Below the pieces are notes generated by a model, which searched no databases, was not told where the DNA came from, and saw only the letters and a list, made by a program, of their open reading frames with translations. Of a DNA stretch of 64,000 nt, positions 1-64,000 are shown piece after piece; positions within the stretch are counted from its first letter, which is position 1; every line of letters begins with the position of its first letter. The DNA is from an uncultured Pelagibacteraceae bacterium (GTDB lineage Bacteria > Pseudomonadota > Alphaproteobacteria > Pelagibacterales > Pelagibacteraceae), in assembly GCA_902596745.1 (NCBI GenBank), contig CACJUZ010000001.1, positions 186,001 to 250,000 on the forward strand. The letters are read 5' to 3'. A program made the position numbers and the translations under genes.

Positions 1-834
1 AAAAATAATAAATTAGACGAGGCCAATTATAGTAAAATATTACACCACCATCTTAAAAATGGCACTAATGGCGTTGTACCGGCTGGTACAACTGGCGAGT
101 CTCCAACTTTATCTCATATTGAACATAAAAAAGTAATTGAGATAGCAATTAAAGAATGTAAGGGTAAAATTCCAATTATAGCTGGTACTGGCTCTAATTC
201 TACTTCAGAAGCAATAGAACTTTCGAAACATGCAGAAAATGCTGGTGCAGACGGTCTACTCATTGTAACGCCATATTATAATAAACCAACTCAGGAAGGA
301 TTATACCAACATTATAAATCAATTAATGACAGCGTAGGTATTCCAATCATTATTTATAATATACCTTCTAGATCTGTTATTGATATGACAGTAGATACAA
401 TGGCAAGATTATATGAGTTAAAAAATATTAAAGGTGTAAAAGATGCTACAGGTGATTTAAACAGGGTATCTATGCAGCTTAACAAAATGGGAAAAGAGTT
501 TATCCAATTAACCGGAGAGGATGATAATGCACTGGAATTTAATAAAAGGGGAGGCGTTGGTTGTATAAGTGTTACCGCTAACGTTGCAACAAAACTTTGC
601 GCTGATTTTCATAAAGCCTCCTTGTCGAAAGACAATGAAACTGCACAATCGATTAATAATCTTTTGTCTCCATTACATAAAGCACTCTTCATTGAAAGCA
701 ATCCTTCACCGGTAAAATACGCTGCATCTCTTTTAAAGCTTTCTCCGGCAGAAGTAAGACTGCCATTAGTACAAGTAACTGAAAAAACAAAAAAAGAAGT
801 AGAAAAAGCGCTTAAATTTGCAAAACTACTCTAA
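1..834 (+). CDS. dapA: 4-hydroxy-tetrahydrodipicolinate synthase, 5'-truncated by window edge
   Basis: Frame 1 is open from base 1 ([42 protein letters not shown]...), joining the 385..834 [12 protein letters not shown] motif of the DapA family. Confidence 0.93.
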
Positions 835-1304
835 TGAAATCAAAAAATGTTTCTCAAAAAATCATTTGCTTAAACCGCAAAGCAAGTTTTAATTATTATT
901 TTAAAGAATTATATGAAGCTGGAATTGTATTAAAAGGTTCCGAAGTAAAATCATTACGAATTGGTAAAGGAAGTATAGCAGACTCTTATGCTGTAGACAT
1001 AGGGGGTGAAATATTTTTAATTAATTCGCATATTCCTTTGTATAAGCAATCCTCATACAATAATCATGATCCCAAAAGAGAGAGAAAATTACTACTGTCA
1101 AAAAAACAAATTAATACTCTAATTGGTAGAATTAATCAGGAAGGAATGACTATTGTACCAACAAAAATGTATTTTTATAAAGGTAAAGCAAAAATACAAG
1201 TAGCTGTAGGTAAAGGAAAAAAATTATACGATAAAAGATTAGTTAAGAAAAAAAGAGATTGGCAGAGAGAAAAAGCAAAAATATTTAGTAGAAAAAACAA
1301 ATGA
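834..1304 (+). CDS. smpB: SsrA-binding protein SmpB
   Basis: [29 protein letters not shown] and [16 protein letters not shown] are SmpB hallmarks. Confidence 0.96.
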
Positions 1305-1813
1305 TTTATTTAAATATAGGATCAAATCTTCCGTTAGAGGAGGGAGGTAGAGAAGAAAACATATTAAAGGCAATATCCTGCTTAAGAAAATTAAATTTAG
1401 ATTTGATAGAAATTTCAAGTTTTTATCAAACACCATCATATCCAAATAATTCAGATCCAAAATTTATAAATTTATGCATCAAATTAAAGAGTAACCTCAA
1501 TTCAAGCGAACTTCTCAACGAAATAAAAAAAATTGAAAAAAAACTTGGAAGAACACGGATTAAAAAGAATGAGCCTAGAACATGCGATATAGATATAATT
1601 GATTTTAACGGTGAAATTATTAAAAATGACGAATTAGAAACACCACACCCTAGGCTACATTTAAGAAATTTTGTAATTTACCCATTAAAAGAGATTGAAC
1701 CTAATTGGTATCATCCGATATTTAATAAAAATATAGATAGTTTTTTTCAAGAATTAGATAAAAATTCCCATAATGAGATTACAAGATTAGGCAAAAGTGA
1801 TATATTGAACTAA
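1301..1813 (+). CDS. folK: 2-amino-4-hydroxy-6-hydroxymethyldihydropteridine pyrophosphokinase
   Basis: YLNIGSNL...[10 protein letters not shown]...[10 protein letters not shown]...[20 protein letters not shown] motifs. Confidence 0.93.
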
Positions 1814-3558
1814 TGATTAATAACAATGAATTGATAAATGAAATAAAGTCTTATAACAAATTTCTTAATCATGATTCATTAAACAAGGCATTTAAATTCG
1901 CAATAGATGCTCACAAAAATCAAAAAAGAGACGAGGGTGTTCCGTACATTATTCATCCAGTAGCCGTAGCAAAAATTTTAACAGATTTAAAACTTGATAG
2001 CGCTACTATTACGACTGGATTATTACATGACACAATTGAAGACACAAAGGTAACTTATGAAACAGTTAAAAAAGAATTCGGTGAAGAAGTTGCAAATTTA
2101 GTAGATGGAGTTACTAAAATTTCCGCCTTAGAGGACAAAGCTTCTAGCGAGTCAAAAGCAGAAAATTTTAGAAAATTAATTCTAGCTACTTCTAAAGATA
2201 TTCGTGTTTTACTTGTAAAATTAGCTGACAGATTACACAATATGAGAACAATCAAATTTGTTAAAGGCAAAGAAAAAATGGTACGAAAAGCAAAAGAGAC
2301 AATGGAAATTTACGCACCTTTAGCAGATAGGATGGGAATGAATAGGATAAGGGATGAGTTAGAAGATTTGTCATTTGAAATTTTAAATAAAGAAGCAAGA
2401 GATTTAATACAAGAAAGACTAAAATTTATTAAAAATAACAGAGATGATAATTTTAAAATTATTTCAGTAGAATTAATAAATCTCCTTAAAGATAATGGAG
2501 TTACCGCTAGAATAGCGGGAAGAGAAAAAACTCCTTTTTCAATATGGCGTAAAATGCAAAACAAAAAAATATCTTTGGAACAATTGACTGATATTGTAGG
2601 ATTCAGAATTTTACTAAATTCAGTTGAAGATTGTTACAAAACACTTGGTATATTACATTCTAAATATTCTGCAATTCCAGGAAAATTTAAAGACTATATT
2701 TCAACACCCAAAATAAATAAGTACAAATCAATACATACAGCTTTGATAGGTCCATACAAGCAAAGAATTGAAATACAGATAAGGACTCATGACATGCATG
2801 AATTTGCTGAAAGAGGTATCGCATCTCACTGGAAGTACAAATCTTCAGAAAAATTTTCCGAACTTTCCTGGAAAGAGTATGATTGGCTAAGAGATTTAGT
2901 TGAAATTATTGAAACAGGTAATAGTCCAGAACATTATTATGAATTTACAAAATTACAAATGTTTCAAGATAATGTTTTTTGTTTTACACCAAAAGGAGCT
3001 GTAATTAAATTACCTAAAAATGGAACTCCAATAGATTTTGCTTATGCGGTTCACACTAAAGTTGGTGATACAGCTATAGGATGTGAAATAAATGGTAAAG
3101 AAATGCCAGTTCAAACTATCCTCAAAAATGGAGACATGGTTAAAATTCTTACATCTTCGAGTGTTTCTCCATCTTTACATTGGTTGTCATCATCAAAGAC
3201 TGGAAAAGCACGTGCTTCAATAAGAAGATATTGGCAAGGTAGAAGCAGTAAAAAACAAGTTGAAGAAAAAGTTTACAATTCATCTTTAATAATTGATTTG
3301 CCTCATAATCCTGGTGTTTTAGGTGAAATTAGTACATTAATTGGCCTTAATAAAAGTAATATTGTGAACATTGAACTTCTAAAAAGAAAAGAGGATTATT
3401 TACAATTTTCTTTCGATATTCAGATTAAAGATTTGAAAAATTTTACAAACTTGATAAGTCAAATTAAGCAAAAAGATTATAAATTTAAAATAGTTAGACA
3501 TAAAAATAAAAAAAATGCTTTCTTACAAAGAATCTTTAAAAATTTTAAAAGAAGCTAA
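1813..3558 (+). CDS. spoT: Bifunctional (p)ppGpp synthetase/hydrolase (RSH family), compact form
   Basis: HD domain (GLLHDTIEDT), synthetase domain (GREKTPFSIWRKM, EIQIRTHDMHEFAERGIASHWKYK), TGS and a C-terminal ACT-like segment. Confidence 0.93.
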   Translation: MINNNELINEIKSYNKFLNHDSLNKAFKFAIDAHKNQKRDEGVPYIIHPVAVAKILTDLKLDSATITTGLLHDTIEDTKVTYETVKKEFGEEVANLVDGVTKISALEDKASSESKAENFRKLILATSKDIRVLLVKLADRLHNMRTIKFVKGKEKMVRKAKETMEIYAPLADRMGMNRIRDELEDLSFEILNKEARDLIQERLKFIKNNRDDNFKIISVELINLLKDNGVTARIAGREKTPFSIWRKMQNKKISLEQLTDIVGFRILLNSVEDCYKTLGILHSKYSAIPGKFKDYISTPKINKYKSIHTALIGPYKQRIEIQIRTHDMHEFAERGIASHWKYKSSEKFSELSWKEYDWLRDLVEIIETGNSPEHYYEFTKLQMFQDNVFCFTPKGAVIKLPKNGTPIDFAYAVHTKVGDTAIGCEINGKEMPVQTILKNGDMVKILTSSSVSPSLHWLSSSKTGKARASIRRYWQGRSSKKQVEEKVYNSSLIIDLPHNPGVLGEISTLIGLNKSNIVNIELLKRKEDYLQFSFDIQIKDLKNFTNLISQIKQKDYKFKIVRHKNKKNAFLQRIFKNFKRS

Positions 3559-4096
3559 TGCCCTTATAGAGGGACATTTTATATTATCTTCAGGATTACA
3601 CAGTCCACAATACGTTCAATGCGCTCAATTAATGAGCAAACCTGAGAAAGCAAAAAAACTTTGCGAGTCTCTATCAAAAAAAATTAATAATGAATTTAAA
3701 GAGTTTGATATTATTTTATCACCCGCCATGGGTGGCATAGTGATTGGTTATGAAATTGGGAGATTATTAAATAAAGAAACTATTTTTTCTGAGAGAGTAA
3801 ATGGAGTATTTAAACTTAGACGAGACTTTTCGATAAAAAGAGATCAAAAAGTACTTATTGTGGAAGATGTTATCACAACAGGAAAATCAAGTTTAGAATG
3901 TTCAAAATTAGTGTTGGATAACAAAGCAAATGTTGTTGGATACGCTTGTTTAATTGATCGGTCAAAAGGAAAATCATTACTAAAAGAAAAAATTGTTTCA
4001 CAAGTTGAAATAGACATTCCTACATACACTAAGAATAATTTACCAAACAACTTATCAGCTCTTAAAGCAGTAAAACCTGGAAGCAGGAATATTTAA
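3515..4096 (+). CDS. pyrE: Orotate phosphoribosyltransferase
   Basis: PRPP-binding motif VLIVEDVITTGKSS; GHFILSSGLHSPQYVQC. Confidence 0.92.
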   Translation: MLSYKESLKILKEANALIEGHFILSSGLHSPQYVQCAQLMSKPEKAKKLCESLSKKINNEFKEFDIILSPAMGGIVIGYEIGRLLNKETIFSERVNGVFKLRRDFSIKRDQKVLIVEDVITTGKSSLECSKLVLDNKANVVGYACLIDRSKGKSLLKEKIVSQVEIDIPTYTKNNLPNNLSALKAVKPGSRNI

Positions 4097-4818
4097 TGAG
4101 TAAAATCAGACTTGGAGTAAATATTGATCATGTTGCTACAGTTAGAAATGCAAGAGGTGAGTTATATCCAAGTCCTTTAAGAGCAGCTTTGTTAGCACAA
4201 AAAAGTGGTGCAGAATCTATAACAATACATTTAAGGGAAGACAGACGTCACATTAGAGAATTTGATCTAAAAGAAATTAAATCAAAACTAAAAATTCCAC
4301 TTAACTTAGAAATTGCTGCTACTCAAGAAATGCTTAATATAGCCTTAAAAAGCAAACCAGATTTTATATGTATTGTTCCAGAAAAAAGACAAGAACTTAC
4401 TACTGAAGGTGGTTTAAATTTGAAACACAGAAGAACATTTTTGATTAATTTAATAAAAAAACTTAAGAAAAATAAATTCAGAGTTAGTTTATTTATTGAA
4501 CCTAGTATCAAAGATATTAAAGACTCACAAAAATTAAATGCTGATTGCGTAGAAATACACACTGGAAGACTTTGTAATCTTATTAATGAAAATAAAAACT
4601 TTAATAAGGAACTTCAAAAAATAAAAAAAGCAACTATTTTAGGAAATAAATTAGGTTTGGAAGTGCATGCCGGACACGGACTTACATACAAATCTGCCAA
4701 GATATTAAGAAGAGTTTCAGGAATAAAAGAATTCAATATAGGACATTTTCTAATCGGAGAGTCAATTTTTGTTGGTTTAGCCAAAACGATAAAAAATTTT
4801 AGAAGGATTTTACGTTAA
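4096..4818 (+). CDS. pdxJ: Pyridoxine 5'-phosphate synthase
   Basis: RLGVNIDHVATVRNARG...ITIHLREDRRHI...VHAGHGL...EFNIGHFLIGES. Confidence 0.96.
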   Translation: MSKIRLGVNIDHVATVRNARGELYPSPLRAALLAQKSGAESITIHLREDRRHIREFDLKEIKSKLKIPLNLEIAATQEMLNIALKSKPDFICIVPEKRQELTTEGGLNLKHRRTFLINLIKKLKKNKFRVSLFIEPSIKDIKDSQKLNADCVEIHTGRLCNLINENKNFNKELQKIKKATILGNKLGLEVHAGHGLTYKSAKILRRVSGIKEFNIGHFLIGESIFVGLAKTIKNFRRILR

Positions 4819-5201
4819 TGAAGTTATTTGGTGTGGGAACTGATATTATACAAGTAAATAGATTAAAAAAATCTCTTAAAAATAAATTATTTTTATCAAG
4901 AATATTTAGTGAGGAGGAAATTACTCGGTGTAAAAAGACTAAAAAAAACTTAAATTGTTTTGCAAAAAGATTTGCTGCAAAAGAAGCATTCTCTAAAGCA
5001 TTAGGTACAGGAATATCTAATGGAATTAATTTTAACGAAATAATAGTTTTAAATGAAAAATCTGGTAAACCATACATAAAATTAAGCGATAAAACAAAAA
5101 AAGTTGTTGAGAAGAAACTTAAAAAGAAAAATTATAAAGTCTCTTTATCAATCGCTGATGAAAAAGATTATGCTGTTGCATTTGTTACAATTTCGATATG
5201 A
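4818..5201 (+). CDS. acpS: Holo-[acyl-carrier-protein] synthase
   Basis: GVGTDIIQVNRL...FAKRFAAKEAFSKALGTGI. Confidence 0.95.
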   Translation: MKLFGVGTDIIQVNRLKKSLKNKLFLSRIFSEEEITRCKKTKKNLNCFAKRFAAKEAFSKALGTGISNGINFNEIIVLNEKSGKPYIKLSDKTKKVVEKKLKKKNYKVSLSIADEKDYAVAFVTISI

Positions 5202-5935
5202 AAAATAAGGTTAAGAATATTATAATAGATAATATCAAAACTCTCATTTATGCAATGATTATTGCTGTTCTTTTGAGATCTTTATTATATCAACCTTTTT
5301 ATATCCCTTCGTCTTCAATGGAACCAACTCTTTTAGTAGGTGATAGACTATTTGTTTCAAAATTTGCTTATGGTTACAGCAAACATTCATTTCCATTTAG
5401 CCCACCAATTTACAATAAAAGAGTATTTTTTAATGAACCTCAAAGGGGAGACCTAGTTGTCTTTAAGACACCTTCCGATAATAGAACTGATTATATAAAA
5501 AGATTAATCGGTATACCTGGCGATACTCTTCAATTTAAAAATGGAGATATTTTTTTAAATAAAAAAAAAATTAAGAGAAAAGAAATTAATGAAAAAGTAA
5601 ATATTAGATGTGGTAAAATTAACTTACCTGTGAAACTTTACGAGGAAACATTACCAAATGGAGTAAAATATAAAGCTGTTTATAACAGTAATGGTACGCT
5701 TCAGAATACAGACGAGTATGTTGTACCAGAAAATTATTATTTTTTACTAGGGGATAATAGAGATTGTTCAAAAGATAGTAGATTTTTGTCTGAAGTTGGT
5801 TATGTAAATAAATTAAATCTAGTTGGAAAAGCACAATTAGTTTTTTTTTCTAACGATACTTTTCAAAGTAGTATTTTAAAATTTTGGAACTGGAAAGACT
5901 CATTAAGAATTAAAAGAACGTTTAAAAAATTATGA
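5198..5935 (+). CDS. lepB: Signal peptidase I
   Basis: PSSSMEPTLLVGDRLFVSKFAYG, GDLVVFKTP, YIKRLIGIPGD, LLGDNRDCSKDSR. Confidence 0.96.
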   Translation: MKNKVKNIIIDNIKTLIYAMIIAVLLRSLLYQPFYIPSSSMEPTLLVGDRLFVSKFAYGYSKHSFPFSPPIYNKRVFFNEPQRGDLVVFKTPSDNRTDYIKRLIGIPGDTLQFKNGDIFLNKKKIKRKEINEKVNIRCGKINLPVKLYEETLPNGVKYKAVYNSNGTLQNTDEYVVPENYYFLLGDNRDCSKDSRFLSEVGYVNKLNLVGKAQLVFFSNDTFQSSILKFWNWKDSLRIKRTFKKL

Positions 5936-6597
5936 TCAATACATTTAAAGAGTTAGAAGAAATAATAAAATACAAATTTAATTCAAGAGAAATATTAAAA
6001 CAAAGTTTAACTCATAAAAGTTTTGATGAGGTCTTAAATAATGAAAAACTTGAATTTTTAGGAGATAGGGTATTAGGATTAATAATATCAAAAAATTTAT
6101 TAAAAAAATATCCAAATGAAAAAGAGGGTATAATAGATAAAAAATATGCCAACTTGGTAAATAAAAAAATATGCGCTGAGATAGCAAAAAAAATTGATTT
6201 AAAAAGATTTATGTATTTAGGCTCTAGTTATAAAAAAAAGGACCAAAAATATGAAAAAATATCTGGAGATTGTCTTGAAGCTTTAATTGGAGCTATTTTT
6301 ATTGACGGATCTTTAAAAAATGCTGAAAAATTTATTTTAAATCATTGGGAGTCATCTTTAAAGCAGTCAGACTTTACATTTATTGACTCAAAAACAAAAC
6401 TACAAGAATATAGTCTTAAAAAGTATAAAAAACTTCCTACTTATACTTTATTAAAAACCTCAGGACCCCATCATAAACCAATCTTTAAAGTTACTGTAAA
6501 AACACCTAACTCTAAAAAAGTAACCGCAACAGGATTGTCTAAAAAAGAAGCCCAACAAAATGCTGCAAAAAAACTAATTGAAGATTTAGAATTATGA
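5932..6597 (+). CDS. rnc: Ribonuclease III
   Basis: NEKLEFLGDRVLGLI, GDCLEALIGAIFIDG and C-terminal dsRBD. Confidence 0.96.
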   Translation: MINTFKELEEIIKYKFNSREILKQSLTHKSFDEVLNNEKLEFLGDRVLGLIISKNLLKKYPNEKEGIIDKKYANLVNKKICAEIAKKIDLKRFMYLGSSYKKKDQKYEKISGDCLEALIGAIFIDGSLKNAEKFILNHWESSLKQSDFTFIDSKTKLQEYSLKKYKKLPTYTLLKTSGPHHKPIFKVTVKTPNSKKVTATGLSKKEAQQNAAKKLIEDLEL

Positions 6598-7262
6598 ATT
6601 GGGAAGATGAGGGGTACTTATTAAGTAAAAAAAAGTTTAGAGAAAATGCTGTTATAATAAGTGTGTTTACTCAAACTTATGGAAAAATAACAGGTATTAT
6701 TTATGGCGGCACTTCCAGAAAAATTAAGAATTATTTACAAATTGGAAATAAAATATTTGTAATACATAACTCTAAAAACCGTAATAAACTAGGTTACTTA
6801 AAAACAGAGATAATAGAAGCAATAAGTCCTCGATATTTTAATGATAAAAAAAGATCCTATGTCCTTTTATCAATAACTGATTTATTGAATTCTCTCTTAC
6901 CTGATGAAGAGTCATATAAAAATATATATTCATCTTTAAATAATTTAATTAACAATTTAGATGAGCATATGTGGCCATTTTTATATTCTTTCTGGGAGGT
7001 TAATCTTATAAAAGAATTAGGTTTTGGATTTAAAACAGAAAAAACAAATTCAACTAAAGAGATATTGTCTATCAATATTGATAATGTTTTATACAAGATT
7101 CCAAAATTTATAATAAATGAAGAAATGCCTGAAAATTACTCTAAAGAAATAATAATTCACGCTTTATCTTTTACAAGAAATTTAATGTTAAACAAATTCT
7201 ATCTACCAAATAATTTATATTTACCGAGATCTAGAGTAGTTTTTGAAAATTGTTTTTCTTAA
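6594..7262 (+). CDS. recO: DNA repair protein RecO
   Basis: NWEDEGYLLSKKKFRENAVIISVFTQTYGKITGIIYGG; position after rnc. Confidence 0.87.
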   Translation: MNWEDEGYLLSKKKFRENAVIISVFTQTYGKITGIIYGGTSRKIKNYLQIGNKIFVIHNSKNRNKLGYLKTEIIEAISPRYFNDKKRSYVLLSITDLLNSLLPDEESYKNIYSSLNNLINNLDEHMWPFLYSFWEVNLIKELGFGFKTEKTNSTKEILSINIDNVLYKIPKFIINEEMPENYSKEIIIHALSFTRNLMLNKFYLPNNLYLPRSRVVFENCFS

Positions 7263-8254
7263 ATTGATTTAATTCTTTTTGCAATATCTAAAGCAAAGTA
7301 GGTAACAATCGCGTTAGAACCAGCTCTTTTTAAACAAATTAAACTTTCATATATTGAGTCTTTATTTAAGTTTTTATTTTTGATTGCGTTGATAATCATG
7401 GAGTACTCTCCTGAAACTTGGTAAGAAAAAACAGGTACTTTAAAATTTTGCTTAATAAGGCTTATAATGTCTAGATATGGCATACCAGGCTTAACCATTA
7501 CAAAATCAGCTCCCTCTTTGATATCCAAACCGACTTCTCTAATCGCTTCGTTATAATTTCTTATATCCATCTGATACGTTTTTTTATCTCCTTTTAGTTT
7601 TTTTTTAGAGCCCACAGCATCTCTAAATGGACCATAAAAACTTGAAGCATACTTCACAGCATAAGATAGTATTTTAGTATCAACAAACTTATTTTTTTCT
7701 AAATATTTTCTAATTGATCCAATTCTACCATCCATCATATCAGACGGTGCAATAACATCTGATCCCATAGAAGCTTGTAATAAAGCTTGATTATTTAATA
7801 CATCAAGAGTCTTATCGTTGTCGATTTTACCATTAATAAGAATTCCATCATGCCCATGAGATGTATAAGGATCTAAAGCGACATCAGTCATTACTCCAAA
7901 TTTTTTATATTTTTTTTTTATTAATCTTAAACTCCTGCAAACTAAATTATTTTCATTTAAAGCCTCAAGTCCATTGTTATTTTTCTTTTTTTCAGGAGTG
8001 TAAGGAAATATAGCAATCATTGGAATTTTAAACCTTTCTGCTTGATCCAATATTTTAGATATTCTATCCAATGAATATCTTTTTACACCCGGCATACTTT
8101 TAATTTCTTCTATCTTATTATATCCATCTCTTATAAATATCGGTAAAATCAAATCATTAGCTGAAAGGTTACTTTCCGATATAAGTCTTCTTACCCAATC
8201 AGAGTTGCGAACTCTTCTCAATCTTGTTGATGGAAATTTGCCTAAAATCTTCAT
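7259..8254 (-). CDS. hemB: Delta-aminolevulinic acid dehydratase
   Basis: RLRRVRNSDWVRRLISE, VMTDVALDPYTSHGHDG, SDMMDGRIGSIR, MVKPGMPYLDII. Confidence 0.96.
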   Translation of the reverse strand: MKILGKFPSTRLRRVRNSDWVRRLISESNLSANDLILPIFIRDGYNKIEEIKSMPGVKRYSLDRISKILDQAERFKIPMIAIFPYTPEKKKNNNGLEALNENNLVCRSLRLIKKKYKKFGVMTDVALDPYTSHGHDGILINGKIDNDKTLDVLNNQALLQASMGSDVIAPSDMMDGRIGSIRKYLEKNKFVDTKILSYAVKYASSFYGPFRDAVGSKKKLKGDKKTYQMDIRNYNEAIREVGLDIKEGADFVMVKPGMPYLDIISLIKQNFKVPVFSYQVSGEYSMIINAIKNKNLNKDSIYESLICLKRAGSNAIVTYFALDIAKRIKSI

Positions 8255-8332
8255 TTTTTAAATTAAAGTATTATTATTTATGCGACAAATATATTATTAT
8301 ACCTTATAAGCAAAGTAATTTATTAAATATTT

Positions 8333-8929
8333 ATGTCTAACACAGCTACATTTAAAGACTTTTACCAAGTTCCTAATCTTTCTTTTAATATAAATAAGTT
8401 AAGAGAAGATCTTAGTAAAATATTAAAAAAATCTAAATATCAAACACTGGGTATTACTAATTTTGCCGCTATTCCAATGAATCAAATTCCAGGCGATGAA
8501 AATTCTATACAAGGTCATAATGTAAGAGGAATATATTGGACAAAACCGGACGAGTCAGGAAAAGAAGTAGCGAGAGACAAACCAATTAATGAGTCTAAAT
8601 ATACGGAATTAACAAATGATTTTAAAAATACTTATTTTGAAGAAGTATACAAAATTTTAAGCTCAAAATTTAAACTTGGGAGAGTCAGATTATTGCTTAA
8701 GGAACCGAGGTCCACACTTAGCTGGCACAAAGATCCTGAACCAAGATTACATATCCCAATAATAACTAATCCTGGATGTAAAATGGTTATCGAAGATGTT
8801 GCAAAGCATATGCCAGCTGATGGTAAAGTTTGGATAACTAATAACACTAGATACCACAATTTTTTTAATGGTGGCGAACAAAATAGAATCCATATCGTTG
8901 CCTGTATGTTGGAAAATAGATTCAATTAA
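8333..8929 (+). CDS. Aspartyl/asparaginyl beta-hydroxylase-like 2-oxoglutarate/Fe(II) oxygenase family protein
   Basis: HxD (SWHKDPEPRLHIPI) and distal basic/His motif (NTRYHNFFNGGEQNRIHIVAC). Confidence 0.65.
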   Translation: MSNTATFKDFYQVPNLSFNINKLREDLSKILKKSKYQTLGITNFAAIPMNQIPGDENSIQGHNVRGIYWTKPDESGKEVARDKPINESKYTELTNDFKNTYFEEVYKILSSKFKLGRVRLLLKEPRSTLSWHKDPEPRLHIPIITNPGCKMVIEDVAKHMPADGKVWITNNTRYHNFFNGGEQNRIHIVACMLENRFN

Positions 8930-9367
8930 TTGAAGTCAATATTTAAAAAAATCTGTATTTCCTCTGATCACGCTGGATACGAAGTAAAAGAGTTTATAAA
9001 AGAACTTATTATAAAATCAAAGATATCAATAATTGATTTAGGCCCATTTGTAAAAAAATCAGTCGATTATCCAGACTTTGCAAAAAAGGTTTCTTATAGA
9101 ATATCAAAAAAAAAGAGCGATATTGGTATATTAGTATGCGGCTCTGGGACTGGCATGGCTATTTCTGCTAATAAAACAAGAGGAATAAGGGCAGCAGTAG
9201 GATATAATTTAAAATCTACTCAATTGTCTCGTCAACATAATAATGCTAATATATTATGTTTAGGATCTAGATTAACAAAAAAAAAGGATATAAAGAAGAT
9301 CGTATCAACTTTTTTGAAGACAGAATTTGAAGGCGGAAGACATAACAGAAGGATAAAAAAAATATAA
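8930..9367 (+). CDS. rpiB: Ribose 5-phosphate isomerase B (TTG start)
   Basis: SSDHAGYEVKEFI, SVDYPDFA, GILVCGSGTGMAISANK, SRQHNNANILCLGSR. Confidence 0.93.
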   Translation: MKSIFKKICISSDHAGYEVKEFIKELIIKSKISIIDLGPFVKKSVDYPDFAKKVSYRISKKKSDIGILVCGSGTGMAISANKTRGIRAAVGYNLKSTQLSRQHNNANILCLGSRLTKKKDIKKIVSTFLKTEFEGGRHNRRIKKI

Positions 9368-10669
9368 ATGTCGATTGTTAGAAAAATAAAAAGTAATCAA
9401 AACAATTTTTTTGAAAATGATCTTAAAAATTCAGATAAAGAATTATTTGATTCAATTTCGAAGGAATTTGTTAGACAAAAAAATCATATTGAATTAATTG
9501 CCTCGGAGAATATTGTTTCAAGAGCCGTTCTAGAAGCTCAAGGTTCTGTTCTTACAAACAAATATGCTGAGGGTTATTCTGGAAAAAGATACTATGGTGG
9601 CTGTGAATTTGTAGATATCTCAGAAAATTTAGCTATTGAAAGAGCAAAAAAACTTTTCAATTGTAACTTCGCAAATGTACAACCTCACTCAGGAGCTCAA
9701 GCTAATGGAGCCGTATATTTAGCTTTAATTAAACCAGGTGACACTATATTAGGTATGAGTCTTAATTCTGGAGGACATTTAACTCATGGAGCTAAACCAG
9801 CCCAATCTGGAAAGTGGTTTAATGCCGTTCATTATGATGTAAATAAAGAAACTGGATTAATTGATTATGAGAGTGTTGAAAAATTGGCTTTAGAACATAA
9901 ACCGAAATTAATAATTGCAGGTGGAAGCGCTTACTCAAGAATAATTGATTTTAAAAAATTTAAAGAAATTTGTGAAAAAGTTGATGCTTATTTTCTTGTT
10001 GATATGGCACACTTCTCTGGATTAGTAGCAGGAGGAGCGTATCCTAATCCGCTTGAATATGCGGATGTTGTCACATCAACAACACACAAAGTTTTAAGAG
10101 GACCAAGAGGAGGAATAATTTTAACGAATAATGAAACTCTTTATAAAAAATTTAATAGTGCCGTTTTCCCAGGGCTTCAAGGTGGACCACTAATGCATGT
10201 TGTAGCTGCTAAGGCGGTTTGTTTTAAAGAGGCTTTAAGTGATGAATTTAAAAAATATACATCAGATGTAATCTCTAACGCAAAAGTTTTAAGTGAAACA
10301 CTTGTAAGAAATAATTTTAAAATATTTTCAGGGGGAACTGACACTCATTTAATGTTAGTTGATTTGAGACCATATGGTGTGACAGGAAAAAATGCTGAAG
10401 AAAGTTTAGGAAGGGCAAACATAACTTGTAACAAAAATGGAATACCGTTTGATACTGAAAGTCCAATGATAACTTCAGGCATACGTTTGGGTACTCCTGC
10501 AGCAACTACTAGAGGGTTTAAAGATCGTGAATTTAAATTGGTTGGTAATTTAATTACTAAAGTAATAAAAGGTCTTTCAGAAAATCCGGATAATAACACA
10601 AAAATTGAAAAAGAAGTTCAAAAAGAGGTTGTTGATCTCTGTTCAGATTTCCCTATATATAGTGGTTAA
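9368..10669 (+). CDS. glyA: Serine hydroxymethyltransferase
   Basis: [49 protein letters not shown]. Confidence 0.98.
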
Positions 10670-10681
10670 AAAAAATATTCT

Positions 10682-11149
10682 ATGATTTGTCCTTTTTGTA
10701 GAGAAAAAGATACTTCTGTTGTGGATTCGAGACCCACAGAGGATGGAACGGCAATACGAAGAAGAAGAGTTTGTACTTGCGGAGGTGGACAACGTTTTAC
10801 TACTTTTGAAAGAGTACAATTTAGAGAGTTAACGGTAATTAAAAAAAACGGTAGAAGATCACCTTTCGATAGAGAAAAACTTGCTAAATCACTTTTTACA
10901 GCTTTAAAAAAAAGACCAATTGATTCAGACACCACTGAAAAAATTGTTTCTAAAATAGCTAGAGAACTGGAGGAGATGGGTCAATCAGAAGTTCAATCGA
11001 GTGTAATTGGAAAGAAAGTAATGGAAGAGCTCAAAGAGCTAGATAAAATTGCCTATATAAGGTTTGCCTCAGTATACACAAATTTTAAAGAAATTGGTGA
11101 ATTTGGTGAATATATTGACGAGTTACATGGCAAACCTAAAAAGAAATAA
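10682..11149 (+). CDS. nrdR: Transcriptional repressor NrdR (variant zinc ribbon)
   Basis: [31 protein letters not shown]...[30 protein letters not shown] plus ATP-cone. Confidence 0.95.
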
Positions 11150-12224
11150 ACTTAATATTAAACATATAAATAATTTATCTTTAGCTTTCGAGTTGGCAAA
11201 AATAAATCTAGGTTCAACAAGAGAAAATCCATCAGTAGGATGTGTCGTTGAAAAAAAAGGGAGTATTATATCAAGTGGATATACATCAGTTAATGGTAGA
11301 CCTCATGCTGAATTTAATGCATTAAACAAAGATATTAATTTCAAAGACTCTAACATTTATATAACATTGGAGCCTTGTTCACATTATGGTAAAACCCCTC
11401 CTTGTACAAATTTAATTAAAAACAAGGGAATAAAAAAAGTTTTTTATTCAATTGATGATTTTGACAAAAGAAGTGCAAATAAGTCAAAAAAAATATTTTC
11501 CAATAAAAAAATACTTACTCATAGATTATTACAAAAAAAAAGAGGATTAAAATTTTATGAAAGCTATTATAAGTTTAAAAGCAAAAAACTTCCTATAATA
11601 GATGTCAAATTAGCTATTTCAAAGGATTATTATACTAAAAATAAAAAAAATAAATGGATCACAAATTATAGATCCAGAAAACTAACACATTTATTAAGAA
11701 CCAAGTATAATGCTTTGGTATCTACATCAAAAAGTATAAATGAAGATAATTCACTTTTAAACTGCAGAATTAATGGTTTAAAAAACAAATCACCAGATTT
11801 AATAATAATTGATAGAAAACTAAAAATAAAAAAAAACTTAAAAATATTTAAAATAAAATCTAAAAGGAAAATAATTTTATACACAACAAATAATAATAAA
11901 AAAAAGATTAGATGGTTAAAGAATAATAAAGTTAAAATTATTTTAATCGATAAAATGAATTCTAAAAAAGACTATATAAACCTATTTAAGTCTTTTTTAA
12001 AATTAGGATTTTCAAGAATATTTGTAGAGTCGGGGCTTACATTTGTTAATTTTTTACTTAAAAATAAATTTATTAGTAACATTTATCTTTTTAAAACAAA
12101 TACTAAATTATCTAAAAATGGTTTTAATTACTCTAGCAATAAATTACTAAAAAAGATAAAATTAAAAAATAAACTAAATGTTTTTTTAAATTCAGATAAT
12201 GTTTACTGTGAAAGGTTAAATTAA
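11127..12224 (+). CDS. ribD: Riboflavin biosynthesis deaminase/reductase RibD (internal Met at 11127 preferred over the ORF-track start 11064)
   Basis: [37 protein letters not shown] zinc-deaminase motifs; followed by ribE/ribB/ribH. Confidence 0.93.
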
Positions 12225-12808
12225 TGTTTAATGGAATAATAAGAAATACGGGTATTATCAAATACATAAGAAAAAGTAAAAATAGTATTGATCTCACGCT
12301 ACAATCAAAAATTAAAATTAAAAAAAATATGTTAGGCTCCTCAATTTCTTGCGATGGTGTATGTTTAACCTTAACATCAATAAAAAAAAATTTATTTACT
12401 TTTTACCTGTCTAAAGAAACAATCAATAGATCTAACTTTTCAAAGGCATTTATTGGTAAAGTTATTAATTTGGAGAAATCTTTAAAATATGGTGATGAAA
12501 TTTCAGGACACTACACTCAGGGTCATGTTGATACAGTTGGGGAGATAAAAAATATAAAGATCGTAGATAAAACTTGGATAATTGAAATTTTCATACCAAA
12601 ACAATTTAATAAGTATATAGTTGAAAAAGCATCAATTCATATTAATGGTGTATCTTTAACTATTTCTAAAAAACTAAAAAAAAATTTTGAAATTAATATT
12701 ATTCCTCACACTTTAAAATTAACAAATTTGAAAGATTTGAAAATAAAAGATTTAGTAAATATTGAATTTGATATATTTGGCAAATATATTTATGAAATTA
12801 ATAACTAA
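12224..12808 (+). CDS. ribE: Riboflavin synthase alpha chain
   Basis: [50 protein letters not shown] duplicated lumazine-binding repeats. Confidence 0.94.
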   Translation: MFNGIIRNTGIIKYIRKSKNSIDLTLQSKIKIKKNMLGSSISCDGVCLTLTSIKKNLFTFYLSKETINRSNFSKAFIGKVINLEKSLKYGDEISGHYTQGHVDTVGEIKNIKIVDKTWIIEIFIPKQFNKYIVEKASIHINGVSLTISKKLKKNFEINIIPHTLKLTNLKDLKIKDLVNIEFDIFGKYIYEINN

Positions 12809-13878
12809 TGAGTAAAAATCATTTATCACCTATAAAAGATATTCTTAAAGATGCTAAAAAGGGAAAAATGTTTATCTTAGTCGATGACAAAGATAGAGAA
12901 AATGAGGGAGATTTAATAATACCGGGCTCTAAATGTAACTCAAAAAATATTAATTTTATGGCCACCCATGGAAGAGGTTTAATTTGTTTAGCTTTAACTA
13001 AAAAAAAAGTTGAAGAGTTAAACTTGCCTCTCATGTCATCTCTTAACAAAGCAAGAATGCAGACTGCTTTTACTATATCTATAGAAGCGAAGAGGGGCAT
13101 AACCACGGGTATCTCGGCTTTTGATAGAGCAAAAACAATTAAAACTGCTATCAGTAAAAAATCTCGTAAAAAAGATATAGTATCCCCAGGACATGTTTTC
13201 CCCTTAATATCAAGATCAGGAGGTGTTCTCGAGAGAGCTGGTCATACGGAAGCTTCAGTTGATATTTCTAAATTAGCAAAACTCAACCCCAGTGCAGTTA
13301 TTTGTGAAGTTATGAATCAAGATGGAAGAATGGCTAGACTTAAAGATTTAAGAAATTTTTCAAAAAAACATAAACTTAAAATAGCAAGTATAGAAGATTT
13401 AATTTCTTTTAGATTAAAAAATGAAAGATTAATTAAAGATATAAGCACCAAAATTATTCATTTTAAGAATCAAAAATATGAGCTTATGACTTATAAAAAC
13501 TTAGTAGATAATTCTTTTAGTTTTGTAATTAAAAAAGGAAGTTTTGCAAAAAAAAGATCTGTAAGAGTCCGTGTATTATCTAAAACAATGAAGAATTATA
13601 ATTTTGGAATAAAAAACAAGAAAATTTTAAAATCATTAAACTACTTGTCAAAATTTAATGAGTTTGCATTAATTATAATCAAAGATAAAAAATCACTTCA
13701 ACAAAAGATTTTTGAAGAAACAAAAAATAATAATATACTAAGATATTACGGTATCGGAGCACAAATAATTAAAGATTTAAATATAAGAAATATGATATTA
13801 GTATCAAGATCAAAAAAAAAGATTATAGGTCTTGAAGGTTTTGGTATTAAAATTATGAAACAAGAAATTATAAAATGA
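12808..13878 (+). CDS. ribB: 3,4-dihydroxy-2-butanone 4-phosphate synthase with a degenerate GTP cyclohydrolase II-like C-terminal domain (RibBX-type)
   Basis: DDKDRENEGDLIIPG, FMATHGRGLICLAL, GHTEASVDI for RibB; the C-terminal half lacks the Cys-rich zinc motif expected of RibA. Confidence 0.9.
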   Translation: MSKNHLSPIKDILKDAKKGKMFILVDDKDRENEGDLIIPGSKCNSKNINFMATHGRGLICLALTKKKVEELNLPLMSSLNKARMQTAFTISIEAKRGITTGISAFDRAKTIKTAISKKSRKKDIVSPGHVFPLISRSGGVLERAGHTEASVDISKLAKLNPSAVICEVMNQDGRMARLKDLRNFSKKHKLKIASIEDLISFRLKNERLIKDISTKIIHFKNQKYELMTYKNLVDNSFSFVIKKGSFAKKRSVRVRVLSKTMKNYNFGIKNKKILKSLNYLSKFNEFALIIIKDKKSLQQKIFEETKNNNILRYYGIGAQIIKDLNIRNMILVSRSKKKIIGLEGFGIKIMKQEIIK

Positions 13879-14270
13879 AAAAAAAAATACTTATTGTAGC
13901 CTCTAATTACTACAAAGATATTACAAGAAATCTTATAGAAGGATCTCTAAAGACTCTCCGAATTAAGAAAGAAGATATCAATATAATAAAGGTTCCTGGT
14001 ACTTTTGAAATACCTGTTGTTGTATCAAAAAATTTAAAAAAATATAATGGTTTTGTAGTTTTAGGATGTGTTATTAAAGGTGAAACACCTCATTTTGACT
14101 TTATATGTAACTCAACTTTTATATCACTATTAAATTTATCAACTAACTCCAAAAAACCAGTAGGCAATGGTATTATTACTGCACTTAATATGAAACAAGC
14201 AAAAAAAAGATCTTTATTTAAGGGGAAAGAAGCAGCTAATGCAGTCTTAGAAATTTTAAAAAATGGTTAA
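13875..14270 (+). CDS. ribH: 6,7-dimethyl-8-ribityllumazine synthase
   Basis: KVPGTFEIPVV, GFVVLGCVIKGETPHFDFI, PVGNGIITALN. Confidence 0.93.
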   Translation: MKKKILIVASNYYKDITRNLIEGSLKTLRIKKEDINIIKVPGTFEIPVVVSKNLKKYNGFVVLGCVIKGETPHFDFICNSTFISLLNLSTNSKKPVGNGIITALNMKQAKKRSLFKGKEAANAVLEILKNG

Positions 14271-14658
14271 TATAAATAATAATTCAACACCCAGAATTAA
14301 AATAATTCAAAAACTTTACTCTAATGCTCTAAATCCTGATGAAAAAATAATTTATAACAAAAGCCAATATAAGAAATTTATCAAAGATGTTACTGAGGGG
14401 ACAATAGAAAGAAAAGAATTAATCGAAGAGACTGTAGAGAAGTTCTTAAAAAAAGATATTGATTTAAAAAAAACTGATAAATTATTAAAAATCTTTATAT
14501 TTGCTGCAGTTTTCGAGCTTTTATATAAGCACAATAATCCTAAAAAGGTAATTATAAGCGAGTACTTAAAAACTTCACATTTTTTTTTAGAAAAGGCTCA
14601 AATTAAATATTTAAATGCAATTTTGGATAAATTGTCAGATTTGATAAGAAAAGATTAA
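14263..14658 (+). CDS. nusB: Transcription antitermination factor NusB
   Basis: Size, position after ribH, and FIFAAVFELLYKHNNPKKVIISEYLKTSHFF...LNAILDKLS. Confidence 0.83.
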   Translation: MVNINNNSTPRIKIIQKLYSNALNPDEKIIYNKSQYKKFIKDVTEGTIERKELIEETVEKFLKKDIDLKKTDKLLKIFIFAAVFELLYKHNNPKKVIISEYLKTSHFFLEKAQIKYLNAILDKLSDLIRKD

Positions 14659-14738
14659 TTTTTATACAATAAGTTGAATATTTAACAAAAGTTTAGCTTG
14701 CGTTTTAATACATATTTTGGCATTTATCATGAAAATAT

Positions 14739-16841
14739 ATGAATTCTGCACTTGAACTTCTCTACTTAATAATATTCTCTGGAATATTAGCTGTTGGTTA
14801 TAGCTATTTATTATCAGGACAAATTTTATCATCTAACCCTGGTAATGAAAAAATGAGAGAAATTGCAGGTGCTATACAAATAGGTGCTAAAGCTTATCTT
14901 AACAGACAATACAAAACAATAGCAATTGTAGGTTTAATCGTTTTAGTAATTGTTACTTATTTTTTTAATATTTTAGTAGGTGTAGGATATTTTATTGGAG
15001 CCGCATTATCAGGAGTGGCAGGTTATGTTGGTATGCTCATATCAGTGCAAGCAAATGTTAGAACGGCTGAAGCATCAAGAAAAAGTTTACAATCAGGTTT
15101 GAGCATTGCATTTAAATCAGGAGCAATTACTGGTTTATTAGTTGCCGGTTTAGCTCTTTTATCAATTGCAATTTACTATTTAATCCTAATCAACTTAAAT
15201 ACAGACAGTAGAGACATAATAAACGCTTTAGTCGCTTTAGGATTTGGAGCTTCATTAATTTCGATATTTGCTAGATTAGGTGGAGGTATTTTTACTAAAG
15301 GCGCTGATGTAGGAGCAGATTTAGTTGGAAAAGTTGAAGCTGGAATACCAGAAGATGACCCACGTAATCCTGCAGTAATAGCTGACAATGTTGGAGATAA
15401 TGTAGGTGATTGCGCAGGTATGGCAGCAGATTTGTTTGAAACTTACGCAGTTACTATAGTAGCAACTATGGTGTTAGCTTCTATATTCTTTCCTAACTCT
15501 GCTAACATGATGGTTTATCCTTTAGCTATAGGAGGATCTTGTATAATAACTTCAATAATTGGAACTTGGTTTGTTAAGCTTGGTAAAAGCAAAAACATCA
15601 TGGGAGCTTTATATAAAGGATTTATAGCAACAGCAATTTTATCTTTATTAATATTATATCCATTAACTAATGCCACATTAGGTTTAAGTGAAAATTATTC
15701 ATATTCGAATATTTCTTTTTCAGGATTTGATTTATATATTTGTGCCGTTATAGGGCTGATCATTACAGGATTAATTATTTGGATTACAGAATATTATACT
15801 GGAACAAATTTTAGACCGGTTAAAAGTGTTGCTCAATCATCTACAACAGGACATGGAACAAATGTTATACAAGGATTAGCTATTTCAATGGAAGCTACAG
15901 CTGTTCCAGCTTTAATTATAGTTATAGGAATCATTAGCACATATAATTTTGCAGGTCTTTTTGGTATCGCAATTGCAGTTACGTCGATGCTGGCTTTAAC
16001 AGGTATGGTTGTAGCTTTGGATGCTTATGGCCCAGTGACTGACAATGCTGGAGGAATAGCAGAAATGTCAAAACTTCCAAAAAATGTGAGAAAAACTACT
16101 GATGCATTAGATGCAGTTGGAAATACAACGAAGGCAGTTACCAAAGGCTATGCTATAGGGTCTGCTGGTTTGGGAGCACTAGTTTTATTTGCTGCTTACA
16201 CGGAAGATATTAAATATTATGCGTTGGACAAAACTTCATCTTTATACAAAATGGAAGTAAGTTTTGATTTATCAAACCCATATGTAGTTATCGGTTTACT
16301 TATTGGTGGATTACTGCCTTATTTATTTGGATCAATGGGTATGCAAGCAGTTGGAAGAGCAGGAGGTGCAGTAGTAATCGAAGTAAGGAGACAATTTAAA
16401 AAAATTCCTGGTATAATGAAAGGTAAAAGAAAACCAGATTATGGAAGATTGGTAGACTTACTTACAAAAGCTGCCATAAAAGAAATGATCATTCCATCTC
16501 TTTTACCAGTTTTGTCTCCAATAGTGCTTTATATAATCATTCTACTAATTGCCGGTAAATCAGCCGCGTTAGCATCTTTAGGTGCAATGCTGCTTGGAGT
16601 TATTGTAACGGGTTTATTCGTTGCAATATCGATGACCGCTGGTGGCGGAGCATGGGATAATGCTAAAAAATATATAGAAGATGGAAACTTTGGGGGAAAA
16701 GGCTCGGAAGCCCATAAGGCTGCAGTTACTGGTGATACAGTTGGAGATCCTTATAAAGATACAGCTGGCCCAGCTGTAAATCCAATGATTAAAATTACAA
16801 ATATTGTAGCTCTTTTATTACTATCAATAATTGCTCACTAA
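14739..16841 (+). CDS. hppA: Membrane proton-translocating pyrophosphatase, K+-independent type predicted
   Basis: [66 protein letters not shown] (Lys at the position associated with K+ independence). Confidence 0.97.
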
Positions 16842-17314
16842 AATTTTCTTTTACCATACATTTTTTGTCTCACGCTCTGTAAAAATGATGTTACAAAGCT
16901 TTGTTTTGAAACAGGATTTTCAGTTTTCATTTCAGAATATTTTATTTTTTTCATATCTTCTTTGCTATAAAACTCTTTTTGAATAACAATTCCATATTTG
17001 TCAAAATTTAAAACTAAAACGTTATTTTCTAATAAATCCATTTCACCGAAATTTACAATAGAACCTCCAGACAGTTTCCTATCAAAATAGAACCAAAGAT
17101 TCTCATCTGTGATAGACTTTGTGTGCGGATTGCCTAAAACCTCGATTACATCATTTTTGTTCGATTTTTTTAGGTATATTTTCTCAGATCTATTCTCAAG
17201 AAAATTAATGCCGTGACCTTTTATAGGCTCTTTTAATTGGCAACTAGATAATATAGTTATTGAAATGAATAATATTAATTTTTTAAAATGTTCAACTTTA
17301 AGTATAAAAAGCAT
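16838..17314 (-). CDS. bamE: Outer membrane lipoprotein, SmpA/BamE family
   Basis: Lipobox-like [38 protein letters not shown] matches the BamE fold pattern. Confidence 0.8.
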
Positions 17315-17785
17315 AATTTAATTTATAATAATTTAGTAAAATTATCACGAAATATTTATTTTTACAAAGATTTAAAATTAGAAGATAAACTTGAAAATAG
17401 AATTATCATAATTTTTAGCCATTTAGCTGTAATATTAAATTGTTTAAAAATTAATAAAATGAATAAGGATTTATCCCAAGAACTATATGATAATATTTTC
17501 TTTAATATTGAAAATAATTTAAGAGAAATTGGTCATGGTGATGTAACAGTAAATAAGAAAATGAAAAATTTTAATCAAATTTTTCACCACTTGCTAGTTA
17601 AATTAATTGATGAAAAAAAACAAAATAAAATTAAAATTGACGAAATGATGAAGTTTTTATTTATAGATAAAAAAAGTGACGAAATTCCAACAAAACTTAA
17701 TGATTATTTTAATGAATATTATAATTTTTGTTTTGATATTATTAACAAAAATATGATAAAAGAACTTGTTAATTTTAAATATTAG
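17288..17785 (+). CDS. Ubiquinol-cytochrome c chaperone (CBP3/UQCC1-like)
   Basis: LAVILNCLKINKMNKDLSQELYDNIFFNIENNLREIGHGDVTVNKKMKNFNQIFHH matches the family core. Confidence 0.75.
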   Translation: MFNFKYKKHNLIYNNLVKLSRNIYFYKDLKLEDKLENRIIIIFSHLAVILNCLKINKMNKDLSQELYDNIFFNIENNLREIGHGDVTVNKKMKNFNQIFHHLLVKLIDEKKQNKIKIDEMMKFLFIDKKSDEIPTKLNDYFNEYYNFCFDIINKNMIKELVNFKY

Positions 17786-17787
17786 TT

Positions 17788-17961
17788 ATGGCAGTACCCA
17801 AAAGAAAAACAACAGTTTCCAAAAGAAACAAAAGACGTTCTCATCACAGGATATCTAATGTGAATGTAATAGAGGACAAAAAAACCGGTGAATATAGAAT
17901 CTCTCATCATATTGACTTAAAAACTGGTTTTTATAATGGAAAAAAAATTCTAGATATTTAA
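17788..17961 (+). CDS. rpmF: 50S ribosomal protein L32 (57 aa; below ORF-track cutoff)
   Basis: Read directly: MAVPKRKTTVSKRNKRRSHHRISNVNVIEDKKTGEYRISHHIDLKTGFYNGKKILDI*; followed by plsX. Confidence 0.95.
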   Translation: MAVPKRKTTVSKRNKRRSHHRISNVNVIEDKKTGEYRISHHIDLKTGFYNGKKILDI

Positions 17962-17968
17962 TTTAGAA

Positions 17969-19009
17969 ATGGACAAAAAAATATGTATTGCAATTGATGC
18001 AATGGGCGGAGAAAACGCACCAATTAAAAATATTGAAGGAATAAATTATTTTTGCAAAAATCATAATGGTCATAAAGATTTTTTTTTTAATATATTTGGA
18101 GATGAGAAAAAAATTAAAAATGAATTAACTAAATACAACATCTCAGAAAATTATTATAAAATATTGCACACAGAGTCCGTTGTATCTGATAATGAAACGC
18201 CACTTACTGCTGTAAAAACTTCAAAGAATAGCAGCATGTGGAACAGTGTTTACTCTCAGGTAAAATCTGAAAGTGACATCTCTCTTTCAGCTGGTAATAC
18301 TGGAGTATTATTAGTTATTTCAAGAATGATATTAAAAACCATAAATGGTGTAAGTAAACCAGCTTTAGCAGGATTATGGCCTAATTATAAGGGGATGAAC
18401 ATTGTCCTTGATCTTGGCGCCAATATTGAGTGTGATGAAAAAAATCTTATTGAATTTTCAGAAATGGGTGCAGCATTACATAAATCACTTTTTCCAAGTG
18501 AAAAAACTAAAGTAGCTTTATTAAATGTTGGTTCAGAGGAAATTAAAGGCACAGAAATATTAAAAAAAGCACACACAAAATTGAAAGAAATAAGTAAAAA
18601 TGAAGATTTTGAATTCAATGGGTATATTGAAGGAAATAAAATTCCTGAGGGAAATAGTAACGTAATAATAACAGATGGTTTTACTGGAAATATAGCTTTA
18701 AAAACTGCTGAAGGTACAGCTAAATTCATTACTGACAATCTTAAAATTTCGTTAAAAGAAAATATTTTATCAAAGTTTTCAATAATTTTTTCTTATTTTA
18801 GTTTAAAAAAATTTAAAGAAAAGTTAGACCCAAGAAAGTTTAACGGAGCAATTTTTTTAGGTTTAAACGGTCCGGTAGTAAAAAGCCATGGCTCGACTGA
18901 TTCAATTGGATTTTATCATTCTATCAATTTATGCTACAATATTGTCAAAGGTAATTTGATGAGTCAAATTAAAGATAATTTAAGTCACCTAAATGACGAT
19001 AAAATTTAA
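17969..19009 (+). CDS. plsX: Phosphate acyltransferase PlsX
   Basis: IAIDAMGGENAP, SAGNTGVLL, NVIITDGFTGNIALKTAEG. Confidence 0.94.
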   Translation: MDKKICIAIDAMGGENAPIKNIEGINYFCKNHNGHKDFFFNIFGDEKKIKNELTKYNISENYYKILHTESVVSDNETPLTAVKTSKNSSMWNSVYSQVKSESDISLSAGNTGVLLVISRMILKTINGVSKPALAGLWPNYKGMNIVLDLGANIECDEKNLIEFSEMGAALHKSLFPSEKTKVALLNVGSEEIKGTEILKKAHTKLKEISKNEDFEFNGYIEGNKIPEGNSNVIITDGFTGNIALKTAEGTAKFITDNLKISLKENILSKFSIIFSYFSLKKFKEKLDPRKFNGAIFLGLNGPVVKSHGSTDSIGFYHSINLCYNIVKGNLMSQIKDNLSHLNDDKI

Positions 19010-19289
19010 AAAAAATTTATCAAAAAAAGAGATAGCACAAAATATCAAATCTACTATTGGTTTTTCTAAAAAAGATATTCAGGAAATATCGGATAATATA
19101 ATCCAAAACATAATAGAAATTCTAATTGATAAAAAAAAAATTAATATAAAAAATTTTGGATCTTTTAAAATTACTTATAAAAAAGAAAGAGAGGGTAGAA
19201 ATCCTAAAACAAAAGAAAAATTTAGTATTAGCCCTAGAAATGCAGTAAAATTTAAGGTTTCCAGTTTTTTAAAAAATAAGTTTAATTAA
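18993..19289 (+). CDS. ihfA: Integration host factor alpha-like HU/IHF protein
   Basis: KINIKNFGSFKITYKKEREGRNPKTKEKFSISPRNAVKFKVS. Confidence 0.9.
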   Translation: MTIKFKKNLSKKEIAQNIKSTIGFSKKDIQEISDNIIQNIIEILIDKKKINIKNFGSFKITYKKEREGRNPKTKEKFSISPRNAVKFKVSSFLKNKFN

Positions 19290-19296
19290 TTATAAT

Positions 19297-19665
19297 ATGA
19301 CTAAAAACTTTTTGGATATATCGGAGCTTTCAAAAGAATTAGACTTAATAAACAAAAAAACTGGTAAACCAGCTAATCATATTCTTAGATTTTGGGAAAA
19401 AGAATTCACTGATATAAGGCCAATAAAGATGAAAGGTAACAGACGTTATTATAACAAAAAACAAATTCTTAAAATTAAATACATTAAATATCTCTTAAAA
19501 GATCAAGGTCTAACAATAAAAGGGGTTAAAAAAATATTAAAGAACAAAAAAAATATTGACGAAACTAATAAAAATCATATAGAAAAAGATTATTTAAAAG
19601 AAAGTATTAAAATTAAATCAAAAAACATTTTAAAAAAAATAAAATATTTAAAAAATTATGGCTAA
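19297..19665 (+). CDS. MerR-family transcriptional regulator
   Basis: HILRFWEKEF...RRYYNKKQILKIKYIKYLLKDQGLTIKGVKKIL. Confidence 0.9.
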   Translation: MTKNFLDISELSKELDLINKKTGKPANHILRFWEKEFTDIRPIKMKGNRRYYNKKQILKIKYIKYLLKDQGLTIKGVKKILKNKKNIDETNKNHIEKDYLKESIKIKSKNILKKIKYLKNYG

Positions 19666-19849
19666 AAAGTCTCATATAAAAGTTAGAATGGTTCCAGAAA
19701 GCAAACCTGATAGTGCATTTATCTATTATGCAAAAAAACCAACAAAAGGCGAAAAAGCGAAAGTAAAACTAAAGATTAAAAAATATAATCCCAATACTAG
19801 AAAACATGAATTTTTTATTGAAAAAAAACTTCCACCACATAGCAAATAG
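19658..19849 (+). CDS. rpmG: 50S ribosomal protein L33-like
   Basis: 63 aa, basic; YYAKKPTKGEKAKVKLKIKKYNPNTRKHEFFIEKKL resembles the L33 signature. Confidence 0.7.
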   Translation: MAKKSHIKVRMVPESKPDSAFIYYAKKPTKGEKAKVKLKIKKYNPNTRKHEFFIEKKLPPHSK

Positions 19850-19851
19850 AA

Positions 19852-20130
19852 TTATTTTTTAAAATTCCTAAATTCATATTTTATATATGCATTGATCATA
19901 GACTTCCATATTTCATTAGTGATTTTTATATCTATTTTTTTTCTTTTAGATTTTATTTTGATGTTTGACAAAATCTTTTTTATTCTCTTTCTATCAATTA
20001 TTTGATTTTTATATTGTTTTGTCAATAAAACTTGATTTACTAAAAGAGTTCTTTTTTTTATTAAGGCTAAAAACTTATCATCAAGTTTATCAAGTTTTTT
20101 TCTTATGTTTAGTAATTTTTTATTTTTCAT
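19852..20130 (-). CDS. Stand-alone chorismate mutase (AroQ type)
   Basis: IRKKLDKLDDKFLALIKKRTLLVNQV...KKIDIKITNEIWKSMINAYIKYE. Confidence 0.8.
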   Translation of the reverse strand: MKNKKLLNIRKKLDKLDDKFLALIKKRTLLVNQVLLTKQYKNQIIDRKRIKKILSNIKIKSKRKKIDIKITNEIWKSMINAYIKYEFRNFKK

Positions 20131-20181
20131 AGCGACATAAAGATTATATGAGATTTCAAAATAAAATTATATATTTATATA

Positions 20182-21198
20182 ATGGAAATTAAAAAAATAA
20201 ATTATTATCAGCCTGTAAGAATTTGGCTTTTAATTATGATAATTTTAGTATTTTTCATGATAGTGGTTGGAGGGTTAACAAGGTTAACTGATTCAGGATT
20301 ATCAATTACTGAATGGGAATTATTTAAAGGTATTTTGCCCCCTTTTACAAATAATGCCTGGATAAATTATTTTAATCTTTATAAAGAAATACCTCAATTT
20401 AAACTTGTTTACCCATCTATGACTTTAGATGAATTTAAAATTATTTTTCTTTGGGAATATTTTCATAGGTTGTTGGGCAGGGTAATAGGTTTAATGTTTT
20501 TAATTCCCTTAATTTATTTCTCAATTAAAAAAACAATTGATAAGAAAACTTTATATATTCTGTATTTTATATTTGCCTTAATCTTATTTCAGGGAGTCTT
20601 GGGATGGTATATGGTTGAAAGTGGTTTAGTTAACAATACTTCAGTAAGTCATTATAGATTATCTTTACATTTATTGTTTGCTTTCATAATTATTTCTTTT
20701 TTAATTTGGAATTATTTAAATTTTAAAAATGAAAAAAAAAAAATATTTTTTAACTCAAAGAATATATTTACTAAAATATTATTTTTATTTATTTTAATTC
20801 AAATAATTGTTGGAGCGTTTGTTTCTGGTCTCGATGCTGGATTAATTTACCAAACTTGGCCTAAAATGAATTTATCTTATTTTCCTGATGATGTTGATTT
20901 TTCAAAACTTGAATTTTCATATTTATTTAATAATCAAAGTTTTGTTCAGTTTTTACACAGATCACTTGCTTATTTTATAGTCTTATTTGTTATAATAGTT
21001 GGAATTAAAATTTTTAATGAAAAAAAAACTAGATATTTGAAAAGTTACTTTATTGTTTTATCTGTTTTATTTATTCAAGTTTTATTAGGTATCTTAACTC
21101 TTATAAGTGGATTAAATCTTTATTTGGCTTCTATGCATCAAATTACAAGTGTAATCCTTGTAATTGCTGTTTTAAATCTTAATCATAAATTATCATAA
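20182..21198 (+). CDS. ctaA: Heme A synthase
   Basis: VVGGLTRLTDSGLSITEWELFKGILPP, EYFHRLLGRVIGL, GAFVSGLDAG, FLHRSLAY. Confidence 0.95.
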   Translation: MEIKKINYYQPVRIWLLIMIILVFFMIVVGGLTRLTDSGLSITEWELFKGILPPFTNNAWINYFNLYKEIPQFKLVYPSMTLDEFKIIFLWEYFHRLLGRVIGLMFLIPLIYFSIKKTIDKKTLYILYFIFALILFQGVLGWYMVESGLVNNTSVSHYRLSLHLLFAFIIISFLIWNYLNFKNEKKKIFFNSKNIFTKILFLFILIQIIVGAFVSGLDAGLIYQTWPKMNLSYFPDDVDFSKLEFSYLFNNQSFVQFLHRSLAYFIVLFVIIVGIKIFNEKKTRYLKSYFIVLSVLFIQVLLGILTLISGLNLYLASMHQITSVILVIAVLNLNHKLS

Positions 21199-21203
21199 AA
21201 AAA

Positions 21204-21243
21204 TTGACATTTTCTTTTTTTATTAGTAGTTATCGCGTTAAAA
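21204..21243 (+). promoter_or_regulatory. Possible promoter for rplM-rpsI
   Basis: Perfect TTGACA at 21204-21209; only a weak -10 candidate (TAGTTA, 21227-21232) at 17-bp spacing. Confidence 0.35.
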
Positions 21244-21705
21244 ATGACTCCGTTTATTAAAAAAAAAGAAATTAAACAAAATTGGTACTTAATTGATGCC
21301 GAAAATGCCGCTGTAGGAAGGTTGGCTGCATTTATTTCAAGAGTATTAAGAGGTAAAAATAAATCTACCTTTAATCCTCATTTAGACAATGGTGATTTCG
21401 TTGTTGTCACTAATATTGAAAAAATTAAATTTACTGGAAAAAAATATTCTGATAAAAAATATTATAGGCACACTGGATACCCTGGTGGTATTAAATACTC
21501 AACTCCAAAAAATTTATCTGAAAGAAATAAGTCTCAAGATATTTTAAAGTTAGCCGTTAAAAGAATGTTACCTGGAGGACCATTAGCAAAAAAACAATTA
21601 ACCAAACTTAAAATTTACAAAGGATTAACTCATCCACATCAAAATCAAAATCCAACACTGATAGATTTTAAAAACTTAAATAAAAAAAATATAGTAAAAA
21701 ATTAA
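21244..21705 (+). CDS. rplM: 50S ribosomal protein L13
   Basis: WYLIDAENAAVGRLA...YYRHTGYPGGIK...AVKRMLPGGPLAKKQLTKLKIYKG. Confidence 0.97.
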   Translation: MTPFIKKKEIKQNWYLIDAENAAVGRLAAFISRVLRGKNKSTFNPHLDNGDFVVVTNIEKIKFTGKKYSDKKYYRHTGYPGGIKYSTPKNLSERNKSQDILKLAVKRMLPGGPLAKKQLTKLKIYKGLTHPHQNQNPTLIDFKNLNKKNIVKN

Positions 21706-22145
21706 TGGAACAAACAGAAATTAACAAAGCAAAAATAAAAAAAGTTAAGTTAGATTTTAAAGATAGTAAGTATTCGACTGGTAGAAGAAAAAAATCAATA
21801 GCAAAGGTATGGGTTAAGAAGGGTTCTGGTAAGATTTATGTTAATGGTAAAATAATGGTTGATTATTTTAAAAGGCCTGTACATCAATTAATAGTAACAA
21901 GACCTTTAGAAGTTACTAATGTAATAAATAATTATGATGTAAAGTGTTCAGTGAGAGGCGGTGGTTTATCTGGACAAGCTGGTGCAATAATTTTAGGAAT
22001 TTCGAGAGCTCTTATTTCACACGATGAAAATTTGAAAAAAGAATTAAAAAAAGACAATTTAACAACAAGAGACTCCAGAGTAGTGGAGAGGAAAAAATAC
22101 GGACATAGAAAAGCTCGAAGAAGTTTCCAATTCTCGAAGAGATAA
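21705..22145 (+). CDS. rpsI: 30S ribosomal protein S9
   Basis: STGRRKKSIAKVWVKKGSGKIYVNGK...GGGLSGQAGAIILGISRAL...KARRSFQFSKR. Confidence 0.98.
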   Translation: MEQTEINKAKIKKVKLDFKDSKYSTGRRKKSIAKVWVKKGSGKIYVNGKIMVDYFKRPVHQLIVTRPLEVTNVINNYDVKCSVRGGGLSGQAGAIILGISRALISHDENLKKELKKDNLTTRDSRVVERKKYGHRKARRSFQFSKR

Positions 22146-22189
22146 ATCATTTAAATTTAAAAATTTTAATTAAATGGTATAAGTTATTA

Positions 22190-23221
22190 ATGACTCAAAA
22201 TACTATCAATATAGTTGTGGCTGGTGCTACTGGTTATGTGGGGTTGGATTTAGTTTACCTATTGTCAAAACATCCATATTCTAAAATTGTAAATTTATGT
22301 GCACAAAAAAACTTAGGTAAAAAAATACAATTATTTGATAAAAGAATTAAAAAGAAACTTCCAAAAATATCCAATATTAAGTCAGTCAACTGGAAAAAAG
22401 TAGACCTACTTTTTTTATCATTACCTAATGGAGAGGCTCAAAAATTAGTAAAAAAATTATATTACAAATATACAAACTTAAAATTTATTGATCTTTCAGC
22501 AGATTTTAGATTAGAAAATTATCATAAGTATAAACAAGTTTATAATAAAAATCACAATGCTAAAAAGTTGATTAGTAAATCAATTTACTCAATATCAGAG
22601 CTAAAAAAAAATGAGTTAAAAAATTTTAGAATTATTTCTAATCCAGGATGTTATCCAACCTCTATTCAATTAGCATTAATTCCTCTATTAAAGAAAAAAC
22701 TTATAAATTTAAATAATATAACTATAGACTCAAAATCTGGTTATTCTGGCGCAGGAAAAAATTATAAATCTAAATTTAAATTTAAAAACTTCTATTCAGC
22801 AACTTATGCTTACTCAGTAAAAAATCACAGACATATAGCAGAAATAGATCAAGAACTTAATAAAATATCCAAAAAAACAGTTTTCAGTTTTAACCCTCAC
22901 TTAATTCCAAGTTTTAGGGGAATATTATCTTCAATTTATTTAACAAAAAAAAATAGTGTTACAGTAAATAAGATCACTAATACTTTAAAATCTTTTTATA
23001 AAAAAAATGTTTTCATCAAGATTCTTAAAGCAAATACTGAAATAGGGACAGGAAATATTATAAATACAAATAATTGTAATATTTCTGTTTGTGAAACTAG
23101 AATTAAAAATAAAATTGTTATATTTTCAGCAATTGATAATTTAATTAAGGGAGCTGCAGGTCAAGCAATTCAAAATATGAATATTTTATATAATCACAAA
23201 GAGTCTTTAGGTTTAAAATGA
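22190..23221 (+). CDS. argC: N-acetyl-gamma-glutamyl-phosphate reductase
   Basis: VAGATGYVGLDLVYLL, SNPGCYPTSIQLAL, VKNHRHIAEIDQEL, NLIKGAAGQAIQNMNI. Confidence 0.95.
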   Translation: MTQNTINIVVAGATGYVGLDLVYLLSKHPYSKIVNLCAQKNLGKKIQLFDKRIKKKLPKISNIKSVNWKKVDLLFLSLPNGEAQKLVKKLYYKYTNLKFIDLSADFRLENYHKYKQVYNKNHNAKKLISKSIYSISELKKNELKNFRIISNPGCYPTSIQLALIPLLKKKLINLNNITIDSKSGYSGAGKNYKSKFKFKNFYSATYAYSVKNHRHIAEIDQELNKISKKTVFSFNPHLIPSFRGILSSIYLTKKNSVTVNKITNTLKSFYKKNVFIKILKANTEIGTGNIINTNNCNISVCETRIKNKIVIFSAIDNLIKGAAGQAIQNMNILYNHKESLGLK

Positions 23222-23733
23222 AATATTTACTTTTTGGTTTAGTTTTTTTGACTTTTTCGTGTGTAAAGCAACAAAGTATTCTAATATGCGGTGATCATAT
23301 ATGTGTAAATAAAGCTGAGGCAAAACAATATTTTGAGGAAAATCTTACATTAGAGGTACAAATCATTTCTGACTCAAAAAAAAATAGTTATGATTTAGTT
23401 GATCTTAACATTGAAGGTGAAAAGCCAGATATAAAGGTATTTAAAAGTAAAAATAAAAGAATTGTAAAAAAACTTTCCAAAAAACAAATAAAAGAAAAAA
23501 AAATTGAAGTTGAGAAAAAAAGGAAAAAATCAAAATTAGAAACAAAAAATACAAATAAAAAACCAATTTATAAAAAGAAAATTCAAAAAGAAGAGATTAG
23601 TTCTTCTAAATCCGAAAAATTATCAATTGATATATGCCTTAAACTTAAAAAATGTGATATTGATTCTATTACTAATTATTTAATTAAGGTAAGTAATGAA
23701 AAAGATTTTCCAAATATTTCCTTAAGAGAGTGA
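23218..23733 (+). CDS. Putative lipoprotein with Lys-rich linker, unknown function
   Basis: MKYLLFGLVFLTFSC lipobox; low-complexity KKK/EKK centre; no family recognised. Confidence 0.65.
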   Translation: MKYLLFGLVFLTFSCVKQQSILICGDHICVNKAEAKQYFEENLTLEVQIISDSKKNSYDLVDLNIEGEKPDIKVFKSKNKRIVKKLSKKQIKEKKIEVEKKRKKSKLETKNTNKKPIYKKKIQKEEISSSKSEKLSIDICLKLKKCDIDSITNYLIKVSNEKDFPNISLRE

Positions 23734-25028
23734 AAATGAAAAAAAGATTTTATAATATAGCAATAGTTGGTCTTGGTAATATAGGTTCTTACTTGTTTAA
23801 TTTTTTAAATAAAAATAAGATCAATATATCAAATAAAAATATAAATAATTTCAAAATTATTTATGTTTCAGCAAAAAATAAAAATAAAAAGAGAAAAATT
23901 AATATTAAAAAAAATCAATGGGTAAAAAATTTTAAGACGATAATAAAAGATAAAAAAGTAGATATCATAGTTGAATTAATCGGTGGTTCAGAGGGAGCAG
24001 CAAAAAGTTTAGTTTTTGGTGCTTTAAAAAGTAAAAAACACGTTGTAACTGCTAATAAAGCCTTAATTTCTAAATATGGAGACCAATTATCTAAAATAGC
24101 TGAAAAAAATAAAGTTAATTTAGAATTTGAAGCAGCTGTTTGTGGAGGGGTTCCAATAATAAGATCTATTAAAGAGGGTTTAATTGCAAATAAAATAAAT
24201 CGTATTTATGGTATTTTTAATGGAACTTCAAATTATGTGTTATCATCTATGGATCAAAACAAAACATCCTTTAATACAACAATAAATAAAGCAATTAAAC
24301 TTGGTTACGCTGAGTCTAATCCATCATCAGATATTAATGGTGAGGATGTTGCTTCAAAAGTTAAAATATTATCATGTTTAAGTTTTAATTCTTTTATCAA
24401 TAAAAACATTCATGTAGAGGGTATAAAAGATATTGATGAAGAGGATATTTCTAACGCCAATAAATTAGGCTATAAAATAAAATTAATGGGATTTTCAGAA
24501 ATATTAGATAATAAAATTTTTCAAAGAGTGCATCCTACTCTAGTAGATAAATCTTCTTATATTGCAGGTGTTAATGGTGTATTAAATGCAGTTATTGTGG
24601 ATGGAAAACCTGTAGGAAAAAATATTATACAAGGAGAAGGAGCTGGACCATCAGCAACTACATCAGCACTTGTGTCTGATATATCCTCTATTATGAGAGG
24701 GAACATTAAATTTCCGTTTGCAATTTCAAATACCAGAAGAAAAAAATATTCAAGTGGAAAAATAACTGATTTGTTTTTTTCATCATACATTAGACTTAAT
24801 GTAAAAGATAGATATGGAGTATTAGCCGATATCACTAAAATATTTTCTAATAATAAGGTTTCTATTAAAAGAGTTTTACAAAGCCCACAAAAAAATAAAA
24901 AAAATTCTTCTATAGTAATAATTACTCACAGATCAAAAGATAATTATATTCAAAAAACATTGAAAACTTTAGTCAAAAAGTCTTATATAATTAAGAGACC
25001 TAAATTATTAAGAATTGAAAATGACTAA
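23730..25028 (+). CDS. hom: Homoserine dehydrogenase with C-terminal ACT domain (GTG start)
   Basis: VGLGNIGSYL, VVTANKALISKYG, GIFNGTSNYVLSSM, GYAESNPSSDINGEDVASKVKILS. Confidence 0.95.
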   Translation: MKMKKRFYNIAIVGLGNIGSYLFNFLNKNKINISNKNINNFKIIYVSAKNKNKKRKINIKKNQWVKNFKTIIKDKKVDIIVELIGGSEGAAKSLVFGALKSKKHVVTANKALISKYGDQLSKIAEKNKVNLEFEAAVCGGVPIIRSIKEGLIANKINRIYGIFNGTSNYVLSSMDQNKTSFNTTINKAIKLGYAESNPSSDINGEDVASKVKILSCLSFNSFINKNIHVEGIKDIDEEDISNANKLGYKIKLMGFSEILDNKIFQRVHPTLVDKSSYIAGVNGVLNAVIVDGKPVGKNIIQGEGAGPSATTSALVSDISSIMRGNIKFPFAISNTRRKKYSSGKITDLFFSSYIRLNVKDRYGVLADITKIFSNNKVSIKRVLQSPQKNKKNSSIVIITHRSKDNYIQKTLKTLVKKSYIIKRPKLLRIEND

Positions 25029-25969
25029 TGTCTATTGATAAAGATTACTTTGAAAAATTTATTAAGACTACTGAAAAAGCTGCTATAGGTGCATTCCCAT
25101 ATATTGGAAAAGGAGACAAAATTGCTGCAGATCAAGGCTCTGTTGATATGATGAGAGAGGAGCTTAACAAAATAGAGATGCATGGCCAAGTAGTAATAGG
25201 TGAGGGAGAAATGGATGAGGCGCCAATGCTTTATATTGGTGAGAAAGTGGGAAAAAAAAACGGTCAATATTTAGATATAGCTTTAGATCCTTTGGAAGGA
25301 ACTAATTTTGTAGCAAAAAATTTACCTAATGCTTTTTCAATGCTTGCAGTTTGTGAAAAAGGAAATTTATTTTCAGCGCCTGATACATATATGGAAAAAA
25401 TAGCGGTTGGTCCAAATCTTCCAAAAAATCTACTTGATTTAGATTATAGTGTAGAAAAAAATATAAGATTATTATCTGATGCAAAAAATAAAGATATAAA
25501 AAAGCTAACCGCCTGCGTTTTAAAAAGGTCTAGACATGACAAAATTGTTCAAAGTCTAAAAAGATTAAATGTTAACATTAAATTTATTTCTGATGGTGAT
25601 GTATCAGGCGCCATATCTGTTGCAGATCCTAAAACTAATGTTGATATTTACCTTGGTATTGGAGGCGGACCCGAGGGAGTATTAGCTGCAGCAGCTTTAT
25701 CTTGTTTGGGTGGTCAAATACAGACTAGGTTAGTTTTAGAAGAGGATCAAAAAAAACGTGCAAACAAACTTGGCGTTCAAGATGTGAAAAAAAAATATAA
25801 TATTGATGATATGATCAAAGGTGATGTTATGTTTTTTGCAACTGCTATTACAAATGGTGAAATAGTAGATGGAGTAAAAGATTTAGGGAAGAAATATGAG
25901 GTTTCAACTTTTGCTTTACACAAAGAATTGAATATATTTAAAAAGATAAAGAATTATCATTTAAAATAA
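25028..25969 (+). CDS. glpX: Class II fructose-1,6-bisphosphatase
   Basis: GEGEMDEAPMLYIGEKVG, ALDPLEGTN, LGIGGGPEGVLAAAALSCLGG. Confidence 0.96.
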   Translation: MSIDKDYFEKFIKTTEKAAIGAFPYIGKGDKIAADQGSVDMMREELNKIEMHGQVVIGEGEMDEAPMLYIGEKVGKKNGQYLDIALDPLEGTNFVAKNLPNAFSMLAVCEKGNLFSAPDTYMEKIAVGPNLPKNLLDLDYSVEKNIRLLSDAKNKDIKKLTACVLKRSRHDKIVQSLKRLNVNIKFISDGDVSGAISVADPKTNVDIYLGIGGGPEGVLAAAALSCLGGQIQTRLVLEEDQKKRANKLGVQDVKKKYNIDDMIKGDVMFFATAITNGEIVDGVKDLGKKYEVSTFALHKELNIFKKIKNYHLK

Positions 25970-27732
25970 TGCATGATTTATCAATTACTGGAAAAAAGTG
26001 GGTTTATAAAAAATTTGATAATGATTACGTTAATTTTTTAAAAGAAAATCATCTTCTCGACGATATTACAGCAAAACTATTGTCAATTAGAAATATTGAT
26101 AAAAGCTATGTTATCTCTTTTTTAAAGCCATCAATTAAGAATTTAATACCCAATCCAAATACCTTGAAAGATATGGAGAAAACTTCATTAAGAATATTAA
26201 AAGCGATTAATCAAAAAGAAAAAATTGGAATATTTGGGGACTATGATGTTGATGGAGCAAGTTCTACAGCCTTATTAGGAAATTATTTTAGGATGATCAA
26301 TCAAGATTTTGAAATTTATATACCTGATAGACGATTAGAGGGTTATGGTCCTTCAATTAAAAGTTTTCAAAAATTAATTGATAAAAAAGTTAATCTTATT
26401 ATAACTGTAGATTGTGGTACTATGTCTTTTGATGCAATTGATTATGCGAATTCAAGAAATGTTGATGTAGTAGTCTTAGATCATCATCAATCAGAAACAA
26501 AACTTCCTAATGCATATTCTGTTATTAACCCAAATAGGTTTGATGACAATTCAAATTTGGAATATTTATGTGCTGCAGGAGTTTGCTTTATGACTTTAAT
26601 TTCAATTAATACTATATTGAGAGAGGATAATTGGTTTAAAAAAAATAATATAAGCGAACCAGATTTATTAAATTTTTTGGATTTAGTTTCTTTAGGTACA
26701 ATTTGTGACGTAGTTCCATTAATTGGTTTAAATAGAGCCATTGTGAGACAAGGATTAAAAATTATAAATTTAAAAAAAAACTTAGGATTAAAAACTTTAA
26801 TTGATATTTGTAAAATTGAAAGCAAAACTTCTACTTATCACTTAGGTTATATAATTGGTCCAAGGATAAACGCAGGTGGTAGAGTAGGTAAATGTTCTCA
26901 TGGAGCAAATCTATTACTAAATAAAAATCCTAAAGAAAGTTATCAAATAGCTACCGAATTAGAAAATTTTAATAATGAGAGAAAAAATTTAGAAAAAGAT
27001 CTTTTAAATGTTGCATTAAATGCGATTAGCAAAAATATCAATGACTCTGTATTAGTTTTACAAGGAAAAAATTGGCATGAAGGTGTTATAGGGATTATTG
27101 CATCACGAATTAAGGACAAGTTTAATAAACCAACCATAATTATTTCATTAAACAATAAAATAGGAAAAGCGTCAGCCAGATCAATAATTGGTTTCGATAT
27201 TGGAGCAGTAATATTATCTGCTTTACAAAATAATATTCTCTTAAAAGGGGGTGGACACAAAATGGCTGGTGGTTTTTCCATTCATGAAGACAAAATCAAA
27301 GAATTTAAAAATTTTGTAATTAAAAAATTTAATAAAAGAAAAGATGAAGATTTTAAAAGAAACTACCTTTACCTTGATAGTTTAATTTCTCCATCAGCTA
27401 TAAATTTAGATTTTTATGAAAAAATTGAAAAATTAGCCCCCTTTGGATCAGGAAATCCAGAACCAAAGTTTATACTTGAAAATGTTAAAGTAATAAAATC
27501 AATGGTAGTAGGCGAAAAACATATTAAATCTATTTTATCGACAAAAGATGGATCTAACGTAAAAACTATCTCTTTTAATTCTTTAGAAACTGATTTAGGT
27601 CAATTTTTACTTGGTAACAAGTCAAATACTTTCAATATTGCAGGTAAATTGAGTTTGAATGAGTGGAAAGGTGAAAAAAATGTAGAGTTTATTATCGATG
27701 ATATTTCTGTTATTAAGACTCAAAAAAATTAG
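25969..27732 (+). CDS. recJ: Single-stranded-DNA-specific exonuclease RecJ
   Basis: IFGDYDVDGASSTALL, VDCGTMSFDAIDYA, VLDHHQ, GPRINAGGRVG, GGGHKMAGGFS. Confidence 0.96.
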   Translation: MHDLSITGKKWVYKKFDNDYVNFLKENHLLDDITAKLLSIRNIDKSYVISFLKPSIKNLIPNPNTLKDMEKTSLRILKAINQKEKIGIFGDYDVDGASSTALLGNYFRMINQDFEIYIPDRRLEGYGPSIKSFQKLIDKKVNLIITVDCGTMSFDAIDYANSRNVDVVVLDHHQSETKLPNAYSVINPNRFDDNSNLEYLCAAGVCFMTLISINTILREDNWFKKNNISEPDLLNFLDLVSLGTICDVVPLIGLNRAIVRQGLKIINLKKNLGLKTLIDICKIESKTSTYHLGYIIGPRINAGGRVGKCSHGANLLLNKNPKESYQIATELENFNNERKNLEKDLLNVALNAISKNINDSVLVLQGKNWHEGVIGIIASRIKDKFNKPTIIISLNNKIGKASARSIIGFDIGAVILSALQNNILLKGGGHKMAGGFSIHEDKIKEFKNFVIKKFNKRKDEDFKRNYLYLDSLISPSAINLDFYEKIEKLAPFGSGNPEPKFILENVKVIKSMVVGEKHIKSILSTKDGSNVKTISFNSLETDLGQFLLGNKSNTFNIAGKLSLNEWKGEKNVEFIIDDISVIKTQKN

Positions 27733-27806
27733 GTCCCATCGTCTATCGGTTAGGACACATGGTTTTCATCCATGAAAGAGGGGTTCGATTCCCCTTGGGA
27801 CCGCCA
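27732..27806 (+). tRNA. tRNA-Glu (anticodon TTC), CCA encoded
   Basis: ggtcccatcgtctatcggttaggacacatggttttcatccatgaaagaggggttcgattccccttgggaccgcca folds as a cloverleaf; acceptor GGTCCC/GGGACC. Confidence 0.97.
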
Positions 27807-27842
27807 ACTTGAAAATAAGAATAATTAATATAATCTGTAATA

Positions 27843-29282
27843 ATGTACGAAAAATTTGGTCAGTTCATTAACGGCAAATGGGTTAAATCTTCTGGTGGAG
27901 AAACATATGAGGTTTTAAATCCTGCCAATGAGGAGTTACTTGGAAAAGCTTCAAAAGCAAATAAAGAAGATATAGAGTTAGCTCTTAAGTCTGCACAAAA
28001 GGGATTTGAAATTTGGAAAAACACATCTCCATGGGAACGATCAAAAATTATAAGAAAAATTTCAGAAATAATTAGAAAAAAAAAAGATAATTTAGCTAAG
28101 TGGTTAACTCTTGAAGTAGGAAAACCTCTTAAGGAAAGTACGGGTGAGGTTATGGGAGCCGCTGATATCTTTGAATGGAGCTCTGAAGAAGCTAAAAGAA
28201 TTTATGGAGAAACTTTACAAGGAAGACAACCTAACACTAGGATACATGTTTACTACCAACCAGTTGGCGTAGTGGCTGCATTAGTACCTTGGAATTTTCC
28301 TATTACACTTGCATCTAGAAAAATATCTACAGCTTTATCGGCTGGTTGTTCTGTAATCGTTAAACCAGACATAATTACTCCAGGAGCAGTAATGGAACTA
28401 GTAAATATTTGTAGTGAAGCTGGTGTACCGCCAGGAGTAGTAAATCTTTTATCAGGAGATCCACCATTTATTTCTGATCATCTTTTGTCATCAAATATCA
28501 TAAAAAAAGTTTCTATAACTGGATCAACGAGAGTTGGAAAAATAATTCTAAAAAAAGCAGCGGATAAAGTGCAAAGAGTTACAATGGAGTTAAGTGGGCA
28601 CTCTCCTTTTATTGTCTTTGATGACGCAGACATTGAAAAAGTAACCGATATTGCGATATTTGCTAAATTTAGAAATAACGGTCAAGTCTGTATATCACCA
28701 AGTCGATTTTATGTACACGAAAATAAAAAAAATGATTTTACTAAACTAATTGTTGAAAAAACAAAAAAATTAAAAATTGGAAATGGAATGAACAAAGATG
28801 TAATGCTTGGACCTTTAACGACAAAAAAAAGACTTAATGAAATTGAGGAACTTGTTGAAGTAACAAAAAAAGAAGGTGCTAAATTATTATGTGGAGGAAA
28901 AAAACCATCAGGTTTTAATAAGGGATACTTTTATGAGCCAACTGTGTTCGATGATATACAAGATGATTTTACCATAATGAAAACAGAGCCATTCGGTCCA
29001 TTGATACCAATTTTACAATTTAAAGATTTTGATGATGTTGTAAATAGAGCAAATAATAACGATCTAGGTTTAGCGAGTTATATTTATACAAATGATTTAG
29101 AAAAAGCACATAGAGCTTCAGAGTTAATGGAAACTGGGACAGTAGCCGTCAACACTGGTGTTGTTGCATTACCAGAAGCACCATTTGGAGGCATTAAACA
29201 AACTGGCTATGGTAGAGAAGGTGGGTCTATGGCTATAAAAGATTATTTAAATATTAAATACACACACCTAGGAATCAAATAG
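27843..29282 (+). CDS. NAD(P)-dependent aldehyde dehydrogenase
   Basis: VPWNFPITLASRKI, GSTRVGKII, MELSGHSPFIVFDDAD, NGQVCISPSRFYV, EPFGPLIPI. Confidence 0.93.
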   Translation: MYEKFGQFINGKWVKSSGGETYEVLNPANEELLGKASKANKEDIELALKSAQKGFEIWKNTSPWERSKIIRKISEIIRKKKDNLAKWLTLEVGKPLKESTGEVMGAADIFEWSSEEAKRIYGETLQGRQPNTRIHVYYQPVGVVAALVPWNFPITLASRKISTALSAGCSVIVKPDIITPGAVMELVNICSEAGVPPGVVNLLSGDPPFISDHLLSSNIIKKVSITGSTRVGKIILKKAADKVQRVTMELSGHSPFIVFDDADIEKVTDIAIFAKFRNNGQVCISPSRFYVHENKKNDFTKLIVEKTKKLKIGNGMNKDVMLGPLTTKKRLNEIEELVEVTKKEGAKLLCGGKKPSGFNKGYFYEPTVFDDIQDDFTIMKTEPFGPLIPILQFKDFDDVVNRANNNDLGLASYIYTNDLEKAHRASELMETGTVAVNTGVVALPEAPFGGIKQTGYGREGGSMAIKDYLNIKYTHLGIK

Positions 29283-29290
29283 TATTTAAA

Positions 29291-29536
29291 ATGAGTTTCT
29301 ACGTATACATGCTAAAATCAATTAGCAAAAAACCTGTTACTTACGTCGGTTATACAAAAAATATTACTAATAGAATCAAGCTTCATAATACCGGTAAAGG
29401 AGCAAAATTTACGAGAGGACGTAAATGGAGGTTAGTTTATAAAGAAAAATGTGCAACAAAAAACCAAGCAATTTCAAGAGAATATTATATAAAGAGCAAT
29501 AGAAACTTAAGAAATTATATAAAAAATAATAATTAA
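29291..29536 (+). CDS. GIY-YIG nuclease-family protein (YhbQ/URI-like)
   Basis: YVYMLKS...TYVGYTKNITNRIKLHNTGKGAKFTRGRKWRLVY. Confidence 0.9.
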   Translation: MSFYVYMLKSISKKPVTYVGYTKNITNRIKLHNTGKGAKFTRGRKWRLVYKEKCATKNQAISREYYIKSNRNLRNYIKNNN

Positions 29537-31668
29537 TGAAAATCTCAATTTTATTACCTTATAAAGAAAATTTTTCACCAATTTATCCAGGAGCAGTTTC
29601 CTTATTTGTAAAGGATACAACAAATATTAGTAAATATAAAAAAAATATTATTGTTTATGGAAATACAAATTATAATAAGATTTATCCGATTAGATATTTT
29701 AACATTCCTTTATCTAATTTTAAATTTCAAAGTAAAAGCAAACAATATGTCAACAAATTTATTCAAATTGAAAAGAATTTTCCATCAGATATTATTGAGA
29801 TACACAACAGACCTAATTACTTATCTGAAATAGTAAATACGCTGGGTAAGAAAAACTTAGTGTTGTATTTTCATAACGATCCTTTAACTATGACAGGATC
29901 AAAATCAATAAATGAGCGTAAGTTTCTTTTAAAATATTGCTATAAAATTATTTTTAATAGTAATTGGTCAAAAAAAAGGTTTTTAGAAGGGATGCATAAT
30001 AAGTTTGTTAATAGTGAAAAATTACTTGTAGTTTTTCAATCAGCAAAAAAAATTAAAGTTAATTTAAAACAAAAAAAGAAAGAAATTACGTTTGTTGGGA
30101 AATTAAATAGATCAAAAGGTTATGATATTTTTGGAAAAGCAGTTACTAAAATATTAGATAAATATCCTGACTGGAAAGCAAACGTTGTAGGTGACGAACA
30201 AAGAGATAAAATCGAATTTAAACATAAAAATTTAAAAAATTTTGGTTTTATTTCACACAATAAAGTAATTGAAATATATAAAAAAACTAGCATAGCTATA
30301 GTATGTTCTAGATGGGAGGAGCCTTTCGGTAGAACTAGTTTAGAAGCATCATCTGCTGGCTGCGCTGTTATAATAAGCAATAGAGGAGGTTTACCAGAAA
30401 CAATTACAAATGGTCTAATTTTAAAAGAATTAAGTCCTAAATCATTATATAAAAATATAGAATATTTAATAAGGAATCCTTCAAAGAGAAAAAATTATCA
30501 AAAAAAATCTATAAAAAATTTTTACTTAACTCATAAATTTGTTTCTAATAATATTGACTCTTACCGTAGTGAAAAATTTAAGTTTTCAAATCTGTTTAAT
30601 ATAAAAAAAGATTTATCACTTAGAATATTACATGTAACGAATTTCAATGAAAGACACGATGGGAGACTTTTTTTCAATACAGGTAGAAGAATTAATAATG
30701 GGTTAATTAGACTGGGTCATAGTATATTAGAATTTAGTGATAGAGATATACAAAAATATTATAAAAATTATAGTGATTTCTCAGGATCTAAAAATTTAAA
30801 TAATAAGCTCAAAAAAACTTGTTATAATTTTAAACCTGATTTAATAATTTTTGGTCATGCCGATTTAGTTTCTCCTGAAACTTTAGGTGAATTAAAAGAT
30901 GATTATCCAAATTTAAAAATGTCTCAATGGTTTCTCGATCCTTTAAATAAAAATGGTCCAGATTTTAATAGAAATAAAAATCGGATTTTAGATAAATGTG
31001 ATTTTATGGAAGCTAATTTTTTAACTACAAGTCCAGATGTTTTAAATTTTTTGTCAAAGAAAACTAGAAATTACTTTATTCCAAACCCGGCAGACAGCTC
31101 CTTTGAAACTTTAAGAAATTATAACAAAAACTGTAACATGGACGTTTTCTTTGCATTGAGTCACGGTGTTCATAGAGGAATATTAAAAACAGGAAAATAT
31201 GATGACAGAACTTCATTCGTCAAAAGGCTTATTGATAAAACTAAAAACGTAAAATTTGACATATATGGTATTGATAAAGTTCAACCTATTTGGGCAGATC
31301 ATTATTTCAAAACTATTTCAAATTCAAAAATGGGTTTAAATCTAAGTAGAGGTGATCCAATTAAATATTATAGCAGTGATAGAATTACACAAATCATTGG
31401 AAATGGTTTAGTCACACTAATTGATGAAAAAACAAAATATCAAGATTTTTTTGATAAAAATGAAATGGTTTTCTATAAAAATTTAGACGATTTATCTGAA
31501 AAAATTATAAAAATATCACAGGATGAAAAATTAAGAAAAAAGATAGGTAAGCAGGGTAGGGATAAATACTTAAAATATTTTAATTCAACATTAGTTGCAG
31601 ATTTTATATTAAATAAGACGTTCGATATAAAGAGCAAAACTAAATATTTGTGGAATAGTGGAAAATAA
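29536..31668 (+). CDS. Two-domain glycosyltransferase: N-terminal GT4-like plus C-terminal CgeB-like domain
   Basis: N-terminal FVGKLNRSKGYDIFGKA...SRWEEPFGRTSLEASSAGCAVIISNRGGLPE; C-terminal region from about LRILHVTNFNERHDGRLFF ends with KMGLNLSRGDP...DRITQIIGNGLVTLIDEKTKYQDFF. Confidence 0.85.
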   Translation: MKISILLPYKENFSPIYPGAVSLFVKDTTNISKYKKNIIVYGNTNYNKIYPIRYFNIPLSNFKFQSKSKQYVNKFIQIEKNFPSDIIEIHNRPNYLSEIVNTLGKKNLVLYFHNDPLTMTGSKSINERKFLLKYCYKIIFNSNWSKKRFLEGMHNKFVNSEKLLVVFQSAKKIKVNLKQKKKEITFVGKLNRSKGYDIFGKAVTKILDKYPDWKANVVGDEQRDKIEFKHKNLKNFGFISHNKVIEIYKKTSIAIVCSRWEEPFGRTSLEASSAGCAVIISNRGGLPETITNGLILKELSPKSLYKNIEYLIRNPSKRKNYQKKSIKNFYLTHKFVSNNIDSYRSEKFKFSNLFNIKKDLSLRILHVTNFNERHDGRLFFNTGRRINNGLIRLGHSILEFSDRDIQKYYKNYSDFSGSKNLNNKLKKTCYNFKPDLIIFGHADLVSPETLGELKDDYPNLKMSQWFLDPLNKNGPDFNRNKNRILDKCDFMEANFLTTSPDVLNFLSKKTRNYFIPNPADSSFETLRNYNKNCNMDVFFALSHGVHRGILKTGKYDDRTSFVKRLIDKTKNVKFDIYGIDKVQPIWADHYFKTISNSKMGLNLSRGDPIKYYSSDRITQIIGNGLVTLIDEKTKYQDFFDKNEMVFYKNLDDLSEKIIKISQDEKLRKKIGKQGRDKYLKYFNSTLVADFILNKTFDIKSKTKYLWNSGK

Positions 31669-32668
31669 AAAAATCTTAATTTTAAAGAATGATAGGGCAG
31701 GAGATTTTATTAGTTCTGTAAGATTGATTACAGAACTCAAAAATAGAAATAATTTAATAGATATATACTTATCTAAATTTAATTATAATTTTAATTTTTT
31801 AATACCAGATTGTAATTATAAACAGATTAGTTTTGATTTAAAAATAGTTGATAAAGTTAAGGTCTGTATTGATATATTTAAAAATAAATATGATGCAGTA
31901 TTTATTTTAAGTCCAAAAAACTTCTATTATTTTTTACCTTTGATTTTTAGAAATATAAAATTTTATGCTATTGTAGTAAATGGCAAAAAACGTAATAGAC
32001 CAATTAATTTTTTAAGAAAATATTTGCATAAATTTAGCGTTAGAAATAGAAATAAAAAGAATAAATTAAATATTATTCAAAGTAATTTAAGCTTAATTGA
32101 TATAAAAGAAATACCAGACTTTAAATATTTTGTAAAAAATTCCTCTAATTTAAATTATTTTACTCATACTTCTAATAATTATATCTTTTTTCAATTTAAA
32201 TATAATTTTTTTAAAGAATTGAATTGGAGTTTTAAAGAATTTGAATTAATTATAAATTTTTTAGAAACAAAATATGAAAAAGTTATCTTTTCATCTGATT
32301 TAGAAAAAAATAGTTTTGATGAATTGTTTGAAAAAAATTATTCTTTTATAGATTTTGAAAAAAATGCTACTTTTATTAAAAAAAACAATAAAAGAGTAAT
32401 ATATTTAAAAAAAGTTGATCCGTTAAATCTATTTTTAATAATTAAAAAAGCAAATAAAATATTAGGTCCACATGGTCTAATAACTCAACTTGCTTATTTA
32501 ATTGGAAAACAATCAATAAATTTATTTAATTTTAAAATAAAAAGTTTAAATGATTATTATCATCAGAAAATAAGTTTTTCAGAGTGGTATTCGAATATGG
32601 GAATTAATTTTATTTTTTTAAATAGTGATATAAATAAATCAATAAGAAAAATATCTAAATTTATATGA
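31658..32668 (+). CDS. Glycosyltransferase family 9 (heptosyltransferase)-like, divergent (GTG start)
   Basis: KILILKNDRAGDFISSVRLITELK N-terminus and LGPHGLITQLAYLIGKQSINLF C-terminal motif. Confidence 0.65.
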   Translation: MENKKILILKNDRAGDFISSVRLITELKNRNNLIDIYLSKFNYNFNFLIPDCNYKQISFDLKIVDKVKVCIDIFKNKYDAVFILSPKNFYYFLPLIFRNIKFYAIVVNGKKRNRPINFLRKYLHKFSVRNRNKKNKLNIIQSNLSLIDIKEIPDFKYFVKNSSNLNYFTHTSNNYIFFQFKYNFFKELNWSFKEFELIINFLETKYEKVIFSSDLEKNSFDELFEKNYSFIDFEKNATFIKKNNKRVIYLKKVDPLNLFLIIKKANKILGPHGLITQLAYLIGKQSINLFNFKIKSLNDYYHQKISFSEWYSNMGINFIFLNSDINKSIRKISKFI

Positions 32669-33639
32669 ATATTTGTTTTTTGGATAACAATAAAATATCG
32701 TATGATTATACATCTCTAGATAATGAAAATATCAGAGGTGCTGAAAAAACTTTAATTAACTTATCTCTTAAATTAAACAAATTAGGACATAAAATAACTG
32801 TTCTAAATCATACTAATAAAAAAATAGAGTACGAAAATATGAGATGGATTAATATTTTAAAATATAATGAAGATACTATTTATGATTTAGCAATAAGTAA
32901 TAATGATTTGAATAATTTCAAATATATAAAATCAAAAAAAAATATAGCAATTTCATATAGTATTCAGACAATTGAAAAATTTATAAGAAAAAAACAACTC
33001 TTTGCATTTTTAAAATACAGGCCAAAGATTTTATTAATAGGTTCATATCATAAACAAAAAAGAAGTTATCCAACTAGAATATTCGGGTCTGCTATAATTC
33101 ATTTAGCAGTTGATGATATTTTTTTAAAAACTAAACTAGATAATAACGTAGATAATAATAAAGCACTATTTACATCATACCCTGATAGAAACTTGGATAT
33201 GTTAATTTCATTATGGATTAATTATATTTATAAAAATAACAAAAATTATAAATTATATATAACTCCTACTAAAAAAAAATACGATGAATTTAATATAATT
33301 AATAGAAGTCTTTCTAACAGAAATAATTTAATTAAAGATCTATTGAATACTCGTGTGTTCTTGGTTCCTGGACACAAAGCTGAACTTTATTGCTTAGCAG
33401 CAGAAGAGGCTAGAGAGCTTTGTATTCCTATAGTTACACTAGGAATAGGTTCTTTAAATGAGCGTGTGATACACAATAAAACTGGATTTATAGCAAAAAC
33501 AACGAAAGAATTTGCAGAATATACTCTAAAATTGTTTAAGGATGATGAGCTTTGGGGTGAAATTAGAGAGAATCTTTACAATTTGAGAAATTCAAATAAT
33601 TGGGATTTAGCAACAAAAGATTTCTTAAAAAACTGCTAA
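32665..33639 (+). CDS. GT4-like glycosyltransferase
   Basis: RGAEKTLINLSLKLNKLGHKITVLNH and AELYCLAAEEARELCIPIVTLGIGSLNERVIHNKTGFIAKT. Confidence 0.75.
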   Translation: MNICFLDNNKISYDYTSLDNENIRGAEKTLINLSLKLNKLGHKITVLNHTNKKIEYENMRWINILKYNEDTIYDLAISNNDLNNFKYIKSKKNIAISYSIQTIEKFIRKKQLFAFLKYRPKILLIGSYHKQKRSYPTRIFGSAIIHLAVDDIFLKTKLDNNVDNNKALFTSYPDRNLDMLISLWINYIYKNNKNYKLYITPTKKKYDEFNIINRSLSNRNNLIKDLLNTRVFLVPGHKAELYCLAAEEARELCIPIVTLGIGSLNERVIHNKTGFIAKTTKEFAEYTLKLFKDDELWGEIRENLYNLRNSNNWDLATKDFLKNC

Positions 33640-33640
33640 T

Positions 33641-34387
33641 TTAATCTTTTTTAATAAAGATAAAGTTTCTTTCTTTATGATAATTTTCATTATCTAAAAC
33701 ATCTACTAATTGATTATTACTAAACGTATGGGCGTTATAACCATAATTTTTAATAGTATTAATTGTTTGAATTATAGGCTTTTGAGTATGTTTTTTTTCT
33801 ATTTCAACTAACAAAATTGGCATATTTTTCTTAATTGTATTACTTGCTCCATTGATTACATTTTGCTCGTGACCTTCAACATCAATTTTAATAAATCCTA
33901 TTTTTTGATTAATTTTGATGTTATCCAATTTCACTTTTTTAACTTTAAGTGATTTAAACTTATCAAAATGATTTTCTTTGTGTATTGATGCAGCACCTAA
34001 TTTATAAAGTTCTTCTATATTATCTTTAAATATAGAATAAGATCTTAAAGGTAATTTTAAGTCGGTTTCCCCTTCAGAGTCTGACAAAGCAAAATTGTAA
34101 AGTTGAATATTACTGATAATTTTATTTAAATTTTTTTCCAAATATGGATATAGTAGGGGATTAGGTTCAAAAGCATGCACCATTTTAAAATTTTGAGCTA
34201 ATTTAAATGAATAAATGCCTCTATAAACACCAATATCAATAGCATCTTTTGTTCTATCAGAAAATCTGTCAATAATTTGTAGTTCCTTTTCATAATCTTT
34301 ATTTATAGCTCTTATAAGTCTTTTTTTTAGTAAATAGCTTTCTTTAAAAAAAATTTTTTTTAATAAAAATTCAATATCTTTAATCAT
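33641..34387 (-). CDS. FkbM-family methyltransferase
   Basis: DAIDIGVYRGIYSFKLA...HAFEPNPLLYPYL...IGFIKIDVEGHEQNVINGA. Confidence 0.87.
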   Translation of the reverse strand: MIKDIEFLLKKIFFKESYLLKKRLIRAINKDYEKELQIIDRFSDRTKDAIDIGVYRGIYSFKLAQNFKMVHAFEPNPLLYPYLEKNLNKIISNIQLYNFALSDSEGETDLKLPLRSYSIFKDNIEELYKLGAASIHKENHFDKFKSLKVKKVKLDNIKINQKIGFIKIDVEGHEQNVINGASNTIKKNMPILLVEIEKKHTQKPIIQTINTIKNYGYNAHTFSNNQLVDVLDNENYHKERNFIFIKKD

Positions 34388-34395
34388 TAATTTAA

Positions 34396-35154
34396 TTAAT
34401 CAAAATTCACTTTTAAAAGATTTGAGTCATTTCTTACAAACACACAATCAAACTGTAATAAAAAAGAATTTTCTTTACCAAGTCTTTTCATATCAAAGAT
34501 ATCATATAGTCTGTATTGTTTATCTTTCATATAATTTATTACTTCGTTAAAAAGAGGTGCATCTTTATTATATTCATGAATGGATGTCTCAAGAATGATT
34601 ATTTCAAAAGATTTTATGAATTCATTTAAACCATTTAATATTATTAGTTCTGAACCTTGAGTATCAAGTTTAATCAGGTTGTTATGAGTACTTTTTATCT
34701 CATCTGGTAATAATTCTGAAAGTTTTTTTGATTTTAATTTTTTAATTTCTCTTTCGTTCGAAGTATTTTCCTTAAAAATTGATGATCCATAACCCATTTT
34801 GAAAAATTCATAATCTTTATTATCGTCTGTTAATAAACAAATATTAAATTTTATATTTTTGTTCTGAGAAGCTAGTAATGAAAGTTTTTTTTCATTATCC
34901 TCATTAGCATCAAATAAATAATAAAATGATTTACCAAAATATTTTATTGTTTTTTGTGTCCATTCCCCATAACCACATCCAACGTCAATTATAAATTTTG
35001 GATTAAAACCTTTTGAGTATAATGATTTTAAAATTAAGCTGGTATTTGTAATTTGATTTTTGTTTTGGTATTTATGATGTAGTTTGTGATTATCACTCAT
35101 TAAGTATCTGCAAAAACGTGTAACTCTTTCTAGAAATTTATTTATTTGATACAT
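34396..35154 (-). CDS. FkbM-family methyltransferase
   Basis: FIIDVGCGYGEWT...FDANEDNEKKL...NLIKLDTQGSELIILNGL. Confidence 0.87.
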   Translation of the reverse strand: MYQINKFLERVTRFCRYLMSDNHKLHHKYQNKNQITNTSLILKSLYSKGFNPKFIIDVGCGYGEWTQKTIKYFGKSFYYLFDANEDNEKKLSLLASQNKNIKFNICLLTDDNKDYEFFKMGYGSSIFKENTSNEREIKKLKSKKLSELLPDEIKSTHNNLIKLDTQGSELIILNGLNEFIKSFEIIILETSIHEYNKDAPLFNEVINYMKDKQYRLYDIFDMKRLGKENSFLLQFDCVFVRNDSNLLKVNFD

Positions 35155-35166
35155 AAATTTTAAGTT

Positions 35167-36120
35167 TTATATTTTTATTTTATTTAATGCGTTGTTTTTA
35201 AAAATGTTTGCCTCTTTAATATACCTTCTTACCATTTGTGTTGTTTTATGTCCCGTCATAGCCATTATACTTCTCTCATCCGCGCCCGCCTCTGCAGCCA
35301 CAGTAGCAAATCCTGATCTAAGACTATGACCTGAAAAATTATTATTATCAATTCCTGCTAATCTTAGTGAATCCTTTATTATTAAAACTACAGACTGATC
35401 AGTTAACCTATGCTTAGTTAATGAAGATCCTTTGGCAAATCTCCTAAAAATTGGACCGGTTTTAATTTTTGATATTTTTAACCAATCTTTTAAGTTTGCT
35501 ACCGGGCAATATTCTTTGTTTGTAAAGTAGGGCAGGCCTTTTATCATACCTTCTCCATATTGATCTGTTTTAGACTTTCTTAGTGTTATTTTTAAACCTT
35601 CATCAACGAATTCTAGGTCTTCTTTGTTTATTGATATTAGCTCTGTACGTCTAAATCCTCCACCAAAACCTAATAATATTATTGTTTTATTTCTCAGTTT
35701 TACTATTTCTTCAATATTTTGTTTATTAATTACATTAATAATTTGTTTTAAATGATTGATTAATATAGGTTTTTTACCTGTTTGGTAGCTGCCTTTAATT
35801 CTCTTAATACCCATTAAATTCTCTATAATAACTGGATGTTTTGTATCCAAGTAATGACCTTTCATTTTATGAACTACTCCAATTGACACTAATCTTCGTC
35901 TTAAAGTGCTAATTTTTGAAGATTTAGATAGATGAGTTAAGTATAAAGATATTATTTTAGGATCACTTGGCATTGATTTGAAACCATGTTTTGCGCAAAA
36001 AATACCAAAATCTTTGAAATCAGACTTATAAGCTCGAAGAGTATTATTTGCTTTCGAGGTTTTAAGGTTATTTAGAGTTTCCTCATGTAAAGCTTTTATG
36101 TCAGTTGTCAGTTCATTCAT
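35167..36120 (-). CDS. Tyrosine recombinase/integrase
   Basis: LLGFGGGFRRTELISI, SGHSLRSGFATVAAEAGADERSIMAMTGHKTTQMVRRYI: R...HxxR...H...Y catalytic set. Confidence 0.94.
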   Translation of the reverse strand: MNELTTDIKALHEETLNNLKTSKANNTLRAYKSDFKDFGIFCAKHGFKSMPSDPKIISLYLTHLSKSSKISTLRRRLVSIGVVHKMKGHYLDTKHPVIIENLMGIKRIKGSYQTGKKPILINHLKQIINVINKQNIEEIVKLRNKTIILLGFGGGFRRTELISINKEDLEFVDEGLKITLRKSKTDQYGEGMIKGLPYFTNKEYCPVANLKDWLKISKIKTGPIFRRFAKGSSLTKHRLTDQSVVLIIKDSLRLAGIDNNNFSGHSLRSGFATVAAEAGADERSIMAMTGHKTTQMVRRYIKEANIFKNNALNKIKI

Positions 36121-36123
36121 ATC

Positions 36124-36158
36124 ATTACTAGTGATAACAATTAATTATCATTAGTAAT
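36124..36158. repeat. Lox-like inverted repeat (14-bp arms, 7-bp spacer)
   Basis: attactagtgataa-caattaa-ttatcattagtaat; 13/14 arm complementarity; 3 bp upstream of the recombinase start codon. Confidence 0.75.
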
Positions 36159-36204
36159 ATAATAACTCATTTTAGAAGTCAAGCAAATAAGATAAAATAA
36201 TTTT

Positions 36205-36369
36205 ATGCTTAAATATATAATTTTAGGTTTATCAGTTCCGATCGTAGCATTTTTTTTAATGTATCGTTGGGAAAAACTAAAAAACAAAAGTAGGAATTTA
36301 ACTTTAACAACAGGTGTAGCTATTCTAATTGTGGGAATTCTATTAATTATAGCGTTATTAATTGATTAA
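36205..36369 (+). CDS. Small two-TM membrane protein, 54 aa (below ORF-track cutoff)
   Basis: Read directly: MLKYIILGLSVPIVAFFLMYRWEKLKNKSRNLTLTTGVAILIVGILLIIALLID*; two hydrophobic segments. Confidence 0.55.
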   Translation: MLKYIILGLSVPIVAFFLMYRWEKLKNKSRNLTLTTGVAILIVGILLIIALLID

Positions 36370-36372
36370 ATC

Positions 36373-36774
36373 ATGTTTGAAAGCAGGAAAAGAGTTATTT
36401 TAGATAGAGGGCCAAGCTGGCCAGATTACGATAAAGCAGAACCATTTATGATTAGGTATTATATTTTATTTAGAAAAAGGCCTAAATGGTTTCCATTCAA
36501 TATTTTAGTTCATAAGATACTCAAGGAAGATAGAGGAGATTTACACGACCATTACTGGTCCTATATAACAATCATTTTAAAAGGTGGTTATTGGGAAACT
36601 ACTAATAAAGGTACTTTCTGGAGAGGTCCTGGATACATTGGTTTCAGAAAAAACACTGATAAACATAGCCTTAAACTGAGGGATAATAAGCCTGCGTGGA
36701 CTATTATGCTGGTAGGTCCTCACCACTCTAGCAAAACAAGTTCAAAATATCAAAATGAAGCTGAAAGGCACTGA
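36373..36774 (+). CDS. Cupin-like hypothetical protein
   Basis: LHDHYWSYITIILKGGYWETT...WRGPGYIGFRKNTDKHSLKL...PAWTIMLVGP. Confidence 0.6.
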   Translation: MFESRKRVILDRGPSWPDYDKAEPFMIRYYILFRKRPKWFPFNILVHKILKEDRGDLHDHYWSYITIILKGGYWETTNKGTFWRGPGYIGFRKNTDKHSLKLRDNKPAWTIMLVGPHHSSKTSSKYQNEAERH

Positions 36775-37030
36775 TTTTCAGATTAAAGTTTGGAAGTATT
36801 TGCTTAATATACCAAAAGGCAAGGTCAAAACCTATAAAGAGGTAGCTATAGCCATTAAAAGCCCCTATTCAGCTCGTGCTGTAGGCAATGCGGTAGGTAA
36901 AAACCCCTATGCTCCCAAAATACCCTGTCATAGGGTGATTAAGTCAGACGGTTCACTAGGAGGATATTCAGGTAAAGGTGGTATTAAAACTAAAAGAAAA
37001 ATGCTTAAAAAGGAGGGTATAACGCTCTAG
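36755..37030 (+). CDS. Methylated-DNA-protein alkyltransferase, stand-alone DNA-binding/active-site domain
   Basis: TDFQIKVWKYLLNIPKGKVKTYKEVA, ARAVGNAVGKNP, IPCHRVIKSDGSLGGYSGG-like: intact PCHRV. Confidence 0.92.
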   Translation: MKLKGTDFQIKVWKYLLNIPKGKVKTYKEVAIAIKSPYSARAVGNAVGKNPYAPKIPCHRVIKSDGSLGGYSGKGGIKTKRKMLKKEGITL

Positions 37031-37213
37031 AATTGTTGTTTGACGTACGTTTTAGCATAATTCTCAATCTTTGGTTGCTTTTTTTGCTTACTCGCGGTTC
37101 AGTTGTACCATAAAATATAAAATTGCAAAAAAAATGCTATCTATGGCCTTTTAAACGCTATATTCCCTTTATGCATTGCTCTAGAATTCGCACTATTAGC
37201 TACTACTAGAAGA

Positions 37214-37235
37214 CCTAAAAATCATAGTTTTTAGG
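37214..37235. other. Perfect 8-bp hairpin (cctaaaaa-tcatag-tttttagg), possible weak terminator or RNA structure
   Basis: Inverted repeat read directly, in the non-coding gap between convergent genes. Confidence 0.4.
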
Positions 37236-37410
37236 GGTATTTTTAAGCTCTAATTTGATGGATTTTTCTTAAAATAATTTTTTTTTACTTAAATCTTGTG
37301 TAAATATGTCAATAATACCAATGTTTTTATTAATATTATTACATTAAGGTAAATATTATTTACTTATATATTAATATTATACTTTAATAATATAACATAA
37401 GCTACTGTAT

Positions 37411-38310
37411 TTATTGAAAAAAACGTAAACTTATATAAACTATTATAGGTGCTGATATAAACGACATTAATGTAGATGCAACTATCACACTAGCTACGTT
37501 GTCTACTGCCCTCTTTTCGGAGTACATTGACCCAACTAGGTAAGTTAAAACTGCACTAGGCATAGATGATTGAATTAATAAAACTCCAGCAGCAAAACCT
37601 GTAAGACCTAAAAATTTAATAAGAGCAAAACCTATAACTGGACCAATGACTACCCTAACCGCCCCAAGTATAGATGCGTGCGTCCAAGAAACAACTTTTA
37701 GCCTTGTTAATGCAATACCTAGAGACATTAAAACTAAAAATATTGTCGTGTAAGTTAATAAAAATGTTGTGTTCTCAATATATCCTGGAACCTCCCATTC
37801 AAAGTAAAGAAAAAGAACAGCAATAATAATTCCATAGATCGGAACATTTTTAACTAAAATATCTAGTGAAAAACTTTTTTTGGCCAATAAAACACCAATA
37901 GTAAAGTGAAATAAAATAATTACAGATGCAATAGCAGATGCCACTCCTAACCCTTCTGTACCATATGCAAATAAACAAATAGGAACGCCCATATTGCCTG
38001 TATTAGGCAAAATTAATGGTGGTAATTCTGTAATAGTATCTTTTTTAAGTATAAATAAAAAAATAAAACCTACAACTGCAAAACCAGCGATTACTACAAC
38101 AGCATAAATAAAATACTCAATAAAAATATCAAGGGTTACACCAGTTGTTGTAATTGTGTAAAAAATCATGGCTGGTGTGCCGATATTACCAGCAAAATTT
38201 GTTATGAATGTCGTATCAAAATTTGGATCTTTTTTACCAAGATAGTAACCTACTCCAATTATAAAGAAGACAGGAAAAAGAACATCAATTAACTTTAAAT
38301 AGAGCTCCAT
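37411..38310 (-). CDS. AEC (auxin efflux carrier) family permease
   Basis: PVFFIIGVGYYLGKKDPNF, LPNTGNMGVPICLFAYG, QSSMPSAVLTYLVGSMYSE. Confidence 0.9.
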   Translation of the reverse strand: MELYLKLIDVLFPVFFIIGVGYYLGKKDPNFDTTFITNFAGNIGTPAMIFYTITTTGVTLDIFIEYFIYAVVVIAGFAVVGFIFLFILKKDTITELPPLILPNTGNMGVPICLFAYGTEGLGVASAIASVIILFHFTIGVLLAKKSFSLDILVKNVPIYGIIIAVLFLYFEWEVPGYIENTTFLLTYTTIFLVLMSLGIALTRLKVVSWTHASILGAVRVVIGPVIGFALIKFLGLTGFAAGVLLIQSSMPSAVLTYLVGSMYSEKRAVDNVASVIVASTLMSFISAPIIVYISLRFFQ

Positions 38311-39314
38311 TAAGCTCTTACATCAGATTTTCTAGGTTTTCTCAACTTATTTCTAAAATTTATTGCATCTTCAAATTCATTTAAACGTTTGTAGATTGAT
38401 CTTAATTCTGTAATCCTGGTCCAGTTTTGTAAAAATAAAGAGAAACTACTTTGAACTTCTCTAAAAGCAGAAGAGGTTTGAATTAAAACACCCAAAGTCA
38501 TAGCTCCTGTGAACAAGCCTGGACCCATTAATAGATAAGGAACAATTATCATGGTTTGGTTGTACATTATTATCCATAAATCAAAATATCCATAATGCAG
38601 AAATAATCTGTGATAATTAAATTTAATTCCTGTAAATAACTGAAAAATTGTTGGTGCTTGAACATAGTTTTTTCTATCATCTTCTCCGTAAACTAATTCT
38701 TTTCTAAAGGCTGCTTCAACTTTTTGATTGTTATATTCTAAACCTGGAAGTTTAATCCCAACTAACCAGCTTATTACTAAACCTCCCAAACTAGCTGTTA
38801 AAGAAACCCAAACTAGAGATCCAGTGATATCTTTAAAAAAAGGTATTACTACATTTGAGGATAAGCCCCATAAAATAGGAATAAAGGCTATCAAAAGCAT
38901 TATAGCTCTTACTATTTGTAAGCCTAAACTCTCAACTATTTTGGCAAAATTCATGGCATCTTCTTGGATTCTTTGAGAAGCGCCTTCCACTTTAGCATCC
39001 ACTGCTCGCCAATATGGCATATAAGAAAACGTCATAGCTTCTCTCCATCTAAAAGCCCAAAGTCTAGTAAAATAATTGGTAACTGTATAAATAATGACGT
39101 AAGGAATAGCCAATTTCATAAATAGGTAAATACCGTCATAAAATTCCGATAATTCACGTTCCGGGGCTTTTTGTAGAAGGTCGTAAAATCCCTTATACCA
39201 CTCGTTTATTTTAACATCTATATAGGTCTGAGCTAAAAGAGATAGTATTATGAAGGCAAAACCACCCCAGGACCACAAAAGCCATTTTTTATCTGTAAAA
39301 AAACTACGCCACAT
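38310..39314 (-). CDS. SbmA/BacA-like peptide transporter
   Basis: DVKINEWYKGFYDLLQKA, FTRLWAFRWREAMTFSYMPYWRAVDAKVEGASQRIQED. Confidence 0.87.
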   Translation of the reverse strand: MWRSFFTDKKWLLWSWGGFAFIILSLLAQTYIDVKINEWYKGFYDLLQKAPERELSEFYDGIYLFMKLAIPYVIIYTVTNYFTRLWAFRWREAMTFSYMPYWRAVDAKVEGASQRIQEDAMNFAKIVESLGLQIVRAIMLLIAFIPILWGLSSNVVIPFFKDITGSLVWVSLTASLGGLVISWLVGIKLPGLEYNNQKVEAAFRKELVYGEDDRKNYVQAPTIFQLFTGIKFNYHRLFLHYGYFDLWIIMYNQTMIIVPYLLMGPGLFTGAMTLGVLIQTSSAFREVQSSFSLFLQNWTRITELRSIYKRLNEFEDAINFRNKLRKPRKSDVRA

Positions 39315-39316
39315 AA

Positions 39317-39601
39317 TTAATTTTTAGTAAAATTCTCCGCATAAGATTTGATAATAAATTTTCTTTTATTAGGCTCCATGACCTTGTAAGAAATATTGTT
39401 ATTTTTAGCATATTCTATGGCTTTATCTTTAGTTGAGAACTCAAGCTTTACCTCTCCCATTGTATCGTTTGAAGACTCCCACCCCATTAAAGGATTTATA
39501 CTTGTGTCTTTAGACTCAAACTCCAAAATCCACTTATCTTCTTTACTCAAGCCTGATTGAGTTGCAGTTTTAGAAGGAATATAAATTTTTGCTTTTTTCA
39601 T
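39317..39601 (-). CDS. ETC complex I subunit (NDUFS4-like)
   Basis: KIYIPSKTATQSGLSKEDKWILEFE...INPLMGWESSNDTMGEVKLEFSTKDKAIEYAKNNNISYKV. Confidence 0.9.
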   Translation of the reverse strand: MKKAKIYIPSKTATQSGLSKEDKWILEFESKDTSINPLMGWESSNDTMGEVKLEFSTKDKAIEYAKNNNISYKVMEPNKRKFIIKSYAENFTKN

Positions 39602-39602
39602 A

Positions 39603-40709
39603 TTAAATTATTGGTAATTCACAAACTTCACCATCAACTAAATTATCATTTAAATTGATTTTAAAAATCTCATTATTTTTACAATATTCTTTATTTATCA
39701 TAGCTATTCCAACTATCTTCTTGAAAGTTGGAGAAAAAGCTGCAGATCTCAAATTACCTATTATTTGTTTTTTTTTATTTAACAAATCCACGCTGGTTAA
39801 GTTTAATGTATCTGAATTAATCTTTACACCCATTAGTTTTCTTTTAATACCATTTTTCAAAATCTTTTTTAAACTGTCTTTCCCTATAAATTCTACATTG
39901 TCGTTTAGATGAACTAGTTTTTCAAAACCACATTCAAACGGATTATCGCTTATAAGCATATCGTTTCCATATGACAATAAGCCTCCTTCAATTCTTTCAG
40001 CATGATTAGGTGCTCCTGGTTTAATATTATATTTTTTTCCTGCCTCAAAAAAATAATCATATAGTTCTAAACCAGCTTTTGCATTTTCTACATGAATTTC
40101 ATAGCCTCCTTGTTTAGAAAAACCTGATCTAGAAATCAAAAACTTATTATTTTTAAATTTAAAAAAATTATATTTAAAAAATTTTAACTCGCTAATTTCT
40201 TTTCCAAACACATCCTCCATTAATTTAAATGACTTTGGACCTTGTACAGCCAAAGTATCAATGTTTGCCTCAAATATTTTTACATTTAGTTTTTTTCCTG
40301 CTGCAATTCCTTTGGCATACAAAAGAACATCTGAGTCAGCTATACATATTCTCCAAATATTATCCTCTAACTTATAAATTAAAGGATCATTTACCATTCC
40401 ACCATTTGAATCAATTAATGGTACATAATAACAACTACCTACTTTTGATGTAGAAAGATCTCTACATGTCATTAATTGAACTAAATGATGTGCGTCTTTA
40501 CCAGATATTTCTATTTCTCTTTGCACTGAAACATCCCAAATTTGAACATTTTTTTTTAAATGCAAATATTCTTCATCAACATTGGAAAAAGAGGTTGGCA
40601 ATAACATATGGTTATAAACTGTATAGCTTTTGACACCCTGCTCTTCTATTTTTTTTGTAAAAGGTGTAGACCTTACTCTTCGTGATTTACTTATGTAAAA
40701 ATTCTTCAT
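39603..40709 (-). CDS. dmdA: DMSP demethylase DmdA or close GcvT-fold paralog
   Basis: VQIWDVSVQREIEISGKDAHHLVQLMTCRDL, NGGMVNDPLIYKL, ISRSGFSKQGGYEIHVE, ERIEGGLLSYGNDM, NPFECGFEKL; adjacent dmdB/dmdC-like genes. Confidence 0.75.
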   Translation of the reverse strand: MKNFYISKSRRVRSTPFTKKIEEQGVKSYTVYNHMLLPTSFSNVDEEYLHLKKNVQIWDVSVQREIEISGKDAHHLVQLMTCRDLSTSKVGSCYYVPLIDSNGGMVNDPLIYKLEDNIWRICIADSDVLLYAKGIAAGKKLNVKIFEANIDTLAVQGPKSFKLMEDVFGKEISELKFFKYNFFKFKNNKFLISRSGFSKQGGYEIHVENAKAGLELYDYFFEAGKKYNIKPGAPNHAERIEGGLLSYGNDMLISDNPFECGFEKLVHLNDNVEFIGKDSLKKILKNGIKRKLMGVKINSDTLNLTSVDLLNKKKQIIGNLRSAAFSPTFKKIVGIAMINKEYCKNNEIFKINLNDNLVDGEVCELPII

Positions 40710-41563
40710 TTGGTTAAAAATTCTAAAATCTTTTCTCTCATCTCAAACGCATTTTCCAAAATTATCATATGACCACAATTTTTAATTATATGAACTTTAG
40801 ATTTGTTAATCATTTTTGCAAATTTTTCTCCTGATTCTAATCTAATCATCTTATCAATTTCACCAAAAATAAAAAACGTTGGACACGTTATGCTTTTTAC
40901 CGCATCAGCACCATTTTTGTAGTTATTACAAGCAATTAAGTCTACAGCTAGAACCTCTCTTACCTCTCTAGATGAATTAAGTATTTTTTGTAATGGATTG
41001 CCTCCAATAAATTGTTTTGAAGATCCGTATCCCCATTTCATCATTAAATTTATAGCTTCCATATCACCAGATAAAGCTAGATCAATTAAACTTTTGTTAA
41101 CAGGTATAGAATAGGACCCTGCAATAAAAACTATTTTTTCTACTTTTTTTGGAAAGCTTTTCGCAAATTCAAGAGCCTCTAAGCATCCTTGAGAATGAGC
41201 AACCAATGTAGATTTTTCAATACCAACATGATCAACAAAATCATTTATCCAATTTGATATTTCTTCTATTGATTTTAAACAAGGTCCTTCGGAATTACCA
41301 TGCCCTGGTAGATCTAAGGTAAATACATTAAAACCTTTATCAGCTAAAAATTGATCAGTTAAAGACCAAACGACATGAGATTGGCCACTGCCATGTAATA
41401 GAATGATAGTCGGTTTTTTTTTATCAAAAGGATGCCCAACATCATTTGAAAATATTTTTTTCTTTTTAATTTCTGTAATCAATTCAAAGCCTTTAATAAA
41501 ATTATTTATCTTTCCATTTAGGTTCTCGTTTATCAATAAAAGCATCGATACCCTCTTTGGCAT
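40706..41563 (-). CDS. Alpha/beta hydrolase (start uncertain; overlaps upstream gene by 62 bp as listed)
   Basis: TIILLHGSGQSHVVW, LDLPGHGNSEGP, LVAHSQGCLEAL, IKNCGHMIILENA. Confidence 0.87.
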   Translation of the reverse strand: MPKRVSMLLLINENLNGKINNFIKGFELITEIKKKKIFSNDVGHPFDKKKPTIILLHGSGQSHVVWSLTDQFLADKGFNVFTLDLPGHGNSEGPCLKSIEEISNWINDFVDHVGIEKSTLVAHSQGCLEALEFAKSFPKKVEKIVFIAGSYSIPVNKSLIDLALSGDMEAINLMMKWGYGSSKQFIGGNPLQKILNSSREVREVLAVDLIACNNYKNGADAVKSITCPTFFIFGEIDKMIRLESGEKFAKMINKSKVHIIKNCGHMIILENAFEMREKILEFLTK

Positions 41564-42311
41564 CCAGTTTAAGCATATTTTGAACCATTACCTTTGAAGC
41601 ATAATCATAAGCATCGGAAAGTTTCATATCTAATTGCTTATAAAAAGCTTCTTTACCAATTTTTAAAGTTACTGAAGATTTTTTTGAAATTTTTTTGGCT
41701 TTATCTAATACAAATTCTTTAAGTTCATTTATTTCAATTACATCATTGATTAAACCAATTTTAGCGGCTTTATCTGATGAAATTAATTCTCCAGTTAAAA
41801 GCATTTCCATAGAATGTTTGTTGGATAAGTTTCTCGAAATAGCGACCATGGGTGTTGAACAAAATAGACCTATATTTACTCCAGGCGTTGCAAATTTAGC
41901 TGAACTACTTGCGTATGCTAAATCACAACTTGCAACCAATTGACATCCAGCGGCTGTAGCTGTTCCAGCGACCTCTGCGATTATTGGTTTTGGACATCTA
42001 ATAATTGTTTGCATCATTTTTGAGCATTTTTTCATTATCTTTAAAAAATATTTTTTTCCTTTATCTGAGCCTTTCCTTGCAGCTTTTAGCTCTTTTAGGT
42101 CATGTCCAGATGAAAATGTTGATCCTTCTCCTGAAATTATTATTACTCTTACATCTTCATTAATACTTGCCTTGTCTAAAGCATTTTGTAATGAATTCAT
42201 CATATTTTCAGAAAGAGCATTTAAATTATCTGGGTTATTTAAGTTAAAACGTAACACTCCATTTTCGTTTAAATAAGTTTCTAAAATTTTGCTATTTTTT
42301 CTATAATTCAT
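41502..42311 (-). CDS. ECHDC3-like crotonase-fold protein (enoyl-CoA hydratase superfamily) lacking both canonical catalytic Glu
   Basis: SSGHDLKELKAARK...VAGTATAAGCQLVASCDLAYASSSAKFATPGVNIGLFCSTP. Confidence 0.85.
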   Translation of the reverse strand: MNYRKNSKILETYLNENGVLRFNLNNPDNLNALSENMMNSLQNALDKASINEDVRVIIISGEGSTFSSGHDLKELKAARKGSDKGKKYFLKIMKKCSKMMQTIIRCPKPIIAEVAGTATAAGCQLVASCDLAYASSSAKFATPGVNIGLFCSTPMVAISRNLSNKHSMEMLLTGELISSDKAAKIGLINDVIEINELKEFVLDKAKKISKKSSVTLKIGKEAFYKQLDMKLSDAYDYASKVMVQNMLKLDAKEGIDAFIDKREPKWKDK

Positions 42312-42314
42312 TGG

Positions 42315-42764
42315 TTAATTAATCTTTACCTTTACTTCATCTGACAAAGAGTTAGCTATAAAACAATATCGATGAGCTCTCTCTTGTACCTCTTTCATTT
42401 TGTTTTCATCTACAGAAAATTTTTTTGAAAATGCTATCTTTGGATTTAATTCAATGTTTGTTACTGACATTTTACCTTTGGAATTTTTTCCTAAAGTAGC
42501 TATTGCGTTATCTGTATATCCAGATACTGGCCAATTCATTTTTGCAGCAAGAGCTAAAAAAGTCATCATATGGCAACTGCTTAAAGCTGCTGCAAGGGCT
42601 TGCTCAGGATTACTATTTTGTTTGCTTCCATTCCAATCTGGGGCTGCGTCTCCATTAATAACAATTTCATCGTTAAATTCAATTTGATGTTTATTCGAAT
42701 ATTTACCAGGTGATAATTTTCCACCATTAAGACTCCATTTAAGATTAATTGAAATTTTTGCCAT
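42315..42764 (-). CDS. OsmC-family protein
   Basis: NPEQALAAALSSCHMMTFLALAA and AHRYCFIANSLSDEVKV (paired Cys). Confidence 0.9.
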   Translation of the reverse strand: MAKISINLKWSLNGGKLSPGKYSNKHQIEFNDEIVINGDAAPDWNGSKQNSNPEQALAAALSSCHMMTFLALAAKMNWPVSGYTDNAIATLGKNSKGKMSVTNIELNPKIAFSKKFSVDENKMKEVQERAHRYCFIANSLSDEVKVKIN

Positions 42765-42777
42765 TATTATAATTAAA

Positions 42778-44406
42778 TTAGATTAACTTTTTAGCTTTTT
42801 TTCTTAACTCAAATTTTTGAATTTTTCCTGTAGAGGTTTTTGGTAGATCACAAAATTCGACTTTTTTTGGAACTTTAAATCCCGCTAAGGTTTCTTTGCA
42901 AAAAGAGATTAATTCTTTTTCTGTGACCGGTTTATCCTTTACCATTTCTATGAATGCGCATGGCACCTCTCCCCACTTCTCATCAGGTTTTGCAACAACA
43001 GCCGCGATAGATACGGATGGATGTTTTGCTAAAGTATTTTCAATTTCTATAGATGAAATATTTTCACCTCCAGAAATAATTATATCTTTCGATCTATCTT
43101 GAATTTTTACATAACCATCAGGATGCATTACTGCTAAATCCCCAGTGTGAAACCAACCACCCTTCATGGCTTTATCGGTTGCATCTTTGTCCTTAAAATA
43201 TCCTTTCATTACCACGTTACCTTTGATCATTATCTCACCAATTGTTTTACCATCTTTAGGTACTTCTTTCATAGTTTCAGGATCCATTATAGCTACACCT
43301 TCAGTGTTTGGATATCGAACTCCTTGTCTAGCTTTAATCTCATTTTGTTTTTCTTCATTAAGCTCATCCCAAGACTCGTTCCAAGCACATTGTGTTACGT
43401 GACCGTATGTTTCTGTTAATCCATATACGTGCATAACTTCAAAACCTAGATTCTTCATTTTTTTAAAAATTATACTTGGAGGCGGTGCACCAGCTGTTAA
43501 AACATAAACTTTTTGTTTTAATTTTTTCCTGTCTTTTTCGGGAGCGCCAGTTATCATATTTAAAACTATTGGAGCTCCTCCAAAATGCGTAACATTGTAT
43601 TTATCTATCAACTCAAAAATTTTTTTAACATCAATATTTCTCAAACAAATAGTTCGACCTATTAACATCGGTACAGTCCATGGATAACCCCATCCATTAC
43701 AATGAAACATAGGCACAATAGTTAAAAAATTTAACCTATTGGGCATGTTCCAAGCAGTAGCACTACCAGTAGACATTAGGTAAGACCCTCTATGGTGATA
43801 TACTACTCCTTTTGGATTTCCTGTTGTTCCAGAAGTATAGCTTAGTGAAAGAGCTTGCCATTCATCCTCGGGCATTTGCCATTGAAAATTCTCGTCACCA
43901 TTTTTTAAAAATTCTTCGTATTCTCTATCACCGATCTTTTCACACTTTGACTGATCTGCATGCTTATCGTTTATATCAATAATGGTAATTTTTCTTTTTA
44001 TAGTGCTTAAGGCTTTTTTTACTTCTACATGAAGCTGGCGATCTACAACTAATACTTTTGCTTCTCCGTGTTCCAAAATATATGAAATTGTTTTTGCATC
44101 TAAACGAATATTAATTGTATTTAGCACTGCTCCTGTCATGGGTACAGAATAGTGTGCTTCAAATATTTCAGGTGTATTAAAAGCTAAAAAAGAAACAGTG
44201 TCCCCCTTTTTTATACCAATCTTTGAAAGCGCGCTGGCAAATTTTACACATCTTTTATAAACTTCTGACCATGTGTAATTTCTATCCTCATAAATTACTG
44301 CTTCATAATTTGGGTAGATTTCTTTTGCTCTAACTAAAAAAGTAAGTGGTGTTAAGGGGACGAAATTTGCTTTATTTTTCTCTAAATTTTTTTCGTAAAC
44401 ACTCAT
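42778..44406 (-). CDS. dmdB: Acyl-CoA synthetase, probable 3-methylmercaptopropionyl-CoA ligase
   Basis: SYTSGTTGNPKGVVYHHRG, GWFHTGDLAVMHPDGYVKIQDRSKDIIISGGENISS, KTSTGKIQKFELR; linkage to dmdA/dmdC-like genes. Confidence 0.8.
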   Translation of the reverse strand: MSVYEKNLEKNKANFVPLTPLTFLVRAKEIYPNYEAVIYEDRNYTWSEVYKRCVKFASALSKIGIKKGDTVSFLAFNTPEIFEAHYSVPMTGAVLNTINIRLDAKTISYILEHGEAKVLVVDRQLHVEVKKALSTIKRKITIIDINDKHADQSKCEKIGDREYEEFLKNGDENFQWQMPEDEWQALSLSYTSGTTGNPKGVVYHHRGSYLMSTGSATAWNMPNRLNFLTIVPMFHCNGWGYPWTVPMLIGRTICLRNIDVKKIFELIDKYNVTHFGGAPIVLNMITGAPEKDRKKLKQKVYVLTAGAPPPSIIFKKMKNLGFEVMHVYGLTETYGHVTQCAWNESWDELNEEKQNEIKARQGVRYPNTEGVAIMDPETMKEVPKDGKTIGEIMIKGNVVMKGYFKDKDATDKAMKGGWFHTGDLAVMHPDGYVKIQDRSKDIIISGGENISSIEIENTLAKHPSVSIAAVVAKPDEKWGEVPCAFIEMVKDKPVTEKELISFCKETLAGFKVPKKVEFCDLPKTSTGKIQKFELRKKAKKLI

Positions 44407-44408
44407 TT

Positions 44409-46169
44409 TCAGTTAAATTTTGCTTTCATCAAGCTTTCACTACCAGCTATTGCTGAATGATAATGACTGTCTATTCTAGGTAGAATTTTATCAAAAAAGT
44501 ATTTCGCAGTATTAATCTTTTCTTCATAAAAATTTTTATTTTTACTTGAATTATCAAAGCTTACTTTAGTCATTTTAAGCCAAGAAAAACCTAAAGCAAC
44601 ATAACCAAGAACTTTTAAAAAGTCATTGCATGCAGCGCTAACATCATCTTTTTGATTTTTTAACTTATCGTCTAACCATTTTGAAAAGTCTAATAAAAGT
44701 TTTATCTTTTCTTTAAGAATGTTGGATAGTCTTTTTAATTCAACATTATCATTATAATTCTTAATTTCATTTTGAAGCAAGGATATAAATTTTTCCAACG
44801 TTCGATTAGCAAGTACTTTTCTGAATACTAAATCAATTGCTTGTACAGAATTAGTTCCCTCATAAATTGGTGTAATTCTATTATCTCTATATAGTTGCTC
44901 TATTCCTTGATCTCTTGTGTAGCCATAACCACCAAAAATTTGTATTGCTTCATTTGTTATCTCCATACCCATATCTGAAAAAAAAGATTTTACTACAGGT
45001 GTCATTAAGGAGACCATATCGTCTGCTTCTTTTCTAACGTTTTCATTTGAATGATTTAAACTTACATCAACTTGTTGGGACAACCAGAAAGCCAGAGATC
45101 TTTGACCTTCAATTATTGATTTCATGTTCATTAAACTTCTTCTGATATCTGCATGTTTAATTATTAAATCTGTTTCACCATTTTTGTTATCGTTAGATTT
45201 ACCTTGTTTTCTTTCTCTAGTATAAGCAAGTGAATTTTGATAGGCAGTTTCTGCAATCCCTAATCCTTGAATACCAACAATAATTCTCTCTAAATTCATC
45301 ATTGTGAACATTGAACTCAATCCTTTATTTTCCTTACCAATTAAAAAACCCTTAGCATTATCAAAATTAAGAACACAAGTTGGCGAACCTTTTATTCCCA
45401 TTTTAGTTTCAATAGATAAAGTACTAACACCATTTCTAGATCCAACTGATCCATTTTCATCAACATTAAACTTTGGAACTAAAAAAAGACTTATCCCTTT
45501 AGTTCCAGTGGGCGCACCTGGTATTTTTGCTAAAACTAAATGTATGATATTTTCTGTTAAGTCGTGATCACCAGATGTAATAAATATTTTTTGTCCAGTT
45601 AAAGAATATGATCCATCTGTATTTTTAATCGCTTTTGTTTTAATTAAACCTAAATCAGTTCCACATTGGGACTCGGTTAAACACATAGTCCCACTCCATT
45701 TTCCTTCTACTATTTTTGGTAGAAACTTGTCTTTAATCTTATCATCAGCGTGATGAAGAATGCAATTGTAGGCACCAATACTTAATTCGCTATATAATTT
45801 AAATGACAAACTTGCTGAAGATAACATTTCTTCAAAAAAAGTACTGACAGTCTTTGGCATTCCTTGTCCACCATATTTTGGATCACAAGATAAAGATGTC
45901 CATCCATCAGTAATAAATTTTTTATAAGCTTCTTTATAACCTGGCGGAGATCTTACGATTCCATTTTCATAAACACATGGACTGTCATCGCCTATTTTGG
46001 CTAGAGGATGGACAATTTCTTGATTTATTTTAGCTGCTTGATCTAAAACATCTTTTACTAAGTCAGAGCTTATTTCTTTAAATTTATCAATCTCTTTGTA
46101 ATTCTTATTATCTTTAAGATTATCAAAAAGAAACATCATATCTTCAACTGGAGCATTATATGTAGTCAT
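44409..46169 (-). CDS. dmdC: Acyl-CoA dehydrogenase, probable 3-methylmercaptopropionyl-CoA dehydrogenase
   Basis: 586 aa; MCLTESQCGTDLG, QIFGGYGYTRDQGIEQLYRDNRITPIYEGTNSVQAIDLV; linkage. Confidence 0.8.
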   Translation of the reverse strand: MTTYNAPVEDMMFLFDNLKDNKNYKEIDKFKEISSDLVKDVLDQAAKINQEIVHPLAKIGDDSPCVYENGIVRSPPGYKEAYKKFITDGWTSLSCDPKYGGQGMPKTVSTFFEEMLSSASLSFKLYSELSIGAYNCILHHADDKIKDKFLPKIVEGKWSGTMCLTESQCGTDLGLIKTKAIKNTDGSYSLTGQKIFITSGDHDLTENIIHLVLAKIPGAPTGTKGISLFLVPKFNVDENGSVGSRNGVSTLSIETKMGIKGSPTCVLNFDNAKGFLIGKENKGLSSMFTMMNLERIIVGIQGLGIAETAYQNSLAYTRERKQGKSNDNKNGETDLIIKHADIRRSLMNMKSIIEGQRSLAFWLSQQVDVSLNHSNENVRKEADDMVSLMTPVVKSFFSDMGMEITNEAIQIFGGYGYTRDQGIEQLYRDNRITPIYEGTNSVQAIDLVFRKVLANRTLEKFISLLQNEIKNYNDNVELKRLSNILKEKIKLLLDFSKWLDDKLKNQKDDVSAACNDFLKVLGYVALGFSWLKMTKVSFDNSSKNKNFYEEKINTAKYFFDKILPRIDSHYHSAIAGSESLMKAKFN

Positions 46170-48392
46170 TTAGTTAATTAATGGTTTTCCTGTTTTTAAT
46201 GTATGAATAATTCTTTCTTGTGTTTTTCTATTTTCTACTAATTTCATAAAACTGTCTAATTCCAATTTATACATTTGATCTTCTGTAACTTCTTTACTTA
46301 TATCTGTATCTCCTCCACTTAAAACATATGCTAATTCTTTACCAACTTCCATACCGTGATCTAGAATCTTTTTATCATTATATAATGCTTCAAGTATTTT
46401 GTGCATTTTTTCTCTAGCATTTTTACCTGATAATTTAAATTTACATTCCTTAGATGGAGACATATCTACATTATTATTGAGTAATTTTCTTGCCGCAGGT
46501 AATAGTTCATTTCTATTAATTATAACATCATGATTTTTATCCAAAAATAACAAAGGTTTTGCCTCTTGAGGCGAAGAAGCAGTTTTAGCATAACCAATTA
46601 TATCAAAAACTTTTAATGGCGCATAATCTGGATCTGTTTTAGACTCATTAGTTTGACACCATCTCCAGAGTAGTTCTTTACAACCGCCGCCAGCAGGTAC
46701 TAAACCAACAATAGTTTCTACTAAACCCATTACTATATTAGTATGTGTAACTACATAATTACTTTGTAAGACAACTTCTTCTCCACCTCCTAGAGCCAAA
46801 CCTGATGGAGCAGATATAACTGGGTATTTACAATATTTGAGGTGCTTGCAAGTTTCTTGAAAATATTTAATAAATTTTTCAACAGACTTTGTATCGTTAT
46901 TCTTTATGAATTCCATTACATAATTAAGATTCACCCCTGCTGAAAATTGCATACTTTCATTTATTATAATAAGAGGTTTATCTGTAGCCTTTTTCAAAGC
47001 ATCCATTGAATCATTATCCAAAGCGTTTGCTTTTGTATTAAACTCAACAATATTAAAATCTTTAAACCTAAATATTTCTGCTGAGTCATTTTTATCTAAT
47101 TTAATGACTGTTTTTTTTATCTTTCCTAATGTCTGTAAGTTAGTATATTTTTGTCGCTCGTCGTAGAAACTTTCTACTTTTTTTTGTTTTAAATCTTTTA
47201 AAAATTCATTGTGATTAATATCTCCAATTTTTAAAAAGAAATTTTTTAATCCTATAGACTCTAACATTTCAAAGGGGCCCATAGACCAATTAAAACCCAG
47301 TCTTAAAGCTTCATCTATGTCATTATATTCATCAGTTATATTTGGCACCAGTGAAGATGAGTACAAAATTATTTTTGAAATTACTGACCATGCATATTTG
47401 CCATACTTATCATTTCTGTTAATTAATTCTAAAAGGTTTATCTTATCTATTTTTAAATCTATCTTTTTAACTGGAAAGTATTCATTTTTATTTAAATTAA
47501 GAGCTTCAAGAGTCTTTTTATTCTCAGACTTATTTATCCTATAAAACCCTCCTTTACCTTTTCTACCTGTATAACCAGTTTCAATTAGTTTTTTAATAAT
47601 CGGTAAACCGGAGACAACTTTTTGAAATTCATCTTCTTTAGGTAATTCTTTTTGAAAACTTTTAAGAACATCTGACATTAGATCAATACCAATTAAGTCA
47701 TATAAAGCAAAAACACCTGTTTTAGGTATACCCATAGGTCTTCCAAATACAGCATCAGCTTCTTCAATAGAGAGATCCATATTAATCGCTTCTGTCATCG
47801 CTACTTGCATAGCATAGACTCCTATTCTGTTTCCTAAAAAACCAGGCGTGTCACCACAAATAATTACACCTTTGCCTAATTTTTCTTCACTAAAATCTTT
47901 CAAATAATTAATTTTATTTTGATCGTTTAGCTTATCCCTAACTATTTCCAATAATCCCATATATCTAACCGGGTTGAAAAAGTGCGTAATACAAAAATCT
48001 TTTTTGTCTTCTGCTTTTAATTTTTCTGATAATACTTTTAAAGGTATGGTTGATGTATTTGACGAAACGATTGAGTCTTTTTTTCTTTTATCGAATATTT
48101 TTTTGTAAATATCGTGTTTAATATCAATTCTTTCAACAACTGCTTCTACAATCCAGTCTGCATCAGAAACATTATCAAAGTCATCTGTAATATTGCCAAC
48201 CTTCAAATTTTTAATTTTATCTTTTTCAAACAACAATGGTGGTCTAGATTTTAAAATCCTTTCTTTAGCTTTTTCAGAAATTTCTGTTTTTAAATCTAAT
48301 AATAAAACTGATATATTTGCATTGCATAAATGAGCAGCTATTCCGCTCCCCATTGTTCCTGAACCTATTACAACTACCTTTTTAATATTCAT
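46170..48392 (-). CDS. 3-hydroxyacyl-CoA dehydrogenase / enoyl-CoA hydratase fusion (HAD first, FadN-like)
   Basis: N-terminal VIGSGTMGSGIAAHLCNANISVLLLD and THFFNPVRYMGLLEIV; C-terminal ECH GLALGGGEEVVLQ...GLVETIVGLVPAGGG. Start placed at 48392 because the ORF-track start 48443 is inside tRNA-Pro. Confidence 0.92.
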   Translation of the reverse strand: MNIKKVVVIGSGTMGSGIAAHLCNANISVLLLDLKTEISEKAKERILKSRPPLLFEKDKIKNLKVGNITDDFDNVSDADWIVEAVVERIDIKHDIYKKIFDKRKKDSIVSSNTSTIPLKVLSEKLKAEDKKDFCITHFFNPVRYMGLLEIVRDKLNDQNKINYLKDFSEEKLGKGVIICGDTPGFLGNRIGVYAMQVAMTEAINMDLSIEEADAVFGRPMGIPKTGVFALYDLIGIDLMSDVLKSFQKELPKEDEFQKVVSGLPIIKKLIETGYTGRKGKGGFYRINKSENKKTLEALNLNKNEYFPVKKIDLKIDKINLLELINRNDKYGKYAWSVISKIILYSSSLVPNITDEYNDIDEALRLGFNWSMGPFEMLESIGLKNFFLKIGDINHNEFLKDLKQKKVESFYDERQKYTNLQTLGKIKKTVIKLDKNDSAEIFRFKDFNIVEFNTKANALDNDSMDALKKATDKPLIIINESMQFSAGVNLNYVMEFIKNNDTKSVEKFIKYFQETCKHLKYCKYPVISAPSGLALGGGEEVVLQSNYVVTHTNIVMGLVETIVGLVPAGGGCKELLWRWCQTNESKTDPDYAPLKVFDIIGYAKTASSPQEAKPLLFLDKNHDVIINRNELLPAARKLLNNNVDMSPSKECKFKLSGKNAREKMHKILEALYNDKKILDHGMEVGKELAYVLSGGDTDISKEVTEDQMYKLELDSFMKLVENRKTQERIIHTLKTGKPLIN

Positions 48393-48399
48393 ATGATTT

Positions 48400-48476
<77 letters not shown>

Positions 48477-48552
48477 AAAGTCTATTTATATAGGTTATAT
48501 ATGACTTTTTGGCAATTGAAAGATTATTGTTATATTAGTAAAAAATAACTAA

Positions 48553-49725
48553 ATGATCCAATATATTTCAAAACCTTTTAAATATTTCTTTAAACTAGAG
48601 TCAGCATCAGGACTAGTTCTTCTTTTCGCAGCAGTGATTGCTTTGTTTATTAGTAATAGTAGTTTGGGTGAAAATTATTTTAAAATATTAGAAAGTTATT
48701 TTACGCTTGGAACTAAAGAATTTGGGTTAAAATTAAGTGTTCTACATTGGATTAACGATGTTTTGATGGCTGTCTTTTTTTTCTTGGTATCTTTAGAAAT
48801 TAAAAGAGAATTTGTTAAAGGCGAGCTATCAAATCCGAAACAAGCAATGTTACCAATTATTGGGGCCGTTGGTGGAATGGTAGTTCCAGCTGCAATTTAT
48901 ATAATTATTAATATAGATGACAGCACAAGACTTAACGGTTGGGCAATACCGTCAGCAACTGATATTGCCTTTTCATTAGGAGTGTTATCATTACTTGGAA
49001 AAAGAGTTCCTATATCTTTAAAAGTTTTTTTAACTGCTTTAGCAATTATTGATGATCTTGGAGCAATAATAATAATAGCTTTCTTTTACTCAGGAAACAT
49101 ACAAACGATTTACCTTATTTTAATGGCTGTTGCGATGTTATTGCTTATTATCTTAAATAGATTAAATGTGAGATCATTCATTCCTTATTTAATAGTTGGA
49201 ATATTTTTGTGGGAATTTACACATCAGTCGGGTATTCATGCAACGATTGCTGGTGTTTTATTAGCTTTAACTATTCCTCACGATACAAAAAAAGAGAAAA
49301 ATTCATTATTATTAAAGTTAGAACATGCAATTTCCCCTTATGTAGCATTTGGAATTATGCCAATATTTGCTTTTGCAAACGCAGGAGTATCTTTGGAGGG
49401 ATTATCATTTACAACTTTGTTAAATCCAGTACCTTTAGGAATAGTTTGTGGATTATTTTTTGGAAAACAAATAGGAGTATTTTTATTTTCGTATTTGTCT
49501 ATATATTTTAAGTTTGCGGATAAACCGAGTAACTCAAATTGGATGTCGCTTTATGCTGTATCTATATTAACCGGAATTGGTTTTACTATGAGTCTTTTCG
49601 TTGGCAATCTTGCCTTCGCGAACAACTTAGAATTTAGTGACGGTGTTAAGATTGGTGTACTGACTGGTTCATTACTATCTACTTTATGTGGTTACTTTTT
49701 ATTATTATTTGCAAGCAGGAAATGA
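48553..49725 (+). CDS. nhaA: Na+/H+ antiporter NhaA
   Basis: WINDVLMAVFFFLVSLEIKREFVKGEL, GWAIPSATDIAFSLGVLSLLGKRVP, LAIIDDLGAIIIIA. Confidence 0.97.
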   Translation: MIQYISKPFKYFFKLESASGLVLLFAAVIALFISNSSLGENYFKILESYFTLGTKEFGLKLSVLHWINDVLMAVFFFLVSLEIKREFVKGELSNPKQAMLPIIGAVGGMVVPAAIYIIINIDDSTRLNGWAIPSATDIAFSLGVLSLLGKRVPISLKVFLTALAIIDDLGAIIIIAFFYSGNIQTIYLILMAVAMLLLIILNRLNVRSFIPYLIVGIFLWEFTHQSGIHATIAGVLLALTIPHDTKKEKNSLLLKLEHAISPYVAFGIMPIFAFANAGVSLEGLSFTTLLNPVPLGIVCGLFFGKQIGVFLFSYLSIYFKFADKPSNSNWMSLYAVSILTGIGFTMSLFVGNLAFANNLEFSDGVKIGVLTGSLLSTLCGYFLLLFASRK

Positions 49726-50108
49726 TTGATAAAAGATTATTAAAAATAGCATCTAATACTAAATTTTACGGTTTAAAAAATAACTATACTTATAAAACTA
49801 TACTTAAGAACTCGATTTGCGGCGACAAAATATCCATAGAAATTTCATTAAAAAAAAATAATATTCAAGAATTAAGATACGAAACTGAAGCGTGTGTTTT
49901 TTGTCAAGCTTCCGCAAGTACACTAGCGAATATAGCTAAAAATACTAACTTTAGTAATTTAAAAAAAAATTTAAGTAAATATTTAGATTATAGTAAAAAA
50001 GTACCAAAAAAATTTAATAATTTAACTTATTTATTAAAAGATAAATATATGAAAAGAAAGGATTGTATACTTTTACCTTTTAAAGCTTTTTATAAAGCAA
50101 TTAAATAA
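49722..50108 (+). CDS. IscU/SufU-like Fe-S scaffold protein (Met at 49722 preferred)
   Basis: Three spaced Cys: NSICGDKI, ETEACVFCQASASTLANI, RKDCILLPFKAF; ATGA overlap with nhaA. Confidence 0.75.
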   Translation: MIDKRLLKIASNTKFYGLKNNYTYKTILKNSICGDKISIEISLKKNNIQELRYETEACVFCQASASTLANIAKNTNFSNLKKNLSKYLDYSKKVPKKFNNLTYLLKDKYMKRKDCILLPFKAFYKAIK

Positions 50109-50109
50109 T

Positions 50110-50652
50110 ATGATAAAAAAAATTATATTTTCCATTATGCTTTTTAGTTTCTTCTCCAGTTTATCAGCAAATTACCATAAATTAGCTTACGATTTTAATT
50201 TCAAAGGAATTGACGGCAAAAAAATAAATTTGAAAGATTATGAAAACAAAGTGATAGTCGTTGTAAATGTTGCAAGCCGTTGTGGTTACACACCTCAATA
50301 TGAAGGGTTACAATCACTATGGACCGACTATAAAAAGGATTTAGTAATAATTGGTGTACCAACAAATAATTTTAAACAAGAGCCCAAAGATAATGCTGCT
50401 ATTAAAGAATTCTGTGAGACAAATTTTAATATTAGTTTTCCAATGACTGAAAAAATGGATGTGATTGGATCGAATGCACATCCTTTTTATAAATGGGCTA
50501 AGAAGAATTATGGTATTGGCGCAATTCCAAAATGGAATTTTCACAAAATAATTATAGGTAAAAATGGGAAGGTAGCTGACACTTTTGCCTCTTTCACTAA
50601 ACCTAGTTCAAAGAAATTTTTAACTTCTATCAACAAAGAAATTAAAAGTTAA
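50110..50652 (+). CDS. Glutathione peroxidase-family protein with signal peptide
   Basis: VVVNVASRCGYTPQYEGLQSLW, GVPTNNFKQEPKDNAAIKEFC, IPKWNFHKIIIGKNG; N-terminal hydrophobic leader. Confidence 0.9.
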   Translation: MIKKIIFSIMLFSFFSSLSANYHKLAYDFNFKGIDGKKINLKDYENKVIVVVNVASRCGYTPQYEGLQSLWTDYKKDLVIIGVPTNNFKQEPKDNAAIKEFCETNFNISFPMTEKMDVIGSNAHPFYKWAKKNYGIGAIPKWNFHKIIIGKNGKVADTFASFTKPSSKKFLTSINKEIKS

Positions 50653-51412
50653 AACTTAAACCATCGTAAGCAGGCACGATATTTCGTGGTAGTTTTTTTC
50701 TAATTTTATCGTAATCCAAATCAACGTGTAAATTTGTAAGTATTGTCTTTTTAGCTTTAATTATATTTGCTATTTTTAAACTCTCATCAAAGTGGAAATG
50801 TGAAGGGTGAGGATTTTTTCTAAGACAATCTATCACTAAATAATCTAATTCTTTTAAATATTTAAGAGCTTTATTAGGTATTTTATTGCAATCACTTAAG
50901 TAAGCTATTTTATTAAAAATAAAACCATTCGCTTTAATCATACCATGTTGAAGCTCAATCGCTCTTATTTTTAGATATTTATTATTTTTTTTAATCTTAA
51001 ATTGTTCTTTAAAAATGTGAGAAGACATAATGGGTTTATATCCAGATCTCGGCAAGAAACAAAAAGTGTATTTTTGTTTCAAAAGCTTTATGGTACGTTT
51101 ACTTCCATGAACAGGAATTTTTTTTTTATTTTTCCAAAAAAAAGGTCTTAACTCAAATATACCAACAGTTTGATCAGCATGTTCATGAGTGTAGATAACT
51201 GAGTCTATGTTTCTTATATTATTTTTTTTAATTTGTTCTTTAATATCTGGTGAGGTGTCAATCAATACTGAAATGTTTTTATATTGTATATGAGCACAGC
51301 ATCTTGTTCTCACATTTTTTTTGTTTTTTTTATTTAGTTTGCCCCAATTATTTGTAATCCATGGTGCACCTAATGAACTTCCACAACCAAGAATAGTAAA
51401 TTTATTACTCAA
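50642..51412 (-). CDS. MBL-fold metal-dependent hydrolase (PhnP-like)
   Basis: GCGSSLGAPWI, LIDTSPDIKEQI, YTHEHADQTVGIFELRPF, DCLRKNPHPSHFHFDESL. Confidence 0.88.
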   Translation of the reverse strand: MSNKFTILGCGSSLGAPWITNNWGKLNKKNKKNVRTRCCAHIQYKNISVLIDTSPDIKEQIKKNNIRNIDSVIYTHEHADQTVGIFELRPFFWKNKKKIPVHGSKRTIKLLKQKYTFCFLPRSGYKPIMSSHIFKEQFKIKKNNKYLKIRAIELQHGMIKANGFIFNKIAYLSDCNKIPNKALKYLKELDYLVIDCLRKNPHPSHFHFDESLKIANIIKAKKTILTNLHVDLDYDKIRKKLPRNIVPAYDGLSFNF

Positions 51413-52185
51413 TTTAAATTACCAAAAAGTTTAAAAAAATTATTTGTAGTATTATCACAAAAATCTTCATACTTGATATTTTTCAAACTGGCTAAATATT
51501 TTGCAGTATGTACGACATTGGCTGGTTCATTTGATTTTCCTCTGAATGGTTCAGGAGATAAATAGGGAGCATCTGTTTCTAACAGTATTTTATTTAAAGG
51601 AATTGTTTTAAAAGTTTCTTTTAAATCATTTGATTTTTTGAAGGTTATAATGCCACTAGCAGAAAAATAAGCATTTAAATCTAAAAGTTTTTTGGCAAAT
51701 TCTTTACTTCCCGTAAAACAATGCATGAGAATTTTTAAATTATTTTTAGTAAATTTTTTTAATATATCAAAAGTTAGTACTTCGGCATTTCTTGAATGAA
51801 TTATTAATGGTAAATTACTTTCAATGGAAGCTTTGATATGTTCCTCAAATAATTTAACCTGAGCATTTTTATCTGAATAATTATAATAAAAATCTAATCC
51901 AGTTTCTCCAATACCTATAATTTTTTCACTCATTTTTATTTTTTCTAATATTTTTTCTTTATTTATTTCATTGTGATTTTTCGCTTCATGCGGGTGTATA
52001 CCGTAAGTCCCATAAACATTTGAAAATTTTTTTGTTATATCTAAAATTACATTATATTTTTTATCAACTACTGAAATGGTCAACATAAATTTTACATTTG
52101 AGTCTTTAGCTCTTTTTATGACATCTTCCAAATTAGAAAACATTGGTTCATAATCTAAATGACAGTGTGAATCTATTATCATCAA
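51409..52185 (-). CDS. tatD: TatD-family deoxyribonuclease
   Basis: IDSHCHLDYEPM, GIHPHEAK, IGETGLDFYYN, LLETDAPYLSPEPFRGKSNEP. Confidence 0.94.
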   Translation of the reverse strand: MMIIDSHCHLDYEPMFSNLEDVIKRAKDSNVKFMLTISVVDKKYNVILDITKKFSNVYGTYGIHPHEAKNHNEINKEKILEKIKMSEKIIGIGETGLDFYYNYSDKNAQVKLFEEHIKASIESNLPLIIHSRNAEVLTFDILKKFTKNNLKILMHCFTGSKEFAKKLLDLNAYFSASGIITFKKSNDLKETFKTIPLNKILLETDAPYLSPEPFRGKSNEPANVVHTAKYLASLKNIKYEDFCDNTTNNFFKLFGNLN

Positions 52186-53717
52186 TCTACCTTTTTAAAT
52201 AAAATTTTAATTTCACCAAGTTCCTTATCATGTGTTAATCCATCATTTTTATTAATTTCAGAAATAACTCTTAAATCTTTATTAACATTTATAATATCCA
52301 ATACGCTATTAGCGCTATTTGGTATTATAGGTAATAAAAGAATACTTATATTCTTAATTTGTTCTACTATAGAGTACATAACTGCATTCATTTGTTTTGG
52401 ATTTGATTTTTTAAGAGCCCATGGCTCAGAATCATTAAAATATTTATTTGAGTCAAAAGAATATTCAATTACTTTTTTAATATAAATATTTAAATTTTGA
52501 TGGTTTATTAATTCACTTAATTTTGTAATATCGTTTTTAAGCTTATTAGTAAGAGCTTTATCTTTATTTGATAATGAATCACTTTTAGGTATTTTATTTC
52601 CACAATTTTTTTTTAAAAATGCAAAAACTCTTTGACATAAATTACCATAATTGTTAGCCAAATCATTATTTATACAGTTTTTTAAATTCTCTAAAGACAC
52701 ATTTCCATCATTGCCAAGTGATACTTCTTTAATTAAATAATATCTTAACTGATCAATGCCGTAGTTTTTGATTATATCTAGTGGATCAAGAATGTTTCCA
52801 ATAGATTTAGACATTTTTTTATCATCTGAGAGAATCCAGCCATGTCCAAAAATTCTTTTTGGTAATGGTAATTTTGCAGCCATTAAAAATGCAGGCCAAT
52901 AAATTGCATGAAATCTCAAAATATCTTTACCAATGACATGTAGGTCAGCAGGCCAATATTCCTTATATAGTTTAGAAGAAGTATCCGGGTAATTTAATGC
53001 ACTTAAATAATTTGTTAATGCGTCTAACCAAACATAAATTATATGTTTTTGATTTTTTGGAACAGGTATTCCCCAAGAAAAAGATGTTCTACTTATAGAT
53101 AAATCTTTTAATCCTTTTTCAACAAATTTTTTTACCTCATTATTTCTTGATATGGGAAGAATAAAATCTGGATTTGCATTATAATGTTGCAGAAGTTTCT
53201 CTGACCAGGCTGAAAGTTTGAAAAAAAAAGACTCCTCCTCTACCCATTCAACTTTAGATCCTGATAAAATCGATACTTTAGATCCATTTTTTTCCTCTAC
53301 TTCATTACTTTCATAATAAGCCTCATCAGATACTGAATACCATCCTTTATACTTATCTAAATAAATATCACCCGAATTCACTAATTTATTCCATAAGTCT
53401 TCTACCGACTTATAATGTCTTTTTTCAGTTGTTCTTATAAAATCATTGTTTGATAAATTTAAAACTTTAGTAAGATCTCTAAATTTGCTTGATAATTCAT
53501 CGCAAAATTGCTGGGTATCTTTTTTATTCTTTTCTGCTTCTCTTTGAATCTTTAGACCATGTTCATCTGTACCCGTCAAAAAATAAACATTGTAACCATC
53601 TAATCTTTTAAATCTAGCAATTACATCAGCAATTATACTTGAATAAGCATGGCCCATATGAGGCTTGCCTGATGGATAATAAATAGGTGTGGTTATGTAA
53701 TAACTTTTTTTATTCAC
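52182..53717 (-). CDS. metG: Methionyl-tRNA synthetase
   Basis: TTPIYYPSGKPHMGHAYSSIIADVIAR, TGTDEHGLKI, KMSKSIGNILDP. Confidence 0.97.
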   Translation of the reverse strand: MNKKSYYITTPIYYPSGKPHMGHAYSSIIADVIARFKRLDGYNVYFLTGTDEHGLKIQREAEKNKKDTQQFCDELSSKFRDLTKVLNLSNNDFIRTTEKRHYKSVEDLWNKLVNSGDIYLDKYKGWYSVSDEAYYESNEVEEKNGSKVSILSGSKVEWVEEESFFFKLSAWSEKLLQHYNANPDFILPISRNNEVKKFVEKGLKDLSISRTSFSWGIPVPKNQKHIIYVWLDALTNYLSALNYPDTSSKLYKEYWPADLHVIGKDILRFHAIYWPAFLMAAKLPLPKRIFGHGWILSDDKKMSKSIGNILDPLDIIKNYGIDQLRYYLIKEVSLGNDGNVSLENLKNCINNDLANNYGNLCQRVFAFLKKNCGNKIPKSDSLSNKDKALTNKLKNDITKLSELINHQNLNIYIKKVIEYSFDSNKYFNDSEPWALKKSNPKQMNAVMYSIVEQIKNISILLLPIIPNSANSVLDIINVNKDLRVISEINKNDGLTHDKELGEIKILFKKVD

Positions 53718-54610
53718 TAAATAAAACGCTCTAATTCTGTAATCAAATTTGAATTATTCAAATTTAATTTATTTGATTCAAATATTTTTTTTATAATAGC
53801 GACTCTATCATTATTTAAATTTTGTATATTTAATTCTTTTTTATATTTGTAAAAATAATATTGATTTATTAAAAAAATTGCAAAATTGAAATAATCAGAA
53901 TTTTTTTTTATTTTACTTAATTTTAATAGTTTATCAATATTTGTTACAATTTTATCATTTAAATCGATTTTTTCTTCTAAAACAATTTTATTGAATTTAA
54001 AATAATTACCAGGTGTTAGTGTTGAGTTTTTTGAGTCAATTTTTTCCTCTATCATAAAATCAGAAATTAAATTATTAATAATATTATATTTTTCTTTTTC
54101 ATTTAAAAAGATCTTAATTTCTATTGATCTTGATTTTAATGTTTCAAGTAAATCCTGTCTTTGATTGTTTATTAGGATGAAATAATTTATTTTAGAGGGT
54201 TCCTCAATCATTTTAAGTAAAGCATTTACACAGTTTTTATTTAGGTATTCAACATCATCAAAAATAATAAATCGATACATATTGTTAATTGATGACTTTT
54301 GTAAATTAGTTTTTAATGCTCTGATATTTTCAATTTTAATATTATTATTATTACAATTGAAATAAAAAATATTGGAGTCATAATTTTGTTTAATATTTTG
54401 AAATATCTTGTTTGATTCAAAAATTAATCCATTTTTTAAATCATAATTCTTCTTATCATATAAGTAAGCCATAAAATGATGTATTAACGTAAATTTTCCC
54501 TGTCCTTTTTTTCCAGATAACATTAGTGTTTTAGGTAATTTTTCAATATCAGATAACTTAACTAAATCAAATAAATGCTGAGTTAGACCATATAATTTTT
54601 GCGAGGTCAT
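53717..54610 (-). CDS. holB: DNA polymerase III delta'-like subunit
   Basis: LMLSGKKGQGKFTLIHHFMAYL...FIIFDDVEYLNKNCVNALLKMIEEPS; next to tmk. Confidence 0.87.
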   Translation of the reverse strand: MTSQKLYGLTQHLFDLVKLSDIEKLPKTLMLSGKKGQGKFTLIHHFMAYLYDKKNYDLKNGLIFESNKIFQNIKQNYDSNIFYFNCNNNNIKIENIRALKTNLQKSSINNMYRFIIFDDVEYLNKNCVNALLKMIEEPSKINYFILINNQRQDLLETLKSRSIEIKIFLNEKEKYNIINNLISDFMIEEKIDSKNSTLTPGNYFKFNKIVLEEKIDLNDKIVTNIDKLLKLSKIKKNSDYFNFAIFLINQYYFYKYKKELNIQNLNNDRVAIIKKIFESNKLNLNNSNLITELERFI

Positions 54611-55251
54611 TTTATTCCCAATTTTTTTTTAATTGTTTTAAATATTATATTTTGTAATTGTGATGTGTCTTTTGATGAGTCTAAAACTATATAATTTTTT
54701 TTATTTTTGGACAATTTTAAAAAAGCATTTTGTGCTTTTATATAAAATTTTACAGGAAAATTATCGTATCTATTTTTAATTTTTCTTTTTTTTAATCTTT
54801 TTAAAAATGACTGTTTTTTTACTTTTAATACAAAAGTAAGATTGGGTTTAATCTTTTTAAGTATTTCATTATGTATGTTTTTAATAAATTTTGCAGATAC
54901 TTTTTTGCCATAAACCTGATAAGCCATTGTTGAGTCAACAAATCTATCACAGATTATTATTTTTCTTTTTTTAATTGCAGGTAAAATCTTATTTTTTATA
55001 TGTTCATTTCTTGCAGCTAAATACAAAAGTGTATCTGTATATTTATCAAATTTAATCTTTTTATTTTTCTCAAAATAATCTTTTAAGATAATTTTCCTAA
55101 TAATTTCAGCACTTCTTGTTCCACCAGGCTCCCTGGTAAGAATAATATTTTTTGAAATTCTTTTTAGTTTATTAAATAATATTCGCGCCTGAAATGATTT
55201 TCCACTTCCTTCAATGCCTTCAAACACAATAAAAAAACTTTTTCTATACAT
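54607..55251 (-). CDS. tmk: Thymidylate kinase
   Basis: FFIVFEGIEGSGKSFQ, LTREPGGTRSAE, ICDRFVDSTMAYQVYG. Confidence 0.96.
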   Translation of the reverse strand: MYRKSFFIVFEGIEGSGKSFQARILFNKLKRISKNIILTREPGGTRSAEIIRKIILKDYFEKNKKIKFDKYTDTLLYLAARNEHIKNKILPAIKKRKIIICDRFVDSTMAYQVYGKKVSAKFIKNIHNEILKKIKPNLTFVLKVKKQSFLKRLKKRKIKNRYDNFPVKFYIKAQNAFLKLSKNKKNYIVLDSSKDTSQLQNIIFKTIKKKLGIK

Positions 55252-56395
55252 CTCCCCAGATCAAATAATTTAAAGACATAAATAAACTTTTAAACACGTT
55301 AACTTTATCTACATTTTCAGAAGCATATACCGGAACTTTTTGAACTAAATCATCTTTTACAAAAACCTCAATTTTGGCAATCTCTTGATCTTTTTTGATG
55401 GGTGCTTTTACAGGTCCGTTATATTTTAAATAAACTTTAAGGTTTCTAGACTCTTTCTTTTTTAATGTTAAAAAAATATCTTCTTTTGTAATGCCTTCAA
55501 CATTAGTTTTTTTTCCTAACCATGATTTAACAGGAAAAATCGTAGAGTTTTTTTTAGATATCAGAAATGTATCAGTGTTTCTAAAACCCCAACTCAAAAT
55601 TTTTAAAGAATCACTTGATCTTGCATTTTTTGTTTGGAAACCACTTGCAACCGCTATTAATCTACGTTCATCTCTTTTCATTGTACTAGCTAAAGAATAC
55701 TTTTCGACAGCTAGATAACCCGTTTTAATACCATCTACACCGACCCTTTTATAAAGTAGAGGATTTCTATTTCCTTGAGTTATTGGGTCACCTCCAGTTC
55801 TATCCCAAGTAAACTTGGTTTCTTTAAAAAGTTCGTAATATTCTGGATAATTTTTGATTAAATATTGTGACATTATTGCTATATCACGTACAGTAGAATA
55901 ATTATCTGGATCATTAATTCCTGAGGAATTAGCAAAATTTGTATTCGTCATACCTATCTCACTTGCTTTTTCATTCATTATATCTGCGAAGTTTTCTTCA
56001 GTACCAGCTATACCTTCAGCGATTGCAATACATGCGTCGTTTCCTGAAGCAATTATTATTCCTTTTAACAAATTTTCAACCGATACTTCATCATTGATCA
56101 TTAAAAACATTGAAGAGTATCCGCTTTGTGATAAACGCCAAGCTTTTTCAGAAATTAAAAATTTATCTTCAAAAGAAAGTTTATTTTGTTTAAGTAAATC
56201 GAAAACTATAATTGAAGTCATTATCTTGGTCATCGAGGCAGGATATATACTCATATCTGGCTCTACTTCATAAAGGATTTCATTAGAATCATGATCAATC
56301 AAAATCGCAGTTTTTACATCAACTTTTGGATTTCCTATAACTGCAATTGTAAATAAAAAGTAAAATGCAATAATTTTTATTAATATTTTATTCAT
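55244..56395 (-). CDS. D-alanyl-D-alanine carboxypeptidase (DacA/DacF family)
   Basis: SIYPASMTKIMTSIIVFDLL (SxxK), ASGNDACIAIAEGI (SxN-like SGN), VDGIKTGYL (KTG). Confidence 0.94.
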   Translation of the reverse strand: MNKILIKIIAFYFLFTIAVIGNPKVDVKTAILIDHDSNEILYEVEPDMSIYPASMTKIMTSIIVFDLLKQNKLSFEDKFLISEKAWRLSQSGYSSMFLMINDEVSVENLLKGIIIASGNDACIAIAEGIAGTEENFADIMNEKASEIGMTNTNFANSSGINDPDNYSTVRDIAIMSQYLIKNYPEYYELFKETKFTWDRTGGDPITQGNRNPLLYKRVGVDGIKTGYLAVEKYSLASTMKRDERRLIAVASGFQTKNARSSDSLKILSWGFRNTDTFLISKKNSTIFPVKSWLGKKTNVEGITKEDIFLTLKKKESRNLKVYLKYNGPVKAPIKKDQEIAKIEVFVKDDLVQKVPVYASENVDKVNVFKSLFMSLNYLIWGDV

Positions 56396-57122
56396 ATATT
56401 TTTATGTCTACATCATCGAAATTTAATTGCTTAAGTGCAATGTAATCATTTTTTATCATTTTAATAGTCTTATATGGACCTAAAAAAACCTCAAAATTAT
56501 GTTTATTCTTTTTTTTAATGGATATTTTCCTATTTCTTAGTAATGCTGACTCGGATTTGACCCTTTTTTTTAAGAGGTTGGCTGCTTCTAAAGAATAAAA
56601 ATTACCTAGAATTATTACAAATTTTGGATCTTTCTCAGTTATTTTTTTTGTTGTTTGACCAATGTTACTAATCTTAACTTTTTCAACAGGAGCCTTTACT
56701 TTTAGTTGTTTTTCCTCTTCATACATTTCAGCTTTTTTTGCTATAAAAGACTTATTTTTTTTTAGTTCCTCAACTTCAACATAAGGAAAATTTTCATTTA
56801 ATCCTATTTGATCAGAAATCGATTTTGTGATTAATATTTTATAAAAATCAGGGTAATCTAATTTGTAAGAGTTTTTAGTGATTATATTTTTTCCATTTTT
56901 TGGATTGGATATTTTTAACAAAACACCTCTAGGTAATTTATTATGTGCAATTATTAAATCGTAATTATTGATTTTTCTTTTTATTAATTTACTTTCGTAG
57001 TCCTGATTTGAATAAATATAAGCAAATCCGTTAGAACTAAAAACTGGTTTTTCATATTTATTAGTTTTAACTGCATCACAAGAAACAAAAAACAATAGAA
57101 GAAAAATATATTTAAATTTCAT
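56388..57122 (-). CDS. SPOR-domain lipoprotein, RlpA-like
   Basis: LLLFFVSCDA lipobox; LPRGVLLKISNPKNGKNI double-psi barrel-like segment; C-terminal FVIILGNFYSLEAANLLKKRV SPOR repeat. Confidence 0.75.
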   Translation of the reverse strand: MKFKYIFLLLFFVSCDAVKTNKYEKPVFSSNGFAYIYSNQDYESKLIKRKINNYDLIIAHNKLPRGVLLKISNPKNGKNIITKNSYKLDYPDFYKILITKSISDQIGLNENFPYVEVEELKKNKSFIAKKAEMYEEEKQLKVKAPVEKVKISNIGQTTKKITEKDPKFVIILGNFYSLEAANLLKKRVKSESALLRNRKISIKKKNKHNFEVFLGPYKTIKMIKNDYIALKQLNFDDVDIKIYE

Positions 57123-58131
57123 TTTTAAACTTGTCCTTTAAAGTACATACAGCTAAAGCAAATCTTAAAGATCTATTCCATTTTAAAATTAACTCATAGT
57201 TATTAAAAACTAAATATGCTGGTTTTAAAGTATTTGATCCTGGTATAATATCTTTGTCAGGAGTAATTATTGCTGCTACCATATTATCATAATTAGAATA
57301 GTTTTCAGAAAACTTTAAATATTTTTTAAAATATTTAACTTTTTTTTTATTTTTTAATTTTCTGGCTGAGGTATTCAAATATTTAATTGGAATTTTTTGT
57401 TTCAGTTCAACTTTAACAAAACATGGTGCATTAGTTTGCCAACCAATTTTCTTAATATAATTTGCTGCAGATGCAAAAGAATCTTCAATTTCTTTCAACT
57501 CAATATTTGAATTATTGTTATAATCTATTGCATAACTTTTAATCGTAGATGGCATAAATTGAAAATTTCCAAAAGCACCCGCCCAAGACCCAAACAAAAT
57601 ACTCTTATCAATTACTTTATTATCGATTAGTTTTAATAGAATTAATAATTCATTAGTAAAAAAAGCACTTCTCCTTTTATCAAAACTTAAAGTAGCTAAC
57701 GAGGATAAAATATCCATTTTTCCAAGATATTTCCCAAAGTTTGTTTCAATGCCCATTAAAGCCAAAAGTAATTCCTTTTCTACTAAAAAAACACTTTCAA
57801 CTTTATTAATTAATTTTTTTTCTTGAGAGTATAACATCAATCCTTTTTTAACTTTTTTGTTATTTGTTCTTTTGCTAATATAAGTGAGAGTGTCCTCATA
57901 AAATTCCGGTTGATATCTATCATACTCAATCACCTTGGGAAGAAATTTAACATTTTTAAGAGTTTCATTTACAGTATTTTCTGAAACTCCCTCACTAATA
58001 GCAAATTTTTTAAAATCATCTAACCAACTATTAAATTTATGATCAGCGGCATAAATTTGTTTTGATGGTATTAAAAAGTAAAATAATAAAAATAATTTAA
58101 TAAAGAATTTAGCCATTTTGTTAGTTATCAT
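57112..58131 (-). CDS. Lytic murein transglycosylase (MltB family)
   Basis: LLALMGIETNFGKYLGKMDILSSLATLSFDKRR...GSWAGAFGNFQFMPST...AASYI-like AANYIKKIGWQ. Confidence 0.94.
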   Translation of the reverse strand: MITNKMAKFFIKLFLLFYFLIPSKQIYAADHKFNSWLDDFKKFAISEGVSENTVNETLKNVKFLPKVIEYDRYQPEFYEDTLTYISKRTNNKKVKKGLMLYSQEKKLINKVESVFLVEKELLLALMGIETNFGKYLGKMDILSSLATLSFDKRRSAFFTNELLILLKLIDNKVIDKSILFGSWAGAFGNFQFMPSTIKSYAIDYNNNSNIELKEIEDSFASAANYIKKIGWQTNAPCFVKVELKQKIPIKYLNTSARKLKNKKKVKYFKKYLKFSENYSNYDNMVAAIITPDKDIIPGSNTLKPAYLVFNNYELILKWNRSLRFALAVCTLKDKFKNEI

Positions 58132-58223
58132 AAAAATTTTATTTAAACCAGCATTCCAAAATTAAATAAGATTATTGTTATTTTTTCTTAAAAAGAGTAT
58201 TAGTTTGTTACGTTTCGCATTAT

Positions 58224-58313
58224 GGAGAGGTGGCTGAGCGGTTGAAAGCACTGGTCTTGAAAACCAGCAACGGGGCAACTCGTTCGTGGGTTCGAATCCC
58301 ACCCTCTCCGCCA
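58224..58313 (+). tRNA. tRNA-Ser (anticodon TGA), CCA encoded
   Basis: ggagaggtggctgagcggttgaaagcactggtcttgaaaaccagcaacggggcaactcgttcgtgggttcgaatcccaccctctccgcca; long variable arm. Confidence 0.97.
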
Positions 58314-58568
58314 TTATAATTTAAAATTACTAAATATTTCTAATATTTTATTTTTTTCAACTTCAATATCTAATTTTTTTGTTTTATAAAAACTGTAGAT
58401 AATTTCGTCCTCTAAATTTAAAAAGTCATAGAGATCTTCCAGCTCAGCTTTAGAAAATTTATTAATATATTTATCAACAAATTTACCAAGTAGTATGTCC
58501 ATCTCCTTAGTACCGCGATAATTTGCTCTATAAATTATTTTTTTCTTTAAAGTTTCTAATTCTTTCAT
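58314..58568 (-). CDS. sdhE: FAD assembly factor SdhE
   Basis: KKIIYRANYRGTKEMDILLGKFVDKYINKFSKAELEDLYDFLNLEDEIIYSF. Confidence 0.92.
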   Translation of the reverse strand: MKELETLKKKIIYRANYRGTKEMDILLGKFVDKYINKFSKAELEDLYDFLNLEDEIIYSFYKTKKLDIEVEKNKILEIFSNFKL

Positions 58569-58575
58569 TTAATTA

Positions 58576-60651
58576 ATGTATTATATATTAACCATGGCTA
58601 TATTTAAAAATAAAGATGATCTTTTTAAAAATATATCTTTTTTAAAGGGTGTTGGTCCAAAATTAAGTAAGTATTTAAAAAATAAAAAAATTGAAAAAAT
58701 TAACGATTTACTGTGGCATTTTCCATATTCATCAACTGATAGATCAAATACAGCAACTCTCGATAAACTGGAAGTAGGAAAAATACAAACCATTAAAGTA
58801 AAAGTTTTAAAATATAATTTTCCACGAATAAGAAATTTGCCTAACAAAGTTATTTGTGAAGATGAATTTGGTAAAATAGATATTATTTTCTTTAATAGCA
58901 GAGAAGGATATATCAAAGCCATCTTACCTGTAAACAAATGGGTTTTAATAAGTGGAAAAATTAATTTTTATAAATCTAAATATCAAATAACAAACCCAAG
59001 TTATATTACTTCGATAGATAAAATTGACTATGTTAAAAGAAATATTCCAAAATATTCGTTGACAGAGGGGTTAAATGAAAAATCTTACAGAAAAATTATT
59101 GAAAAAGTAATTAATAACCTACCCGTTTTAGAGGAATGGCTTGATGAAGAGGTGTTGTATAAGTTTGGTTTTAAATCCTGGAATGAGTCTCTTCTAAAAA
59201 TTCATAATTTTGAAAATGCTGATACAGTTAACAACAAATATATTAGGAGATTAGCTTTGGATGAAATTTTGTCTAATTTAATAGTACTCTCAAAAAATAG
59301 AAAAAAGTTTAAAGAAACTAAAAAGGAAAGTAAATTATTTGATAATTCTTTAGCCAAAATAATACTTAAAAATTTAAACTTTACACTTACTAAAAATCAA
59401 GAAGAGATAATTAAAGAAATTAACGAAGATTTAAAATCAGATAGAAAAATGTTTCGCATACTTCAAGGTGACGTTGGTTCTGGGAAGACCATTGTTTCTT
59501 TTATGACCATAGCTAATGTTCTAGAAATTGGTTGTCAGTCAGCCATGATGGCTCCAACAGCTATATTAGCAGATCAACATTACAACTTAGCAAAAAAAAT
59601 ATTTCATGGAACCGAAATTAGAATAGAACTTTTAACTGGAAAAACTGAGACGAAACAAAGAAAAAAAATACTTGAAGACTTAAAAGATGGTGAAATTGAT
59701 TTGTTGATCGGAACACATGCTTTATTCCAAAAAAAAATTAATTTTAAAAACCTAGGATATGTTGTGATAGACGAACAACATAAGTTTGGTGTGAAACAAA
59801 GAATGTCTCTCGCTGAAAAGGGTGGAAAAAATTGTGATGTTTTATTGATGTCTGCAACTCCAATACCTAGGACAATGATGTTAACAATTTATGGGGATAT
59901 GGATGTTTCAAGACTAATTGAGAAACCTAAAAACAGACTTCCAATATTAACTTATTCGAAGCCTGAGAAAAAGATTGATGATTTAATAAAAATAATAAAA
60001 AAAAATTTATCTGAAAACAATCAAGTTTTTTGGGTATGTCCTTTGATTAAGGACTCACAAATATTTGATTATACGTCTGTTAAAATGAGACTTAAATGGC
60101 TTAAAAAAATATTTCCCTCCGAAACAGGAATTTTACACGGTGAATTAAAACAATATGAAAAAGATTTAATTTTAGAAAAATTTTTAAAAAAAAAAATAAG
60201 ATTGTTAATTTCTACGACTGTTATAGAGGTTGGAATTGATTTTCCAGATGCAAATTTAATAATTATTGAAAATGCAAATAAGTTTGGTTTAGCTCAATTA
60301 CACCAATTACGTGGAAGAGTTGGTAGAGGAAGCAAGCAAGGAAAATGTATTCTTTTATTTAAAGACAATCTGTCAAAAAATAGTGTCCAAAGAATTAAAG
60401 TTTTAAAAAAATCTAGTGATGGGTTTTTTATTGCTGAGGAAGACATGAAAATGAGAGGATTCGGCGACATAATAGGGTATCAACAAAGTGGAGAAAAATT
60501 TTTTAAAATTGCAGATCCTATTAATCATATCGATCTTTTTAATTACGCTGAAAGTTATATAAAAAAAATAGAGAACGAAAATCTTGATAGATTTGATTTT
60601 TTAGTGAAGTTGCATGATAAAGCAGAAATTATATATTCTAAAAATGGTTAA
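58576..60651 (+). CDS. recG: ATP-dependent DNA helicase RecG (true start may be Met at 58594)
   Basis: LQGDVGSGKTIVSFM, GTHALFQKKINFKNLGYVVIDEQHKFGVKQR, LMSATPIPRT, QLHQLRGRVGRG. Confidence 0.97.
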   Translation: MYYILTMAIFKNKDDLFKNISFLKGVGPKLSKYLKNKKIEKINDLLWHFPYSSTDRSNTATLDKLEVGKIQTIKVKVLKYNFPRIRNLPNKVICEDEFGKIDIIFFNSREGYIKAILPVNKWVLISGKINFYKSKYQITNPSYITSIDKIDYVKRNIPKYSLTEGLNEKSYRKIIEKVINNLPVLEEWLDEEVLYKFGFKSWNESLLKIHNFENADTVNNKYIRRLALDEILSNLIVLSKNRKKFKETKKESKLFDNSLAKIILKNLNFTLTKNQEEIIKEINEDLKSDRKMFRILQGDVGSGKTIVSFMTIANVLEIGCQSAMMAPTAILADQHYNLAKKIFHGTEIRIELLTGKTETKQRKKILEDLKDGEIDLLIGTHALFQKKINFKNLGYVVIDEQHKFGVKQRMSLAEKGGKNCDVLLMSATPIPRTMMLTIYGDMDVSRLIEKPKNRLPILTYSKPEKKIDDLIKIIKKNLSENNQVFWVCPLIKDSQIFDYTSVKMRLKWLKKIFPSETGILHGELKQYEKDLILEKFLKKKIRLLISTTVIEVGIDFPDANLIIIENANKFGLAQLHQLRGRVGRGSKQGKCILLFKDNLSKNSVQRIKVLKKSSDGFFIAEEDMKMRGFGDIIGYQQSGEKFFKIADPINHIDLFNYAESYIKKIENENLDRFDFLVKLHDKAEIIYSKNG

Positions 60652-61262
60652 TCAATATCAGACGTTCCAGCAGAAACAATAAATTTAGACGCTTGTTCAA
60701 AACTTATATCTAAAAAAATTAAATTTTTTTTTGGCACCATCAATAAAAAACCACTTGTGGGATTAGGTGTGGTTGGCACAAAAACATTTACTAATTCATT
60801 TCCAATTTTATCGTTTATAATTCCCTTATTTTCTTTTGTAGCGAAACCGACAGCCCAAACATCTTTTTTGGGATATTCAAGCAAAACCACACTTTTTTGT
60901 TTGTTATCACTTTTAGTTAAGCTTTCCGTCATTTGATTTATTGCTGAATAAATAGTTCTTAAAATTGGTATTTTTTTTAAAATTTTGTTTATTAATTCAA
61001 ATATTTTTTTTCCTAAGAATGAAAGTGATAGCCATCCTATGAATGTAATTAAAAAAATTGCAATTATTATTTCCACCCCAGGAATTTCAAAATTTAAATA
61101 ACTATTAGGGTTTAATTCCTTTGGAAGTATTTTTGTTGATATTTTTATAATGAACAATGAAAGATAAAGGGTAATTCCTATTGGTATAAGCACTACAGCG
61201 CCAGCAAAGAAATAGTTTCTTAATCTAGATAAAATTGATCCCTTTTTTCGCTTTTCGGTCAT
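60648..61262 (-). CDS. DUF502-family membrane protein
   Basis: RNYFFAGAVVLIPIGITLYLSLFIIK...IPILRTIYSAINQMTESL...VFVPTTPNPTSGFLLMVPK. Confidence 0.9.
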   Translation of the reverse strand: MTEKRKKGSILSRLRNYFFAGAVVLIPIGITLYLSLFIIKISTKILPKELNPNSYLNFEIPGVEIIIAIFLITFIGWLSLSFLGKKIFELINKILKKIPILRTIYSAINQMTESLTKSDNKQKSVVLLEYPKKDVWAVGFATKENKGIINDKIGNELVNVFVPTTPNPTSGFLLMVPKKNLIFLDISFEQASKFIVSAGTSDID

Positions 61263-61283
61263 TAACTATAACTTGAGTTTATT

Positions 61284-62183
61284 ATGAAAATTATTATTAA
61301 TATAAAAATTGCAATTAGTAATTTATTATTTAAAATCATGAATCTTATGAAACATATCATAAATAGGAGAAAATTTCTTGGCTTATTTGGTTGTGGTTGT
61401 TGCTCTTTATTAATGCCATCTTGTGCTACAGTACCAATAACTGAAAGGAAACAACTAAGTCTTATACCTGAAGCAACAATAAATAGACAAGCTGCTCAAG
61501 CTTATTCACAATTCAAAAATAAAGCAAAATTAATTACCAAAGGTAGTCAGCTCAAAGAAATTAAAGAAATTGGAAAAAAAATTGAAAAATCTGTAACAGC
61601 TTTTTTTATTAATAAAGGACAAAAGGATCCAACTTCAACATTTGGGTGGGACTATGTTTTGGTAGATAATGACAAAGTAGTCAATGCTTGGTGTATGCCT
61701 GGAGGTAAAATTGCAGTTTATACAGGTTTGTTAAAAATTACAAAAAATACTGATGCTCTATCTATTGTGATGGGCCATGAAATAGCACATGCAGTGGCTA
61801 GACATTCCGTTGAAAGAGCTAGTCAAGCAATGACTATTAATATTGGAACACAGGTAGCAGATGTGTTTTTAGGTGGTGCAATAAATAGAACGCGCAATAC
61901 TGTTGGACAAAATACTGGATTAGATATTTTTCAATTAGGTATTATGAATCCTTTTGGTAGAAAACAAGAAACTGAGGCTGATTATCTTGGACTTATTTTT
62001 TCTTCACTTTCAGGTTATGACATTAGGGAGTCTGTAAAATTATGGGAACGAATGGCTAAAAAAAATGAAGGAAAAGAGCCACCAGTTTTTTTAAGCACAC
62101 ATCCATCTAGTAAAAAAAGAATTGAAAATTTAGAGAACTGGATAAGAGAAGTTATGATTAAGTATCCACCAATATCAACTTGA
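61284..62183 (+). CDS. M48-family metallopeptidase, lipoprotein-like (start uncertain)
   Basis: RRKFLGLFGCGCCSLLMPSCATVPITERKQLSLI; VMGHEIAHAVARHSVERASQ (HExxH); ETEADYLGL. Confidence 0.93.
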   Translation: MKIIINIKIAISNLLFKIMNLMKHIINRRKFLGLFGCGCCSLLMPSCATVPITERKQLSLIPEATINRQAAQAYSQFKNKAKLITKGSQLKEIKEIGKKIEKSVTAFFINKGQKDPTSTFGWDYVLVDNDKVVNAWCMPGGKIAVYTGLLKITKNTDALSIVMGHEIAHAVARHSVERASQAMTINIGTQVADVFLGGAINRTRNTVGQNTGLDIFQLGIMNPFGRKQETEADYLGLIFSSLSGYDIRESVKLWERMAKKNEGKEPPVFLSTHPSSKKRIENLENWIREVMIKYPPIST

Positions 62184-62191
62184 AGCTGATT

Positions 62192-62267
62192 TGGTGAGCC
62201 CTGATGGACTCGAACCATCGACACCCTCCTTAAAAGGGAGGTGCTCTACCAACTGAGCTAAGGGCCC
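62192..62267 (-). tRNA. tRNA-Lys (anticodon TTT), CCA encoded
   Basis: Reverse complement gggcccttagctcagttggtagagcacctcccttttaaggagggtgtcgatggttcgagtccatcagggctcacca. Confidence 0.96.
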
Positions 62268-62315
62268 AAAGAAATTTCTTTTACATATAAATCGTCAAAA
62301 ATTCAATGTAATTAA

Positions 62316-63434
62316 TTAATTAAATAATTTGATATATTTGTTATAAAATTTACTGAAAGTGCGACTCTTAATACTTTTTCTTATTTCAAACATAAATTGT
62401 TGATAAAAGTTTATATTGTGTAGGGAAATAAGCATTGAGGCAAGTAATTCATTTGTTTTGATTAAATGATTTAAATAGCTTTTTGAATACCGGTTAAGAC
62501 TTCTTAAATTACATTTTTCATCAAGGGGGGATTCGTCATTTTTATATAAAGAATTCTTTAAATTTATTTTCCCTTGCCAAGTGAAAGCTAAACCAGTTCT
62601 TCCAGACCTTGTGGGCATTACGCAATCAAACATATCTACTCCCTCATTTATCGCCCCTAATATATCTGAAGGTGTACCCACACCCATTAAATATCTTGGT
62701 TTATCCTCTGGCATTTCATACGTAATATTTTTAACTGTTTCAAACATCTCGCTTTGAGTTTCTCCTACAGCTAAACCTCCTATTGCATATCCATCGAAAT
62801 CTATGTCTCTAAGTCTTTGTAAACTTTCAAGTCTTAAGTCTTTATAGAGACCACCTTGAATAATACCAAAAAGAGCTTTTTTTTTATTGTTGCCAAATTC
62901 TACTTTAGATCTTTTTGCCCAATTTGTTGAAATATCTATAGCTTTTTTTAATTTATCTTTATCATTTGTTAATTGAGGACATTCATCTAATACCATTAAT
63001 ATGTCTGAATTTATTGATTTTTGTATTTTAATACTTTTTTCAGGACTTAAAATTATTTTTTTTCCATCAATATGAGATCTAAAAGTTGCGCCAATATCTT
63101 TATCAATTTTTGTTAATTTTGACAGCGACATAATTTGAAAACCTCCCGAGTCAGTTAAAATAGGTTTATCCCAATTCATAAAATTATGCAGACCGCCAAA
63201 TTTTTCTAAAATAGTAGATCCCGGTCTTAACATTAAGTGATAAGTGTTTCCTAAAATAATTTGAGATCCTGTTTTTTTAAGGTCGTCTACAAATAAACCT
63301 TTAACAGTTCCCAAAGTACCTACTGGCATGAATGCAGGGGTATCTATGTTTCCTCTAGATGATTTAATTATTCCTAACCTTGCTTTTTTAAATTTTGAAA
63401 TTAACTTGAAGGAAAACTCTTTTTTTTTCATCAA
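62316..63434 (-). CDS. tgt: Queuine tRNA-ribosyltransferase
   Basis: DTPAFMPVGTLGTVKGL, ILGNTYHLMLRPG, LTDSGGFQIMSLS, GVDMFDCVMPTRSGRTGLAFT. Confidence 0.97.
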   Translation of the reverse strand: MMKKKEFSFKLISKFKKARLGIIKSSRGNIDTPAFMPVGTLGTVKGLFVDDLKKTGSQIILGNTYHLMLRPGSTILEKFGGLHNFMNWDKPILTDSGGFQIMSLSKLTKIDKDIGATFRSHIDGKKIILSPEKSIKIQKSINSDILMVLDECPQLTNDKDKLKKAIDISTNWAKRSKVEFGNNKKKALFGIIQGGLYKDLRLESLQRLRDIDFDGYAIGGLAVGETQSEMFETVKNITYEMPEDKPRYLMGVGTPSDILGAINEGVDMFDCVMPTRSGRTGLAFTWQGKINLKNSLYKNDESPLDEKCNLRSLNRYSKSYLNHLIKTNELLASMLISLHNINFYQQFMFEIRKSIKSRTFSKFYNKYIKLFN

Positions 63435-63437
63435 AAG

Positions 63438-63989
63438 TTATTTCAACTTTAGACTTATGATTTTATCTGGACTCTTAACTGAGCCATTAGGACCTTCTCC
63501 CTTTTTTATATTATCTATAAACTCCATTCCTTTAACTACTTTTCCAAAAACAGTATATTGTCTATCTAAATGTGGTGCAGGTTGAAAACAAATAAAAAAT
63601 TGACTATTTGCACTATCAGGATTTGCAGATCTTGCGGCCGATAGAACTCCCCTATCATGTGGTATATCGGAAAATTCAGATTTTAAATCAGGCAAATCTG
63701 AACCACCTGTACCAGCCAATGACAAATTAAAATCTTTTGAGTTTGAATTTCCAAATTTAACATCTCCGCTTTGAGCCATGAAGCCGTCAATTACTCTATG
63801 AAAAACAACTCCATTATAAAGCCCTTTGCTTGCTAAGTCTTTAAATCTTTTTACATGATTAGGTGCAACATCTGGATAAAGCTCTAATTCTACTTCTCCG
63901 TCTTTTAGTTTCATTATCATAATTTCCTCCGCGTATAATTTATTAATAATAAATATGAAAAAAAATATTAAAATGTAAATTCTTTTCAT
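63438..63989 (-). CDS. Cyclophilin-type peptidyl-prolyl isomerase with signal peptide
   Basis: VVFHRVIDGFMAQSGDV, NSQFFICFQPAPHLDRQYTVFGKVVKGMEFID; N-terminal hydrophobic leader. Confidence 0.95.
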   Translation of the reverse strand: MKRIYILIFFFIFIINKLYAEEIMIMKLKDGEVELELYPDVAPNHVKRFKDLASKGLYNGVVFHRVIDGFMAQSGDVKFGNSNSKDFNLSLAGTGGSDLPDLKSEFSDIPHDRGVLSAARSANPDSANSQFFICFQPAPHLDRQYTVFGKVVKGMEFIDNIKKGEGPNGSVKSPDKIISLKLK

Positions 63990-64000
63990 TCTAGTTTATT

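Follow-up and report, generated by a model that had tools for sequence, protein, structure and literature searches.

The window analysed here is a stretch of 64,000 nucleotides from an uncultured bacterium of the Pelagibacteraceae (SAR11). On its reverse strand, at positions 35167–36120, it encodes a single Xer-like tyrosine recombinase of 317 amino acids, which matches PF00589 at 1.9e-19 and in which the catalytic residues R156, K183, H264, R267, H290 and Y299 are invariant across the orthologues aligned (alignment A1 numbering, first Met not counted). A palindrome of 35 bp occupies positions 36124–36158 and ends 3 bp upstream of the recombinase ATG (36118–36120). On the forward strand it reads attactagtgataa-caattaa-ttatcattagtaat, with 14-bp arms that are complementary at 13 of 14 positions and a 7-nt spacer, and the letters of the window confirm it as the first-pass annotation had described it. 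Read along the gene strand (reverse), it is ATTACTAATGATAA-TTAATTG-TTATCACTAGTAAT, which we regard as a candidate dif-like recombination site on the grounds of conservation and copy number. It comprises a left arm (36145–36158), a putative recombinase half-site that overlaps the predicted −10 element of the gene; an asymmetric central spacer TTAATTG of 7 nt (36138–36144), conserved across loci and presumed to be the strand-exchange region; and a right arm (36124–36137), the second putative half-site. A −35-like box, TTGACT, lies further upstream on the same strand (36177–36182), and its TTGAC is conserved ahead of the site. The recombinase gene borders on a group of genes for glycosyltransferase-like proteins and FkbM methyltransferases (29536–35154), and in each of 12 loci that were compared, one large glycosyltransferase gene lies within approximately 1–6 kb of the recombinase. 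Beyond the site there is a small MGMT-like (PF01035) gene (36755–37030), the cluster of which adjoins the recombinase in nine of these 12 loci.

The geometry of the palindrome is weak evidence when taken alone, as it is no better than chance. When spacers of 3–11 nt are admitted, three palindromes of like quality are present in the window, compared with 1.5 per dinucleotide shuffle; for spacers of exactly 7 nt the expectation falls to 0.1 per shuffle. Other palindromes with 13/14 complementarity are located at 23837 and 54328, with spacers of 4 and 7 nt, respectively, and lie within chance expectation. The frequency of about 1.5 similar palindromes per shuffled window would be compatible with a chance palindrome in AT-rich DNA. 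This explanation is refuted by the retention of the site beside orthologues that share 55–90% protein identity while the flanks have diverged, and its probability is practically nil. As judged from sequence comparison, it is conservation and not geometry that is decisive for the significance of the palindrome.

Lack of conservation of the repeat beside orthologous recombinases, which the first-pass annotation had named as grounds for refutation, was not observed: the site precedes all of the approximately 109 orthologues in the first set, always in one orientation and surrounded by differing DNA. Orthologues are present in 296 of 397 genomes of the family and in 121 of the 140 genomes with a completeness of 90% or more. 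The 133 distinct recombinase loci yielded 43 distinct sites. The inner arm GATAA/TTATC is the same in all 133 loci. Because the search pattern prescribed part of the inner arms and spacer, this constancy is to some extent built in; among the approximately 109 orthologues of the first, unselected set, hardly any variation is seen either. The spacer is TTAATTG in 105 loci and TTAATGG in 20 (together 125 of 133). The outer arms fall into two symmetric types, ATTACTA...TAGTAAT and TTCC...GGAA, and the symmetry of the arms is maintained, with the pair 7/29 being T-A or A-T in each of the 43 distinct sites. Mapped on the recombinase tree, the arm type (ATTACTA or TTCC) changes once, compared with a mean of 13 changes after shuffling. 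In several genomes of the genus to which the window belongs (G052, G079, G094 and others), the recombinase has diverged far more strongly (E of approximately 1e-115 to 1e-125 versus 1e-175 or better), which suggests that SAR11 lineages have exchanged the gene. The gene is absent from 19 of the 140 genomes that are at least 90% complete, including G012 (99% complete). Among 16 gene-less genomes that were checked, there were three in which the flanking glycosyltransferase could be judged and was broken or lay at or near a contig end. This suggests assembly gaps where a judgement can be made, an explanation that does not account for G012. Five fairly complete genomes (G012, G070, G084, G019 and G172) yielded neither a match to the XerD model nor a copy of this recombinase.

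The recombinase is the only PF00589 protein of its own genome and the sole tyrosine recombinase in eight of 11 single-contig genomes; the other three have further matches elsewhere, one of which represents two fragments of a broken gene. It scores far below the cut-offs of the models for known Xer proteins: 54.9 bits versus 335 for XerC (TIGR02224), 67.5 versus 330 for XerD (TIGR02225), 37 versus 267 for XerS (NF003462) and 64 versus 220 for XerA (NF040815). No canonical XerC or XerD was found in the Pelagibacteraceae genomes tested, in which the best scores (64–82 bits) came from this recombinase. By contrast, f2, the sister family within the order (genomes G397–G405), retains two canonical XerC/XerD-like proteins, with XerD-like scores of 307–325 and 244–258 bits. 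The FtsK gamma domain (PF09397) was detected in 12 of 12 genomes; the match in the genome of the window (G000:C7:7205-7390) contains one TAG and may cover no more than the gene's end. KOPS-like GGGNAGGG motifs point toward the site in 12 instances and away from it in two, thin counts that come from one third of three genomes. An AlphaFold model built from 39 sequences has a pLDDT of 78, with low values around the catalytic H/R/Y end. The best fold match of the model in the PDB is Cre (E of 1e-11), followed by archaeal XerA, XerH and XerD, a ranking that serves only as a lead because the C-terminal catalytic part is poorly predicted.

A near-exact search recovered one site in each of nine genomes, and of 397 Pelagibacteraceae genomes, 287 have a single copy of the core and none has more than one. 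The search for second copies advised by the first-pass annotation returned only chance-level half-site matches in the window and its own genome. The site lies opposite the replication origin, at the terminus. In all 11 single-contig genomes its distance to parB is 0.461–0.540 of a turn; in genome G026 (1,308,759 bp), for example, it is located at 998,833–998,867. The parB–site axis fits the strand asymmetry at fourfold codon sites when gene strand is accounted for (three genomes; permutation p of 0.015, 0.005 and <0.005), an asymmetry that places the terminus only to within about ±100–180 kb. Raw GC skew is uninformative, because gene-strand bias dominates it. Lineages have some of the flanking genes in common and differ in others; because the genomes retain a degree of synteny in this region, the 11 terminus positions are not independent.

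These data also bear on two other roles for a recombinase with an adjacent palindrome. The gene could encode an integrase of the genomic island or phage type, with the palindrome as its attachment site in a SAR11 hypervariable region, as its PF00589 match, its matches to PHROG integrase models and its place among glycosyltransferases and FkbM methyltransferases might indicate. Such an integrase would hardly be near-universal and single-copy, its chromosomal position is fixed at the terminus, neither a second attachment copy nor element boundaries were found, and phages hold only weak relatives of the protein; we have rejected this possibility as very unlikely. An invertible promoter or phase switch worked by the recombinase would be in keeping with the overlap of the site with a promoter. 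The second, inverted copy that inversion requires is absent from the genome and its relatives, and the single orientation of the upstream regions speaks against it as well, so that this role was likewise rejected and is more improbable still.

Relatives of the recombinase are frequent on plasmids. A collection restricted to plasmids has 2,988 records with one, the best sharing 43% identity over 94% of the protein. In a comparison that covered SAR11, plasmid and f2 sequences, the SAR11 proteins group with those of plasmids in a single clade, separate from the XerC/XerD proteins of f2 with a support of 100/100. A GATAA-N6/7-TT(A/C)TC palindrome, or a version with one base changed, is found upstream of 13 of 19 plasmid relatives sampled, as in plasmids of Niallia (ACTTCCGATAA-tatatag-TTATCGGAAGT) and Protochlamydia (TAACGTTCGATAA-tgtgttc-TTATCGAACGTTA), and the spacers differ from plasmid to plasmid. 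A literature search retrieved no functional description of this clade. Together with its palindrome, it may possibly constitute an undescribed plasmid resolution system.

Copies of the site also occur in viruses. Dif-like sites are present in the isolated Pelagibacter phages HTVC035P, HTVC106P, HTVC100P, HTVC024P and Greip, in non-coding DNA near the gene for the terminase large subunit (terL), and they have no recombinase gene beside them; an annotated integrase was sought in HTVC035P and none was found. Many IMG/VR viral contigs of low GC content carry an ATTACTA-type site, a TTCC-type site or both near terL, frequently in tandem and with spacers that vary from 6 to 8 nt. The phage sites mimic the host site. 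Spacers among them that differ from that of the host would favour resolution within phage DNA over simple integration.

The site is closely tied to the predicted promoter of the recombinase gene. TTGAC is found ahead of the site in all 133 loci and is separated from the arm by 18 nt in 123 of them, a distance that places the left arm partly across the predicted −10 element. A generic scan for promoters missed the TTGACT promoter, whose −10 fits the consensus too poorly; the prediction draws on conservation. The gene is probably autoregulated through the site, and the suggestion in the first-pass annotation that the repeat could be an autoregulatory operator is therefore probably also correct. 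In HTCC1062, SAR11_1019 (annotated as `xerD') and recA are both raised under sulfur limitation (published table in PMC5069961); from its position, SAR11_1019 would be the HTCC1062 copy of this gene. The palindrome might be an operator and nothing else, through which the recombinase or another factor represses the promoter, with recombination taking place elsewhere or never. The fixed overlap with the −10 element accords with this, the site always stands beside the gene, an operator role could by itself explain both this linkage and the conservation of the arms, and in one plasmid relative the site lies upstream of a toxin–antitoxin–recombinase operon. An operator alone leaves unexplained the location at the terminus in all 11 genomes, the constrained asymmetric spacer and the phage copies that lack a neighbouring recombinase gene, and no other copy in the genome is able to serve as a core site. 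We consider this explanation improbable.

What is usually the only tyrosine recombinase of SAR11 almost certainly has this palindrome as its target. The proposal in the first-pass annotation of a tyrosine-recombinase core site thus receives strong support from the copy number, the terminus position, the covariation of arm type with recombinase clade, the constrained asymmetric spacer, the plasmid relatives and the phage copies. What that annotation had missed is the connection with plasmid relatives and the membership of the site, as a likely dif site, in the only Xer-like system of SAR11. The locus displays several features of the single-recombinase Xer/dif class, namely a catalytically intact chromosomal recombinase, a single intergenic palindrome with a short centre, a location at the terminus and an FtsK gamma domain. 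We consider it likely that the palindrome serves as dif in a gene-linked single-recombinase Xer system that resolves SAR11 chromosome dimers. In this mechanism each arm would be occupied by one recombinase monomer; FtsK would bring two such sites, contributed by the two halves of the dimeric chromosome, into contact at the septum; and strand exchange would take place across the TTAATTG/TTAATGG spacer. As the left arm covers the promoter, the bound recombinase would probably repress its own gene. More tentatively, and with somewhat less than even confidence, we propose that SAR11 swapped XerCD/dif for a plasmid-type module of recombinase plus site that now resides at the terminus, and that pelagiphages lacking an integrase combine both arm types in tandem, with spacers that vary, so that whichever host recombinase they encounter can be used to resolve (or integrate) the phage genome.

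Few bacterial groups of the ocean are as abundant as SAR11. In the survey of Carnoy and Roten (2009), Pelagibacter was said to have no dif/Xer system, and P. ubique has been cited as a free-living bacterium that lacks it, to show that a streamlined genome can do without the system (PMC2731167). Our literature search found no earlier description of a SAR11 dif site. If the proposed role is correct, the streamlining inference drawn from P. ubique falls, dif/Xer having been exchanged and not lost, and SAR11 becomes a further single-recombinase lineage. Whether recombinases of mobile elements were domesticated for dimer resolution is an open question discussed in PMC8138268, on which the SAR11 case would bear. 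The site would also be a host handle used by pelagiphages without an annotated integrase.

The SAR11 locus was compared with several known systems. It shares with XerCD/dif a tyrosine recombinase, the inner ATAA/TTAT palindrome, the terminus location and FtsK gamma, and differs in having one recombinase instead of two, a 7-nt spacer, XerC/XerD scores far below the cut-offs and a GATAA/TTATC half-site where the dif sites listed in PMC2731167 have a TTATG half. Its clade members on plasmids, the `site-specific integrases' of Alicyclobacillus, Niallia, Hymenobacter, Protochlamydia, Sphingobium and others, have 25–43% identity over most of the protein and, in 13 of 19, the GATAA-N6/7-TTATC-type palindrome upstream; they are plasmid-borne, and their outer arms and spacers vary. 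Cre/loxP of phage P1 likewise combines one recombinase, symmetric arms of 13–14 bp, a short asymmetric spacer and replicon dimer resolution, and Cre is the best PDB fold; its identity is only about 18%, the SAR11 system is chromosomal and the site sequences are without demonstrated similarity. XerL/dif of the Legionellales, which we compared by description only, is also a single-recombinase system with long uninterrupted symmetric arms in a lineage reported to lack dif/Xer (PMC9765430), whereas in L. pneumophila the site is more than 400 kb from the gene. XerH/difH of Helicobacter and Campylobacter has a single recombinase and a linked dif at the terminus (PMC2731167); XerH is larger (353–363 amino acids), ranked below Cre in the structure search and matches in fold only, at 15–16% identity. 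In XerS/difSL of streptococci and lactococci, as in SAR11, one dif-like palindrome at the terminus stands beside the gene for the one recombinase (PMC5357621; PMC2731167). difSL differs in its length of 31 bp, its 11-bp central region and its arms, and the SAR11 protein is far below the XerS cut-off.
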